DNA of 64,000 nucleotides. Origin: Sordariomycetes sp. S80-01Y (lineage: Eukaryota > Ascomycota > Sordariomycetes). This document shows, one piece after another, positions 1-64,000 of this stretch. Every line of letters starts with the position of its first letter. Position 1 is the stretch's first letter. Below the pieces are notes generated by a model. The model was not told the DNA's origin, did no database searches, and saw only the letters and a list, made by a program, of their open reading frames with translations. The stretch covers positions 1,054,001 to 1,118,000 of the forward strand of contig JAXQJY010000026.1 in NCBI GenBank assembly GCA_037042185.1, given 5' to 3'. The translations under genes were made by a program, and so were the position numbers.

Positions 1-1021
1 TTGTGTGATTCACACGTGTTGATGCAGTTCCTCAGGTCGCTGGTCTTCACACAACATGACCAGAAGTCAGAGCACGGGTGACGGGTCGGGGGTGTGGATC
101 TCATGATGGGAGGCAGGCCTCCGGGCGAGATCGGTAGAGCTGCTCTGCGGTCTGCGATGGGAGCGTGGCGTCAAAACATGTGAGCGATTTCTGAATGGCT
201 CACGACGGCGCCCGTGTAAGCGCAGCGGCGATAAACTCGACCTAGCTTGTAAATTGCACCATCGTCCCCTCAAACGGAAGGCTTCTCGAACAGGACTCGG
301 CCCTCTACCCCCCCAACCATCCAGTCCTGTCGCCTCGCATGGACAGTCGACAGCCCACCACACGTCTCGGCATTATGCAGCCTCCCTCCGCGGCCAGTCC
401 AGCCCAATGCATAGAATTCTGCCTTATGCGGAGCTTGCTGCAGCTACCTGGCTTGGAGATAGCATCTTGCTCGAAGCCAGCTAAAGTGAAGTCCCGAGCA
501 CCGCTGCTAGATAGACGACGTTTGGATCGAGATGGCTTCCCTGATGGGCAGGACCGTCAACAGGAAAAGAGCCTCGAGGCACAGGCAAAGAAAATCATGC
601 TCGCATTGCACTCCGGTCGCCAAAACTGTCCTATCGAAGCATTCCCGTCGGCATTGATATGATTTCCCCCGACAGCCCAGAAAAGATGTATCGAGAATCA
701 AAAAAAGAAGAAGCGTCGTAACGTAGACAAAACCCAAATCTGCCTCTCGGCCACAGGACCACCCAACCAACCAAGGATTATTGAAAGCCCTGCTGGAGAC
801 ATCGCTTTGCCTTGACTTGAAATCCTCCTCCTCCCCAAGATAGCTCCTGTTTGTCGCTGCCCAGTATTCAATATTCCAATCGCTGCGGCCTAGTCCGTCT
901 TTGTTGTTGTGTCCCAGGCTCTATTCAAGTGTCAACCGCTAACACGTCTACTATCGTCCCTTCGCCTCGCGGAGCCACTGCTCGTCATCGCTGCATCGCC
1001 GTGCCTCGCAGCAGTCTCCTC
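1..1021. other. intergenic, no gene seen
   Basis: Downstream flank of the Cdc42 gene. The open frames here are short, overlap on both strands and show no family motif. I see no gene, repeat array or RNA gene; part of it is presumably the 3' untranslated region of Cdc42. Confidence 0.6.
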
Positions 1022-2018
<997 letters not shown>

Positions 2019-4551
2019 CTCTATCTTGGGAGGCTCCTGGACGGGAGCGACGGTGATGAAATCGATGCAGGGAGTGGCGGCGAGGGAGCTAAGATTGATT
2101 CTGCGGTGTCGCGGGCGGGCGGTTGGCGGGATGAAGAAATTCGAGGTCGTTCGGCCGGTGAGGTCCTCAATGCAGTGCCAGCGTTGGAGGCGGGTGCGAG
2201 AAGCGGGCAGCTCAGCGGACTGCCAGTGGCAGCGGCAGTGGCAGTGGTAGCGGACGGCGGGCAACGGCGGGCTCGCGCTGGTCAGCTCCTGGCGAAACGG
2301 TCGCGGTGGGTGGCGTCCAAGGGACCGAGGAAGAGCTGTGGCGTCGTGCGGTGAGGCAAGCAAGCAGCTGGTGTAGATGATGGAAAAGACAATACAATGG
2401 CTACGACGGCAGAGCGAGAACTGGAGGGCGGTGCCTGCTGTGAGCCGAGTCGAGCCTCCGAGTCCAGCCTTGAAGGGTGAGGTGGCCCGGGCGTCAGCGC
2501 TATTCTGGAGCACTTGGCGGACCGTTGGCCGTTGGCGTCCGCTCGACCTTCAAGGTTTTTCCTGGTTTCAAGTCGATGCTCCCAGGCGGCCGTGATTCGC
2601 AGACGCCATTCAGTCTGCATCCCAGGTGCCATCTTCGGTACCTGAGGTAATACGTGAGCTGTCGCCAAACAGCGCGATGTTCATCATCATGTGACCTTTG
2701 CCTGCCGACCTGAACCTGGACAGCAGGCGCACTCAGCCCAACAGGCCAACCTACCTACCTCAGAGAAAATGAAAGGAAGGCACGCTGAGCGCTCGTCGAG
2801 CTGTTGCCTCAGGCAGCCCACCTTTTACACGGCATCCTGGACGGGAACGGCCAGGGTGCCTCGTGCTGCCAGGTTCTAGAGGTCGCATCATCCAGCCTGG
2901 ATCGTCGTACGCATCACCACGGGACTCAACGGCAGCTTCGATGCCGCCATCGCCCACGTTGCAGCTTCTCGAAGAGTCGAAGCATCGCGCGCGTCTTCGT
3001 CTGCCTCCAGCGACTCGTTGCGCACGTCGCACACGGAAGCCCGCGTCAAGCTCTTCACCGACTCGAACTCGTCTCGTATCTTGGGGCCTGTGCTGCCAGT
3101 CCAGCGCAAATTGCAGGCCAGTCTCAGTCTCGCGGCACCAGAGCCAAGTCCCGCGACGAGCGCATCTCGAAATGCGGCATGCGTCGTCAAATTTCCATCC
3201 CCTGCCATGCCCTGCCGGCGTCGTATTCTATCGTGAATCTGCAGCACCCGCCTCTCGAGTCTTGGAGTCCTTCATTATGCCTTCCTTGACGAGCTGTCGG
3301 CCGCGCCCCTGCTCACACGTGGCCCGCATTATTGTCTGCAGGGTCCTGCCCCCGAGGCATCTGCGCCCTCAGAAGATCATGTTCGTGAAGGAGCCCATGA
3401 AATATGCAGCATCCTCCTGCGACCATTATTGATTGGATTGGCTTCCGTTGCCAGAAGACCATTTGGGACAGTGTACGCGCATGCCCCAAAGCAGCTCGAA
3501 ACGCATCTAACAGATCTAAAACGCGCGGAAACAAGCCGTTGCATTTATTACCAACCAGCAATTGGCCAGTTATGCAACCCAGGCGCCATCTGTGACTTAC
3601 CAATACTTCTGGGACGTCTGCAGCTGCCACATCAAAGGACTAGGTGGTCCACGACTTACGAATCGTTACGTTCTTTTGGCGGCTAGAGCTCGCATGCCGT
3701 TCCTGGAGCCATCGCAGGGTGGAGCACGGGTTCCCAGGATACCCAATCTTCTCCTGGAGACGGTATTTATTGAAAGCGAGAATCAAGACAAGTGCGCTCA
3801 AGGAGCTCCCGTCGTTTGCGCTATGGCTGCCCTCAGTCCAATCTGACGAGTGGTGGAGATCATGGCTCCGTTCTGTTTCTCGTCTCGACTACAGGACCGA
3901 TCGTACACACCTCCGCAAATGCGAATTGCCCATGGCTGGACACGCCAAGACGTGGATCGATGCCGCTCCATCAGTCGAGCGTTGTACAGTTATATATGGC
4001 TGTCCGTTGACCTCTAAGACTGAGCTGGGGTCTGAACTACCGCAGCCCTTGGAGTTCAGGCCCCTGAAGCGTTGGAAGATGCAGGCCGATGCGAACGAGC
4101 ACATCACCGATGTTCTCATGTTGGATGCAAGCGTAATTAACACATAAAGCTAAAGACAGACTGTCCGGGGCAGCAAAGGCTGAAGAACTGGTGAGTCTCT
4201 TGACCCGGAGCTGACTATATGTCGAACCTGACTCGCCACACATAACCCATAGCTTAGCAAGGGAGCCAAGGCTCATAGTTTGAGTTCTCCAGACTCGGGA
4301 ATAAGCTCTCCCAAGACAGGATCGGCTCGGGGCCCGACCCCGGTTCTCCACGTGCAGACGGGTTCCGCGGGGCCGGTCTGTTCTTCAATATTGTCGGCGA
4401 TGCAACCCCAACGCGCATCATTGACTTCCTCAAGATTGTCCGGTTTCCGTAGAGCTTTGGACCGGCTGCTATTGAGACTCGCGCTGAAAGCAGCGGTACC
4501 TAGGCGAGCTTACATCACGCCAGGCACCTGCATTTGAACTTTGCTCTCACC
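2019..4551. other. 2.5-kb gene-poor interval
   Basis: Between the divergent Cdc42 and MFS starts. The first 600 bp are presumably Cdc42 promoter and leader, and include an imperfect GGCAGT/GGCAGC hexamer run near 2225-2252. Open frames of 100-190 aa occur on both strands (for example 2863-3432 + and 2888-3247 -), but none shows a recognisable domain or a convincing splice structure. I find no transposon ends. Confidence 0.5.
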
Positions 4552-6163
4552 ATGGATCTGGTTGACGAGCTTTTGCGTAGACGCAAGCCTCCGTTCTTGT
4601 TGAAGATCCGGTCTTCGACGAGTCTCATTGTCACGACATGCTCGTTCGCTGTGCTCACAGTCTGTTACCCGTTCCAAGATTTCGCGCGTGGAGCTCTGAC
4701 GTTACACAGGACGTTTTTTTGTACGCCGTGATTGTGCCTGTCCTGCCGTTCTCGTTAGTTGACAGGGCCGGCATCGATGAGGGTCGAAGTAGGGACCCCG
4801 GCTATTACACCGTCTACTGACCCAGCTTACATGTTACAGTCCAGTACTGGGTTTCAATCTCCCTGGCCGTCTATGGTGCTGCTCTTCTGGTCTCGTCGCG
4901 TGAGTCAACAAATGTGCAATGCGAATATTCACTGACCCCTCAGCTATCTGGGGCTACTTGGCCGACCGGATCCGCAACCGCAAAGTACCCATGCTGTTCG
5001 GACTCGTACTTCTCAGCGGCGCGACGGTGTTCCTGTGCGTCGCGACCAACATAGCTATGTTCCTCGTCGGTCGAGCCTTGCAGGGCCTGTCTGCAGCTCT
5101 TACCTGGACCGTTGGTCTGGCCCTTGTCGTCGACACGGTTGAACCGGCTCACATTGGCATGGCGATGGGCTGGATAGGCGCAGCAACGAGCCTGGGTATC
5201 ATGATGGCTCCGCTCCTCGGCGGCGTCGTGTACGGAAAGGGTGGCTACTACGCTGTCTTTGCCATGTGCTTTGGCCTTTTGGCCGTGGACATAGTTCTAC
5301 GGCTGGCAGTAGTCGAGGTCAAGGAGGCGCGAAAATGGCTGCCATCCGAGCAAAGCGCCGACGGACCTCTGGCAAGCCCTGCTCCTGCACCGGAGCCTCT
5401 CTCATCGCGCGACGACGCTATCCAGCCGCACGCCGAGCCACAGCCGACCGATCCCGAAAAGGGGTCAGCCCGCGAACTCCCCCCAACTGAAACCCCTCCA
5501 AAAGACAGCTTCCGCCAAACCTTACTCCCGTTGCTCGGTCTTCTGCGCAAGCCTCGCCTCCTCGGCGCTCTGTGGGGGACACTCGTCCACTCCGTCATCC
5601 AGACCTCGCTCGACAGCACCTTGCCACTGCTCGTGGAGACAACCTTCCATTGGAACTCAATCGGTGCGGGTCTGATCTTTCTCCCCCTCGTCTTGCCCTG
5701 CGCGCTGGGACCCCTCGTCGGCATGCTAGGCGACAGGTACGGGCCGAAGTGGCTCGCAACGGCTGGCTTCTTCCTGGCGGCTCCCTTCCTGGTCTGCACG
5801 CGCTTCGTGGAAGACAACAGCATGGCCCACAAGATCATGCTCTGTGGGCTTCTCGTCGGCCTCGGCATAGCGATTGTGCTTGTCTTTGGCCCTCTCATGG
5901 CTGAAATCACCTGGTCCGTTGTTGGAGATGAAAACGAAGTCTCGGACGAGGTAAAGAGCACTGCACCCTATGCGCAAGCTTATGGCCTGTACAATGTGGC
6001 CTTTTCAGGGGGCGCCATGATAGGACCCATCATGGGAGGTATGATCAGGGAGGAGGCTGGCTGGCCGACGGTGGGCTGGGCAATGGGCATCCTGGCCGTC
6101 TTTACGGCAGTGGTACAGCTCATCTGGGTGGGACACACCTTGAAGTTCTGGAAACGATCTTGA
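4552..6163 (+). CDS. MFS transporter, multidrug/VMAT-like (DHA1 type)
   Basis: Proton-driven exporter of the major facilitator superfamily. Four exons (4552-4659, 4710-4788, 4840-4899, 4944-6163) give 488 aa, usual for a 12-segment carrier. The start is ATG in CACCATGG. TM1 is followed by VIVPVLPF, and the loop 2-3 motif A reads GYLADRIRNRK; the second and third introns split the codons around IQYWVS and SSPIWG. A long, Pro/Glu-rich cytoplasmic loop (about residues 250-310) separates the two halves, and the second half begins at a conserved RKPRLLG stretch. The family includes fungal drug and metabolite exporters annotated as vesicular-monoamine-transporter-like; the substrate cannot be read from sequence. 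No biosynthetic cluster is next to it. Confidence 0.88.
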
Positions 6164-7084
6164 CCTCGGCAAATCACACTAGGGAATACAGCGAGGCATC
6201 GCTGAAGGCTTGCGCTGCCGCCCATCTTGGTGGTGGCCAACGTTACATAGTCTGGTCCGAATCTGCTTGGCTCTCGACATGCAGGCCGGACGTCAATGAT
6301 GATATGGGCCAAGACGGAACAAAAACCACGATGCTTACCCGCGCGACACTAGCACCCACGCAGCACCCCCGGCTGGAGATGCCCCGTCACGACGATCGCC
6401 GAGAGACATTCATCGAATAGACGAAGGGTACGGCGAAACGTGAGAATGTGGCAAGGCCCTATAGTCCCGCCGTAGCTGAAGCTGAATTGAGCACCCGTCC
6501 CCCAAAGGAATCGCGTTCGCAGCATCAAGGACGCTGCAGCCACAGTTGTGTGGTGTCGCCATGCAAGCCATGTCCGGCAATTGAAGTCAACCCCGGGCGC
6601 CGCCGTCGTCACTGCATGATCTTCAGGGACCACCGCCATCCGTCGCTCCGAAAGCCCGCATTACATCGTTGTGTTTCCCATTGCGTTGATCAGCCTCGAC
6701 GCGAGCGGCTGCAAATAAGCAGTCGGCTGAACAAAGCTCCGATTGTTTCACGGCACCCAGATCATTATGCTTAATTGATTGGCTTGGTGAGTGAAGTCAT
6801 CGTGGGCAACCCTATCCGCAAGTGATCGGCACTCTTGGCACAGACTCGCCTTCCAGATTCGGTACAAGATTGTCGATGCTAGACTGGGCGGAACCTACTG
6901 CGGAATGGCCCATTACTCGCAGGGCTTACCGAACAGAGGAAAGCTGACCATTGCTTCTTGATAGGAATTGCGCGTGGCGTGTTGAGGCAGTGGGCGATCG
7001 AGCTATATAAGATGGCGCCGGCACTTGGACGACCAGAAGCCCCGGTTTGCCATCAACCAAGCAAAACAATCGAACCTCGCAAAC
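6164..7084. other. intergenic; lysozyme promoter
   Basis: No gene is supported. The distal half is ordinary mixed sequence. The proximal end is the promoter of the downstream lysozyme gene, with a TATA box and an A/C-rich leader ending in AAAC before the ATG. Confidence 0.55.
7004..7010 (+). promoter_or_regulatory. TATA box of GH24 lysozyme gene
   Basis: TATATAA lies 75 bp upstream of the lysozyme ATG at 7085. A short A/C-rich leader (CAAGCAAAACAATC) sits between them, typical of a strongly inducible fungal gene for a secreted protein. Confidence 0.6.
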
Positions 7085-7760
7085 ATGGGCTCCATCACCA
7101 AGACTCTTCTCGCTGGCCTCGTCGCCGCCGTCTCTGTCCGTGGACAGTGCGTCGGGCCCGACATCAACGACGCCTCGCTCTCCCTGATTGCCGAGTTCGA
7201 GGGCTTCCGTGAGGATGTTTGTGAGTTGCCCGCGTCTTGTCTGTTGAGAGATACAGCCCGCTGACCTGGCAGACCTCGACCCGACTGGCAACCCTACCAT
7301 TGGGTACGGCCATCTGTGCCAGCAAGCTGGCTGCGCCGAGATTCCTTACTCGATTCCTTTGAGCGAGGCTGACGGCCGCAAGCTCCTCGCCGATGATGTC
7401 TACGTAGGCTCTCCCGAGCCCTTTGCATCATATCTGCCTGTTTGGCAACGCTGACAACACACACAGAACTTCCAGCAGTGCATCACACTCGACACCGGCT
7501 CCAACGTCGTCCTCAACGACAACCAGTACGGCGCCTTCGTGAGCTGGGCCTTCAACGTTGGCTGCGGCAACTCGGGCTCCTCCTCCCTCATCTCCCGACT
7601 CAACGCCGGCGAGGACCCCAACACCGTCGCGGCTGAGGAGCTGCCCAAGTGGAAGTACAGCGGTGGTGTTGAGCTCCCTGGTCTTGTCCGCAGGAGGGCC
7701 GCCGAGGTTGAGTTGGCTCAGACCCCTAGCAGCGTCGGCGCTCTTCCTGCTTGCTCTTGA
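7085..7760 (+). CDS. secreted phage-type lysozyme (GH24)
   Basis: Muramidase that would cleave bacterial peptidoglycan outside the cell. Exons 7085-7220, 7273-7403 and 7467-7760 give 186 aa. A signal peptide (about residues 1-20, hydrophobic LLAGLVAAVSV) leads into the T4-lysozyme fold. The catalytic triad is intact with T4 spacing: Glu39 in FEGFR, Asp48 in YLDPTG and Thr54 in TIGYGH (+9 and +15). Later motifs are NQYGAFVSWAFNVGCG and a C-terminal half with LPKWKYSGG and the regulatory GLVRRRAAE stretch typical of phage endolysins. Several cysteines fit extracellular disulfides. GH24 proteins are scattered in fungi and are thought to come from bacteria or phage; the two introns and the signal peptide show full domestication. 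It stands alone with its own TATA box. Confidence 0.93.
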
Positions 7761-8955
7761 GCCCAGGCTGGTGGTTTTGTAGACAATATGATCAATTCAA
7801 GACATAAGTTATTAGAACAAATTGTGTATGAGACTGAACGTTACTAAAACACGAAGTTTCGTGTATGTTCATCACGAAATGGTTCTCTACATTAAACCCA
7901 AATCAGGGTCAACCTCCAAACCCCCCATGTCGCGTGGTTCTTCTCATCCATGAAGACATATTGTCGACTGGTACATGACGGGCTCGAGTTGCTGTTTCAA
8001 GACATTCTGCTATGATCAACTCAAATGTGCGTTTCTTGATTCCGCGCCTGCATTTCCCGCATCACGGACTCTGCCTGCTTGTGCATGAAATTGCCCCAGC
8101 TGACGATATGGCCAGCGCCTCCCTTCTTTGCCATGGTCATCCATTGCGTTTCAGCGATCAGGAGGCGATCAAAATAGCGGACTTGGGGAGTCGGAGTCTT
8201 GCAAGCCGGGGTCTCGACCCCCGTGAATTGAAAGGACTAATCATAGAATTTAGCTTCAATGCACCACGATCGATAAGCATATTCTTACACCAGAGTTTGG
8301 GGGTCAATGGCTGGGGATTTAGTAGGATCGGAACCGTAGCAGTGGACGCTGTTCAGTATGCACTGTTCCTGCAGCCACGGTGCTTGTTCTTTCCATGTCT
8401 GTGCCAGTGTCAAACCCTGCGAATCCAAACACTGGAATCTCCTACACATTCAAGTTCCCTTTCCTCCCATGTCCCCATATCTGCCCTCTTCCCTTCCCTT
8501 CCTTTCAGACCGGTTCCAACCTTAGGCTTGACGTGTTGTGGGGCCGATACCATTGCCTGATTGAGACAACATCCAGTGGCATCATTGGCCGCGCGGCGAC
8601 AAGGTTTCAGGGGAAGCCGTGGCGGCGTTGTTCTGCTGACTGGGGGGTCCGACGTCGTTCAAATTCCAAGCCACTCGTACGTCGGCTGTCAAGTGCTGCG
8701 AGGCAAAGGTCAGCCATCGTACAAGACCTGTAAGTGGGGAATAATACATTGTGCTCGAACAAAGTATATGCTCCCCCTCTTTGGCTATAAAATGCTCCCT
8801 CAGAACTGACTTCGCGACCAGCTGCTCGAAGGCGAGACCGGGCGACGGGAGAGGTCTTGACTCATGACTGGGAGTGGTAAAGAATTCCGACAGCCCTTTC
8901 CTATCGTAAGTAATCGCCCTGAATCCTCCGAATGCTGTCAACTGTTTACAAAAGT
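7761..8955. other. intergenic, no gene seen
   Basis: Downstream of the lysozyme gene. The first 250 bp are AT-richer, as expected for a 3' flank. A 182-aa open frame (8012-8560 +) lacks any motif. A TATA-like CTATAAAATG at about 8784-8793 has no gene placed correctly after it. A GGGG-TCTCGAC-CCCC hairpin near 8206 is not part of a tRNA. Confidence 0.5.
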
Positions 8956-9001
8956 TTAAATCCCCGTCAAAACAACACTTGAAAGGCGTCGGCGCCAGGG
9001 G

Positions 9002-11325
9002 CTAATCAAGCCGCCTGGTTGCTGGTCTGGGACGCCCCTTGCTGGCTGGGCGCACGTCAAGGCTGGGAAGCGGCCACGGCCATCGGTTCTGGGCGAGGGG
9101 GGGTGAGGCTGGCGAGGTCCGATGTGCCTGGTCTGAGCACCGCCCCGGGCACGCCCGCTGGCAGAGGAACCACCTCTTCCCTCGACGATACGCTTGGGGC
9201 CGGCGTGCATCAGGAGAGGACCGACTGGCCATGACGACGCCGAGAGTCCTGTCGGGGTTAGACTTAATGGTCCGGTTGTACTGTTCCGCGACAGCCTTGC
9301 GTCCTTCAGCGCCCTGGAGGTTCTTCTGCAAAGAACCCCCAGTGCTGTGATCGACTTGCATGGTCGGACCCGGTAACTGGCTGGCACCGGTGATGTTGAT
9401 GCCGGTTAAGCTGCTCGGGCTTCGCAACGTTTGAGCTTGCATCGTTCCGGCGGGCACGATCGTGCGAATAAGAGGCGGTTCGGGCTGTAATTGCGTCTCC
9501 TCGCGTTCGACTAGCCTCTCGGAGATGGCCTGAGTATCAGCATTAGCAGTCGCCTCTGCTTCTGCTCTGGCCTTAGCCTTACTTTCTCTCCTGGCTCCTG
9601 TTTCGTATATTTGACCTGGACTCCTTGGCCCCTCCATTGGACTCAGAAGCAACAGGTCCGAAGGAGAGCGGAGCCTCGTCCCTGCCACGATTCCCCAGCA
9701 CCTCGTGAGGAGTCTCGGGCGGTACAAGTTCTGCATCACCATCGTGGTCGATCATTGGAGCAGCCTCATCTTTTTGCGACATGGTGGCGGCGCCCGTGCC
9801 CTCGTCTTCGTCGTGGTCGTGATTCTGGGAAACAGCGACGGCTGCATCTCCTGAAATCTCAACGTCGCCGGCCTCCGTTGAGAGCTCACTATCGTTGGAT
9901 GGAGTCTTATCGGAGCCTGCCACCCGTCGACTCCGACGAAGCACTGCGAGGAAACCGTTGGCGTGCATTTCTATGATGGCGTCGCTGGAGCTGGGACGGC
10001 CTCCTCTTGATGCTCACAAACATTTCGTACGAAACGCCGACCGACAGCAATATGGGAAACCTGTTGTTGCCGGACGAGGTACCGAACGAGTCGAGGGCAG
10101 CGATCAGGGCGGCCAGGGCTTCGTGGGTCAGGACCTTGACCGGACGGTTATACAGGTCTTTGCGCTCACCGAGAGTCCTGTCCGCCTCGTTGACGGCTAC
10201 GGTGCGCGCGAGATGGTCGATGAAGAGCGCCTCGAGGCTCGTGTGCAGGCCGCCTGGGGCATCGCGGCGGGCCGAGACGAGACGCTTCACCTTTATGCGG
10301 AGCGGAGTTGGCGATTTCGACGCCGCCGCTTCAATTATGCCTTCAAATACAGGACAAAAGGCGGTCTTTTCCACTCTGAAAGGCCGTTCGTCCCCGTGGC
10401 GGAAAGCCACCGTGAAGGCAAGCATGTTGGTCAGCATGCTGATGCAAAGATGATCCTGGAACATGCCATGAAGGAGAAGCTTGTGAAAATACACACAGGA
10501 GGCAGGACTCCACGACAGGAAGCTGCCGGACCTGCTGCCGGACCTGCTGCCGGACCTCCAGACACCCGAGTACTCCAGGCCTCGCGCCGGGGACACGATG
10601 GCTAATGGGGTCTGGCTGTGCAGGCGCACGTAGTCCTTCTAGAGGGGTATGACTTTCTGCAACTGTTTCTACCGCCTATTCTCCATCTTGTACTTCTTGT
10701 ACGCTTCAGACTCGTGGAATACTTTGCGGAGCTCGATCTCATCGGTCTCACTCCAGCTAGCATCGTAAGTAGGTCGCAGCAGCAGCTATATGTTATGCTT
10801 GCTGGCGATGTTTTTTCTCTTCTCTGCCAGCGCTCCTTGCTCCTGTGCGACAAAGAGCTGTTTCGCTGGCATTTCCGTTCGTTTTTGCTTGCCAGTGGAT
10901 CCCCCTGGCCGTCCGCGTCCTCGGCGAGCCAGCAGTTCAGCCTCGAGTACTACTTCACGTGCGTCGCTTTCGACACCCTGGACAAACTCACTGTTCTCGT
11001 CCGAGGCCACTTCTCAGGTCCCTCGGGGCTGGTTGATTCTTCTGGGCCGTCCCGGTCGACAGCGAGCTGATGACTGCGGCTCGGCAATTTCAACAATGTC
11101 ATCGTCGTCGTCCTTGCTTCAGGCCACTATGACGCTTTCGTCACTCGCACTATCGACTGGTGTCTTACCATCAAAGCTATTGGAATGATTAGTGGCACCC
11201 TTTGGGACAGACTGTTGGACGGAATCTAACATTTCAGTCCTCGACTCCTTACGAGGTCGTTCTCTTAGGGTCCTCTCGGCCGGTCGCTTCGACGCAACGC
11301 TGCTGTTTGGCGCGGCAGAAGACAT
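9002..11325 (-). pseudogene. decayed AT-hook protein gene
   Basis: An open start (MSSAAPNSSVASKRP) at 11325 begins a minus-strand frame that keeps coding character to about 9900 although it is crossed by several stop codons. Some of these read as CAG or CGA turned to TAG or TGA. At least one frame change follows, and the tail continues in other frames to about 9002. Two AT-hook-like motifs (GRPRR and RGRGRPGG) lie near 11050 and 10910, suggesting a DNA- or chromatin-binding protein. A middle block with FRHGDERPFRV and NEADRTLGERKDLYNRPVK looks like a folded domain I cannot name. A 12-bp tandem repeat adds a Gly-Ser-Arg run near 10540. Because the frame persists across the stops, recent decay fits better than chance. 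The 3' limit is uncertain. Confidence 0.55.
10520..10557. repeat. 12-bp tandem repeat, about three copies
   Basis: The unit CTGCTGCCGGAC repeats about three times. In the minus-strand frame of the decayed gene it encodes a repeated Ser-Gly-Ser-Arg. Confidence 0.7.
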
Positions 11326-13389
11326 GGTGAAGGATGATCGAAAATTTACGAGGTGATATTTCAGCTCAGAAGTCTTATAGTGGCGGTGGTAAAGGGGGCA
11401 TCCTATGTAGGACCCACTTCCACCTATCTGCCCGCCCTAGTACCCAGGACTGTCACGGGGACGCGGCGGTCACCTCCAGAGCTTCACACATCCGTCACTC
11501 CAAAGATCACAGTTCTCGCACCCTAATTATCCCACCAAAGTCATCGGTGACCTGCATTTGTCAACATCTGCACCGGCAGCGGCGTTGAGAAGGTGGGGCT
11601 CTTTCCGCGTCAGAAAGCCTGAAGATACACAGCTCGCGACTAAAAGCCCACATCACTAAGAATTCGTTTGGCATTTCACTCGGCAAAAGTGTATTCAGCG
11701 GAAAAGGGGCATATCAGGGGGCACTGTCGAAGAGTTGGACACGACCCGCCCAACACAAGACAATTAAGCAGTCACGCATGAGCCGTTTCTCCTCAGAAGC
11801 TACGGGTTCATAGCACAGCTCAACGTGAGGAAGATATGCTCGTGAAAATGGAGTTCAACAAAATATTCGCAGATCGAAAATCCTCTTGGCGTAGGGACCA
11901 TATCATTTTTGCTTTCCTGGATCCATGTGAATGGAAGAAAACAACTCCTGCCTGAGTCGAAGCTGACAAACACCACTTAACCACCTTAATGAAATACTAT
12001 AGTCGTGATGGTGGGGCTTTTCGAAACATGGTGGTGCATTGCACCTTCCCGACTGAACGTCACCTTGTCGCCATCACAACTACGGCCAAACCCGCATACC
12101 AGAAACAAAGTACCCTGGAATGCTTTAGTATTATGAGTTCACTGGAAAATGACATCTGGATATCTGTCATCCTCGGCGCGCCGCTTCTTGTTTCCACGAG
12201 TTCGTTTGTCTCCTTCTCCCTGCGCTTGGGCTTTGCTTTGGGGCTGGCCTTAGCTCGTTCGAGCTGCAACAAGGTCAAAGCGCCTTTGAAACCTATTCAC
12301 CTGCGTTTATGAAGGCAGTGGAAGCCCGCATCGTTTCTCCCCAATCTAGCGTTGTCCTTGCACAGTTGATGGTTCAATCTCGCTTACGGGATATCCTCTT
12401 CGGCAGCAACACCCGTCGAACAGTGTTTGAACATGGTCAGTGGCTTTCGCAGTGGCCTTCGTAGTGGCCTTGGGGGGCGCGATTTTCCTCTACACGAGGT
12501 ACTCGATGCAGAACACCGCTCTTCAACATTACTGGACAAGTCCAACCCGATACGACCCTGTTGGCTGCGCGCCGCCTCGCATACCTTGGTGGGCTGCGAC
12601 CCGCGACTCCTTTTCCCGAACTCCCCACTTCACTGACACCTCAGCTATCTCAGATAAGGAGACGTCGACCTCAATTCAATTCGAATCGTACCCAAAGCCG
12701 GTAGCTCGGTCGCAGATGCGTTCTTTGCCAGATGTATGTTCTTTCTCGCTGTCAACCTCGGCGGCGTGCCGTTGACTTCGGCTTCCTTATGTCATTGGCC
12801 ACCTACTCTCGTGCGAGGGGTAGAAAAAGATATCATTCCAGAACAAAAGGAGAGATTCAATACTGCAGAGTCATATGAAGGACAAGATACTTGCCGCCTC
12901 TGACACTGCGGCAGTACCCCTGTACATCCATCTTCGTGGCATGCAGGAATCTGGTGAGCCCCGCGCTCCATGTCAACGACACAAACAGCCATCTCCACGC
13001 CGAAATGGCTTTCATGTTACATGTTTGCCACGACCAAAATGCCTTACAAGTTACCCCGCGACCTCGGTTCACGGGAGCATGGTCCCGCCATAGCCCCTTG
13101 AACGCGGGGAAGTCGGGGTTAGCGCGGCAGCTAGTGGTTCTCGTCACATGTGCAGTTGAGCAACAACGCGATCTTCACTCACTGCCGAGCAGCCTGGGCC
13201 CCAGATTCGGAGATCCGGATGGCAATGCCAGATATGGGGTTGCGGGGTGCTTCAGCCATTGGATGGCCAAGTTCCCTCGCCTCGACCAGGCGGCGCCTAT
13301 ATGAATGAAGGCGTGGCGACCCTTCCGCGACAGCATCATTTCGCTACATCCTACCAGCGCATCCCTCACCAACCGCAAAGCTAGCAATC
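11326..13389. other. gene-poor interval upstream of the alcohol oxidase gene
   Basis: Somewhat AT-richer than the genes around it, with no supported gene. One plus-strand frame (about 12440-12775, no ATG at its head) has a hydrophobic stretch AFAVAFVVALGGAIFLY that could be a membrane segment, but no further homology is visible. The last 100 bp are the promoter of the alcohol oxidase gene. Confidence 0.5.
13298..13305 (+). promoter_or_regulatory. TATA-like box of alcohol oxidase gene
   Basis: TATATGAA lies about 90 bp before the ATG at 13390, in a short GC-rich setting. Fungal alcohol oxidase genes are usually strongly induced; the regulator cannot be read here. Confidence 0.45.
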
Positions 13390-15356
13390 ATGGGAGTCTA
13401 CAACAAGCTCGCCGACCACATCAACGAGGTCGACGTCATCATCGCCGGTGGTAGGTGTGCCCATCAACAGAGCGAGAAAGCACTAATATCTGTGGGGTCC
13501 AGGCGGAACAGCAGCATGCGTGATCGCCGGCCGCTTGGCTGAGTCCGATCCAGGCCTCTCCATTCTCGTCATCGAGGGCGGCCAGGACAACCGCGGGATG
13601 CAGAACGTAGAGCACCCAGCCTTCTTCCTGGACCACCTGCAACCGACCAGCAAGAACACCCTGTTCTACAAGGGCAACAAGTCCGAGAAGCTCGGTGGAA
13701 GAGAGGCCATCGTGCCGTCTGGTGGCGTGCTCGGCGGCGGCTCGTCCATCAACTTCATGATGTACACGCGTGCTCAGCGCTCCGATTTCGATTCTTGGAA
13801 GACACCTGGGTGGTCAGCTGACGAGCTTCTGCCTTACATGAAAAAGGTCAGTTTTTGAGGGTCGCGGGGCCTTTGACTGACGGGTTGCAGCTCGAGACGT
13901 ACCACGGTCCCGGAGACAAGAAGGTCCACGGAGACTCAGGCCCAGTGCACGTTTCCGACGGCACGTTTCGATCCGAGTATTCGGAGAGCGAGTTCATCAA
14001 AGCCTCCCATGAGGTTGGATGGCCCGAGGTCACAGATCTGCAGACGCTCGACGCCAACAACGGAACGCAGCGGTGGCTGCGCACGGTTGGCAAGGACGGG
14101 AAGCGCCAGGATGCTGCCCGAGTCTACCTCCACGACAAGCTTGAAGGCGACAAGTACCCGAATCTTCACGTCCTGGTGGAGTCAAAGGTTGTCCGAGTCT
14201 TGTTAGACGACGACAAGCGCGCTGCTGGCGTGGAGTACACCCCCAACCCCGAGTTTCAGACCATGCTCGGGACGACCCAGCACCCAAAGAAACAAGTCAA
14301 GGCACGGAAGCTGGTTGTGGTGTCATGCGGAGCCTGCGGCACTCCTCCCGTCCTGGAAAGATCTGGACTTGGTGATTCTGCCATTCTCAAGAAGGCCGGA
14401 GTGCCCGTCCAGGTCGATCTGCCAGGTGTTGGCCGTGACTACCAAGATCATCAGCTGACTCTTCTCCCGTACTTTTCGAGCCTCAAGTCTCACGAGACGC
14501 TTGACGAGATCCTTAGAAACCCTGGCGGCCGCAAGGAGCTGATAGAGAAGAAAGACCCCCGTCTTGGCTGGAACTCGATCGACGCATGCTCCAAGCTGCG
14601 CCCCACCCAAGAAGACGTCGATGCCCTGGGACCGGAGTTCCAGGCCGCGTGGGAGAAGGACTTCAAGAACGCCCCTGACAGACCTCTCATGTTGATGGGC
14701 CTTGTTTCATGGCAAGTTCAGGATCCAACGTGCAGCGCCGCAAGCTAACAGCGCATAGTTTCCTGGGCGACCCCGCCAGCGTTCCCGAGGCCGGTTATCT
14801 CACTGTTGGAAACTACACCGCGTACCCTTACTCCAGAGGGCACATGCACATCACGGGACCCGAGGTCACGGATCCCCTGGACTTCGAGGTGGGGTTCCTG
14901 AACGACGACAACGACATCGACCTGAAGAAGCAAATGTGGGCGTACAAGAAGCAGCGGGAGATCATGCGCCGCACGGCCATGTTCCGAGGCGAGCTCGGGC
15001 CTGGTCACCCTGCCTTCCCCGAAGGATCGGCAGCGGCCTGCAGCGCTGTCGACGGCCCGCTCAAGGACGTCAAGGATATCCAGTACTCTGCCGAGGACGA
15101 CAAGGCCATCGAGCAGTGGATCCGGGAGAACGTCAACACGACGTGGCACTCCATAGCTACGGCCAAGATGGCGCCTCGCGAGCAGAACGGCGTCGTCGAC
15201 CCGAATCTGAATGTCTGGGGCACCAAGGGGTTGAAGATTGCGGACATGAGCATCCCTCCCATGAACATTGGTGCGAATCTCAACAACACGGCCTTGACGA
15301 TTGGCGAGAAGGCGGCAGACATCATCAAGAAGGAGCTTGGTCTCGTGGGTGCTTAG
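13390..15356 (+). CDS. GMC oxidoreductase, alcohol (methanol) oxidase type
   Basis: FAD enzyme that oxidises a primary alcohol to an aldehyde with release of hydrogen peroxide. Exons 13390-13450, 13503-13846, 13891-14711 and 14759-15356 give 607 aa. Intron 1 interrupts the FAD-binding motif GGGTAACVIAGR (about residues 20-31). The GMC signature GGGSSINFMMYTR, the second signature LVVVSCGACGTPPVLERSG and GVGRDYQDH follow in order as in yeast alcohol oxidase. The active-site pair is His539 (TTWHS) and Asn582 (GANLN). Intron 3 uses a GC donor (TG|GCAAGT). The protein ends at KELGLVGA, without the roughly 30-residue tail and peroxisomal targeting tripeptide of yeast methanol oxidase, so its location is open. 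It faces the amidase gene tail to tail, 67 bp apart. Substrate unknown; the methanol-oxidase clade is the best guess. Confidence 0.9.
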
Positions 15357-15423
15357 TGGATGGCGCATTCTTTAGCTAGGTAATACCAATTCAGACGCAT
15401 CAGGACGAGCGTGCCGACTACAT

Positions 15424-17233
15424 CTAGTTCCTCCCCATGGCCCGCTCAATCTCGACCAGCGCAGCAAGCACCTTCTCGTCGTGCTGCCTCCGCCCGATGA
15501 TCTGAAGATTAACAGGCGCGTGCGCGTACGTCTCAGGGTCGTACAGGTCGTAGCAGAACTTGTCCTCTGCATTCTTGGGCTGGTAGCCAACGTCCTTGGG
15601 GTCCTTCTGCGGGTCGACGGTAGTAACGGGGAAGACCGCACCGGGGTAGTCGAGCAGGTTCCAATTCGATGTGTAGCCCCAGTAACGGGACTGCTCGTGA
15701 GGGGGCGCAGCTCCGAAGGACGGAGGGCAGAGGATGACATCTACTTCTTGCCCATCTGCCGCCCCTGTCTCCGTCCAGGCCACGGCGTATGCGGTGCGGT
15801 ATTCTTCTCTCTCGGCAACGCGCTAGCAGCGGTTAGCCGGTGCCTCAAAGCATAACCTAAACACTCACCTCCCACAGCTCGTGCTGCGACAGTGCCTTGA
15901 CGGAGGGCTGCTCCTCAATGATAAACTTAGTCAGGGGCAGGACGGGCTCTCCGGTCTCCTTAAGCTTCCCGAGGACCTCCTCTCCGCCGTCAGGCCAGTA
16001 CAGCGACGAGGTAATCTCCCAACCCTTCTTGTGATTCAGCTTCTCACAGTCCCAGTCCACGACGGTCATGCCGGCCTTTTTACAGGCATCGGCAACCTCC
16101 TTGAGCGCGCGGAGCATGGGAGGGTGCGGCTTCACCACGCCGTCCCACCACTGGACCGCAACCTTCAGGGGCTTGGTGAAGCTGACGGGCGTCCAGGGCT
16201 TGGCGGTCAACGAAGGGTCGAGACGCCATGGCTCGCTTACCAAGGCAGCCTTCATGATGAGCTCAAGGCTTTCCCGGTCCGTGGTCATGGGCCCGGGTGT
16301 CGACATGATTGCCTCCTTTCCGATCATGTGGCCCCGGATGCCCAGAGAGGAGAGGCGCTTGTTCGTGGGCCTGAATCACTTAGCAAAGCACCTTGAGAGC
16401 AGTGGATGCTTACTTGAAGCCGTAGAGGCCGCAGTGGGCTGCTGGGCACCGGATGCTGCCTCCAATATCGCCGCCCATACCCTGCCTGCGTCAGATGAAG
16501 ACTCGCGTCGGGGTGCGCAACTCACCACAATGCTTCCCCTCATTCCGAGAAGGGCACTCTCGCCTCCAGAGCTTCCGCCAGGGGTCAATTTGCGGTTGTA
16601 CGGGTTGACCGTCCGGCCATAGACGTTGCTGATGGTCTCGAGGTGCATTATTGTCTGGGGCTGCGTCGTCCTGGCGTAGAAGACGCAGCCCTCGTTCCAC
16701 AGAGACTGGTAGAGGAGAGCTGGCGGGTGAGGCTTGCCGATCCAGCTGCAGCAGCTCGCGTTGGTGACGGCGCTGTTGGTGCTGCTGACGTAGCCATGGT
16801 GTTCCTTGGTAGAGATGGGTAGTCCGAAGAGCGTGCCCGTGGGCTCTGGCAAGGAGTCGAGGTGCTTTGCCCGAGCAATGGCCTCGTCCCAGAGAAGCTC
16901 CGTGAGACAGTTGGTCTGCTCCCTGTTAGCATGTGTCCCGGCGAGCGAGCTTCGAGGTTGTCATACCGCTTCATGAGCCAGTGCTGCGCGTCTGAGGAAC
17001 GCACGCGTGACCTCCTCAACCGATATCTCCCTGGCTTTAAGAGCAGCCAGCAGTCTCGGGGCGGGATAGCGTTCCGTCAGCTCGAGCTCGCGCTCGGAGA
17101 GAAATGCCGCGGGCAGGTCCCTTGAGTTGAGAGGCAACTCGGCGGGCAGCCCCTGGAGTTTGGGCTCGACCTTTGCAATCGAGGCATCACGCCTCGCCCG
17201 TTCCTCGGCGACCTTCTGCTCCCAGATGGCCAT
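15424..17233 (-). CDS. amidase, acetamidase (AmdS) type
   Basis: Hydrolyses a carboxamide to acid plus ammonia or amine. Five exons (17233-16967, 16915-16526, 16481-16414, 16370-15869, 15822-15424) give 541 aa, matching fungal acetamidases of about 545 aa. The amidase-signature Ser-cisSer-Lys triad is complete: Lys in LPISTKEHHG, cis-Ser in TPGGSSGGE and the nucleophile in GGDIGGSIRCPA. The N-terminal helix (AIWEQKVAEERARRDASI) and the C-terminal DYPGAVFPVTTV and INLQIIGRRQHDE-like block are typical of the AmdS group. The divergent Zn2Cys6 gene shares its 523-bp promoter, and the alcohol oxidase gene is convergent. This group accepts many amides, so acetamide is not assured as the substrate; the gene neighbourhood suggests an amide of beta-alanine (inference). 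Confidence 0.93.
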
Positions 17234-17756
17234 GGTGATTCAGCGTGCGAGGCGTTGTCGTGACTGATATCCGATGAGGGGCAATCGTACGGCGGAGTGG
17301 CGGATACAAACTGGGGTACGTCCTCAATGCGAAGACTATCGAGCGATGAACAGGAGTGCAGGCACAAGTAAGACGCAATCCAGAACAGCTGACTGGGGGT
17401 TGTTGGAACGCGGGAGGGGAGATCTCGCCTCGATGGTCTTATTAGGGGCTCGGCTGGGCGGGCGATAGCACCAAACCCCATCGATCGAAGCCCCTATCAG
17501 CCCCGTTCCAGCGCCGACAGACGTCCCTGGCACCTGTAATGGCGAGCGATAGCGGCCCACAGCGGCGTGGACGGAGGTGGGGTAGTGCCGTAACGTCGGG
17601 GCCTCGCGCTAGCGAGGGGCGCTGTTAGGGGTTCTCCAACGGCGCCCGTCCCCGCCGTCGTATTAATCTGGCCTCCCCGCCCCGATTACGCTGAACACGC
17701 GCAGTCATCCCGCAGCACTCTTCCAGCAACACGCCCGCGCTCACCACCTCGCCGTC
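17234..17756. promoter_or_regulatory. divergent promoter, amidase and Zn2Cys6 regulator
   Basis: 523 bp between two outward-facing starts. Several CGG triplets lie at about 17550-17600, the half-site used by Zn2Cys6 proteins, and an inverted repeat sits at 17602-17617. No open frame of note. Autoregulation and control of the amidase by the neighbour are plausible but not shown. Confidence 0.5.
17602..17617. promoter_or_regulatory. inverted repeat in divergent promoter
   Basis: CCTCGC, a GCTA spacer, then GCGAGG: a perfect 6-bp inverted repeat about 140 bp from the regulator start and 370 bp from the amidase start. A candidate operator for a dimeric regulator. Confidence 0.3.
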
Positions 17757-19392
17757 ATGACGCCAACTGCAGGGCAATCTACGCGTTCAGGGCCGCCCCG
17801 AAGACGGGTTGGGTCCAGACACGACAAGACAGGCTGCCTGACCTGTCGTTATCGGTTCGCCAGGCCCCTCCCCTTTCCGCCGGACCGATGCTGACCTGCG
17901 CCCTGCCCTGGGCGCGATAGGCGCAAGAAGTGTGTTGAGAACACCTTTCCCAACTGCGGAGCGTGCATGCGCTTGAATCTGAAGTGCATCCGCGCGCCCG
18001 TGCGCAACGTGCTGCCGACCGGCTCAGCAGACGCCCAAGGTCCGGGCCACTCGACCAGCCCGAGTCAGCCCTATCCCGAGACGGCAGCCCCCCTGAATCA
18101 AGGGCTTCAGCCGTGCACCTGGACAGGCACTGCTGCGTCCGGGGAACGCGTGGAGTCCCCGCATCACCGCCACGTGTTCCGCTACTATGTGACGGTTCTG
18201 GCGTACCATCTCACAGTGAGCGAGAGGTTCAACTCCTTCCTTTCAGGTAAGCGAGACGTGCCGCGTGGGAAGTGCTGGGCTGACGGTCTGAGCTCTGCTG
18301 CCCATGGCGATGGAATCGCCGCCCCTTCGCGATTCCCTCCTCGCCTTTGCCGCAGGGCACCTCTCTCTAACCGACCGATCGTACAAGCTGCCTGCCTTGG
18401 AAGCCCGGTCACGGGCTCTATGTAGTCTTGCTAAGTCGGTCAATATGTCTCTGGACGAGATAGGACACCGCGAGGCCAACGTGGCGGCTTGCCTCACGTT
18501 CGTGCTGCACGACGTAGGAGTCGAAGCCCAAGGGGGATGGGAGGGTCATCTGAAAGCGGCGCAGCATATCATCATGACCGCAAAGGCAGTCTCGAGCTCA
18601 GGGAAAGTCCTGGAAGGGCCAGATGCCTTCAAGACGAGCTCGGAGGGAGAATGGATCCTGCGGAATTTCGCCTACCACGACATCATCGGGTGCATCACTA
18701 TGCGAAAACGACCGCTGCTCGGCGCGGCCTACCTGAGCGACATTGCCGATGTTGTGGACAGCTACATCGGAGTCGCCACGGACCTGCTCGTCTACGCCGC
18801 CGAGGTTGGGCGCGTCGAGGAAGAGACGTATGTCGAAGAGGGTACGCCTCCCGATGGCGTCCGACAGAAGGTCACGACCTTTCACCGGCGATGCGCAGAC
18901 CTTGAGCAGCGGCTGCAGACCTGGAAGTGCCAGGACGGCGCAGCGACCGAGTTGGCTGCCGTGGCTTATGCGTATCGAAGCGCCATCCTCATTGTCCTGT
19001 ACAGGCTGGTGCGAGGCAGGTTAAGGGCGGGCTACTTCTCCAGCGTGAGCGACGCAGCTTGCAATATCCGGGCGAGCGAGTCAATACGAGGCAAGATAGA
19101 CAAGCACGTCAAGACCATCCTCGTCCACGTCGCGGAAGTGCCGCTGGGAGCCACACCGGAGTCGCCGCTGCTGTTTCCGCTCTTCATCGCCGGCGGCGAG
19201 GCGTTGCATGAAGAACAGATGGAAGCAGTCCGAAAGAGGCTGCTGAACACGTTGAAGCAGAGGCGGTTCCAGAACATCTGCACGGCGCTGGAGGTCTTGG
19301 AGGATCTATGGCGGCGGCGTGGAATAGGTGAGCCAGACGTTGACTGGTCCGATGTTCTGGATGCGAGCGGGAAGCATCTCCTCTTGACATGA
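17757..19392 (+). CDS. Zn2Cys6 transcription factor
   Basis: Nuclear DNA-binding regulator. Exons 17757-17854, 17921-18246 and 18293-19392 give 507 aa. The N-terminal cluster is CX2CX6CX7CX2CX6C (CLTCRYRRKKC then CGAC and LKC, about residues 29-55), and intron 1 cuts it between two arginines. A basic N-terminus (PPRRRVGSRHDK) precedes it. After a Ser/Pro-rich linker comes a helical fungal-specific regulatory domain of the PF11951 type, starting near FRYYVTVLAYHLTVSERFN and running to the C-terminus with HLKAAQHIIM and FQNICTALEVLEDLWRRR. Length and layout are normal. It diverges from the amidase and converges on an anion permease gene, so it is the obvious candidate local regulator of these genes (inference). 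Confidence 0.92.
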
Positions 19393-19697
19393 GGCCTCAA
19401 AAGATGGATATTCTGATCCGCAAGAATTATACGCTCCTGGACATTTGTGCTCATTGCATGCGGTGCTTGGGACTCTTCGCGGCAACTGCACAGCCCCACG
19501 CATGCCCAAGCCCAGCAGACAAGGGCGATCGGAAAGCCTACGAAAGAGTCGAGAGCCGGGACCCAGCTACTCAAAAGACAGGACAGTCGAAAAGATTCAA
19601 ATATGGAATGTGCACAAGATGAAAGTGTATCAAGAGGTATGTACTGCCGTTGCTCGCCAAACTCGCCATGGCGACTGACCGCATCCGCCACGCCGTC
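19393..19697. other. short convergent gap
   Basis: 305 bp between the convergent ends of the regulator and permease genes. Presumably the two 3' untranslated regions; no other feature seen. Confidence 0.6.
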
Positions 19698-21323
19698 TCA
19701 CAATATGTACTCGAAATCGAGCGACTTGTCCCCAATCTGTCCGTTGTCCGTGATGCCCTCAGCCCTCTGCTTGGCCTTGATCTGGTTGCGTCTCCGGAGA
19801 AGGAAGTAGATGATGGCCACGCCGAGCCCAGCGACGAACTCCATCGACAGACTGATGGCGTTCCCCAGGATGAAGCTGAATATGTTAGCACTGACTCCTC
19901 GTGGCTTGTGGGCCGCGGAACTAACCGAGGGGCTGTGTAGTTGGGGTAGACCTGGCTGGCCGCCACGCCGGAGATGTTGGCGATGGACAGGACGATGGGC
20001 AGGGCTGCGCTGCGCTTGTAGTCGGGCTTGATGTTGTTGGAGACCCACGCGAGCACCAGCGTGTTGTACGTGTAGACTCCCGAGCAGAGGAACATTGCGA
20101 AGAAGCCGGCGCCGACGCTGGCAGTGCCGATGACGATGGCGTAGCCGATGATGACGACGATGGGCACCAGGGCGGCGAAGATGGCTCGCTTGCCGACGCG
20201 GTCCGAGAGCCATGTGACGGCGCCGAGGAAGATGCACGCCACGACGTAGACGGGAATGGTCAGGTAGTTAACCTGGAGAGACTCGAAGCCCATGCCGCGG
20301 ATGATGGTGGGCAGGAAGATGCCGAAGCCGAACAGCGGGATGCCTGCGCAGAAGATGCTGAGAGCGCTGATCCAGACGACGACGTCCGTCAGCGCCATGA
20401 CGACGTACGACCAGGAGAATCCCTCGTCCTCGCCCGTGTAGGCAACGTCACGCTTGATCCTCTGCTCGATGAGGGCGTTCTCTTCCTTGCTGAGGAACCA
20501 GGCGCTGGAGGCGCTCTTCGGCAGAGTCAGGAAGGCCACGATGCCAAGGAAGAGCGAGATGGCGCCTTCGACGATGAAGAGCCACCTCCACGCCTCCAGC
20601 CCTTGCCTGGCACCCATGCGCTGGATGCCGTAGGCGATGAGCCCTCCGAAGGCTCCCGAGATGGCGGTAGCGCCGTACAGGGTCGCGACGCGTTTTCCCT
20701 GGCTGCGGCGCGGGTAGATCGTCGAGATGAGGAAGGTCAGGGCCGGGACGAGACCAGCTTCGGTCGCACCGAGGAGCAGACGGCAGGCGATGACCTGATG
20801 GTAGTTATGGCAGAAGCCCGTGCCGATGGTGATGGCGCTCCAGCCGATGATGGCGATGGCGAGGACCCAGTTGGCGCCGTACCTCTTGACGGCGATGACC
20901 CAGGGCAGCTCGAAGACGACGTAGGTGACGTAGAAGAGGGACGAGATATTGGCGAACTCGTTGCCCTTCAAGCCCAGGTCCTCCTCGAAGCCAAAGATGC
21001 GAGCGTTTCCTGATGGGGGTTAGCAAGAGAATCGATCTCTTAGAGCAGGATTCCGCTGCTCCAAACTACATACCAATGTTGGTCCGGTCGAGGTAGGACA
21101 AGATCATGATGATGACCAGCTGGGGCATGAAAAACATGTCAAACTTTCGAACGACCTTGCTCTCCTTCGCAGGGTCGATGTAGATTGCGGCAACGGTGCC
21201 GTCGGTGGACCCCGGCATGTTGTCGACAGACTCCTCAGGCACCTTCATGTTGGCGGACTCCTCGGTTGATTTCAAGTTGCTCCCAGAGCCCTCGAGAGTC
21301 TTCAGATTGCGGTCTTCAGCCAT
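19698..21323 (-). CDS. anion:cation symporter family permease (Dal5/Fen2/Tna1-like)
   Basis: Plasma-membrane MFS importer of organic anions. Exons 21323-21074, 21009-19926 and 19875-19698 give 503 aa with 12 predicted segments and a hydrophilic N-tail of about 65 residues. Family marks are YLDRTNIGNARIFG at the end of TM1, NISSLFYVTYVVFELPW, the long conserved RLLLGATEAGLVPALTFLIS, and WRWLFIVEGAIS at the end of TM6. The loop 8-9 motif A copy reads WLSDRVGKR. Relatives carry allantoate, pantothenate, nicotinate, biotin precursors or ureidosuccinate; the substrate is usually a small carboxylate with an amide or ureido group. The setting between an amidase/regulator pair and an omega-aminotransferase suggests import of an amide for catabolism (inference). 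Confidence 0.92.
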
Positions 21324-23032
21324 TGTGAGGACGAGAGAAGTTGAGGTGCGAAGCGTCAGCAGATGTGGAGGCTCAGCGATAACGAAGCCGCGAAGGAACA
21401 CTCAGGTGGATCTTGCAACGGGAACAAAGTATCTCCGCACTCACAAAGAGCAACTTGGGTCTTCGTGTACGATGAAGAGCAGAGCTCGGATATCCTGAGG
21501 AAGCAGGACTGCGGGAGAGGCTCGCCAATCGTATAAATACAGTCCGCGGCTGTGAGCAGCCCTCGCCCAGCGCCGGCGCGAGGCCCCACCTCCACATTCG
21601 TTATGGGGACGTCGGACCCGGCAATCCGTGCACGCGCTACGCGGCTGCGCTCGTGGACCCATCTTCTCCAATAATTGGCGTGGCCTTTATCAGGACGTAA
21701 CGATACGGGGTGGAACTCGTCGAGACGCCAACTACGCCGGACCCTCCTTGCATGGCTGGGCGTTGCTCGCTGACCAGGGCGTGCTACCAAGGGAGTGATT
21801 CGTTACCACGAGATGGTCTGTTGGACGAGTGGTCCCCTGATGGCGTTGCGGAGTGCTCGAGATATGCTGGGGCTCGACCATTGGTTTTTCTCTGCCTTTC
21901 TATCTCGGTGTATCAGCAGCTTGTTTCCCCCACAGCGAGGTCCTGTTCAAGCTGGACCCAATGGCAAGTGTAGCCAGCATCCAGCGCAATCAGAGGCGGC
22001 GGTGTAGTGTCATGGGGTAATTCACAGGGGATTGGACTCCTGCATTTGAAGACGACGCTGTGATGTGCCTATTGACTTGGGCTACGGCCGCAGCTTCAGC
22101 TAAGAGCCAGCCTTAAGCTCGTTATAATCTCTGTACGATCGGTCAGCCTCGCTTGTAGTAGTTGCGGCCGTCAGATGAGTGTTTTGACTAGCGCTATCTG
22201 GCTCTCTTGTCGTTTCGAAAGGAAATTTCGCGCGTGCTGATGGTGGCAACTATGTACAAGTCAGGCAGCCTGTGTAGAGAACTACTTCGCTTGGAAGTTG
22301 GAGATAGGTGACCCTATGGGAGATGGTCTACGTTTGAGGAAGACTTAAATTATCTTCCTATCGAGACCCGCGGGGGATCAATGGCTGCCGCCAGGTGCTT
22401 CTTCCTTGAGTGGCTTTCGACGGCCGAAGACGTCACACGAGCCGAGCGTCCCATCGCGCCTGCCAGGCAGGTCAGAGTCGATGGATCCGGGCTCACCCAG
22501 GAGCTCCTCTGTGCCGAGACTTGGCCTACGTGCATCACTGCGCGCGGCCACGAAATCCTGAGTCGCGTAGGGCAAAGAGTGGATTGCCGATGCCGGGCGT
22601 CTAGGTCGACAGAGACGATTCCGGGCTCCCAAAACACCGCGGACTGATATGCCTGCCTAGCGCCATTGACTAAAACGCAGCCAATCAGGCGAGGCAGCGC
22701 CAATTACGCCGTGCTTGCCACGTGCGCCGGACCGAGCTCCACAGCACTTACGCCCGGCCAATCGACTACGGTGTCCACGATAGGTCCGTCCCAAAAAGGC
22801 AAAGGGTCGGTGGGAAGCCGCACCGCTTGGGCCACAGGAGAGAGCGTAGAGCCGCCTGGAACCGAGATCACCGTGAACGGAGGCTGGGACGGTTAGGAAC
22901 TCTACGACAATCAGAGACAATACTGATAGGCATCGAATAACGACTGAATTACGCTGAGATTGGAACACAGGCTCAACGTCCACTATGTGAGGCTCGAGTC
23001 TGCGCGCCTGCCATCCCTGTGCACGACGACTG
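21324..23032. other. permease promoter and intergenic
   Basis: 1.7 kb between the permease start and the 3' end of the aminotransferase gene, both on the minus strand. A TATA-like TATTTATA (minus-strand sense, 21532-21539) lies about 210 bp upstream of the permease ATG. Short overlapping open frames only; no gene supported. Confidence 0.55.
21532..21539 (-). promoter_or_regulatory. TATA-like element upstream of permease
   Basis: Read on the minus strand this is TATTTATA, about 210 bp upstream of the permease ATG at 21323. It is the only clear TATA-like motif nearby; the leader would be long. Confidence 0.3.
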
Positions 23033-24784
23033 CTAAATCTTCTCAAACGCCCGATTCACTGCTTCCCTGACCTTTGACGCTATCCTCTCCACATCCGCCT
23101 TCTTGCTGGTGTAGGCAGGCGCGAGAAGTGCGTGGTCACCATTGATGCCGTCCTTGGTACCGGTGCCCGGATACAGGCTGATGCCGATGTCGTTGAGCGC
23201 CGTCGAGTGGACTTTGCCTGCGATGCCGGCCGAGGGCGGGAAGGGCTCCTTTGTCTTTTTATCGGCCACAAATTCGAGCTAGAACAGCGTTAGATACCGT
23301 CATATTCTCATGATGCTTGCGTTTAAGTAGACTCACCGACCAGAAAAAGCCCCTGCCTCTGATGTTGCCTACGTGCGGGTGGTCATCGAGATGCTTATGC
23401 AGAAGCTCCCCCAGGTACTTTCCGTTTACGCGGACATTCTCCACGAGATTCTCCTCCGCCATGATGCGTTGAATCTCCAGAGCAGCGGCGCATCCAACTG
23501 GGTGGCCCTGGTAGGTATGGCCATGGGAAAAGGCGCTGGGTCGTGTCAGCTACGTGACGCACGATGATGTTGAGACTCACCCGCTTCCGTCTTTCAGAGC
23601 ATCTGCCACGCGGTGATTGATCAACATGCCGGCAACCGGGGCATAGCCTCCTCCCAGGCCTTTGGCAATGGTCTGGATGTCAGGCACGACGCCTTCCTGC
23701 TCCCATGCGTGCAGCGAGCCAACACGGCCCATACCAGACATGACTTCTGTTCGGAGTTCAGCGCAGCTCATGCCTTCTTCGATCTCCACGTACCGTCCAG
23801 AATAAGCAGGGCTCCGTACTTCTGGCAGACCTTCTTCATAGCCTTAAAGTAGCCTTCAGGGGCGGGGACGGTTCCGATGGTCTGTCGATTAGCACAGAAA
23901 GACCCGAATGACAACAAGACTTACCGCTCCAACGACAGGCTCCGCGACAAAAGCACACACCGTGTCTGCGCCAACCTCCTGGAACTTTTGGTCCAGCTCC
24001 TCTGCTAGCTGCTGAACATACTGCTCCGTGGTTTGTCCGTCGGTCTTGCCGCGATACTCGTTGGCGGCCGAAACACGGTGAATATTATCCAAGAGCATGT
24101 CCTGGAAGAGGTTTCTCCTCCCGACGTGACCGCTCATAGATAGGGACCCCAGGGTTGTGCCATGGTATGAGCCCTCCCGAGCGATAAAGTTGACTCGTTT
24201 CGTCTGCTTGGGGCTCAGCTCCACGTAGTACTGCCTTGCCATCTTCATGGCAGACTCCATAGCCTCGGATCCTGGCCGTCGTCAGAAAATACCGATTGTT
24301 ATCACAGAGACTCACCTGAGCACATGATGTATGCCTTGGCCATCTCCCCCCTCGTGCCCTCGATGAGGTTCGCAGCCAGCTGCTCGCCAATAGGGGTCCC
24401 GAAGAACATTGAATTGCAGTAGGAGAACTTATCAATCTGCTCGACCATCGCGTTCTTGACCCTCTCGTTGTTGTAGCCGATGCAGGCCACCCCCGCGCCG
24501 CAGGTCGTGTCCTCCATCGTCTGGCCATTCGAGAACCTGACATTGGTTCCCCTGGCCGCGACGACCTGCAAAGGTGCCGATTTCAGCGTGCGGTGAAGAA
24601 CCGCGCTGGACTCTGTTGCGAAGCCCAAAGGCGAGTTCTCCAGATCCGGTGTGTTCAACGCCGCTGCAGCGGCGGCATATTGTCTTTTGAAAGCCTGTGG
24701 TGCGCTGGAACCCAATGCTGTGGCGGGTGCACCAGCACGGCGCAGAAGCAACTGGAGGTGCCTAGGTAATATTGGGGTCAACAT
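23033..24784 (-). CDS. mitochondrial class-III omega-aminotransferase
   Basis: PLP enzyme that moves an omega-amino group (beta-alanine, GABA or similar) to a keto acid. Six exons (24784-24316, 24271-23925, 23881-23794, 23746-23581, 23535-23337, 23278-23033) give 504 aa. An Arg/Leu/Ala-rich N-terminus (MLTPILPRHLQLLLRRAGAP) predicts mitochondrial import. Core motifs are NGQTMEDTTCGAGV, CSGSEAMESAMKMARQYY, GSYHGTTLGSLSMSG, LLILDEVMSGMGR (the Asp that binds the PLP nitrogen, split by intron 3) and the Schiff-base lysine in TIAKGLGGGYAPV, then FSHGHTYQGHPVGCAA. Length is 40-50 residues above bacterial forms, explained by the presequence. It is divergent from the semialdehyde dehydrogenase gene, which would use its product if the substrate is beta-alanine or beta-aminoisobutyrate. 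DAPA or acetylornithine aminotransferase is less likely. Confidence 0.92.
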
Positions 24785-25474
24785 GGCTATTGCTTGAGCT
24801 CTGAAGACGAGGATACAAGACCGTTTGCTGTGCTGGAAGGAGGTCAATCGCAGGCCCCAGCGGCTTGATAAGGATAATACGAGGGGAAGCCTGGGGAAGC
24901 CATCATTGATGGTCGATAAGCTAAAGCCACGAAAGACCGACCCCGGTATCCAACAGCATAGCTAATTCCAGAAGCGGCGTTAGACGCGCAGAGCATCTGG
25001 GTGGATCCTGCAGGTGCTTCTTAGTCTTGTTTTCCATATCGCCTCCCCCTCCCGTATTAGCCTTATCAAAGGTCGAAGAAACTCGAATGTAGCGTGAATG
25101 GCGTCAATCCGGAACCGGCGATGACTATGCGCATAAGTTACGCCGTTTACGCTCGTATCTTACGTGCGCCAGGCTCCACTCGGCGTCAATTATGGATTCG
25201 CGGGCGAGGGGGAGGCCGCATATCTGGTGCGGCCTTGGCCGCGCTTACATGATGCGAACAGCGATTGGTGGCCACGTGCATCCAAGGTGCTAGTCTGGGG
25301 ATGAGAATCCGCGAGAGACTCCATAGTCGCCATGTTAGTCGGAGCTGCGAGGCCGGTGGCTGAAGAAGGCGAGAGAACATGTAGTCGCTGCCATCTGAGC
25401 GCCTCAAAACCGGGCCATGCGCTCGTCCAGTCCGGCTTTTTCGTCTAAAGCCTCGAAACTCATCATTACCAGAT
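24785..25474. promoter_or_regulatory. divergent promoter, aminotransferase and MMSDH
   Basis: 690 bp between two outward-facing starts. It holds three HGATAR sites: TGATAA at 24866-24871, CGATAA at 24914-24919 and TTATCA (reverse TGATAA) at 25063-25068. AreA/NIT2-type GATA factors use pairs of such sites for nitrogen control, which would suit an amino-group-releasing pathway. An ATTGG (reverse CCAAT) occurs at about 25264. Confidence 0.45.
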
Positions 25475-27306
25475 ATGATGCGTCGAGCCACCTCTCGCAA
25501 CCTGGCCGTGGCTTCTCGGGCCCGCGGATCAGCCCGTACTCTTTGTGGTCGCTCTCTCCGTGAAGCTACACCGTCATGTTCTCTGGCAGCTGGCAAAGTC
25601 CGTCGCTTTCATGCTGCTCCGAGATGTCTGCAGGGCATCTCATTGCAGTCAACGACGACCAGCTACCCTACAAATCATGATAAGGTCAAGCCGGTGGATA
25701 CCCCTTACTTTGTCGACAACAAGTTTCTCAACTCAAGCACCAAGGACTACGTCGACCTCCACGATCCCGCCACCAACAACCTGGTCACCCGGGTCCCCGA
25801 GAACACCGACGCGGAGATGACTGCCGCGGTCGACAGCGCTGAGAGGGCGTTCCGGGACTGGAGCCAGACGTCTGTTCTCAAGCGCCAGCAGATCATGTTC
25901 CGGTTCGTCCAGCTGATCCGCGAAAACTTTGAGCGTCTGGCTGCCAGCTGCACGATTGAGCAAGGCAAGACTCTGGCTGACGCCCGCGGAGATGTCCTTC
26001 GTGGAGTTCAGGTCGCTGAGGCTGCCGTGGCGGCTCCCGAGTTTTTGAAAGGGGAGCTCCTGGAAGTCTCAAAGGACATGGAGACTCGCACATATCGTGA
26101 GCCCCTGGGTGTTGTAGCTGCCATCTGCCCGTTCAGTAAGTTTTGGCCATCGGTCCTATCCTGCTTTTGATGATCGCACCGGCTGACCTGAGTCCAGACT
26201 TTCCCGCCATGGTGCCGTTGTGGTGCATCCCTATCGCCACCATCACGGGCAACACCATGATTCTGAAGCCCTCGGAACGGGACCCTGGAGCCGCCATGAT
26301 CCTTGCTGAGCTCATCGAGAAAGCTGGTTTCCCTGATGGCGTCGTAAATGTAATCCATGGTACCCATCGTTCGGTCAACTTTATCATCGACGAGCCCAGA
26401 ATCAAGGCAATCAGCTTCGTTGGCGGTAACAAGGCTGGCGAGTATATCTACGAGCGGGGATCAGCAAACGGTAAGCGGGTCCAGGCCAATCTTGGTGCAA
26501 AGAACCACGCGACAGTTCTCCCCGATGCCAACAAGAACGACTTTATCAACAGCGTCGTGGGCGCCGCGTTTGGCGCTGCTGGTCAACGTTGCATGGCTCT
26601 GACTACTCTCGTCACGGTGGGTCCGGAGACGAAGGAGTGGCTGCCCGAGATCGTCGAGCAGGTAGGTTTCGTGGACTCTTGAGGTAGACTCTGCTGACAA
26701 AAACAGGCTGGGAAGCTCAAGGTCGACGGAGGCTTCGAGGAAGGGTCTGAGCTCGGACCGGTCGTCTCTCCTCACAGCAAAGAGCGCATTGAGAAGCTCA
26801 TTGCGAGCGCCGAGGAGGAAGGCGCGACCATTCTTCTTGACGGCCGTGGCTACAAGCCCAGCAGCGGCAAGTACCCCAACGGCAACTGGGTCGGTCCCAC
26901 CGTCATCTCCAACGTCACCACCGACATGACTTGCTACAAGGAGGAGATCTTCGGACCCGTCCTGATCTGCCTGCACGTCGACACCATCGACGACGCCATT
27001 GGCCTCATCAACAAGAACGAGTACGGCAACGGCACTGCCATCTTCACGCGGTCCGGAGCCACGGCCGAAACGTACCGCAAGCGCATCGAGGCCGGCCAGG
27101 TCGGCATCAACGTACCCATCCCCGTGCCGCTGCCCATGTTCTCCTTCACCGGCAACAAGAAGAGCATCGCCGGCGGTGGTGCTAACACCTTCTACGGGAA
27201 GCCCGGCGTCAATTTCTACACTCAGCTCAAGACGGTGACTTCGCTGTGGAATTCGAAAGACGCGGTGGCGCAGAAGGCTGATGTTGCGTTCCCCACGATG
27301 GGTTAA
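25475..27306 (+). CDS. mitochondrial (methyl)malonate-semialdehyde dehydrogenase
   Basis: CoA-acylating aldehyde dehydrogenase (ALDH6): turns malonate semialdehyde to acetyl-CoA and methylmalonate semialdehyde to propionyl-CoA, with NAD+, in valine, beta-alanine and pyrimidine breakdown. Exons 25475-26135, 26198-26661 and 26707-27306 give 574 aa. The long Arg/Ser-rich N-terminus ([20 protein letters not shown]) is a mitochondrial presequence, and a second basic stretch RRFHAAPRC follows. Family marks are [33 protein letters not shown] (split by intron 1), [31 protein letters not shown], the catalytic Cys352 in [10 protein letters not shown] and the C-terminal [12 protein letters not shown]. 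The absence of a conserved Glu general base is usual for ALDH6. It pairs head to head with the aminotransferase. Confidence 0.95.
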
Positions 27307-27394
27307 GAGGCCTTGTACATAATTTGAAGGGAACTAAAATACAGTAAACCAGTCGCCCCGTCGCTTTTCAACACCGAGCGTGAAGAAAAGTCCT

Positions 27395-28304
27395 TTATCC
27401 ACCTTCTCCAGGCGGCACGTTGTACGGCGCTGCGTAGCTTCCATCCGCCGACAAAAGGTAAAGCCAGTCCTCGTTCAACATGTCGTTGGCCTCTGACGTG
27501 CTTACGTATACTTCATCTGCATTCTTCTCATCCTCGACATCCGTGGGTTTCCAATGATCGGCCTCGGTTGCTAGCGTATTTGGCCACGGACACTATCCAT
27601 CCAGTGGCCTCCCCGGATAGAGCTTGTTGAACCGCTTGTTTGGCGCCCACCGAGTGTGGTAAACCAACCTGTGGCGCCAACCTGTAGCAAGTGCCCATAC
27701 GGCCGTGTCCATAGTGTTTGGACTCACGTCAAATTTGATGACAGTCGATGGGTCCAGTGCATACACCATCAAAGCTCCATCCCATTCAGGATCAGGACCT
27801 AGGTCTCTCACATGGTAGTCTCGGTGGTGGAACCACGACCCTTTCCGGGCAGTCCAGCTCCATTGAGATGCGAAGCTCCTTTCAAGGCCTCCGGAGACCG
27901 CTGCCTGTGGAGAGAATGTCGTTGGTCGGTGCGAATGATGTTTCGTGGCGGCCAGAAGAGCCCGCGGCGCATGAGACGGGGGACATTGGGGGCTCTCATT
28001 ACTAGACTAGAACCGCACGCCAGTGGGTCTGCCCTTTGTGATCACGAAATAATCGCTTCAAACTCAGTGTCCGGAAACATCCAGGCTCGTACGCCAACCA
28101 TAAATTGTGCTGCCTGAAGCAAAGAGGGCAGCCGGGTGCTTTGCAGCGACACTTTCCGTCTCTGTGACTTCGTTTCTCCCAGAGTTCTTCGATCGCATCG
28201 ATCTTGTCCATTGCTGCTTTTCGAGTTGTACGAGTGATGTTGTGCCTGCGGCGAATGGGCTCGTGGTGGCTCCTTGGGTTTGGGGGAAACAGAGGCAGCT
28301 GCAT
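27395..28304 (-). CDS. uncertain small gene, function unknown
   Basis: I do not recognise this gene. A frame starts at ATG 28304 (MQLPLFPPNPRSHHEP) and carries a Cys cluster GKCRCKAPGCPLCFRQHNLW. A likely intron (about 27939-28014, weak donor GTCTAG, acceptor CCACAG) leads in phase into SFASQWSWTARKGSWFHHRDYHVRDLG and GALMVYALDPSTVIKFD. After that the reading is ambiguous. A strong donor GTGAGT at about 27726 offers two acceptors (46- or 61-bp introns), each giving a short open tail. Reading straight through meets one in-frame TAG at 27593-27595 and then a convincing acidic tail (TDVEDEKNADEVY, LNEDWLYLLSADGSYAAP) ending at 27395. So it is either a spliced gene or a pseudogene with one stop. 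It is convergent with the dehydrogenase gene, 88 bp away. Confidence 0.4.
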
Positions 28305-28777
28305 CTCAGATCAGACCAGAAGGCCTGCGTTTATGGCTTCTCCATTCATCTTCGAGGAAGTTTCCGAGATGAATAAGCCTTTTTAGACCCCATGATTCAG
28401 TTCAACTTACTTTGCGGTCTTTGCGATGATTGACGTCTTCAGGGTTCGAGCTACCCTAAACCCAAGTCAAGCCCCTGACACCTTGATAGAAAGCGTACTT
28501 AGCAGAACAGCGTTATGTTTGGCACATGAACAGCTCGTTTTAGGTGAGATCTTGGAGCAGTCATTTGGCCGACGATAACGCCATATCCTGAATTTACGTC
28601 CGTGCCTTCCACGTGGAGGATCGAAGGCGATTCAAGCGGTAGGTGCCACCGTATTATGACATGACGATAGTGGGTCCGAGCTACACCTGTAACCGCAGCC
28701 CGTGCTTGCTGCCTATCTTCACCTCCAGTCAAATTCGAGCGACAACAACCTACAAACCCAGTCACGCCCGCGCCGAA
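28305..28777. other. divergent interval
   Basis: Separates the uncertain minus-strand gene from the VMA22-like gene. No additional gene, repeat or clear promoter motif seen. Confidence 0.5.
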
Positions 28778-29389
28778 ATGGATCAAGAAGGTATCGACAG
28801 TCTGCTCGAGCGCTACCTCGCGCTCATCGACGAGTACACGCAGCTCCGTGAACGCCTGTCTCGATGCCAATCCACCGTCTTCCATGACATCGCCCGCGCC
28901 AACTTTTCGGCCGAGAGGAGCATGCGGTACGGCCGCGACCACTACGACGAGCGCATGCAAGCTCTGAGAAAGATCGAATTCGAGAGAAGTACTGAAAATG
29001 GGAGCATCACATTCGGGGTGGTCGACGCGAGGAGCCCAGACGCTGAGAACACGCGGCCCGAGGACGAGCAGGCAGAGAATAACGAGGCTACAGACAGGCC
29101 CGATGTCGAGGGGGAGCCTGAGCCAGCCACTGCTACAAAGGCAAAGGAGAAAGGCCCTGTCGATCCGCTGCGCTGGTTCGGCCTCTTCGCGCCGATGCCT
29201 TTGCGGAGCGCGCAAGCCCAGTCCGTTGACGCCGTTGAGAATATCATACCCCGGCTCGTCACAGTCAGCCACGAGATGCAAAATGTCGAGATCGAAGTGC
29301 GTCGAGCACGCAAGAAGAGAACCAAGGCGGCCGAGAAGAGGACCAAGGACGAGGCCACACCCGCGGGTACAACCGTTGAAGCTTCATGA
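28778..29389 (+). CDS. VMA22/CCDC115-like V-ATPase assembly factor
   Basis: Probable endoplasmic-reticulum factor for assembly of the V-ATPase membrane sector. One exon, 203 aa, from the first in-frame ATG (MDQEGIDSLLERYLALIDEY). The N-terminal half is a coiled coil (LDEY-type helix then QLRERLSRCQSTVFHDIARANF), with AERSMRYGRDHYDERMQA typical of fungal forms. A low-complexity acidic linker (about residues 85-125) leads to the C-terminal family motif DPLRWFGLFAPMPLRSAQ and a second coiled coil ending in basic RRARKKRTKAAEKRTK. The DPLRWFG-x-APMPLR block is the reason for the call. Length fits the family. The opposite-strand 260-aa open frame is a shadow. Confidence 0.68.
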   Translation: MDQEGIDSLLERYLALIDEYTQLRERLSRCQSTVFHDIARANFSAERSMRYGRDHYDERMQALRKIEFERSTENGSITFGVVDARSPDAENTRPEDEQAENNEATDRPDVEGEPEPATATKAKEKGPVDPLRWFGLFAPMPLRSAQAQSVDAVENIIPRLVTVSHEMQNVEIEVRRARKKRTKAAEKRTKDEATPAGTTVEAS

Positions 29390-29425
29390 GCAAACCACGA
29401 CTTAATATTCAACTATTCAGGGACG

Positions 29426-30853
29426 CTACTTAAGATACGCCCAGAGATTATTCATGCTCTCCGCCAGCGTTGGATGGGCGTAAACTGCCGCCTCCAGATC
29501 CCACCACTTGAGGCCACCCATCATGGCTGTCTGCACCAGACTCATGATCTCTCCACCCTCGATGCCCAGGCACGTAAAGCCCAGTATCTCGCCAGTGTCG
29601 GCGTCAACGATGGCCTTCATCATGCCCCGTGTCTCCGCAGTCTCGGCCGCCCTAGCCACCCTGCTCATCGGCATCACTGCTGTTTGGGTATTCCGCCCCG
29701 TCAGGTCGCGCTCGTGCAGCCCAACGTGGCCCATCTGGGGGTCCGTGTACATGACGTACGGCGTCAGCACCCGTGATTTGGAGGATTCCGTGGTGGGCAT
29801 GGCAGGCGTTGTGGGAGAGGGGGGGTGCAGAAGGTTCGTGCGGATGATACGCCAGTCGTCGTACGAAATGTGCGTGAATGCCGGGCCGCCGTGGACATCG
29901 CCGAGTGCGTAGACGTTCTTGGCGCTTGTCCGCAGCTTGTCGTCCACGACGACATGGCCTCTTGCATCTGTCTTGATCCCCGCGGCATCGAGGTTCAACT
30001 TGTCGCTGTTCGGAACACGGCCAGTCGCGAGGAGGATGTGCGACCCTGCGATGGAGCGCTCTCCCCGCGGTGTTGTGACGTGGACTTCAAAAGGCTGGTC
30101 GCCTAGTTTCGCAGGCGAGATAGATGCCACCGTGCTGTTGAGATGAACATTTATGCCGTCCTCTTCCATGATCGCACGCAACTCATCTGCTATGTCTGCG
30201 TCCTCCCTCGGAATGAGCTGCTTCGCCCTCTGAATAATAGTCACCTCAGCCCCTAGGCGCCGGAAGAGGTGGCCAAACTCCAGCCCGATGTATCCTCCAC
30301 CGAACACGATGAGATGCTTGGGGAGCACATCGAGCTCCATGATGGTCGTGGAATTGACCACCCTTACCGCCTCAACATCATCTAGTCCCGGGATCTGTGG
30401 TCGCGACGGTCTTTCGCCAACACTCACAAACACCGTGTCAGCGCTCACCTCCATCCTGCCCCCTTCCTTCGTCTCGACCTCGACCTTCCTCTCGCCTACG
30501 AACTGGCCCTCGCCCATGAGGATGTTGACTCCCGCGCCTTCCAGCATCTTGACGCTTCCGCTGTTCCACTGCTCCACGATATCCCTCTTGCGCTGTCTGA
30601 TCGTCTTCATGTCGACCGCCACCGGCCCGGCATGGACGCCATAGTCGACGGCCCGACGAGCGAGGTAGGCGACTCGACCAGAGGAGATAATGGTCTTGGT
30701 GGGCGTGCAGCCGACGTTGACGCAGGTTCCGCCCAAGGCTGAGCGCTCGACCATGGCCACGGTTTTGCCGGCGTTGGCGAAGGCTTTGGCTAGCGGGTTG
30801 GCGCTCTGGCCGGAGCCGAGGAAGAGGACGTTGAAGTGCGCCGGGGCGACCAT
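29426..30853 (-). CDS. MerA/dihydrolipoamide-dehydrogenase-like flavoprotein
   Basis: FAD- and NAD(P)H-dependent disulfide oxidoreductase, 475 aa, intronless, only 36 bp from the convergent VMA22-like gene. N-terminal FAD site is GSGQSANPLAKAF (a GxGxxA variant), followed by the redox disulfide GGTCVNVGCTPTK (Cys44-Cys49). The NAD(P) site is VFGGGYIGLEFGHLFRRLG, the second FAD motif is VYALGDVHGGPAFTH, and the C-terminal HPTLAESMNN holds the His-Glu pair used to protonate the thiolate. It lacks the N-terminal heavy-metal domain and the C-terminal vicinal Cys pair of true mercuric reductases, so Hg(II) reduction is doubtful. Dihydrolipoamide dehydrogenase itself would have GGTCLNVGCIPSK and a presequence. 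Lack of introns and the bacterial-like form could mean transfer. Substrate unknown. Confidence 0.85.
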   Translation of the reverse strand: MVAPAHFNVLFLGSGQSANPLAKAFANAGKTVAMVERSALGGTCVNVGCTPTKTIISSGRVAYLARRAVDYGVHAGPVAVDMKTIRQRKRDIVEQWNSGSVKMLEGAGVNILMGEGQFVGERKVEVETKEGGRMEVSADTVFVSVGERPSRPQIPGLDDVEAVRVVNSTTIMELDVLPKHLIVFGGGYIGLEFGHLFRRLGAEVTIIQRAKQLIPREDADIADELRAIMEEDGINVHLNSTVASISPAKLGDQPFEVHVTTPRGERSIAGSHILLATGRVPNSDKLNLDAAGIKTDARGHVVVDDKLRTSAKNVYALGDVHGGPAFTHISYDDWRIIRTNLLHPPSPTTPAMPTTESSKSRVLTPYVMYTDPQMGHVGLHERDLTGRNTQTAVMPMSRVARAAETAETRGMMKAIVDADTGEILGFTCLGIEGGEIMSLVQTAMMGGLKWWDLEAAVYAHPTLAESMNNLWAYLK

Positions 30854-31489
30854 TGTGCCGTCGCGGGTTAATTAAGTGTGCTGCTGTGGACTATGCGATA
30901 AACCACGGCTCGTGCTCAGATTAAGCGGAAGCCTGTACGTAGCTGTTGAATCCAAGGAGCTGTTTATGCGTTGAGATGGACGCTGCCCTCCAGCTGAAGC
31001 TCCCATGCTGACATGTATCCCACCCGAGCTCGCCGGCCGATGCTGCAGGATTGCCTTTGAGCCACCTCCACGCTGTCAGTATCGGCGCATCCCGAGCTTT
31101 GCATCTCAGCCTAAAGCGACACAGCTCTGCGCTTGGATGGGGCTTGCATGTGGCTGCATTCCACAGCGCAGCGAACGAATGGGGATCCATATGGCGAGAC
31201 TGAGTACGTGCGTGCGGCACACGAGCTGCGTAGTTACCACGCAAGCTTTGGTTTGCAGCGATGTGTGCGCATTGTGATTGTTTCAACTTTCTAGTAGCGC
31301 AATGTCGGAAATGAAAAAGGTAGAAGGGGGCGAATGAATCAACCATCTAGTGGGAGTCCAGACGTCAATATTGAGCTCATCCAGACAATGTCAAGGTGTA
31401 CCCAGCAGCGATAGTCTCGCTACAGCAACGGACGGTGTGTGGCCCAGCTCAACAATTGAGCGACTTCATGTGTTGGTAACACCATTGAA
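30854..31489. other. intergenic, no gene seen
   Basis: Lies between the start of the flavoprotein gene and the 3' end of the neurochondrin-like gene. A 141-aa minus-strand open frame has no motif. Presumed promoter and 3' flank. Confidence 0.55.
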
Positions 31490-33488
31490 TCAGACTTGCG
31501 CATCGTAGAAGGCCGCATTCTTCCTTTTGGCCAACCTTTCCATCAGGGCCTGTACGCTGTCCTTGAGCTCACTAGTCCATGGCGTGTCCTCGTCTATCAC
31601 CACAATCTGCGTGTAGAGCTTCTCGGCCAACCCCACGTGAAGAGCCTTTAGGTGCTCGCTTGGATTTTGATCCCAGCTTTCGGAAAGCGTGTCGCACACG
31701 AGTTGGAAGACGGCAACCTCGTAATCGCGGACCTCATCGTCTTGGTGCGGTACCACGGCGGTGCTCCTTAGTTTCTGGGAGAAACCCAAGGAAGCCTCCG
31801 TCAGACGATCAAGGTAAGAATCGATGGCTCGACTCATCTTGACTCGTGTTTTGTTCAGCAACTCTACGAGGTCCGGCCATCGTGTTCTGTCGTGCGCACT
31901 GTTGGCGATGAACGACTTGCCAATGAATATCAAGTCCTCCAGGAGAAGATTCAACTCATTGTTCTCGCTGAAAAGCGCTGCATCGTCCAAGTCGTCAAAG
32001 ATCGCCAGAAGGATCATCAGACATGGGCTCCTGAAGTCGATCTCCTTCGGTGACGGCGGACACTCTTCCGACCAGGGTCCCTCTAAGCTCTCGCGGTAGC
32101 AGCTCGTCAAGACGCCCACCAGCGAGCCCGCCGCCCTTCGCACCTTTGCGTCCTCGTTCTCGCGGAGCCATAAGCTCAGAGCGCGCAGGATGGAAAGGGT
32201 GAGAGGGTCTGCGATCGAATGTGTCTCTGCGTGACCGAGATTGCCGTACCGATCGAACAAGAACTCGACTGCGATCTCAAGCGTCTCCGACAGCGACTTC
32301 TGCAGACTCATTAGGTGATCGAAGCTGATGAAGTCGGAGACCGTCTCTTCGCTCTCTGATATCCGTATCAGAAAGCCAATTAGCTGTGAAATAATGTCGA
32401 ATACCCACGACAGGCGCCGTGAAAGAGCTGTCCCGGCCGAGCTCAATTCACCACCTGAAGAGCGTTCCTGTTCTCCAAGAAGTACGGGTAGAGACGCGCG
32501 GACATCTACCATGATAAGTTTGATGAGCAGCTGCTGAGGATGCTTGTCTTTTTGCTGTTCTTGTTGAGACTTCGACGAGAATAGCATCGCCGACCCCTCC
32601 ACTGGCCATGTTTTGAGGATAGAGTCAACGGCGTTGGTGTAAGCTTCTCTTGCTTCGGCAGCCGGACGCTTGCTTGCGAGGCTGTGGATGCATGCCACGG
32701 CTCTGCTGACCCATACTGGTGGCGACAGGGGCAGTGCCTACTCTTAAGGTCAATCGTGAGTTCTGGCAAAACAGGGGCTCCCACTCACAGCTCTGTCTGC
32801 TTCCCGCAGAAAGTCGCCGAGGAAATCGAGTAGTGTGACCGCATCAGTATCTGAAAACGAAACGATCAAACCACTGATTGTCTTGTTCATCCGCTCGGCA
32901 TCTACCTGATCGAAAGCGCCGCCGTGCATTGAGCTGAGCCAGGAGTAGCGCAGAACATCCAGGGCAAGCCGATTCGAGGGTGCTGCCTCCGTCAGGGGAC
33001 TCAGGTCCTCAATCTGGATGAGCTCTCTAGCGCCTTGCGGTTCCCTCACAAGCGTAAGGAGAAGCTGCAGTGTCAACTCTGTCGTTTCAGGGGAGCTGGT
33101 CCAGTTAGCATCGTCATGATTCGATTGGGCGGACGACTTGCCTGTTCAAAAGAGCAGGCACTAGTTTCGGAATCCTGAGAGTGAACTTGTCGTCCTTTCC
33201 GGCTCGTGGAATGAGGAGGGAGAAGGCATGCAGGACTGCGACGACGAGAGTCAAACACTCTTGTCCGTTTTCTGCCTGTGGGTTGCAACCTGTTTTCAAA
33301 AGCCGGTCGATGAACTTTGTTGGGATGGACTGCCAGATGGCCTCAATTTGATGCTTGTCATCGCGCACCTGTGGTTGGTTTTGGAAGATGCTGAGCAGGA
33401 GTTTGAGACCAACAAATCTTTCGGTGTCGTTTTTGGACTGGAGATGGGCTCGGATTAGTGACACGGGGTCTGAAGCGCCTTGTTCCAT
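31490..33488 (-). CDS. neurochondrin-family protein
   Basis: Helical-repeat protein of the neurochondrin family, present in most eukaryotes; the fungal role is not known to me. Exons 33488-33142, 33095-32789 and 32737-31490 give 633 aa. The N-terminus has DTERFVGLKLLLSIFQNQP, the hallmark that starts the family, then repeated helix pairs such as CLTLVVAVLHAFSLLIP and TTELTLQLLLTLVREPQG. The central and C-terminal thirds are all-alpha (SILRALSLWLRENEDAKVRRAAGSLVG), with no membrane segment. Intron 1 has a GC donor (AG|GCAAGT). It shares a 380-bp divergent promoter with the CLC gene. Confidence 0.8.
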
Positions 33489-33868
33489 GGCGGCAGCGTC
33501 GACGGTCGTATTCTTCCGTTTCTCAGCCGAATCATGGCCCGTGAGGCGAGGTTGGATGGATGGTGCTCATAGAAAATGACGAGCAGGATGTTTTTGATAC
33601 TGAGAAGGACCTGCCGCGAATGCCCGATTTGGCAATGCAGGGGAGCTTTGGCGCCCTCAGCGCACTGCAGCGAATGAGAGGCCGTCTGACCCTCCCTCCA
33701 GCGGGTCTGCCTAGGTCAGAGCTTATCGACTCGCGATAAGCTCCTGACGTCGTGTCTTGAAACGAAACAGTCGAGAATAGGAGGCCGTCACGAACTCCAC
33801 GTCTCAACCCCCGCGACCTTCCAGCACTCGCGCGCGCCCGAGGACATGGGATTGTAGCCTCGCTCACC
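33489..33868. promoter_or_regulatory. divergent promoter, neurochondrin and CLC genes
   Basis: 380 bp between outward-facing starts of two conserved genes. No TATA box or distinctive motif noticed. Confidence 0.4.
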
Positions 33869-36535
33869 ATGCCCAACGACCTCGCGCCCTCCGCCTCATC
33901 ATCCTCCCACTCACCCGGCGCCAACACGCCCACCGCATCCGACGACCGCGACGAGATCGACTTCCTCGGCCACGACAGCGCAGCCCACGACCTTGGAGTG
34001 CGCGACCGCGACGTCCTCGACGATGATCCGATAAGGGAAAGCTTGGACACGCCGCTGTCCTTCAAGCGACGACAGAAGCCCGGGCTCCTGTCGGGTCCTG
34101 CGCGCTTGTTCGCCGCGCTGCGCGGCGGAGAATCACACACCCCGAGCCAGCAACCAACGTCGCCGGTCGATGATGATGATTACAACATCCCAGACGCAAA
34201 CTTCCTGAATGACTCGGCCAAGGATGGAAGGTCGCTCGATTGGTACATTGAGGGCCCGGGGCGTCGAGTTGGCTACGAGGATCTGACCGCAATCGACTGG
34301 ATCTTTGAGTACAACAAGGAGCGACAGCGATTGCGCCAGCTCGTAGCTGGACGGGGCGGAGTGATTGGAGGCCTTCGGCACTTGATTGATGCCAGCAAAG
34401 TATGGATCATTGTGCTTGCGACGGGCATCTCGGTTGGGGTCATCGCGGCGGCCATCAACATCACGTCGGACTGGCTGGGCGATCTGAAGCAGGGGTACTG
34501 CTCGAGCGGACCGGAAGGTGGGCACTTCTACCTGAGCAAAAGCTTCTGCTGCTACGGGTACGACCAGGGATCGAAATGCGACGGATGGGTGCCGTGGGGC
34601 GACGCCTTAGGCGCCTCCGGGGGAGCAGGCAAGTGGACTATCGAGTACATCTTTTACCTGGTCTTCTCGGTCACGTTGGCCTGCTGCGCAGCCCTTCTGG
34701 TCCAGGAGTACGCCATATATGCCAAGCACAGCGGCATCCCGGAGCTCAAGACGGTGCTTGGAGGCTTCGTTATCAGACGCTTCCTCGGCGGCTGGACGCT
34801 GCTCACCAAGTCCCTGGGCCTGGTGCTCGCCGTGGCATCGGGCATGTGGCTGGGCAAGGAAGGCCCCCTCGTCCACGTCGCCTGCTGCTGCGCAAACCTC
34901 TTCACCAAACCCTTCCGCAGCATCAATGGCAACGAGGCGCGCAAGCGAGAGGTCCTCTCCGCGGCAGCCGCCTCGGGCATCTCGGTTGCCTTTGGCTCGC
35001 CCATCGGCGGCGTGCTCTTCAGCCTCGAGCAGCTGTCGTACTACTTCCCCGACAAGACCATGTGGCAGTCCTTTGTGTGCGCCATGGCCGCCGCCGTCTC
35101 GCTGCAGGCCTTCGACCCCTTCCGCTCCGGGAAGCTGGTGCTGTACCAAGTCCAGTACAGCGTCGACTGGCATGGTTTCGAAATAGTCCCCTACGCCATG
35201 CTCGGAATCCTCGGCGGCATCTACGGCGGCCTTTTCATCAAGGTCAACATGGCCGTGTCGAGGTGGAAGAAGGCCAACGACTGGCTGCCGGGCCCCATCA
35301 TCCAAGTCCTCGCCGTGGCCCTCCTGACGGCGCTGATAAACTATCCAAATTTCTACATGAAGGTCCAGACCACGGAGCTCGTATCGAACCTCTTCGCCGA
35401 GTGCTCCCAGGTCCTGGACGACCAGCTTGGCCTCTGCAAGACTGGGGCTGAATCCGTCTCCAACATCGTCCTCCTGGTGCTGGCCTCGGTGGTGGGCTTC
35501 TTCCTCGCCGCCATCACCTTTGGACTCCAGATCCCCGCCGGCATCATCCTCCCGTCCATGGCCATAGGTGCTCTCACCGGCCGTGCGGTTGGCATCCTCA
35601 TGGAGATGTGGTTCGACGCACACCCATCGTTCTTCCTCTTCAACACCTGTGAACCGGATGTCCCCTGCGTCGTCCCTGGAACCTACGCCATCGTCGGCGC
35701 AGCAGCGGCCCTGGCAGGCGTATCCCGCATGACCGTCTCCATCGTCGTCATCATGTTCGAGCTCACGGGCGCGGTGACCTACGTCCTGCCCATCATGGTC
35801 TCCGTCATGATCGCGAAATGGGTGGGAGACGCCTTCTCCCGACGGGGCATATACGAGTCCTGGATTCACTTCAACGAATATCCCTTCCTCGACAACTCCG
35901 AGGAGACCTCCATCCCCGACATCCCCGCCTCGCAGATAATGACGCGCATCGAAGACCTTGTCGTCCTCACAGCGACAGGCCACACCATCGCCTCGCTGAC
36001 GTCCATCCTCGAAATGCACCCTTACCGCGGCTTCCCCGTCGTCTCGGACCCGCGAGACGCCGTGCTGCTGGGCTATATCTCCCGCGCGGAGCTGAGCTAC
36101 AACCTGCGCGCAGCCTCCCGCGCCCCCAGGTCTCTCCCCGCGGAGACGGAGGCCTTCTTCTCCCACCAGCCCCTCGCCGACCCGCGCACCACGCTCGACC
36201 TCAGGCCCTGGATGGACCACACGCCCCTCACCCTCCCCAGCCGCACGCCCCTGCACCTCGTGGTGTCCTACTTCCAGAAGCTGGGCCTGCGCTACGTCCT
36301 CTTCGCCGACAGAGGCGCCCTGCAGGGGATACTGACCAAGAAGGACGTGTGGTACGTGCTCAACGGCGCTGACGAGACGAGGAGGACGAGCGGCGCGCTG
36401 GCTGGCGGCGAGGGCGTCACGAGGGAGGACGGAGAGAATGAGGAGCGGGGCCTGCTGCACGGGGACGACGAGGATGACGACGCGGTGAGGGAGCGGGAGG
36501 AGGAGCTCGTCAGGGCAAGGGAGAGCATGTTGTAG
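33869..36535 (+). CDS. CLC-family chloride channel/transporter with CBS pair
   Basis: Membrane protein moving chloride, in the CLC-3/4/5 and yeast Gef1 line. Single exon, 888 aa. A disordered Ser/Pro N-tail holds a DDDY acidic stretch before the first membrane helix (about residue 180). Selectivity motifs are HSGIPELKT (near 288), GKEGPLVH with gating Glu331, and GLQIPAGIILPS. The helix carrying the internal proton glutamate reads GGVLFSLEQLSYYF, with Gln388 where CLC-5 has Glu and chloride channels have Val. Two CBS domains follow: one around IMTRIEDLVV to GYISRAELSY, the other around HTPLTLPS to GILTKKDVWYVLN. The C-terminus is acidic. A 659-aa open frame on the other strand is an artefact of GC-rich codons. 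Confidence 0.94.
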   Translation: MPNDLAPSASSSSHSPGANTPTASDDRDEIDFLGHDSAAHDLGVRDRDVLDDDPIRESLDTPLSFKRRQKPGLLSGPARLFAALRGGESHTPSQQPTSPVDDDDYNIPDANFLNDSAKDGRSLDWYIEGPGRRVGYEDLTAIDWIFEYNKERQRLRQLVAGRGGVIGGLRHLIDASKVWIIVLATGISVGVIAAAINITSDWLGDLKQGYCSSGPEGGHFYLSKSFCCYGYDQGSKCDGWVPWGDALGASGGAGKWTIEYIFYLVFSVTLACCAALLVQEYAIYAKHSGIPELKTVLGGFVIRRFLGGWTLLTKSLGLVLAVASGMWLGKEGPLVHVACCCANLFTKPFRSINGNEARKREVLSAAAASGISVAFGSPIGGVLFSLEQLSYYFPDKTMWQSFVCAMAAAVSLQAFDPFRSGKLVLYQVQYSVDWHGFEIVPYAMLGILGGIYGGLFIKVNMAVSRWKKANDWLPGPIIQVLAVALLTALINYPNFYMKVQTTELVSNLFAECSQVLDDQLGLCKTGAESVSNIVLLVLASVVGFFLAAITFGLQIPAGIILPSMAIGALTGRAVGILMEMWFDAHPSFFLFNTCEPDVPCVVPGTYAIVGAAAALAGVSRMTVSIVVIMFELTGAVTYVLPIMVSVMIAKWVGDAFSRRGIYESWIHFNEYPFLDNSEETSIPDIPASQIMTRIEDLVVLTATGHTIASLTSILEMHPYRGFPVVSDPRDAVLLGYISRAELSYNLRAASRAPRSLPAETEAFFSHQPLADPRTTLDLRPWMDHTPLTLPSRTPLHLVVSYFQKLGLRYVLFADRGALQGILTKKDVWYVLNGADETRRTSGALAGGEGVTREDGENEERGLLHGDDEDDDAVREREEELVRARESML

Positions 36536-36675
36536 ATATTTGTACAATTTCGGCAGATCCTGGTAGCGAATGCATTTTGAGCACATTTCAATTCATCGGA
36601 CCGAACGTTCGTTAACCGTATCCCCGTCAAAGCAATGCAACGCCATGCCTCCCGAAATGAGTCCGTGCGCCTAAC

Positions 36676-39429
36676 CTAGTACTCAAAGTCGTCGTCCACG
36701 CTGGGTCCCTTGTTCTTGGTCACGCTCTCCTGCTTCCGGTACATTTCCGCCACCTGCCTGCTGCTCGTGGCTTCATCTGGCTTCTTGTCATCCCTGATCT
36801 TGATGAACCTGGGAAACCGGAGGCTGATGCCCTTCTGGTCGCCGCTGGGGTCGACGCCCTCTCCGCTGCCGGCCTTGTAGCGCGGGCTGAGCGTCAGGTC
36901 CGCCGTCTTGACCTCCCACACGTACTTGGGCTCGAACCAGACGTCGGGCTGGTGCTGGCCGCCCGAGGAGTGGGAGTAGAAGGGCTTGGGGCGGTCGATG
37001 GTGATGGCCGAGAGGGACTTGTGGAGCTCTTCGAGGACGGCTTCCGAGAAGCCGGTGCCGATGTTGCAAACGGTTTCGTAGGTGTCGGTTCCGGGATTGT
37101 AGCAGGCCAGCAGGAAAGCTCCGTAGACGGAGGTACGCTTGCCCTTGCCGTGGTACGCGCCCAGGACGACCAGATCAAGGGAGTCCCCGACGCCGGAGAG
37201 GTAATCCTTCTTGATCTTGAGCCAGTTGCGCGACCGCTTGCTGGGCTCGTACCCGCTTTCCGTGCCGTCGAGCATCTTGACCATCAGACCCTCGCAGGAG
37301 GCCTTGACGCTTTCGTCGAGGAAGACCTGGATCTCCTCAAGCTCTTGGCCGTCCATGTAGGTGGCGAGCGCAAATTCGCCCTCCACGGGGACGAAAGCCT
37401 CCTTGAGAAGCTCCCGCCTCTCGCGGAGCGATTTCTTGACGACTGGCTCGCCGTTCAGGTACAGCAAATCGAAGGCGAAGACGCACACCTTGACCTTGAC
37501 GTCCTCGGCCTTGACGTCCTTTCTCTTGCGCGTCATGAGCTGCTGGAAGGGCAGGACCTTCTTCTCCTCAACATCCCACGCCACCGTCTCGCAGTCGAGA
37601 ACAAAGCTGTCGGTGCCCTCCTTGATCCAGGTATGCAGCTTCGCCAGCACGTCAGGGTACTTCTTCGACAGGTCCTCCGAGTTGCGTGAGAAAATGCTCG
37701 CGACACCGCCAGCAGCCTCCTTGTTGGCCTCGGGCTTTGCCTGGCTGAGCTCCTCGGGGGCTTCTTTGGCGACATAGTGAATCTGGGCACGCTCGCCATC
37801 ATACTTGTACTCGCACGTGAATTTTTGGCCTTCGAAGCGGTCGAGGACCTCGGTGATGGCTTTGGTCGGCTTGGCCAGCATGGGCTTCAGGGGCACGCCG
37901 GGCTTCAGCTTGCACGTATCGGTGAGGTTCATGATGCCGCCCTTCATCATGGCCGGGATGATAACGTCGTAGCTGGGCAGCTCGCTGCAGAGGTTAGCTG
38001 TAGCACGCGCTATCCGCTGGGGAGACTTGCCTGTAGACCTGCTTGAGCATGGCTTCGCCCTTCTCCATGTTCGAGGTACTGGGCTCCTTGCCTTTCTGCT
38101 CAGCCTCGTGGCAGACAACAGCCTGAGCCAAAGAGACGAGAACAGTTCTCTCGGCAAGACCAAGCCTGAGCTTGCCCTCCAGGAAGCGGACGATGAACTT
38201 GGCCTCGCTCGGGCCGCCCTTGTCCTTGTTGATATCGATCTTGCCGCCCCCTTGCGAGTCAGCCGCAGAGAGAAGCTTCTTGATGCCGTCCACCTTCCTT
38301 CCCTGCGCGCCATTACCGGTGACGGTGGCGATGTTCATCAGCCCCTGGTGCACCCCCTTCACCGTCAACGGCTTGGGCTTGAACATGGTAGGCTGCGTAG
38401 ATCGACTCTTGACCGCCACCAGGCCCAGGTCGCCGATTTCCTTCTGGTCCGCTTTGATGATCTGCAGACTTCGGCCAGTCGTCTCGCCGATAGCCTTCAT
38501 GATTAACGACTCGCCGATGCCGAGCTCGATTCCGGCATAGTCGGGCGCGAGCTTGTTGATCATCAAAAGGACGGTGGGCAGCAGGTCGTCAGGCGTCAGG
38601 CGCATGACCTGACGCAGGAACAGCGAGCAGTGCTCCATGATGATCAACCGCTTCGTCGTCATCTCGATGAGGGAAAACGTCTTGCAGAGGGCCGCATACG
38701 GCACGGGATCCCCAGCTTTCCAGTCCGGATAAGGATCCTTGCCCTTTGACTTGATCTGTGTCTGTACCTTTGCTCGAGCCTTGGCTGCGATCTCGGGCTT
38801 CTCGTCCTCGTCTACTTCGGCCTCCGAGGCAGATGCTGAAGCGTCCTCCTCCTTTGCTGCACTCTCGTCGTCTTCCTCGACTTTGACGGGCTGCTTCTCC
38901 TTCTTCGATCTTGGCGCTGCTTTTGTGGGCTTCGATTCGGTCTCGGCGCTCGATGAGGGCTCCTGCTTCAAGGGCGCTGGAGGATCCTCCATTACGTCGT
39001 CCTCATCGTCTTCGATTGTCGGTCGATTCCGCCGCGGTCGCTTCGTCACTGGTTCGTCGTCTTCTTCCTGCTTGACAGGCTCCTCCTTCGTGCCATTGGT
39101 CTTTGGCGTTCGGCTGCGCTTCTTCGTCTCTGTCTATGCGTCAGCCCCCTTTTCTCACACACCAGAATGTCCTTCTGTACCATTCTGGGGGTCCGAGTTC
39201 TCCTTGGCATCACTGCCCTCAGCTTCCTCCTCCGTCGCCTCCTCCTTCTTCGTCTTGGTCGAGAAGCTCAGTTTGCTCTGCTTGGGCGGCGGCGCACCTT
39301 TCGCCCCGAAGAACTTCCTGCAAGTCTGGCATCAGCACGATTTGGACTTCACAAAAGCAAGCGGGCCGCGCACCCAATTGACTGTTGCGAGGACTTGACA
39401 TACCCCAGAGTAGCCTGCTTCGGCGGCAT
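36676..39429 (-). CDS. cdc9: ATP-dependent DNA ligase I (Cdc9)
   Basis: Seals nicks in lagging-strand synthesis and repair. Exons 39429-39404, 39317-39181, 39129-38031 and 37984-36676 give 856 aa. Residues 5-12 read QATLGKFF, a perfect PCNA-binding box (QxxLxxFF) created by joining the 26-bp first exon to exon 2. A long acidic/basic disordered region with RRNRP and PRSKKEKQP-type nuclear signals follows. The DNA-binding domain starts near YAALCKTFSLIE. The adenylation domain has CEYKYDGERAQIH with Lys481 as the AMP-accepting residue, and later motifs include DCETVAWD, CEGLMVKML and RNWLKIKKDYL. The OB domain includes SLDLVVLGAYHGKGKRT and SLRFPRFIKIRDDK. Intron 3 uses a GC donor (AG|GCAAGT). 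Convergent with the CLC gene, 140 bp apart. Confidence 0.96.
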
Positions 39430-40038
39430 AACGACGGATAACGTCCTGCCAGCTGCAATTGAACGAGGCCTTGCAAACGGCAGAAAACGTCCGAGGGAAG
39501 ATCTAAAAGCCAGCGTGGATGTGCGACACAAATAACGAGGGGAGGCTCGGATCGCAGAGGATGGCAGTGCGCAAGTGAGGGTTATATGGCAGCTGGTAGC
39601 GCTGGCGGCTTTCATGACGCGCCTTTGCCAGGCAGAATCGCGTTAATTGGATTCTGCGCGACTGACCCGCGGCGCGCCTGCAGGAGGAGGAGAAACGCGC
39701 TAGGCAGCTGCTGCACGTGAGGGCGGTCCACTGAAGCTGCAAATTTGGGCAGCTTCCGACATTGGCCGACAGGCAGCGACCCTCGCCTTGGCAGCTATAA
39801 TGCGCCGTAAAACCGATTCACTGAGTTTCGAGGGGGTTTGCCTTGACGTGAAAAACTTCACTAGATTGTGAGTCCGACTGATTGGAATCGGCACTTGCTC
39901 GTGGTGCCTTTTTGATGTTTCCCGCCCTCTAGCTAAACGAGTATGATACACAAAAAAACAGCCCGCAAAAGTGACAAACAACGGGAATCATTATGTAGGA
40001 TCCAACCTCTCTTCCCCTCCTAAAGCAAAGCAACCAGC
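39430..40038. other. ligase promoter and PDH E1 alpha 3' flank
   Basis: Both neighbours are on the minus strand. CpG-rich CGCG motifs cluster upstream of the ligase start, including WCGCGW at 39638-39643. No open frame of note. Confidence 0.5.
39638..39643. promoter_or_regulatory. MCB-like site upstream of DNA ligase
   Basis: TCGCGT, a match to the WCGCGW core of the MluI cell-cycle box, about 210 bp upstream of the ligase ATG; further CGCG cores are at about 39617 and 39695. CDC9 in yeast is an MBF target, so S-phase control is plausible. In GC-rich DNA such hexamers are common. Confidence 0.3.
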
Positions 40039-41446
40039 CTACTGCTGGAAGTAGTAGTCCTCGTCGGCCGTGCGCCCGCGGATGAACTTGGGCTCGCTGC
40101 CGCGGCAGTAGATATCCTCGAACAGGATGCTGGGCTTGGGCTCAGGCACAGCCATGGCCTCGGCGGCAGCAACCTCCTCCGCGACGTGGTTGCGCGCCTC
40201 CTTGTCAATCTTCTTGAGCTCGTCCTCGCTGGTGATCTCCCAGTCGAGGATCTTCTGCTTGAGGCCGGCGATGGGGTCGTTGGTCGAGCGCATGCGCTGG
40301 ATCTCCTCGCGAGTGCGGTAGGTGGTTCCGGGGTCGGACATGGAGTGACCTCCGTAGCGGTAGGTGACGTACTCAAGGACCATGGGGCCCTTGTCCTCGA
40401 CGGTCCACTGCTTGCCGTACTTGACGGCCGCCTTGACGGCCAGGACGTCCATGCCGTTAACCTTGAGACCGGGGATGTACTGGCCGCGCTTGTAGTAGTC
40501 GGTCAAGGCTGAGGAGCGGGCGGCCGAGGTGCCCATACCGTACTTGTTGTTCTCGCAGCCGAACAGAGCAGGGAGACCCCACAGCTTGGCCATGTTGAAA
40601 GCCTCAAAGACCTGGCCCTGGTTGGAAGCACCGTCACCGTACAGGATGATGGAGGCGTTCTTGTTGTCGTTGTACTTGTGCGCGAACGCGAGACCGGCGC
40701 CGACGGGGACCTGGGCACCAACGATGCCGTTGCCGCCGTAGAAGCCCTTGGAGAACATGTGCATGGAGCCACCCTTTCCGTAGGCGATACCCTCGCGGCG
40801 GCCGAGCAGCTCTCCAATGATGGAGCGAACGGTGCCACCGCGCATCAGGGCGAAACCGTGGCATCGGTAGGCGGTGATGACGTCGTCGGCCTTGGTGATG
40901 GCATGCTCGATGCCGACGGCCACGGCCTCCTGACCGGTGGACAGGTGGCAGAAACCGCGGATCTTCTTCTCCTTGTACAGGCGGTCGGCCGCCATCTCCA
41001 TCTGTCTGCGCGATTATCAGCTTGGTCTGCTTGGTGAGTTGCGCTTCGAGGTCGGACGTACCGGATGGCAACCATGTCGTAGTACATCTGCTTCAGCTCG
41101 TTCTTGGTCACCTCAATGGTGTAGGGAGGGGGGTCCAGCTCGTATGTCTCGAAGCTCTCGTCGGAAAGGTTGACCTGGAAGGCCTCATCATCAGACTGTC
41201 AAGCAAAGTCAGCATTGGTTTCCTGAAAGCGAACACCTCGTCGCTCAATTGTTCCGGCTCATTCGGACGGGGCTCGACGTGGGCGGAAAAGGCGCATCGT
41301 ACCTCAGGGACCTTGTTGCTCAGGGACGCCGACGCAGCGTTGGTCGTGACGGAGCGAGCGGCCATTGCGAAAGGTGCAGGCGCCCTGGCACGGATAGGGA
41401 GCGCCCTGGGGGCGACCCGCGTCGCTCGGAGGGCTCTGGAGAACAT
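40039..41446 (-). CDS. pda1: pyruvate dehydrogenase E1 alpha subunit
   Basis: Thiamine-diphosphate subunit of the mitochondrial pyruvate dehydrogenase complex, decarboxylating pyruvate with E1 beta. Exons 41446-41303, 41195-41062 and 41005-40039 give 414 aa. An Arg/Ala presequence (MFSRALRATRVAPRALPIRA) targets the matrix. The ThDP motif starts GDGASNQGQ and ends GCENN, preceded by the AYRCHGFALMRG and GRREGIAYGKGGSMHMF blocks. The phosphorylation loop GGHSMSDPGTTYRTREE holds the regulatory serine sites. The C-terminus ends GRTADEDYYFQQ. All conserved blocks are in place and the length is normal. The 107-bp first intron follows the presequence exon. Confidence 0.97.
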
Positions 41447-42073
41447 GGCGAGGTCTGGTGATGCCTCAGGGCGGTTAGGGGAGGATGAGGTTGACAGAGG
41501 AGATAACAGACATTCTCGTTCCGAGATTTTGCGATGTTGGGGGCACGGAGCTTTGCTTTGGTTGGGGCTAGCCCGTTTCGGGCATAGCGCACCTGCACGT
41601 GACCCCTGCTCCAAGCTTTGTTGAAAGGCTCCGAACCGGACCTACGTCGGACGAGAAAGCCTTTTGAGCGTGCGGGAAAAGTTGTGCCAGTGGTGAGGGG
41701 CCAGCTGTATTGAGTGTGGTAAAGCTCGCTATCATTATATCGATCCGCCTGTGTCGGTCCAGAAGTGTTATAGTATGTAGTGCTGAAGAAATGGCCAGCC
41801 ATAATCCGTACTCGCTAGCTCAACTCCAGTCGTCCCTCTCGTGCTCTCATACCCATGCATCACCAGTAATGCATACCCGATGACCTGCTCTGTAACGCCA
41901 ATACCATGCATCCCAAGTTTTGGGAACAGTGTGCCTGAAATGCGCCGATGTACAATGCTAGCAGGGCGCCAGTGCCCGCTGTAATCCAGCAACAAAGCCA
42001 AATGTCTAGGCTACAAAATGAGTCTGCCGCCCAACAATAATCGCCGTCTACTCCAATGCAATGACACTGCCGT
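41447..42073. other. intergenic, no gene seen
   Basis: Upstream of the PDH E1 alpha start and downstream of the F-box gene, both minus strand. Locally AT-richer in the middle. No gene or repeat supported. Confidence 0.55.
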
Positions 42074-44191
42074 CTAATCGTCATGGAAGAAGGTGACGTT
42101 GCCCCGAAGGGGGGCGGTCGATGGGCCGGCGTCGACCATGCTGACGTCCTGGGTGGCCTCTTGGGGAGACTCCTCAGAGATCATCGGCTCGGTCTCCCTG
42201 TAGTCGAGCGCCATGGCACTGAGAGGCCGGCTGGGGTCGTCTTCGAGAACTCTCTGCTGCAGCGTAGGCCCGCGGTCGTAGAGCATTTCATCTGGTGGCG
42301 TAAAGGTCCAAACCTTGCAAGGTTAGCATCGTGCACCGGAAACCGCGAGGAGACAACTTACTTCCATCACCGTGCGTCCCTGCCTCAGCGCTAGGGCCAC
42401 GCACTTCTCATCCTCAAAAGCGACTCGCCAGACGGCCTCGCCGTTAGCAAAGAGCTCGCGGACGAGCATTCCTGTCTTCAGATCCCAGATCTTCACCCGG
42501 CCGTCGCTGCCTCCGCTGACGATGCGCGTGTCGTCAAACTGAAGGCTCGTAACGCTGTTGTCGTGTGCCGCCAGTCGATGGATCGGGCACATCCTCTCCA
42601 GGGACCAGACCCGGACAGAGCCGTCCGACCCTCCGGTGACCAGGATATCTCCACGCATCTGCAATTGACCGACGAGCGAGGTATGGCCGTGGAGCACAGC
42701 AAGGCACTGGCCTGATAGGGCGTCCCAGATCCTGACGTTGGTGTCCAAGCTCCCCGTCACGACACGCTTGCCGTCGAAGGCGATGGCGTAGATCTGGCTG
42801 TAGTGGCCCTCAAGAATCTGGAGACAACGTCCCTCTGAGATGCTCCACACCCTGGCAAAGGTGTCGTAGCTACCGGACACCACTATGTCACCCTTGATCT
42901 CGAGGCACCGCACACTAGACTGATGGCCCACGAGAACATTCCGACACAGGCCGGTTCGGATATCCCAGATGCGGAGCGTGGTGTCGCGCGACCCCGAGAT
43001 GGCCGTGTTCTCGTCCGCCATCTTGAGGCATCGGACGGTAGAAGTGTGGCCGCGCAGGGTGTGCTGGCAGGCACCGGTCCGGAGGTCCCAGACACGCACG
43101 TCGCGGTCGCATCCGCCGCTGACGAGGGTGTCGCCCCAGGGGATCATGGCCCAGACCCCCATGATGTGTCCTTGCAGGGTGCGTTGCGAGTTCCCTTCGG
43201 TGTCGAACACATGGATCCTGGCATTATCTAGAGCCAAAATGATGTATTTGGACGTCAGGTGAAGGCTGGTTACAACACCCCCTTCTTGTGTGATGTTCTT
43301 GGTTTCGCATGTGCCGCCGGTCCTCCACGCCGCCTCCACGAGGTAGCGCTGCTTGAAGTGAGACTTGTACGACTTGAGCTTCGGCCGCGTCGCCCTGCCC
43401 ATGGCTGCGTCGAAGCTCTTGGAGCCGGCGGCGTGGCTGGGAAGCGGCAGCGCTCCAGGGAAGCTGTTGCTCGGGACGTCGGCGTCGATGGTCGTTAGAG
43501 GCTGCAGAGCCGGCCGGACAGCTCCTCCGGGGCTGGTGCTTTCGACCTCGGATAACCTCCGTCGATAGTCGTGCTTCATGCAGAGGTTCTTCCACGTCAT
43601 GTCGTCGCTGAGCAGGTCTCGCCACCTCCTGGAGACCTGCGAGGCGCGGGCTAAGACTTTGGGGTCGTCGATGAAGGAGAGGATCTACCAAGGTCAGAAG
43701 GGGTCGCTCGCTGCAGAGGGGGGTCTTACTCTCAAACACAGCTCATCCGGCAAGCTCGTCATCGGGTCTTTCTTCAACAACGGACTGACGAACTGGTGGA
43801 CGAAGCTCAGCTGAGGACTGGTGCAGAGATTCAGGAGGTCCGCCAGTATCCGCGTGCGCTGGGGGCCGGAGCAGTTCTTGAAGTGCGACCGAACCTTGGC
43901 CAGGAAGAAGTCTTCGTCATCTGCGGCGTCGCTCCAGTCGGGCTGGAAGTGTGACGGGCCTGGCGAGGCCGCGGGTGTTGGCGGCGGCGGCGGCGAGCCG
44001 GTCAGCTGTTGGTCGAAGTCGGCCGCGGGCGTGGACATGCTCGGGGTCGGGGGACCTCGCAGCTGCCGGGGCTGCGCCATCTTGTCAATCCGCGGGTCGG
44101 CCATGGCATTCGAGGTGTCGAGGACCAGCTCCTCGCTCAGGGTGCTGCCTCTGCGTTCGGAGAAGCTCATCGGTTGCTTCTGGCCGGCCAT
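42074..44191 (-). CDS. F-box/WD40 protein, Cdc4/Pop1-like
   Basis: Substrate receptor of an SCF ubiquitin ligase, likely for phosphorylated cell-cycle or metabolic regulators. Exons 44191-43730, 43684-42362 and 42313-42074 give 674 aa. A disordered Pro-rich N-tail leads to the F-box (TSLPDELCLRILSFIDD, VSRRWRDLLSDD, about residues 146-190; intron 1 falls inside it). A linker with YKSHFKQRYLVEAAWRTGG follows, then seven WD40 blades from about residue 285 with DTLVSGGCDRDVRVWDL, NTAISGSRDTTLRIWDI and so on to GSDGRVKIWDL. An Arg sits in several blades at the phosphodegron-binding position. The C-tail (DPSRPLSAMALDY) is acidic. Cdc4/Fbw7 is preferred to Met30/SconB because the N-terminus lacks the Met30 features; exact orthology is inference. 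Confidence 0.87.
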
Positions 44192-45654
44192 CGTGGTCGA
44201 GCGAGCAAATCTGGGGCCGAGAGGTCGCAAGTGATTCGTGGGAGCAAGTCGAACCCAGGGTTCGAGGTTCGGAGGATATCGATTGATCAAACCGCCTCAA
44301 GGAGGAGCAACGGCAGCTGATCAAGGGGCCGGCTACCGACCCTAACAAGGGATCCAGGTCCGTGAAGAATGCGACAACAGTCCCGCGTTCGTGCAGCGCA
44401 TCGAAGGGACCATGTATTGATTCGCAGGAGTCGGCGTTGGTTCCAGGTTCCAAGTCCCAGGCTGGAGATGTCGGCGGAGGGAGGAGGGGCGCTAGGGAGC
44501 GGAAGCGAAACAGGAGCAGGCCGGTTAATGCGTGCGTCGTCCAAGGGGAGGGCCGAGTCATGCAACCCTCTGCGACTGCCTCAGGGGTCGATGTGCGGTC
44601 GTGATGGTGGCAGTCGCGGACGTTGGGCGATGTTTGCTGGGCGAGGTGGGAGAGATGACAAAGTCGGGCCCGGGATGCAGCAGCGGCAGACGTCGTTCCT
44701 CCAGTCCTGGTGATTGATGCAACTGAGCAATGAGAGACGAGCAGCACCGCCCGGGGAGTCGCAGGTGGGCGCCGGGCGGCAGATTCAAGACATTGGCGCT
44801 TACCCCGTTTGGAGACTAGCCGCTTGATGACTCAGCTGGCTCCCGGCCCCAGTGCCAACCACCTGATGCGTGCTCAGTACTCCAACGCAACCAGCAGGCC
44901 GGGCAGCAATTCGATCTCTTCCCAGGCTTCGCTCCCTGCTTTAGCTGACCAGAGCTTGTCACTTGAAAGCTTCAGGCAGGTTGCATACCAGCATCGGACG
45001 AATCACATTGACCCTGGGGAAACGCAAGCGCGGTCCTTCCACCAGCCGGTCATAGCATTCCGAGGGCCTCTGCATCACATCATAGACTTGAGTCCGCCAT
45101 TTAAGGTCCGTAGGTTCACTGCTGCGAGAGAGCAGAGCACCCAGTGTCACTGGTTTCACGGACGTTGCACCATTCTTCTACTTGGCATCACTCTAGGAGG
45201 CCCCGGACCGCGGTCAGTCGCCACCAGTCAAACGTGGCTATATCGGCCATGCGATTGAGATGATCGTCGAAGCCGCCATCGCAATCCTTTTGCAATCCGC
45301 ATGGCAAGGGTTGCCAGATCAAGCATCAGCATCTGTAGAGTTGCCTATTCGGGCAATTGGGAGCGCCCCTCATGATGGCTCCAAGCTGGAGACGCCGGTT
45401 TTGCACCACGCTACCCCATCTAGCAGCATCTGGAGCCCGCGGTAGTGGCGCCCAGGAACCACTTCCAAGCCGCCAAACCCCGTGGGAGACCAAATTCGCG
45501 GTAGGTGTGTAAATGAAGAAAAGCGAAGCGCTCCGGGTGTCGTTGGGACCGATAGGTTTTGCTTATAAGTTGCAGGGCTTCCTCGACTTCCAGACCTGTC
45601 GTGTGGCTATATTTCAAGTTTCGCACATCTCACAGAGTACCGTCTGCACTCATC
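44192..45654. other. 1.46-kb divergent interval
   Basis: Between the F-box gene and the sugar-type MFS gene, transcribed outward. Open frames (220 aa minus, 149 aa plus) have no motif and no suitable ATG context. Probably two promoters and leaders. Confidence 0.5.
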
Positions 45655-47350
45655 ATGCGTTCCTGGCTCGGCAGAGGCAAGAGCCTCCAATTTGGTATCA
45701 CTGTCTGCTGTCTGGTGGCCTTTATCCTTTACGGTTACGAGCAGGGTGTTTTCGGCCCCATCATCTTGAACGAGAACTGGTTGGATCAGTTCAATCATCC
45801 ATCTGACTCGCAGACGGGCATCATCGTTTCCTGCTATAACCTGGGGTGTCTGCTGGGATGTTTTGGTGGGTTGCCTGTCCGTGCTACCTACCAGAGTCGA
45901 GCTTACTGTCGCTAGTCGCATTCTTCGTTGGCGAGAAACTCGGCCGCCGTCGCATGATATGGCTGGCCATGGCCATTGTCGTCATAGGTACCGCTCTGCA
46001 GACTTCAGCGTTCAATGTCGGTCATCTCGTGGTTGGACGCATCGTCACCGGCATGGGCACTGGCCTCAAGACATCGACTGTTCCCATGTACCAGTCGGAG
46101 CTCTGCCCTCCCACCTCTCGCGGTCGTCTTGTTTCTGCAGAGGTCTGCTTCGTGGGGGTTGGTATTGTTTTTGCGTACTGGTTTAACTTTGTGAGCGTCT
46201 CTTGCCGCGGGCCAACCTTCGGGCTAACACGTCTAGGGCATGAGCTTCGTTGACGGCCCCATCGCTTGGCGCCTACCCATCGCTTTGCAGGCTATCTTCG
46301 CCATCGGCGTGATATTCCTGGTGTTTGGTCTCCCTGAATCGCCACGATGGCTTTACAACAACGGCCGTGAACGCGAGGCCGTTGATGTCTTGTGCGCCGT
46401 CTACGACAAGGAGCCGACGGACGACTTCATCATGGCCGAGCGCACCGCCATCGCTCAGGCCATCGAGCTGGAGCACATGGAGTTTCAGAGGAAGAAGAGC
46501 TTCTTCGACGTCTTCCGCAAGGATCTGGTCCGCACGAGGTACAGGGTGTTTCTGGCGTGGTTCATCCAGTTCATGAACCAGGCCAGCGGGTGCAACATGG
46601 TGGTCTACTACGCTCCGACGCTTCTGGTGCAGAGCGTTGGGATGTCTACGCAGATGAGCCAGATCATTGCAGGATGCATCAACTTGATGTTCCCCATTGG
46701 ATCGGCCGTGCCGTCCTTCCTCCTCGACAGGATGGGGCGTCGCAAGACCATGATGTGGGGGTGCGCCGGCATGGGTATCTCGATGCTGTTCGTGGCAGCG
46801 TTGCTGTCCCAGGCTGACGGCGGGCAGAGTGTGCGCGGTACCAACTTTGCCTCAGCTTCCGTAGCCTTCTTCTTTGTCTTCCTCTTTGTGTTTGGTCTCA
46901 GGTGAGCCGGTCTTGAATCCCGCAACATGCGTGGTGCGCTAACGTCTCGCCAGCGTCAACTGTGTCCCTTGGGTCTACGTCCCCGAGATACTGCCCCTGG
47001 ACGCCCGCACTCGCGGGACCGCTATCGGAGTGAGCAGCAACTGGCTCTGGAATTTCACCGTGGTGATGATCAGCCCGATCATCATCAACCGCCTGGCATG
47101 GAAGGCGTATCTGATCTTCATGGCCACTAACATCGCCTTTGTGCCGATTGTCTACTTCCTGTACCCGGAGACGGGCAATCTGCGGCTCGAGGACGTGGAC
47201 TTCATCTTCTCGGATGGCGACAACCCTGTCAAGGTTGCGCGGGAGATGAGCAAGAGGATCAGACAGGGCCTGGAGCCAACCAACAGCGCGGAAACGGGTT
47301 TGGGGAAGAAGAGTGCTGATGTCGAAGCAGTGGACACGGTGGAGGGCTAG
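45655..47350 (+). CDS. MFS sugar-type transporter
   Basis: Proton symporter of the sugar porter family in the plasma membrane. Exons 45655-45865, 45916-46190, 46237-46901 and 46954-47350 give 515 aa. Family signatures are YGYEQGVFGPIIL in TM1, GEKLGRRRM (loop 2-3), GRIVTGMGTGLKTSTVPMYQSELCPPTSRGRLV-type TM4-5 block, PESPRWLYNNGRE after TM6, DRMGRRKT (loop 8-9), VPWVYVPEILPLDARTRG and the terminal PETGNLRLEDVD. It resembles the hexose, disaccharide and quinate-type carriers of filamentous fungi, and the TM7 block reads FMNQASGCNMVVYYAPTL rather than QQxxGxN. Substrate not assignable. Its start is ATG at 45655 (MRSWLGRGKSLQFG). Confidence 0.92.
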
Positions 47351-47857
47351 AAGTCGTGCATATCCGTTAGTATCCGGTTCTGTGTATATTAAACCTGGTC
47401 AGCTCGCCGGTGGCCTGTCCGGTCGACGTCCGGATCTCCATGGATCTGTCTCGGCATGGACCGCCGAAGCGCCAGCACCAGCACAACATGTAGAATTGCC
47501 GAGCGGCAACCAGCAAGGGATGCAAATGCGGAGAAGACGGTGGAAGAGGCGTCGGACCATTTCAGCGAGATGAGCCAATGGACAGCCCGCAATTGGGGAT
47601 GACCTCGGGGCGGGCTGGACGACGCCCTCGCCAGCGTCCGATGTCGGTCCCCGCCGCAGCGATCCGCCCACTCCGTGCACCGGAGGCGATGCTATTTCCA
47701 ATCTCCATAAAGCGTGGACTGGCACTGTTTTTTACTTCTGCCCCAATCGTCATCTCGCTTCCCTTCCCCTCCTTCGTCTCAATTGCCTTGCCAAGTTTCC
47801 CTACTTTGGCCTTCATCTCTCTGCGCATCCGTTGCATCACGGCAAGAAACCGTCACC
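47351..47857. promoter_or_regulatory. promoter region of 3-isopropylmalate dehydratase
   Basis: Same-strand gap. The last 110 bp are strongly C/T-rich (CTTCCCTTCCCCTCCTTCG and similar), typical of highly expressed fungal housekeeping genes, ending in the Kozak-like CGTCACCATG. No open frame supported. A Leu3-type CCGG-N4-CCGG site was not found. Confidence 0.5.
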
Positions 47858-50449
47858 ATGCCCGGCGCCGTCTCTGCCCCGCAGACCCTCTACGACAAGG
47901 TGCTGCGCGACCACACAGTCGACGAGAAGGACGACGGCACAATTCTGCTGTACATCGGTCAGCAACCGTCCAGCTGCGTACTTTGGGGGGGCATCGCACA
48001 GACTAACGCGTATCACCAGACCGTCATCTCGTCCATGAAGTGACGTCGCCTGTAAGATCCCCCGCCCCCCAAATCCTGCCCCGCGATGCTGCGGACGGCC
48101 AAGCAATGGAGGGGCATCATCGTGCTGACTATGCCGACAGCAAGCGTTCGAGGGTCTCAAGAATGCTGGCCGCAAGGTCCGCAGACCCGACTGCACCCTC
48201 GCGACGAGCGACCACGTGAGTCCCCAACTTCCCACCTGCGCTTCTTCAGGGACATCCCATCCGACCGGAGGCTGACCGGCGCAGAACGTCCCCACGAGCA
48301 ATCGCAAGAACTTCACCGACGTCGCCTCCTTCATCGACGACGCCGACTCGCGCACGCAATGCGTCACCCTCGAGCAGAACGTCCGCGACTTCAACCTGAC
48401 CTTTTTCGGCCTCGATGATGACCGCCAGGGCATCGTCCACATCATCGGTCCCGAGCAGGGCTTCACCCTCCCCGGCACCACCGTCGTCTGCGGTGACAGC
48501 CACACCTCGACCCACGGCGCCTTCGGTTCCCTGGCCTTCGGCATCGGTACTAGCGAGGTCGAGCACGTCCTGGCCACGCAGACTCTCATCACTAAGAGGA
48601 GTAAGAACATGAAGGTCCAGGTCGACGGCGAGCTGGCGCCTGGCGTCAGCTCAAAGGACATCATCCTGCACATCATCGGCCAGATCGGCACGGCGGGCGG
48701 CACAGGCGCCGTCATCGAGTTCTGCGGCTCCGCCATACGGAGCCTGAGCATGGAGGCCAGGATGTCGATTTGCAACATGTCCATCGAGGCCGGTGCGAGG
48801 GCCGGCATGATCGCCCCGGATCAGATCACATTTGACTACCTCAAGGGCAAGCCCCTGGCCCCCAAGTACGACAGCCCCCAGTGGAAGCGCGCCGTGCAGT
48901 ACTGGTCTACCCTCAAGTCCGACGACGGCGCCAAGTTCGACAAGGAGATCTACATCAACGCCCAGGACATCCCCCCCACCGTCACCTGGGGTACCTCGCC
49001 GCAGGACATCGTGCCTATCACCGGCGTCATCCCCGGCCCCGACGACTTCTCCGACGCCGACAAGAAGGACGCTTGCAAGCGCGCGCTCGAGTACATGGGC
49101 CTCACAGCCGGCGTGCCCGTCGAGGACGTCGTCGTTGACAAGGTCTTCATCGGGTCCTGCACAAACGCCCGCATCGAGGATCTGCGCGCCGCAGCCAGGA
49201 TAGTCAACGGCAAGAAGGTCGCTTCCAACATCAAGCGCGCCATGATCGTCCCTGGCTCTGGCCTCGTCAAGAAGCAGGCTGAGTCTGAGGGTCTGGACAA
49301 GATCTTCGAGGACGCTGGGTTCGAGTGGCGCGAGGCTGGTTGCTCCATGTGTCTCGGCATGTAAGTTGCCCTTCTCCCGTCCGCGGTCTTGGCCGGACTT
49401 TAACTGACAAGCCTAGGAACCCTGACATTCTCTCTCCCAAGGAGCGCTGCGCCTCGACGTCAAACCGCAACTTCGAAGGCCGTCAAGGCGCCGGCGGCCG
49501 CACCCACCTCATGTCCCCCGTCAGCGCCGCCGCCTGCGCCATCGTCGGCAAGCTTGCCGACGTGCGCAAGGTAGCCGGCACGACCAACGTCTCCCCCGTC
49601 AAGGCCGAGCCCCAAATCGCGGTCGAGGACCCGACCACAGACGACATCTCCTCGGACGAGGACCTCGACAAGGTCATGGACGTCCCCGAGGATGAGAGCG
49701 CCGAGACCGGTGCGCCAGCCACATCTGCCGGCATGCCCAAGTTCGAACAGCTCAAGGGCATCGCCGCGCCCTTGGAGCGGTCAAACGTCGACACCGACGC
49801 CATCATCCCCAAGCAGTTCCTCAAGACCATCAAGCGCTCCGGGCTCGGCACCGCGCTCTTCTACCAGTGGCGCTACGACTCCGACACCAAGGCCGAGAAG
49901 CCAGACTTCATCCTCAACAAGGAGCCCTACCGGTCCTCCAAAATCCTCGTCGTGACGGGCCCCAACTTCGGCTGCGGCTCCTCCCGCGAGCACGCCCCCT
50001 GGGCCCTCCTCGACTTCGGCATCCGGTGCATCATCGCCCCCAGCTTCGCCGACATCCACGAGACGAACCTCTACAAGAACGGCATGCTGCCCATCACCCT
50101 CGCGCAGGAGCCCCTCCAGAAGGTTGCCGACGAGGCCCGCGCCGGCCGCGAGGTGGAGATTGACCTCCCCGCGCAGACCATCAAGGCCGCCGACGGCAGC
50201 GTCCTCACCGAGTTCGACGTCGAGCCTTTCAAGAAGCACTGCCTCATCAACGGGCTCGACGACATCGGCCTGACGACGCAGATGGAGAAGCAGATCCGCG
50301 CCTTCGAGAAGAGGAGGACCCAGAACACGCCGTGGCTGGACGGCAGCGGCTATCTCAGGCGGGACAGGCAGGGGCCGGTCAAGGTCGAGGCCGTGCCGGT
50401 GCCCAAGACGAATCGGGGGGACGTCAAGGGGGATCCCATGGAGTGGTGA
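47858..50449 (+). CDS. leu1: 3-isopropylmalate dehydratase
   Basis: Fused [4Fe-4S] isomerase of leucine synthesis, 2- to 3-isopropylmalate. Exons 47858-47957, 48020-48051 (32 bp), 48141-48215, 48285-49360 and 49417-50449 give 771 aa, the usual fungal fusion of LeuC and LeuD. LeuC part: [20 protein letters not shown], and the three cluster cysteines in [11 protein letters not shown] and [12 protein letters not shown]; intron 4 splits the Met codon in the latter. An acidic linker ([19 protein letters not shown]) joins the LeuD swivel domain, with [14 protein letters not shown] and [15 protein letters not shown]. The 56-bp intron 4 has donor GTAAGT. All expected residues are present. The mini-exon of 32 bp is fixed by phase ([11 protein letters not shown]). 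Confidence 0.97.
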
Positions 50450-51030
50450 TAATTACGCGTAATGTGTATGATGATGAATGAAAAGTTTCTCGCGTTCAAA
50501 TTGGTCTCTGCTCCCCGGCGATGTCGCTTCTGCTCTTGTGATTCTCTGATGCCGCGCCCCTTTACCCCTGCATAAAGGGGCTGGCTACCCTGCGGCGTCG
50601 CTCACTTGCCTTGTTCCCCCCACAGACACGCGTATGTCTGCTCGTAGACTATCTGTATCGAATGTTTATAACTGATTATATCGAACGATGGCAATTCTAG
50701 TTTTGTTTCGCGTAGGAGGGCTTTGTTCTTCACTCGTGTCACTCGTGCTGTCATGGTAATAGTCGAGACTCAGTTACCGTTTACTCCCACCCAGTAAGAG
50801 CACCAAACTTAACGACACATTCTGAACTACAGACCGCCATGCGCAAAAGATATTCAAAACCAAGCCGTCTATTGATGATCACTTTTATACAAGAGTTCCG
50901 TTGCCCAAGGTCATTTCTCGTATCCAACCGGTCGCTGTGGTCGGCACTCTTACATACATCCAACAACGTCGCCCGTCGTCCACCCTCGTTGCAGAGATGC
51001 GATGTCCTCTACAAGGCTCTCCGCTCGACC
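50450..51030. other. convergent 3' flanks
   Basis: AT-richer spacer between the convergent isopropylmalate dehydratase and ZIP genes. Presumed 3' untranslated regions; no gene seen. Confidence 0.6.
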
Positions 51031-52384
51031 CTAATGGTGATGCCCAAACTGCGTGAGAAGAGGCAGCAGCATCCCCGCCATCGTGGCCAACGTGTCCCTC
51101 ATCTGCGGGCCCTTGGGCTCTCGCTGCCGGGGCGGACCGTCTCCGTACCCGTTGGCCTGGGAGTGATCATGGCCGTGGGAGTGGGCGTCTTCCTGCATGG
51201 CGTGCATGGCCACGTACCTGTCCTCGTTAGCGCCAAGCTCGTCCAGCACGCAGACACGACTTACAAGAACGTCCCGCCGGAGAACAGCAGAAGCATGCCC
51301 GTCCAGTGCCTGCTTTCCGCACCGCCGCCGCCACCTCCCATGAGCTTCACGAGCAGCCACGTTGCCACGGCCCCAAAGGGCGCCGCCAGGCTGAAGACGA
51401 TCAAATGCCCACGCGCGGCACGCTTGCTCAGCCCCTGTCTCAGCAACACGCTCGTCAGCCCGAAGGCGGCGGGGGCCTTGTGGATCATGATGGCCACAAA
51501 AATTACAAAGGACATCTTCATGTCCTCGGTGCTGCTGCTCGCGCCCATTGCGATGCCGTCCGCAGCGGCGTGGATGACCAAGCCGAGGGTGGTCGCGAGG
51601 GAGCGGGCTTTGCGGGGCGTCGGGGCCAGGGAGCCCATGAGGCCGGCGTTTTCCTCGTCGGTGGGTTGTGAGGGCGAGGAGAGGTCGTTGAGGGAGACGT
51701 GGTGGGTCGTGGGCGCGGGCGGGTGGAGGGACTCGGTCGCGTGCTTAGGGAGGCGGTCGATGAGGAACATGAGCACGAAGCCCAAGATCAGACTGATGCC
51801 GATCTCGAAGGAGGGAAACTCAGAGTGCTCGTCATCGTCGTGGTCGTGATCGTGGTCGTGCTCTTCCTCCGGCAGCACGGGGACATCCTGATCCCGTCGT
51901 CCCAGCTTCGTCGCAATGCTGCCAAGATCCTGGTCGTTTTCCCAGCCGACCCCTTCACCGTCAAAGGCCGGCGCAGCTATTCTCAGACTTGCGGCTATCT
52001 GGTCGACCTGCTGCGGCGTGCTGGCCAGGGGGCTGCGCTTCGCGACCGTGCGCACCCGGTGGATGTGCGCACCCTCTCCGGCCGGCGACACGGTTGCGCC
52101 GATGCCCTCGGGGATGATGACGATGAGCGACGTCCCTACCAGGACACCGACGCCGAGGGAGGAGAGGAAGCGCAGCTGGGAGTTGGATAGGGTAAATGAG
52201 AGCGGGAGGGCGCCGGCGAGGAAGGATCTATCGCGTGTGTCAGTGGCTGTTGGCGGTCAATGGCCGGCTGCAACGTACGCTAATGCCATCACCAGCTGTG
52301 CGCGCGGTTAGCTGTTGCTCCCAATGTGAAGACGACGATCCGGAAGCTTACGCATAGCCCGAGGAGGAGCAAGATCCCGCCCAT
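51031..52384 (-). CDS. ZIP-family zinc transporter (ZIP9/ATX2-like)
   Basis: Divalent-metal transporter moving zinc or manganese into the cytosol, probably from a secretory compartment. Exons 52384-52352, 52295-52279 (17 bp), 52227-51265 and 51217-51031 give 399 aa. TM1 (GGILLLLGLCLVMALASFLAG) is spread over three exons. The second segment reads LRFLSSLGVGVLVGTSLIVIIPEG. A metal-binding loop with alternating His-Asp (EEEHDHDHDHDDDEHSEF) lies before TM3. The core metal site is in LVIHAAADGIAMGAS and in FVAIMIHKAPAAFGLTS, the H-x3-D and H-K-x-P motifs of the SLC39A9 subgroup. The C-terminus is His-rich (HSHGHDHS, FGHHH). The 17-bp exon is fixed by phase. Confidence 0.9.
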
Positions 52385-52951
52385 TGTGTCGCTGGCCCGA
52401 CTTGTTCCCTGCTAAAAGGCGACTCAGGCGGGTGTGGTGCTGAAGATGCAGAGAAACAAAGCGCACCCCCTCCACCAAAGATGTGCGTCGCGGTAGAGTC
52501 TATCAAGGTGCGAGGTTGCAAGAAATGATGCTGCCCGCGGGCGCTTCAAGTTCCGAACGGGATGACGCCTCGCAGGCGACGGACCACTGGGAGGGCGAGG
52601 ATTGGTGGGCGGGTCGCTGCAGGACCCCTGCGAGATCTAGTTTCGTCTAGAAAGGGGTCGCGTTTGGAATCGCGCCGCGTCCAATGGGCGCCTCTAACAG
52701 CAGAATGCGAAGTGCTGAGTAGAATTGGAGGGGCCGCGGCCTCTGGATTTAACTTTATTAAAGAACGTGGCGTCAGCGGGACAGCGTCGAGGTCACGGCA
52801 TTAGTTCGACGTCGAACCCAACGGCTGCAAGATCGGGCCCGGTGGGGCCGTGACCTCAATTGTGACGCACTTGTCTCTCGCACCCGCCAAATCTACGAGA
52901 GGTATCCTCGCAGAACCATCCGCATTGCGGGCAGAGCGCCATGATAACGCC
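52385..52951. promoter_or_regulatory. divergent promoter, ZIP and NFKBIL1-like genes
   Basis: 567 bp between outward-facing starts. GC-rich, no TATA box. It ends in a minimal upstream frame overlapping the next start. Confidence 0.45.
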
Positions 52952-52955
52952 ATGA
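52941..52955 (+). promoter_or_regulatory. minimal uORF overlapping the main start
   Basis: ATG ATA ACG CCA TGA encodes MITP. Its stop overlaps the main ATG at 52952 in the form ATGA, so initiation of the long protein would need leaky scanning or termination-reinitiation. The transcript start is unknown. Confidence 0.5.
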
Positions 52956-54055
52956 ACGAAGCTGATCGCTCGCCCAGAAGGCGCCACATCCTCTCGTCCA
53001 TCAATCCCGAGGCTGGGGACGACCCGGAGCCGAGGCGCAAGCGAAGACGCCATTCACGGTCCCGCGACGACGAGCACAAGGAGAGGCGCGACCGTTCACG
53101 GGAGAGGGATGACCATGAGCGGAGGCGCGAGCGCAGACGGCGACGCGAGGAGAGGGAGGCTCGAGACGCGGAGCGTCATGAAGATGACAGGACGAAGCCC
53201 AGGCGCTCGAGGTTGAAGCTCAAGCACGGCCACAGCTCTTCGCGCCGTCGCTACCGCTCACGCAGCCCTCGCCAGCACGACGGGGCAGACTCTGTCCACA
53301 CGACAGGCTCCCGACATCGAAAACCCGACGAAGAGGCCGCGCGCTCACCCACACCTCCCAATCCGTACTCGTTCGACCCGCTGGACCCCGACGTCGCCTT
53401 CCGCGAATCCGTCTTCGACGCCATGGCTGATGCCGAGGGTGCCGAGTACTGGGAGGGCGTCTACGGGCAGCCCATACACAACTACGCGCCGCCAGACGGG
53501 CAGGGCGAGCTGGAGCGCATGACGGAGGACGAGTACGCCGCCTACGTGCGGCAGAAGATGTGGGAGAAGACGCACGCGGGGGTCCTCGAGGAGAGGGCCA
53601 AGAGGGAGGAGCGCAAGAAGCAGAAGGAGGCCGAGGACAGGAGGAAGAGGAAGCTGGAGAGGGAGATGGAGGAGAGCCTCCGGAGGGGCGAGGAGAGACG
53701 GGCGCGGAGAGCTGTCAAGGAGAGATGGCAGGCCTACGCCGACGGCTGGGCGGGCTGGGACGGCAAGCCGGAGAGCATACCCTGGCCGGGCACGGAGAAG
53801 GGGGCCGACGTCGACGAGAAGACGGTGCGGGCCTTCTTCGTGCAGGGCCTCCAGCTCGAGGAGCTCGGCGAGAAGGCCTTCACCGCGAAGCTGCGGGACG
53901 AGCGCGTTCGGTGGCACCCGGACAAGATCCAGCAGAGGGCCGGCGGGACGGTCGACGAGGCGACGATGCGCAACGTGACGGCCGTCTTCCAGATCATCGA
54001 CAGGCTATGGGGGGAGATGAGGGCCCAGGCGGCGCCCCGGGGCATGACGGCATGA
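52952..54055 (+). CDS. NFKBIL1-like, J-domain-like protein
   Basis: Probable nuclear protein of the NF-kappa-B-inhibitor-like 1 family, whose members associate with RNA processing. One exon, 367 aa, from the first in-frame ATG (MNEADRSPRRRHILSSINPE). Residues 25-130 are an Arg/Glu/Ser-rich RS-like region (RRRHSRSRDDEHKERRDRSR and similar). A conserved block PNPYSFDPLDPDVAFRESVFDAMADAEGA-type core is followed by a long charged coiled coil (EERKKQKEAEDRRKRKLERE). The C-terminal family motif is SIPWPG and then LRDERVRWHPDKIQQ, a J-domain-like helix containing HPD. Conserved terms IPWP and RWHPDK support the call. Three 8-bp repeats run through its stop codon. Confidence 0.75.
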   Translation: MNEADRSPRRRHILSSINPEAGDDPEPRRKRRRHSRSRDDEHKERRDRSRERDDHERRRERRRRREEREARDAERHEDDRTKPRRSRLKLKHGHSSSRRRYRSRSPRQHDGADSVHTTGSRHRKPDEEAARSPTPPNPYSFDPLDPDVAFRESVFDAMADAEGAEYWEGVYGQPIHNYAPPDGQGELERMTEDEYAAYVRQKMWEKTHAGVLEERAKREERKKQKEAEDRRKRKLEREMEESLRRGEERRARRAVKERWQAYADGWAGWDGKPESIPWPGTEKGADVDEKTVRAFFVQGLQLEELGEKAFTAKLRDERVRWHPDKIQQRAGGTVDEATMRNVTAVFQIIDRLWGEMRAQAAPRGMTA

Positions 54056-54064
54056 CGGCATGAG
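54041..54064. repeat. 8-bp tandem repeat over the stop codon
   Basis: GGCATGAC, GGCATGAC, GGCATGAG in tandem. The NFKBIL1-like gene ends inside the second copy. Loss or gain of one unit would change the C-terminal residues only slightly, since each unit holds a TGA. Confidence 0.7.
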
Positions 54065-54388
54065 GGCGCGAGGTGGGAGGATGACGACGTTTCATCGAGC
54101 TGCTGCGACGCTCCCGCCCGATGATGGAGCCCTATATCGTGCGTGGGCATACGGCGTTTCAGATATACCCAGGCGTGTTTTTGCATGGCCCCATACTCAT
54201 CGCGTTAGACAGACAGACTACGTTCACGAAATCATTGACAGACACAAGCAAATGGTCGCAGGCGTGCTTAATGTGAAATGCTGGATTTGCTTTCTCTATG
54301 CTTGATAGTAGTTGTACAAACGGCCGTAACATAAGGGTATTATTATCCGCCACGCATCTCCTCCCCCCGGCTTCCGTCAGGTCTCCAT
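54056..54388. other. convergent gap
   Basis: 333 bp between the convergent NFKBIL1-like gene and the small secreted protein gene. No gene seen; presumed 3' flanks. Confidence 0.6.
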
Positions 54389-54886
54389 CTACAGGTTAAC
54401 GAAGAGCGCGGCACCGGCGCCGAGACCCAGCAGGCCGAGGCTGACGGTCTGCATGACACCGGCATCCTCGCCGTCGCCGCCGTCGCTGTTCTCGTCAGCC
54501 CACGAGCTGGCGGACGCGATGGCCTGGTCGAAGGCGCCCGTCAGCGAGCCAAAGGCCTCGGTGGCCTGCTCCCTGGCGTCGCCCGAGGCGGTGGCGATGA
54601 GGTCCGAGTAGCTCTGCTTGGCGTCGTCGAAGGCCTGGGTGGCCGTGGCGACGAAGTCGGACCAGTTCTCTCCGCCGGCGGACTTGGCGTCGTCGACGAG
54701 GTTGTCGACGTCGTCCTGGAGGTTGTCAAAGGTGTCCTTGAAGCCGTCGCTGATGCTGTCGCCAATGTCCTTGATGTCGTCGCCGATCTCGTCGACGGTG
54801 TCACCGACGTCGTTGTCGTCGTTTTGGGCGCGGGCGACCTGACCGAAGGCGAGGAGGCCGGCGTAGGCGATGGCAGAGACCTTCAT
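54389..54886 (-). CDS. small secreted acidic protein, probably GPI-anchored
   Basis: Function unknown. One exon, 165 aa. Signal peptide MKVSAIAYAGLLAFGQVARA is followed by an acidic region of amphipathic repeats (DIKDIGDSISDGFKDTF, NLQDDVDNLVDDAKSAG) that look helical, resembling apolipoprotein- or LEA-like coils. A central Ala/Asp/Ser part has SYSDLIATASGDA. A Gly/Asp linker (SDGGDGEDAG) precedes a hydrophobic C-terminus GLLGLGAGAALFVNL, the pattern of a GPI-anchor signal. No cysteines in the mature part. A cell-surface or secreted structural role is possible; an effector role is only a guess. It has a long, gene-poor upstream region. Confidence 0.8.
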   Translation of the reverse strand: MKVSAIAYAGLLAFGQVARAQNDDNDVGDTVDEIGDDIKDIGDSISDGFKDTFDNLQDDVDNLVDDAKSAGGENWSDFVATATQAFDDAKQSYSDLIATASGDAREQATEAFGSLTGAFDQAIASASSWADENSDGGDGEDAGVMQTVSLGLLGLGAGAALFVNL

Positions 54887-56944
54887 GTTGATGGTTGGTT
54901 GTTTGTTTAAGGGGTAGGAGCTTGGGTGGATGGATTGGGTCTGGCGTTGACGACAGATGGATCTTGTTGGAATAAGGAAGGGTAGCTGGGTTTAGAAACA
55001 ATGACGGCGGGAGAGCATCCGGGGAAAGGGGGCGGTTTATATTCCCATTTCCCATTTCCTCAGAGCGACGGCGCCGTCATGGGCGAGCTAAGACGATCCC
55101 TGCCCTGCTCATCATTCCTGACCCCCTGGTGCGACGTGCTGGGCTTAGCGCACTGGCACTGGCACTTATGCCCTGGGGCCCAGGCAGTGCGGGTGGGTCC
55201 GGACCCCTGTGGCGGGTTGCGCATCTCATTAGCAGCCTCGCCCAGCGTCACTAACAGCTGGTTATGCTGATGCTGCTGCTGCTGCTGCTGCTGTGCCCCA
55301 GCCCGTCTTTGGCACCTGAGATGGTGATGAGGCGGTGGACGGGCCGTACTCAGCACAGCCAACGGCTTAGTCAGTGGCCCACGCCTCGGTCCAGCATTAA
55401 CCTTGCGAATAGGCTTATGTGATTTGCACCGCGACGTTGAGGGGGGCTGGACGGACCGAGCAGAGCACGTCCGCTGAGCCACGGTCTTGTGTCGCCCGGG
55501 CTGGGCTGAGTCCGAGTGTCGAGGGTCCTGGGGCACCCGCCAGTGCAGCGCAGTGCAGCGAGTGCGTCACGGTGTGGAGATGGGGGATGCACCGGTTTCA
55601 TTAGGGCGGCGATCGGTCCCCTGCGGCAGTGTCAGTGCCCCATCCCATCCCTCGACGGCCTCACGCTTCCAAGTTGGGCAAGGCAGACAGACAGACTGGC
55701 AGACTGCGCGGCAATTGGAGCTGTTCTTCTGCCAACGGTGAGGTGAGATGCGCTGGGATTGGAGGGCACGGACGGGAGGAGTCGATGAGGTGAGATTTCA
55801 CGCAGCGGTCTGGCCAGCACGTCACCAACAGGTCGAGTTGCCATGGAGAACTCATAGAACTTAGGCTGTTAGTGTCCTTCCACCCCCGCAGCCATCAGCT
55901 GAAGCCTCGTCTCCTGCAGCGGATGAAACTCTACCAAGCAATCGTATATCCCACTCGAGAAGCCATCATGATCAATGTCCTCCCGTACAGCCGACAATTG
56001 GTAGCGTAGCCTATTTCCCGAGGAATCTCCCACCTGTCAGCTCCGCGAAGCCAACATGACGATGATCTCGGCCGCGCCGCCCTCTAGCATCCTCCTCCTC
56101 GCCCCCATTGCGCGTCACGTCCGACGAGGCAGCAACGCCGCTCCAGGTGGGCATGACCACCCGTCAATCGTGGGGTCCGTCACCGAGACGCAGGGCTGGG
56201 CTGACGACACGGCCAACCAGAGGGGGCCGATCCCCGACTGCTGGGGGCCGGCCCCCCCTTCACCAACACACATGCCATCGCCGTCTGGGCACACGCAATA
56301 CGTGTATCGCAACGGCGTCATTGCCCACTAACACTGTCCCGGCCGGCCAGCGCGCAATCGCGATGGCGTCTCATCTCGGCCAGGCGTCCCTGACGGAGTA
56401 CGCGTAAGAGCAGCCCAAAGCCGGTTTGCGCGAACAGCTCGAGTCTGGGCGCTGTCGGAGAAATTACATGCGGTGCATCATCGGAGGCTTGATCAGTGCT
56501 TTGCGTTCTGGGCGAAGCTTGCTGACGGCATTCTACGCACGTTGCTATGTTTAGCACGTCGTTGTTTAGGCCTTCGCCATGTGGTGGCTGAGGCACTGCG
56601 GACGCCGCGATTCATGTGGCGGACGACTCCGAGGCACAGCAGCAACGCCGACGCATCGCCCTCCTGCTGTACGGACTAGGGCCGTGTCAGTATACGCTCG
56701 CTTCTTGGCGATCTCGCTGGGATGAGAACAGCATCATGTAGAAGGCCCCTCTGTGAGACGACACACTCGCCAATCGCAAGATCACTGTATACAAGCCGTA
56801 ACCAGCAATTTCTCGATGTCAAGGGGCCTTTCATTGCTAAGTTCACTTCAATGCTTGGGCAGGACGCCGACTGATTCAGGCCATGGCGCGGGCCAGGTGG
56901 GCTGCTACACTGTCGGGTTCCCACTGAACTAATGCTCGCCCCCT
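54887..56944. other. 2-kb gene-poor interval
   Basis: Upstream of the secreted protein gene. It holds a TGC repeat at 55271-55293 and GC-rich low-complexity sequence. Open frames of 60-160 aa overlap on both strands without motifs. No gene or transposon end recognised. Confidence 0.5.
55271..55293. repeat. TGC trinucleotide microsatellite
   Basis: Nearly eight perfect TGC units in noncoding DNA, flanked by an imperfect TGCTGA. Confidence 0.85.
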
Positions 56945-57410
56945 CTATTCCTCCATTTGCGTCGTGACAAAAGGTTCCGTGGCCTCCTTATCGTTCTCAC
57001 TGATGAGGTTGAGCCTCGCCTGGTGGTCCTGGTCCTCTTTATGCCCGAAGTACCTGGCGTCCAAAAACTCCAGAAGAGGAAGTCGAAAGGCCAGCTATTC
57101 CTGGCCGCATAGCCAATCACCCATGCTCTGCTCTACCAGCTTTCCCGCATTCGCTGCGAAGAGGTACATGACGCTCCCGGGACAAACCCGCCATGTCGCC
57201 AGTGATCCCGGGACGAAGTTGCAGCTTCTTCTCCTCGCCTTCGAGAGCACGCAGGAAAACATCTAGGCGGGATTCGCATGCCCCCATCCAGGATGCGTAT
57301 CCGCCGGCCCAATCCTGGGGTCTCTTTAAGAGGAGCCACCAAGGCGGGTTGAAGGAGAACTGCGCCAGTGCAGCATAGGCAAACTCCCAGTCCATCACTA
57401 ATCTGGTGCT
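56945..57410 (-). pseudogene. remnant of an APH-like phosphotransferase gene
   Basis: C-terminal part of the fungal aminoglycoside-phosphotransferase-like kinase family. The minus strand reads VMDWEFAYAALAQFSFNPPWWLLLK, where DWEF carries the metal-binding Asp of the kinase fold. Next come WMGACESRLDVFLRALE, then in shifted frames RMRESW, GYAARNSWPFDFLFW and DARYFGHKEDQDHQ, which in intact relatives form one continuous C-terminus. At least one stop and frame changes interrupt it, and the N-terminal kinase lobe is absent, since the SIN1 gene begins 160 bp away. So it is a truncated, dead copy. The family is large and expanded in filamentous fungi; its substrates are mostly unknown. Confidence 0.75.
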
Positions 57411-57567
57411 TATTGAGGATGTACGGACGTGTAGCGTTGGTCGAACCTCAAATCATGCCTGCATGTCGCCCCTCAGACAAGGAAGCCGATGACGTTGGAG
57501 TACCGGCTGCAGGACAGGATGCACAATAGCCTTTGCTGCGCTATCCTCTGCGCATACTCACGCGTTA

Positions 57568-60176
57568 TCACACTTCGCGGTACGGCGAGATGCCCTTCTT
57601 GAGCTCCGCCACTATCTCGGCCGCTTCGTCCGCTCCCCGCGTCTCGAAATCGTACCGCTTTGTCTCGGTCGCCCTGTACACCACCAGCTGTTGCGCGTGT
57701 TAGCCTGCGTCTTCGTTTCGCTTGAACCAGGCCTCCGATCGTGCCCTGTCCGAGAGTCGGCGAGAAGACCCTTACCTTGACGTTCGTAGGATGCTTCCTG
57801 GGTACCTTACACCCAATGACGTTGCTGAAATGCACCGTAGTCGTCTTGCCTCCCCCATCCTGCAGCGCCTTGCCGCCAGAGCTGGGCACCACGTGGATGT
57901 ACTCCCCGTCGATGACCAGTATCCGCTCAGACATGCCCACGATGCGCATGGGCTGCTTGCGCCAGACGACGTACTTCTTGTAGTTGGCGTTCCCGCCGAG
58001 CTCGTCCTGCTTGGCGATCTCCCGTGCAAGCGGATGCGGGCCAAGCATCTGCTGGGCCTTCTTGACTTTGCGGCCCGTGTGGAGGGAGCTGTGGGACGCG
58101 GAGTCCGAGGCTTTAGGAGAGGCACTCCCGGGAGATCCAGTCATCGTGAGGGGCCCGTCTGTGGCGAAGCGGCGGCGGTAGAGCTCGAGATCTGACACGT
58201 TCCCGATGGATGATACCGGTCTGTCGATCATGACGACCGCGCCGGATCCGGGCAGCTTGAGGACGTGGTTCCCCTTGTCGAGCTGGCGCTTGCGACAAAC
58301 TACCTCCAGCACCTCTGCAAGGTACGTCTCTGTGGTAACATCTACCGTCACCATCTGCCCTGCCGCCGTGTCGGTGGACATGATGTGGATACGAAGCAGC
58401 TTCTGCTGCCCGCGAGACGGGTTGGATGTCGAGGGTGCGGTGGCTGGTGTGTCCGCTAGGGGGGTGTTGGTGCGCACAGCTGTGAAGACGATAGGATTCT
58501 GCCAAGGTTGGCGAGGGGCCGAAAGGCCAGTGTTGTTTGTGTTGGCAACATCCTTGGGCGGGGCGGCCGGGGCAGCCTCTGAACTGCTCTGGGAGGGCTC
58601 TGCCTCCTCCTCCTCCTCTTCCTGGGGTGTGAGCTCCTTGTTCTCTTGGTATTCGTCTGGTGAGGCTGCGACGAGGGCGAACTCATCGTAGGCCGTCGAG
58701 TTGGACCGCAAACGGCCGCCGCCCCGCTGGTTCGCGTTGTTGACGGTGGTGAAGGAGGCCAACGCTTTAGTCCTCTCGAAAGGGGGAAAGTCGTCGTCCA
58801 CCTCGCCGCCCTCTTCGACCATGCGTAGCATCCACCAGTTGATGTTCTGTTTCTCGCGCGGCAGATCCGGCTTTCTTTTCTCTTCAATGTAACGGTACAG
58901 GGCCAAGCCAATAAGATCAGCCACCGTAACCATCCTTTCAGCCCCTTGCCCGTCGTGGACCCGCGGTCGTATCAGCACCTCGAAGGGGGTCTCCGGGTCA
59001 TCGGAGAAGGCAGGGTAGATGCGAATGGCTATCGAGCCTCTTTGGCCCTGGCCGTTGTAATGTGCAAATCTCTGGAACGGCACGGATGACTTCTTCTCCT
59101 TCGACTTGAGAGCGGCGGACAGCAGGCTCTTGGGCTGTATTACGCTGGCAGGACGGATGGTGCTCATGGGCCGGCGCGGTGGCAACGCTTCTAGCACGGT
59201 TGGCTTGGGTGGCGCCTGTGACTTTCGTATCGTGGACTGTCGCATCAGGTTCCTTGGAGGTGTGCCGACGACCTGCCGCGTCGGCGAGCCATTGAGGACT
59301 GGGGCGTTGGCCATGTCAAGGATGGAGGCGGAGTCGACGCTGCCGATGTAGTCACCAGACATGTCAGAGCCCTCGTCCGAGTCTTCCTCTTCCTCGGGCA
59401 ACGGCTGCGTGTCAACCCTCTTGATACCCTGCATCGGCTCCTCTTCCTGTATCCTCTCCTGCATCTGAGCTGCGCGCATGGCCGCCCTCGACGCTCCGCG
59501 CTGCCTCTGGACCGAATCCAGCTCATTTTCCGAGGACATCTCGCTGCTAGTGACGGTGTCTCTCCTGGGCCTCTCCCTGACGCTCTCGAGCGCCGACTGC
59601 GAGCCTCTGCGCTTCGACCTCGGGGACGGCGCGGTCGTAGTCCGCCCCGTCTGCGTTGGCGAGCTCCCGCTCCTATTCCGCACAGGCATCTTGGCAAACT
59701 TGATCTGCTGAGCGGCCCTCTGCAAGTCTCCTTCCTCGTCGCTTTCGTCACTGAGATCGCTGCTGTCATCCTCCTCCTCCATCTGCTCCCGGCGCCTCCT
59801 CCGTTTCGTCGCCGCAATCTTTGGACCCACGGTGTCGGCGCCTCCGCCGGTCAGCATGCCACTCGCACTGCCGTCTTCGTCTCCATCTTCCAGGGTCAGG
59901 CCTTGATGCCTCGGTGCTTGGAAGTACTCGGACGCGATGGCCGTGGGGATCGGAGGAGAATGGGTGCGCTTGTGATGCGAAGAGGGCCGCCACCCGGCGG
60001 CTTTGAAGGCGGCGGAGGTGATGAAGCCTTCATTTATGGTGAGGAGACGCTCGCCAACGCCATCTGCGATCTCGTTGAGGTAGGACGTTCGGAGTTGATA
60101 AGAGACCAGCCTGTGGGATTAGCTCCAGTCGACGTGAGGGAGGGAGAGCATACTCTTCGGATTGAATCACCGACAT
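57568..60176 (-). CDS. TORC2 subunit SIN1/AVO1
   Basis: Scaffold of target-of-rapamycin complex 2, recruiting AGC kinases at the plasma membrane. Exons 60176-60154 (23 bp), 60110-57776 and 57687-57568 give 825 aa. The N-terminus MSVIQSEELVSYQLRTSYLNEIADGVGERLL is conserved in SIN1; intron 1 lies in its Glu codon. A long disordered region rich in Ser, Arg and Glu leads to the CRIM domain (PFQRFAHYNGQG, SIAIRIYPAFSDDPETPFEVLIRP, about 275-360). A Ras-binding-like segment (LLRIHIMSTDTAAGQMVTVDV) follows. The C-terminal PH domain begins YKKYVVWRKQPM and ends in exon 3 with VYRATETKRYDFETRGADEAAEIV. Intron 2 (88 bp) cuts the PH domain after TNVK. A large ORF on the other strand is a shadow. Confidence 0.93.
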
Positions 60177-60470
60177 GATGAAAGAGAAGCTTGCGCAGCA
60201 GCAGCAAGAGACTGTTATGATACAAGCATGTTTGTGCAGGGCCGAAGAGTGCAGAGTCGCTGGCCGGGGGATGGTTGATGGTGCAGGATGCAGCTCTGGG
60301 TTGCCCATGTCGCGGCTCGTGGAGCGTGGGGTAAAGCTGAGGCGAGTGCTGTGGCTGCAGCCTGCGCCAAGCCACTGCAACCGTCTGAGCTGGCCAACGT
60401 CATGTCGCGACCTCAACTTTTCAATCATTGACTCTTTGCGTGGCCCCAGCAGCACCACGACATCCTCACA

Positions 60471-61598
60471 ATGGGCCTTGTTGACTACGCATCTGACTCG
60501 GAATCGGACTCAGCGCCAGCCGCAGCCGCACCCGCGCCCAAATCCTCAAATTCAAACACCAAGAAACCCTTCCAGAAAGTCGTCGACCGCTCCAACCCAG
60601 GCAAGATCGTCGTCAACCTCCCGCAGGCCACCTCATCTTCTGCCGACGAACCACCCGCGAAGCGCGCACGTACAGGCGACGCTGGTGGAGGACGCTTCTC
60701 GGGCTTCAACTCGTTCTTGCCCCCGCCAAAGAATGCGAACAAGCCCAAGCCTGCCGCCGCGAGCGGGAGCGCCAGGGCGAAACCTGGCGTGAACCTCAGG
60801 ACGAGTGCAGCGGCGGCTTTTAGTCGCGATAACGATGATTTGTTTGGGAACGAAGGGGGAGCAGATGACGAGGCGAGCACGCCGGCGCCGAAAAAGCAGG
60901 ATGGGCCCTCGATACCGGCGGAGCAGAAGCCCGCAGACGAGGTTAAGCTGGTTGGCAAGCCAATGATGTTCAAGCCGCTGTCCGTCTCGAGGAATCCTAA
61001 AAAGAAGAAGGCGACCCCAGCTCCACCGCCTAAGCCTGCTCTAGCGCCAGCAGAAACGCAATCAACTACACCACACGGCTCTTCAGACGCCCAACCCGTC
61101 GCAGCGGCACCGCCACCACCCAAGAAAACCTCGTTGTTCTCGTTGCATACCGAAGAGCCGAACGCCCCGAGCGGGCCTTCCGGCGGCACCTACGAACCAC
61201 TCTTCGCAGCACAAGGTCCCGCCCCAGCCCCAGCCGATCTAGTCGACCCCTACGAATCCGCCGCCCCCGGCCCCGATGCCTCCTCCCTGGGGACAATAGC
61301 CAACGACCTGAACCTCTCGGCCGCGGAACGGCGCGAACTCTTCGGGAGGAACGGCGGAGAGGGACAGATGGCCAAGAGCGTGATCAACTTCAACATGGAC
61401 AAGGAGTACCAGCACAACGAGACGATCAGGGCGAGCGGCGAGACGCAGATCCACAACCCGGTGCGGGCGATCCAGGGCGGTAAGCACAGCTTGAAGCAGC
61501 TGGTCAGCAACGTGCAGAACCAGAAGGATGCTCTGGAGGACAGTTTCGCCAAGGGCAAGACCAATCGCAAGGAGGCTAGTAGCAAGTACGGATGGTAA
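60471..61598 (+). CDS. PRCC-domain protein (mitotic checkpoint regulator family)
   Basis: Nuclear protein of the PRCC family, whose human member binds MAD2B and associates with splicing factors. One exon, 375 aa. N-terminus MGLVDYASDSESD is the family start. A Pro/Ala-rich disordered middle has NNLP-like IVVNLPQ, FSGFNSFLPPPKNAN and VKLVGKPMMFKPLSVSR. The conserved C-terminal block begins LNLSAAERRELFGRNG, continues INFNMDKEYQHNE and ends HNPVRAIQGGKHSLKQLVSNVQNQKDALEDSF-type sequence with a basic tail SSKYGW. The C-terminal third is the strongest evidence. It starts 294 bp from the divergent SIN1 gene. Confidence 0.88.
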   Translation: MGLVDYASDSESDSAPAAAAPAPKSSNSNTKKPFQKVVDRSNPGKIVVNLPQATSSSADEPPAKRARTGDAGGGRFSGFNSFLPPPKNANKPKPAAASGSARAKPGVNLRTSAAAAFSRDNDDLFGNEGGADDEASTPAPKKQDGPSIPAEQKPADEVKLVGKPMMFKPLSVSRNPKKKKATPAPPPKPALAPAETQSTTPHGSSDAQPVAAAPPPPKKTSLFSLHTEEPNAPSGPSGGTYEPLFAAQGPAPAPADLVDPYESAAPGPDASSLGTIANDLNLSAAERRELFGRNGGEGQMAKSVINFNMDKEYQHNETIRASGETQIHNPVRAIQGGKHSLKQLVSNVQNQKDALEDSFAKGKTNRKEASSKYGW

Positions 61599-61734
61599 AA
61601 GGGCTGCCATTGACGGGCGATGAGAGAACCGCGCTGTCATTTGAAGCGGAAGAATCGAAAGTGTCTAATACAAGGACGCTAATCTATGGTATCACATGCA
61701 GAATTTGTTCTGTTAAAACCCCTCCTCGTCACCA

Positions 61735-63300
61735 TCAACACGTCTCAACCGCCACCGTTCTCGCCCGCTCAAACTTGTCGTCCACCATCAGAAAACCCCA
61801 CTCGCCCCTCGTCGTCGGACTGATGTCCTCGTACCCATTCGGTGTCCTCGGCCCTAGCTTCATCGAGCTCCTCGCCCCGGGACTCAGCACACCGGCTGTC
61901 ATGACTTCGTCTATCGAGCAGCTCCAAGGCTGGAGCATGAGGGGTATCTCGTTGTCCTTTGGACGGGCTGTGAGATCCTCGTCCTCGTCCTCGTCGAACT
62001 CTGATCTGGGCTCCGGGTTGGAAGATTTGGGCTTTGGGGGTTCGAAGTTGGTCTGTAATTTGAGCAGGGGCGCTTTCGGCGAGGGGGCCTTCTTTGGTGG
62101 TTTTGGGGCTGTAGCAATGGGCCTGGCAATGGGCCTGGCGATGGGTTTGACGATGGGCATGTCGAGGTCCTTTGTGATGGCGATGCCAATCTTGGACTGC
62201 TCCAGCTCCTCATCAGGCTCATAGCCAGATTCTTGCGTCACCCGCACGTCCGGCTCCGTGCGGATGGCGGGTTCAACGACAGCATGCGCTCTCCTGCCGG
62301 ATGCCATCCCCGATATCGCGCCGATCTCCTCGGGGCCTCCGTACGCGCGCTTGTACATCTTGTCCAGGTCCTTGATCGCGCCGTGCGAAACGCTCAGCCA
62401 GTCATACGACCTCAGCAGATCCGTCTTCAGCACCTTTCGGCCATTGCCTGCAAGGACCAGTCTCCTCAGCTCGTCGACGGCATCCTCCAGCCGCAGCGAA
62501 GACTTGGTCCTTGAGTAAGCCGAAAGTGCAGCCTTGAGACTGTAAAGCCCGTCAAGGGCAAGGAGAGTGAGTCCTTCGGAGGAGAAGAGTGCCTCGTTCT
62601 GTATGACGGATTTGTGGATCAGCTCGTTCGTCAATCCGCAAGCTGCGGGGCTGAGAGCCGGAGAGAGCCATTCGCTGCCGATGCCGAATTTCCTCTCGGC
62701 CTTGAGCAGCGCCGTCCGCAGCTCGCGCTCGTCTCTCATAGGCAGGCCGGCGGGGTGGACGAGCCTCAGGCCAAACGAGCTGGAGCTGATCTGTCCGCTC
62801 GCGTCGGTGGCGCTCGAGACGGATGTGCACGGTGTCATGGGCGGTGGGCTCAGCGGTGTCATGGGACTCATCGGCCACCTCCCGCTCGCAGAGAGCGGCG
62901 TTCCATACATCGGTGTCATGGGGCTGCCCTGCGTCTCAACGTTGAGCCTCACCGGCTTGTTGAGGCTTCCAGCCCTCACGAATCCTTTCAGTGCGCTCAC
63001 TGAACGGTTCGCGAATCCGAATCGCGGCGAGCTGGGAGTGAAGCTCGGCGTCACGGGCGTTGCCAGTCCCGGCGAGCCCACTGGCGGCACCACGGACGGG
63101 AGCTGATAGTCCCTCCTCACAACTACTAGCGTCGTGTGGATGGCCTTCTTGGCGAGTTTGTGCGACACATATTCGAGTGCCGGGGCGAGCGACGGCGGGA
63201 GGTGGTGCGCGTCGAGGAGCGACGGGCCGGCCTCGAGGGGCGAAGAGATGAGGTCTTTGAGGGAGAAGGTTATAGAGGAGGCCGAAGAGAGAGAGGACAT
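61735..63300 (-). CDS. Ser/Pro-rich protein, function unknown
   Basis: I do not recognise the family by name, though the shape is typical of a conserved fungal-specific protein. One exon, 521 aa, from ATG at 63300 (MSSLSSASSITFSLKDLISSPLEAG). An N-terminal helical block (APALEYVSHKLAKKAIHTTLVVVRRDYQLP) is followed by a Thr/Ser-Pro tract (MTPMYGTPLSASGRWPMSPMTPLSPPPMTP-like) with many proline-directed kinase sites. Residues about 185-345 look folded: GLRLVHPAGLPMRDERELR, LIHKSVIQNEALFSSEGLTLLALDG, RLEDAVDELRRLVLAGNGRK and SYDWLSVSHGAIKDLDKMYKRAYGG. Then come a Lys/Pro-rich tract with three tandem PIAR units and an acidic DEDEDED run. Two folded blocks with phosphosite-rich linkers suggest a signalling adaptor (inference). 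Confidence 0.8.
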   Translation of the reverse strand: MSSLSSASSITFSLKDLISSPLEAGPSLLDAHHLPPSLAPALEYVSHKLAKKAIHTTLVVVRRDYQLPSVVPPVGSPGLATPVTPSFTPSSPRFGFANRSVSALKGFVRAGSLNKPVRLNVETQGSPMTPMYGTPLSASGRWPMSPMTPLSPPPMTPCTSVSSATDASGQISSSSFGLRLVHPAGLPMRDERELRTALLKAERKFGIGSEWLSPALSPAACGLTNELIHKSVIQNEALFSSEGLTLLALDGLYSLKAALSAYSRTKSSLRLEDAVDELRRLVLAGNGRKVLKTDLLRSYDWLSVSHGAIKDLDKMYKRAYGGPEEIGAISGMASGRRAHAVVEPAIRTEPDVRVTQESGYEPDEELEQSKIGIAITKDLDMPIVKPIARPIARPIATAPKPPKKAPSPKAPLLKLQTNFEPPKPKSSNPEPRSEFDEDEDEDLTARPKDNEIPLMLQPWSCSIDEVMTAGVLSPGARSSMKLGPRTPNGYEDISPTTRGEWGFLMVDDKFERARTVAVETC

Positions 63301-64000
63301 GATGGGGGAGTTCTGCTCCACGGGCAGACTATGGTCGCTATGGTGTCGGATGCCAAGGGCGAGCCTCAAGTGGAATGAAGGATAGAAGGAAGACCTGCTT
63401 CGTAACTTGAAACTCGAAATCAGAAAAGAAACAAGGCCTGCCTTTGCAAAACAAATGCTATGTCACAAGGAATGATGAAAAGGTGCTTGAGAGATGAAGC
63501 CACCGACGACAGCGATGGGGGACGCAGGCCAAGTCTTAAATCACCAACTACCGTGCCCGTGCCCGCAGCGGCCCCCCGAAACATTCCAAAAATACCTCCC
63601 ACGCGCTGCCAGACATGAAACGGACCAAAACGTGAAACAGCCCCTGATCCGCGTTTCCAGAAACGCGGTCGGGGCCTGCATCTGCTGCACCCATCGTCAC
63701 CTTCCTCACCTCTGCCGGGGAGGGATGGAGGGATGCTGCGACGGATCAGCCGTGATGAGGCATGACCCGCATGCATCGGAAGGTCGCGCTGGTCCCGGTA
63801 GTACAGGCCAGCAGAGGGGGAAAATGGATAGTCCCTGACTACTGCACTCCCAATCACCCGGTCACGTCGTCTGCTCGAGGCAGAACAATCGTTTCCGCGG
63901 ACGTCATTGGACGAGAGGGCGATGAAGTTAAGCGCTGGCGGCTGCAGCCGTGACGGGAGGTCTATTTTTGGGGGGAACCGGCTGCGACGCGATTGGCCGT
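63301..64000. other. promoter flank, window end
   Basis: Upstream of the 521-aa protein gene. ATTGG/CCAAT motifs lie at about 63850 and 63990. No supported gene reaches into the window from the right. Confidence 0.5.

What the first reader, a model, noticed from the sequence alone, without database searches (positions are those of the whole stretch)
13390..27306. Candidate catabolic cluster for a beta-alanine amide (pantothenate-like)
Six neighbouring genes cover import (Dal5/Fen2-type permease, a group that includes pantothenate carriers), primary-alcohol oxidation (GMC oxidase), amide hydrolysis (amidase), transfer of an omega-amino group (class-III aminotransferase), and conversion of malonate semialdehyde to acetyl-CoA (ALDH6), with an embedded Zn2Cys6 regulator. 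Hydrolysing pantothenate would give pantoate plus beta-alanine, and the last two enzymes would consume beta-alanine. The gene content is seen; the shared pathway is inference. ALDH6 and aminotransferase are also ordinary valine and pyrimidine catabolism genes, so part of this could be coincidence.
Basis: partly seen in the sequence, partly recalled or inferred. Interest (0 to 1): 0.72.

Follow-up and report, generated by a model that had tools for sequence, protein, structure and literature searches.

The report
Fungal beta-amino amide catabolic cluster
Six neighbouring intact genes of a fungus look like a small set for importing an amide, cutting it and burning the released amino acid to acetyl- or propionyl-CoA; the guess that the food is vitamin B5 is not supported, and the aminotransferase is of a kind I have not seen tied to this step in fungi.

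Summary
Observation confirmed: six intact genes at 13390-27306, in the stated order and strands. Interpretation partly supported. Aminotransferase (AT) and ALDH6 are divergent across 690 bp. The AT is not the GABA-transaminase type that fungi are known to use for beta-alanine; it is NF005685/PRK07483 (541.9 vs 485). Some bacterial members sit beside beta-keto-acid cleavage enzymes (7 of 88 neighbour ORFs from 30 loci) and one beside phosphonoacetaldehyde dehydrogenase, so beta-amino-acid transamination feeding ALDH6 is reasonable. The genome has a second locus (C8) with a related regulator, a PRK07483-like AT and an amidase side by side (post hoc chance estimate 5e-4). Against pantothenate: the GMC protein keeps the small-pocket residues of alcohol oxidase, two canonical GABA-Ts lie elsewhere, and the permease has dozens of homologues here. 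No shared promoter site was found. Conservation in other fungi could not be tested. Best reading: a catabolic cluster for an unidentified beta-amino-acid amide; two unrelated neighbouring units remain a serious rival.

The parts
13390..15356 (+). GMC oxidoreductase of alcohol-oxidase (AOX) type, exons 13390-13450, 13503-13846, 13891-14711, 14759-15356; 607 aa; C-terminus LGLVGA, not PTS1-like by eye
15424..17233 (-). amidase-signature enzyme (AmdS/FAAH-like; the AmdS label is recalled, FAAH), exons 17233-16967, 16915-16526, 16481-16414, 16370-15869, 15822-15424; 541 aa; K126/S204/S228
17234..17756 (.). divergent promoter region amidase/regulator (523 bp)
17757..19392 (+). Zn2Cys6 regulator with Fungal_trans_2 domain, exons 17757-17854, 17921-18246, 18293-19392; 507 aa
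19698..21323 (-).
   Evidence: best NCBIfam TIGR00893 D-galactonate transporter, below its cut-off; no characterised Dal5-family sequence was compared
23033..24784 (-). class-III aminotransferase of family NF005685/PRK07483, 6 exons, 504 aa; residues 1-59 lie outside the family match and look like a mitochondrial presequence by eye
24785..25474 (.). divergent promoter region aminotransferase/ALDH6 (690 bp)
25475..27306 (+). ALDH6, CoA-acylating (methyl)malonate semialdehyde dehydrogenase, exons 25475-26135, 26198-26661, 26707-27306; 574 aa; residues 1-77 outside the family match, presequence-like by eye

Best explanation
A fungal catabolic gene cluster for an amide that yields a beta-amino acid. 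The MFS permease imports the compound and the amidase hydrolyses it in the cytosol. The released beta-amino acid (beta-alanine or 3-aminoisobutyrate are the two that fit ALDH6) is transaminated in mitochondria by the PRK07483-type aminotransferase to malonate or methylmalonate semialdehyde, which the adjacent ALDH6 turns into acetyl-CoA or propionyl-CoA. The AOX-type GMC oxidase deals with a small primary alcohol from the same or an accompanying substrate. The Zn2Cys6 protein is the local regulator. Shown: gene content, integrity, families, orientation, and the recurrence of amidase, AT and regulator at a second locus. Inferred: every substrate, the order of steps, cell compartments (N-termini judged by eye), co-regulation.
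For: Six intact adjacent genes. ALDH6 over the MMSDH cut-off and closest to mitochondrial (methyl)malonate-semialdehyde dehydrogenase structures. AT over the PRK07483 cut-off. Around 30 alphaproteobacterial PRK07483 genes, BKACE is the commonest neighbour family, 7 of 88 ORFs (next ABC_trans_aux, 5 of 88). L022 carries a KCE/BKACE gene directly after its AT. L025 lies in a 2-aminoethylphosphonate cluster directly after phosphonoacetaldehyde dehydrogenase; AEP is the phosphonate analogue of beta-alanine (recalled chemistry). Second locus at C8:157-165 kb with regulator (29.3% over 587 columns, the better of two regulator paralogues compared), PRK07483-like AT (40%) and amidase side by side. Chance of at least 2 of 4 such ATs lying that near one of 19 amidases: 5.35e-4 in random placement.
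Against: No promoter word of 8 or more bases and no CGG/CCG dyad is shared by all four promoter regions; 3 dyads occur in three of four, which 466 of 500 shuffles reach or exceed. In the 20 kb read at C8 there is no ALDH6, AOX or homologue of this permease at tblastn E 1e-5. The AT's nearest paralogue found (C10, 74.9%) and the ALDH6's (C15, 72.7%) have none of the other five within the 20 kb read around each. The C8 amidase is not the window amidase's best match among three compared, so the two loci are not simply one duplicated block. In the exon-by-exon search a C10 exon outranks the C8 regulator. Among the 25 listed of 45 neighbour families of bacterial members there is no amidase and no aldehyde dehydrogenase, and no background rate for BKACE was measured. 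The chance estimate was made after the pattern was seen and rests on my own grouping of exon hits into genes.
Confidence: 0.45

Rival explanations
1. Two unrelated neighbours: a mitochondrial beta-amino-acid pair (AT/ALDH6, serving beta-alanine, 3-aminoisobutyrate, pyrimidine or propionate side routes) happens to lie beside a separate amide cluster (GMC, amidase, regulator, permease).
For: 1709-bp gap between the parts, larger than the other four gaps; no shared promoter site; ALDH6 and this AT both have close paralogues away from the other genes; ALDH6-type genes act in general metabolism (PMC10061894, passages).
Against: The C8 locus places the same AT type directly beside an amidase and a related regulator, which speaks for a link between amidase and AT.
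Confidence: 0.35
2. One reading: pantothenate or pantothenol catabolism (amidase splits pantothenate to pantoate and beta-alanine; GMC oxidises pantoate or pantothenol; AT and ALDH6 consume beta-alanine).
For: The gene list permits it; the Dal5 subfamily includes the pantothenate carrier Fen2 (PMC2329640, passages).
Against: GMC keeps F105 and M107, aligned to PcAOX F101 and M103; [quoted passage not shown] PMC8753158, passages), so branched pantoate is unlikely. Permease subtype unproven. 'Pantothenase' finds 8 papers in the library; by title and abstract start none describes a fungal pathway (listing only).
Confidence: 0.08
3. A regulon of the Aspergillus AmdR/IntA kind: acetamidase plus omega-amino-acid use under one Zn2Cys6 activator, here clustered.
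For: In A. nidulans AmdR controls amdS, gatA, gabA, lamA, lamB and gatA is induced by beta-alanine (PMC8016842, passages); the window joins an amidase of that signature family with an amino-acid transaminase.
Against: The AT is not GatA type; no lactamase or GABA permease among the six genes; neither AmdS nor AmdR was compared in any call.
Confidence: 0.1

Closest known systems
AmdR/IntA regulon of Aspergillus nidulans (amdS, gatA, gabA, lamA, lamB)
   Same: amidase plus omega-amino-acid transamination under a Zn2Cys6 regulator (PMC8016842, passages; that AmdR is Zn2Cys6 and AmdS an amidase-signature enzyme is recalled)
   Different: window AT is PRK07483, not GABA-T; here clustered with ALDH6, AOX-type GMC and an MFS permease; no lactamase or GABA permease among the six
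FDB1/FDB2 xenobiotic clusters of Fusarium (PMC4726666, passages)
   Same: fungal cluster with amidase, MFS and amino-acid transporters and Zn2Cys6 regulator (FDB1, its Table 2)
   Different: FDB1 has metallo-beta-lactamase, dienelactone hydrolase and salicylate hydroxylase; the terms transaminase, aminotransferase, semialdehyde and GMC do not occur in that paper's main text
2-aminoethylphosphonate cluster around L025 (phnW, phnA, phosphonoacetaldehyde dehydrogenase, PRK07483 AT)
   Same: same AT family beside an aldehyde dehydrogenase of a beta-amino compound
   Different: bacterial, phosphonate chemistry; none of the other window proteins matches there except a 27% aldehyde dehydrogenase hit
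Aspergillus niger ald6a/ald6b malonate semialdehyde dehydrogenases (PMC10061894, passages)
   Same: ALDH6-named genes whose removal raised 3-hydroxypropionate titre
   Different: no cluster described in the passages read; their sequences were not compared

Membership tests
NF005685 / PRK07483 aminotransferase | whole-protein score over 485 bits | tested here: met
   541.9 bits, residues 60-502
Canonical eukaryotic GABA/beta-alanine transaminase (TIGR00699; GatA/Uga1) | match to TIGR00699 over cut-off | tested here: not met
   not among the best 25 of 69 families for the AT; the genome's 3 matches at E 1e-20 or better lie outside the window, 2 of them over cut-off, C8:237057 and C9:1321692
CoA-acylating MMSDH / ALDH6 | TIGR01722 over cut-off with catalytic Cys | tested here: met
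   669 vs 448.5 bits; C352 in GQRCMAL
AOX-type alcohol oxidase (CAZy label AA3_3 recalled) | best matches to alcohol oxidases, catalytic His/Asn, small-pocket residues | tested here: met
   6 of the best 7 chains are named alcohol oxidase (E 6e-148 to 2e-130), the seventh GMC oxidoreductase; the next hit is 4e-49; H539, N582; F105, M107 aligned to F101, M103
Amidase signature family | PF01425 and Lys-Ser-Ser triad | tested here: met
   290.8 bits; K126, S204, S228
AmdS acetamidase | closer to AmdS than to other fungal amidases; acts on acetamide | not tested
   no AmdS sequence in any call; label recalled
Fen2-type pantothenate permease | groups with Fen2/Liz1 rather than other Dal5 members | not testable with these tools
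   no characterised Dal5-family sequence on hand; the solved-structure search gave 3 hits, two galactonate transporter chains and one spinster fusion
Pantothenate catabolic pathway | enzyme able to oxidise pantoate | tested here: inconclusive
   pocket residues argue against it, no structure or assay
AmdR regulon | GatA-type transaminase controlled together with amidase | tested here: not met
   AT is PRK07483; regulator orthology not tested
Fungal catabolic gene cluster | linked genes with local regulator | tested here: met
   that they form one pathway is inference
Fungal catabolic gene cluster | co-induction and conserved linkage across species | not testable with these tools
   no expression data; genome has no relatives in the collection

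The most novel reading that the evidence does not exclude
PRK07483-type aminotransferases are a second, so far uncharacterised fungal route for beta-amino acids, separate from the GABA-T family, and fungi pair them with amidases and a related Fungal_trans_2 regulator in catabolic clusters. This could account for the residual transamination reported after loss of GABA-T-type enzymes in some fungi (growth on GABA in S. kluyveri, on beta-alanine in Ustilago maydis; PMC11428646, passages).
Probability: 0.25. Interest if true: 0.55.

Novelty: new member of a known kind. Interest (0 to 1): 0.4.

Why it matters
If right, it names a concrete enzyme family for a fungal transamination step that genetics left open, and gives a compact locus in which amide hydrolysis, beta-amino-acid transamination and semialdehyde oxidation can be tested together. 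Malonate semialdehyde and ALDH6 are also engineering targets for 3-hydroxypropionate production in Aspergillus (PMC10061894, passages).

Tried and rejected
Shared regulatory site: exact words of 7-10 bases over four promoter regions (two 7-mers in common, mean 0.9 and maximum 4 in 60 shuffles; none of 8 or more) and CGG/CCG dyads (3 dyads in three of four promoters, among them CGG-N10-CCG; mean 6.8 in 500 shuffles, 466 reaching 3; none shared with the three C8 promoter stretches): nothing above chance.

En-bloc duplication of the window cluster and the C8 locus: rejected, because the AT's sister is the C10 copy (100/100 in a 19-row tree) and the best amidase match of three compared is C10:3208 kb, not C8 (the C8 amidase model is incomplete, 483 aa in hand-picked pieces). 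Only the regulator has its better match there, of two compared, and the exon-by-exon search ranks a C10 exon first.

Foreign origin of the cluster: GC3 0.70-0.87 for the six genes against 0.70-0.84 for five other window genes; no sign.

Relatives of the other five window proteins near bacterial relatives of the AT: 79 of 80 loci had none at tblastn E 1e-8; one (L025) had a 27% aldehyde dehydrogenase hit. Several of these loci are short.

Published description: searches 'beta-alanine/aminotransferase/malonate semialdehyde/Aspergillus', 'AmdR/omega amino acid/beta-alanine/amdS', 'pantothenate/degradation/amidase/fungi/gene cluster', 'beta-alanine/methylmalonate-semialdehyde dehydrogenase/fungus/propionate', 'GMC oxidoreductase/amidase/aminotransferase/semialdehyde dehydrogenase/gene cluster/fungi', 'BKACE/aminotransferase', 'pantothenase', 'Dal5/Fen2/pantothenate/Aspergillus' (69) listed no paper whose title or abstract start described this cluster. 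Searches were min-term searches; some searches showed only part of their finds (20 of 26, 15 of 552, 10 of 14). Passages alone were seen of PMC4726666, PMC10512309, PMC8016842, PMC10061894, PMC8753158, PMC2329640 and PMC11428646; PMC10512309 gave nothing used here. Structure prediction was not used: spliced proteins are not given letter for letter by the DNA.

Rows dropped: for the tree, 13 of the 80 bacterial loci were chosen and nine of the 30 loci were tried, of which two passed the script's filter. Of 92 ORFs listed, 88 were given; the four left out (L132:1489-2910, L137:220-2184, L137:2188-2856, L160:1-2874) are the AT itself or overlap its place. Alignment A1 is a container of unrelated ORFs for scanning, not an alignment of relatives.
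Full report
What is there. The window is 64 kb of contig C9 (1054001-1118000) of an unnamed 30.87-Mb, 16-contig genome. Short introns, a Zn2Cys6 regulator and neighbours such as Vma22 and neurochondrin genes show a fungus; the species was not determined. The six genes of the finding were spliced by hand and all read through without a stop. Pfam finds GMC_oxred_N/C, Amidase, Zn_clus plus Fungal_trans_2, MFS_1, Aminotran_3 and Aldedh, each above cut-off. On the right, from 28643, lie a Vma22-domain gene, a pyridine nucleotide-disulphide oxidoreductase, neurochondrin and DNA ligase genes. On the left an MFS gene lies at 4919-6163, and six ORFs tested between 8 and 11 kb match no Pfam family.

What the parts are. 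The GMC protein is of the alcohol-oxidase type: of the best seven solved relatives six are named alcohol oxidase and one GMC oxidoreductase (E 6e-148 to 2e-130), and the next hit is at 4e-49. In the alignment to 6h3g, F105 and M107 stand where Phanerochaete alcohol oxidase has F101 and M103. [quoted passage not shown] The amidase is closest to an 'Amidase family protein' (8wv2) and fatty-acid amide hydrolases; the label AmdS is recalled, not tested. Its best match among three paralogues compared has 32.7% identity. The permease has a 54% paralogue on C6 and 78 matching stretches at E 1e-20 or better in the genome, some being exons of one gene and some of the window gene itself, so the family label says little about substrate. 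ALDH6 is a true MMSDH (669 vs 448.5), nearest to mitochondrial (methyl)malonate-semialdehyde dehydrogenases. In A. niger, disruption of ald6a or ald6b raised 3-hydroxypropionate titre by 83% and 45%, from which those authors infer malonate semialdehyde dehydrogenase activity (PMC10061894, passages).

The aminotransferase is the informative part. It scores 541.9 against 485 for NF005685/PRK07483, a family without a named substrate, and lies outside the eukaryotic GABA-transaminase family TIGR00699, of which the genome has two members over the cut-off elsewhere. In fungi beta-alanine transamination is ascribed to GABA-T-type enzymes, with gat1 for beta-alanine and gat2 for GABA in Fusarium graminearum. 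The same paper notes residual growth on GABA in Saccharomyces kluyveri and growth on beta-alanine in Ustilago after loss of the known enzymes (PMC11428646, passages). To get at the family's chemistry I looked at bacterial members. In 289 genomes drawn from the class of the Marinovum record L025 (by my inference Alphaproteobacteria; the tool names no groups), 75 hold a member over the cut-off. For the 30 loci returned, 88 neighbouring ORFs within 1.5 kb (mechanical ORFs, some surely spurious) were scanned. The commonest Pfam family was BKACE, the beta-keto-acid cleavage enzyme, in 7 of 88; next came ABC_trans_aux in 5 and HTH_6 in 4. NCBIfam called 3 of 88 the 3-keto-5-aminohexanoate cleavage enzyme at E 1e-30. 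I ran no background control for BKACE frequency. Two loci read more widely agree: L022 has KCE directly downstream of the AT, and L025 lies in a 2-aminoethylphosphonate cluster directly after phosphonoacetaldehyde dehydrogenase. A beta-keto acid or beta-aldehyde as AT product would explain both, and would fit malonate or methylmalonate semialdehyde for the window copy. This is inference from neighbourhood, not an assay.

Is it one cluster? For: AT and ALDH6 stand head to head across 690 bp. The genome holds four PRK07483-like genes by my grouping; the window protein and C8:1228758 are over the cut-off, while C8:161 kb and C10:1138 kb were assigned by identity and by the tree. Two of the four lie near an amidase: the window copy (5.8 kb, with regulator and permease between) and the C8:161-kb copy (about 0.6 kb). 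With 19 amidase loci by my grouping, random placement gives at least 2 of 4 that near in 0.05% of trials, an estimate made after the fact. At C8 the order is cupin, regulator, AT, amidase, transporter, SnoaL-like protein, amino-acid permease. Its regulator is the better of the two paralogues compared with the window regulator (29.3% over 587 columns, 194 bits, against 142 bits for C10:562 kb), although the exon-by-exon search ranks a C10 exon first; other, weaker regulator hits were not assembled. Against: in the 20 kb read at C8 there is no ALDH6, AOX or matching permease; AT and ALDH6 each have a close paralogue elsewhere (74.9% on C10, 72.7% on C15) with none of the other five genes in the 20 kb read and with other families around it (EOS1 and a methyltransferase on C10; calreticulin, F-box and a short-chain dehydrogenase on C15); no promoter element is shared beyond chance; and the 1709-bp gap falls exactly between the two halves. 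So amidase plus this AT plus this regulator type is a recurring combination, while ALDH6, GMC and permease are tied to it only by position here.

Pantothenate. Nothing found points to it. The alcohol-oxidase pocket argues against pantoate. The permease could not be placed in or out of the Fen2 branch, because no characterised sequence was available. Hydrolysis of pantothenate is one of many amide cleavages open to an amidase of this family. Other N-acyl beta-amino acids or beta-alanine amides fit equally well.

Limits. Compartments rest on N-termini judged by eye. Catalytic residue roles, the chemistry of 2-aminoethylphosphonate, and the AmdS and Dal5 labels are recalled. The aminotransferase tree has 19 rows and midpoint rooting; it places the four fungal copies together (100/99) in a group with two alphaproteobacterial PRK07483 rows (95/97), which is compatible with an old transfer but proves none.

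Verdict. Real genes, a sensible catabolic cluster of a known kind, substrate unknown; the PRK07483-type aminotransferase is the part worth an assay.

Noticed in passing
L104/L105 (C8:152001-172000 of the same genome): A second cluster with cupin, Fungal_trans_2 regulator, PRK07483-like aminotransferase, amidase, Sugar_tr-family transporter, SnoaL-like protein and amino-acid permease; substrate unknown.
   Followed up: partly
L108/L109 (C13:205.7-211.4 kb): A third ALDH6 (61.7% to the window copy) without a presequence-like N-terminus by eye, with an MFS permease matching the window one weakly about 3 kb away.
   Followed up: no
L025:3898-9254: Marinovum record: PRK07483 aminotransferase in a 2-aminoethylphosphonate cluster that already has phnW, phnA and phosphonoacetaldehyde dehydrogenase; its own substrate is open.
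   Followed up: partly
L022:8007-12394, L023, L024: Read in L022: PRK07483 next to KCE/BKACE, with two protocatechuate dioxygenase-like genes further on; the ORF layout is similar in L023 and L024, whose genes were not scanned.
   Followed up: no
window 14712-14758: The third GMC intron is of the GC-AG kind (GCAAGT...TAG); the other introns in the six genes are GT-AG as modelled.
   Followed up: no
AT tree, 19 rows: Four fungal PRK07483-like aminotransferases group with alphaproteobacterial PRK07483 rows, compatible with an old bacterial origin; few rows, midpoint root.
   Followed up: partly
L104:2111-2992: A SLATT_fungal membrane protein gene (PF18142) beside the C8 cluster.
   Followed up: no
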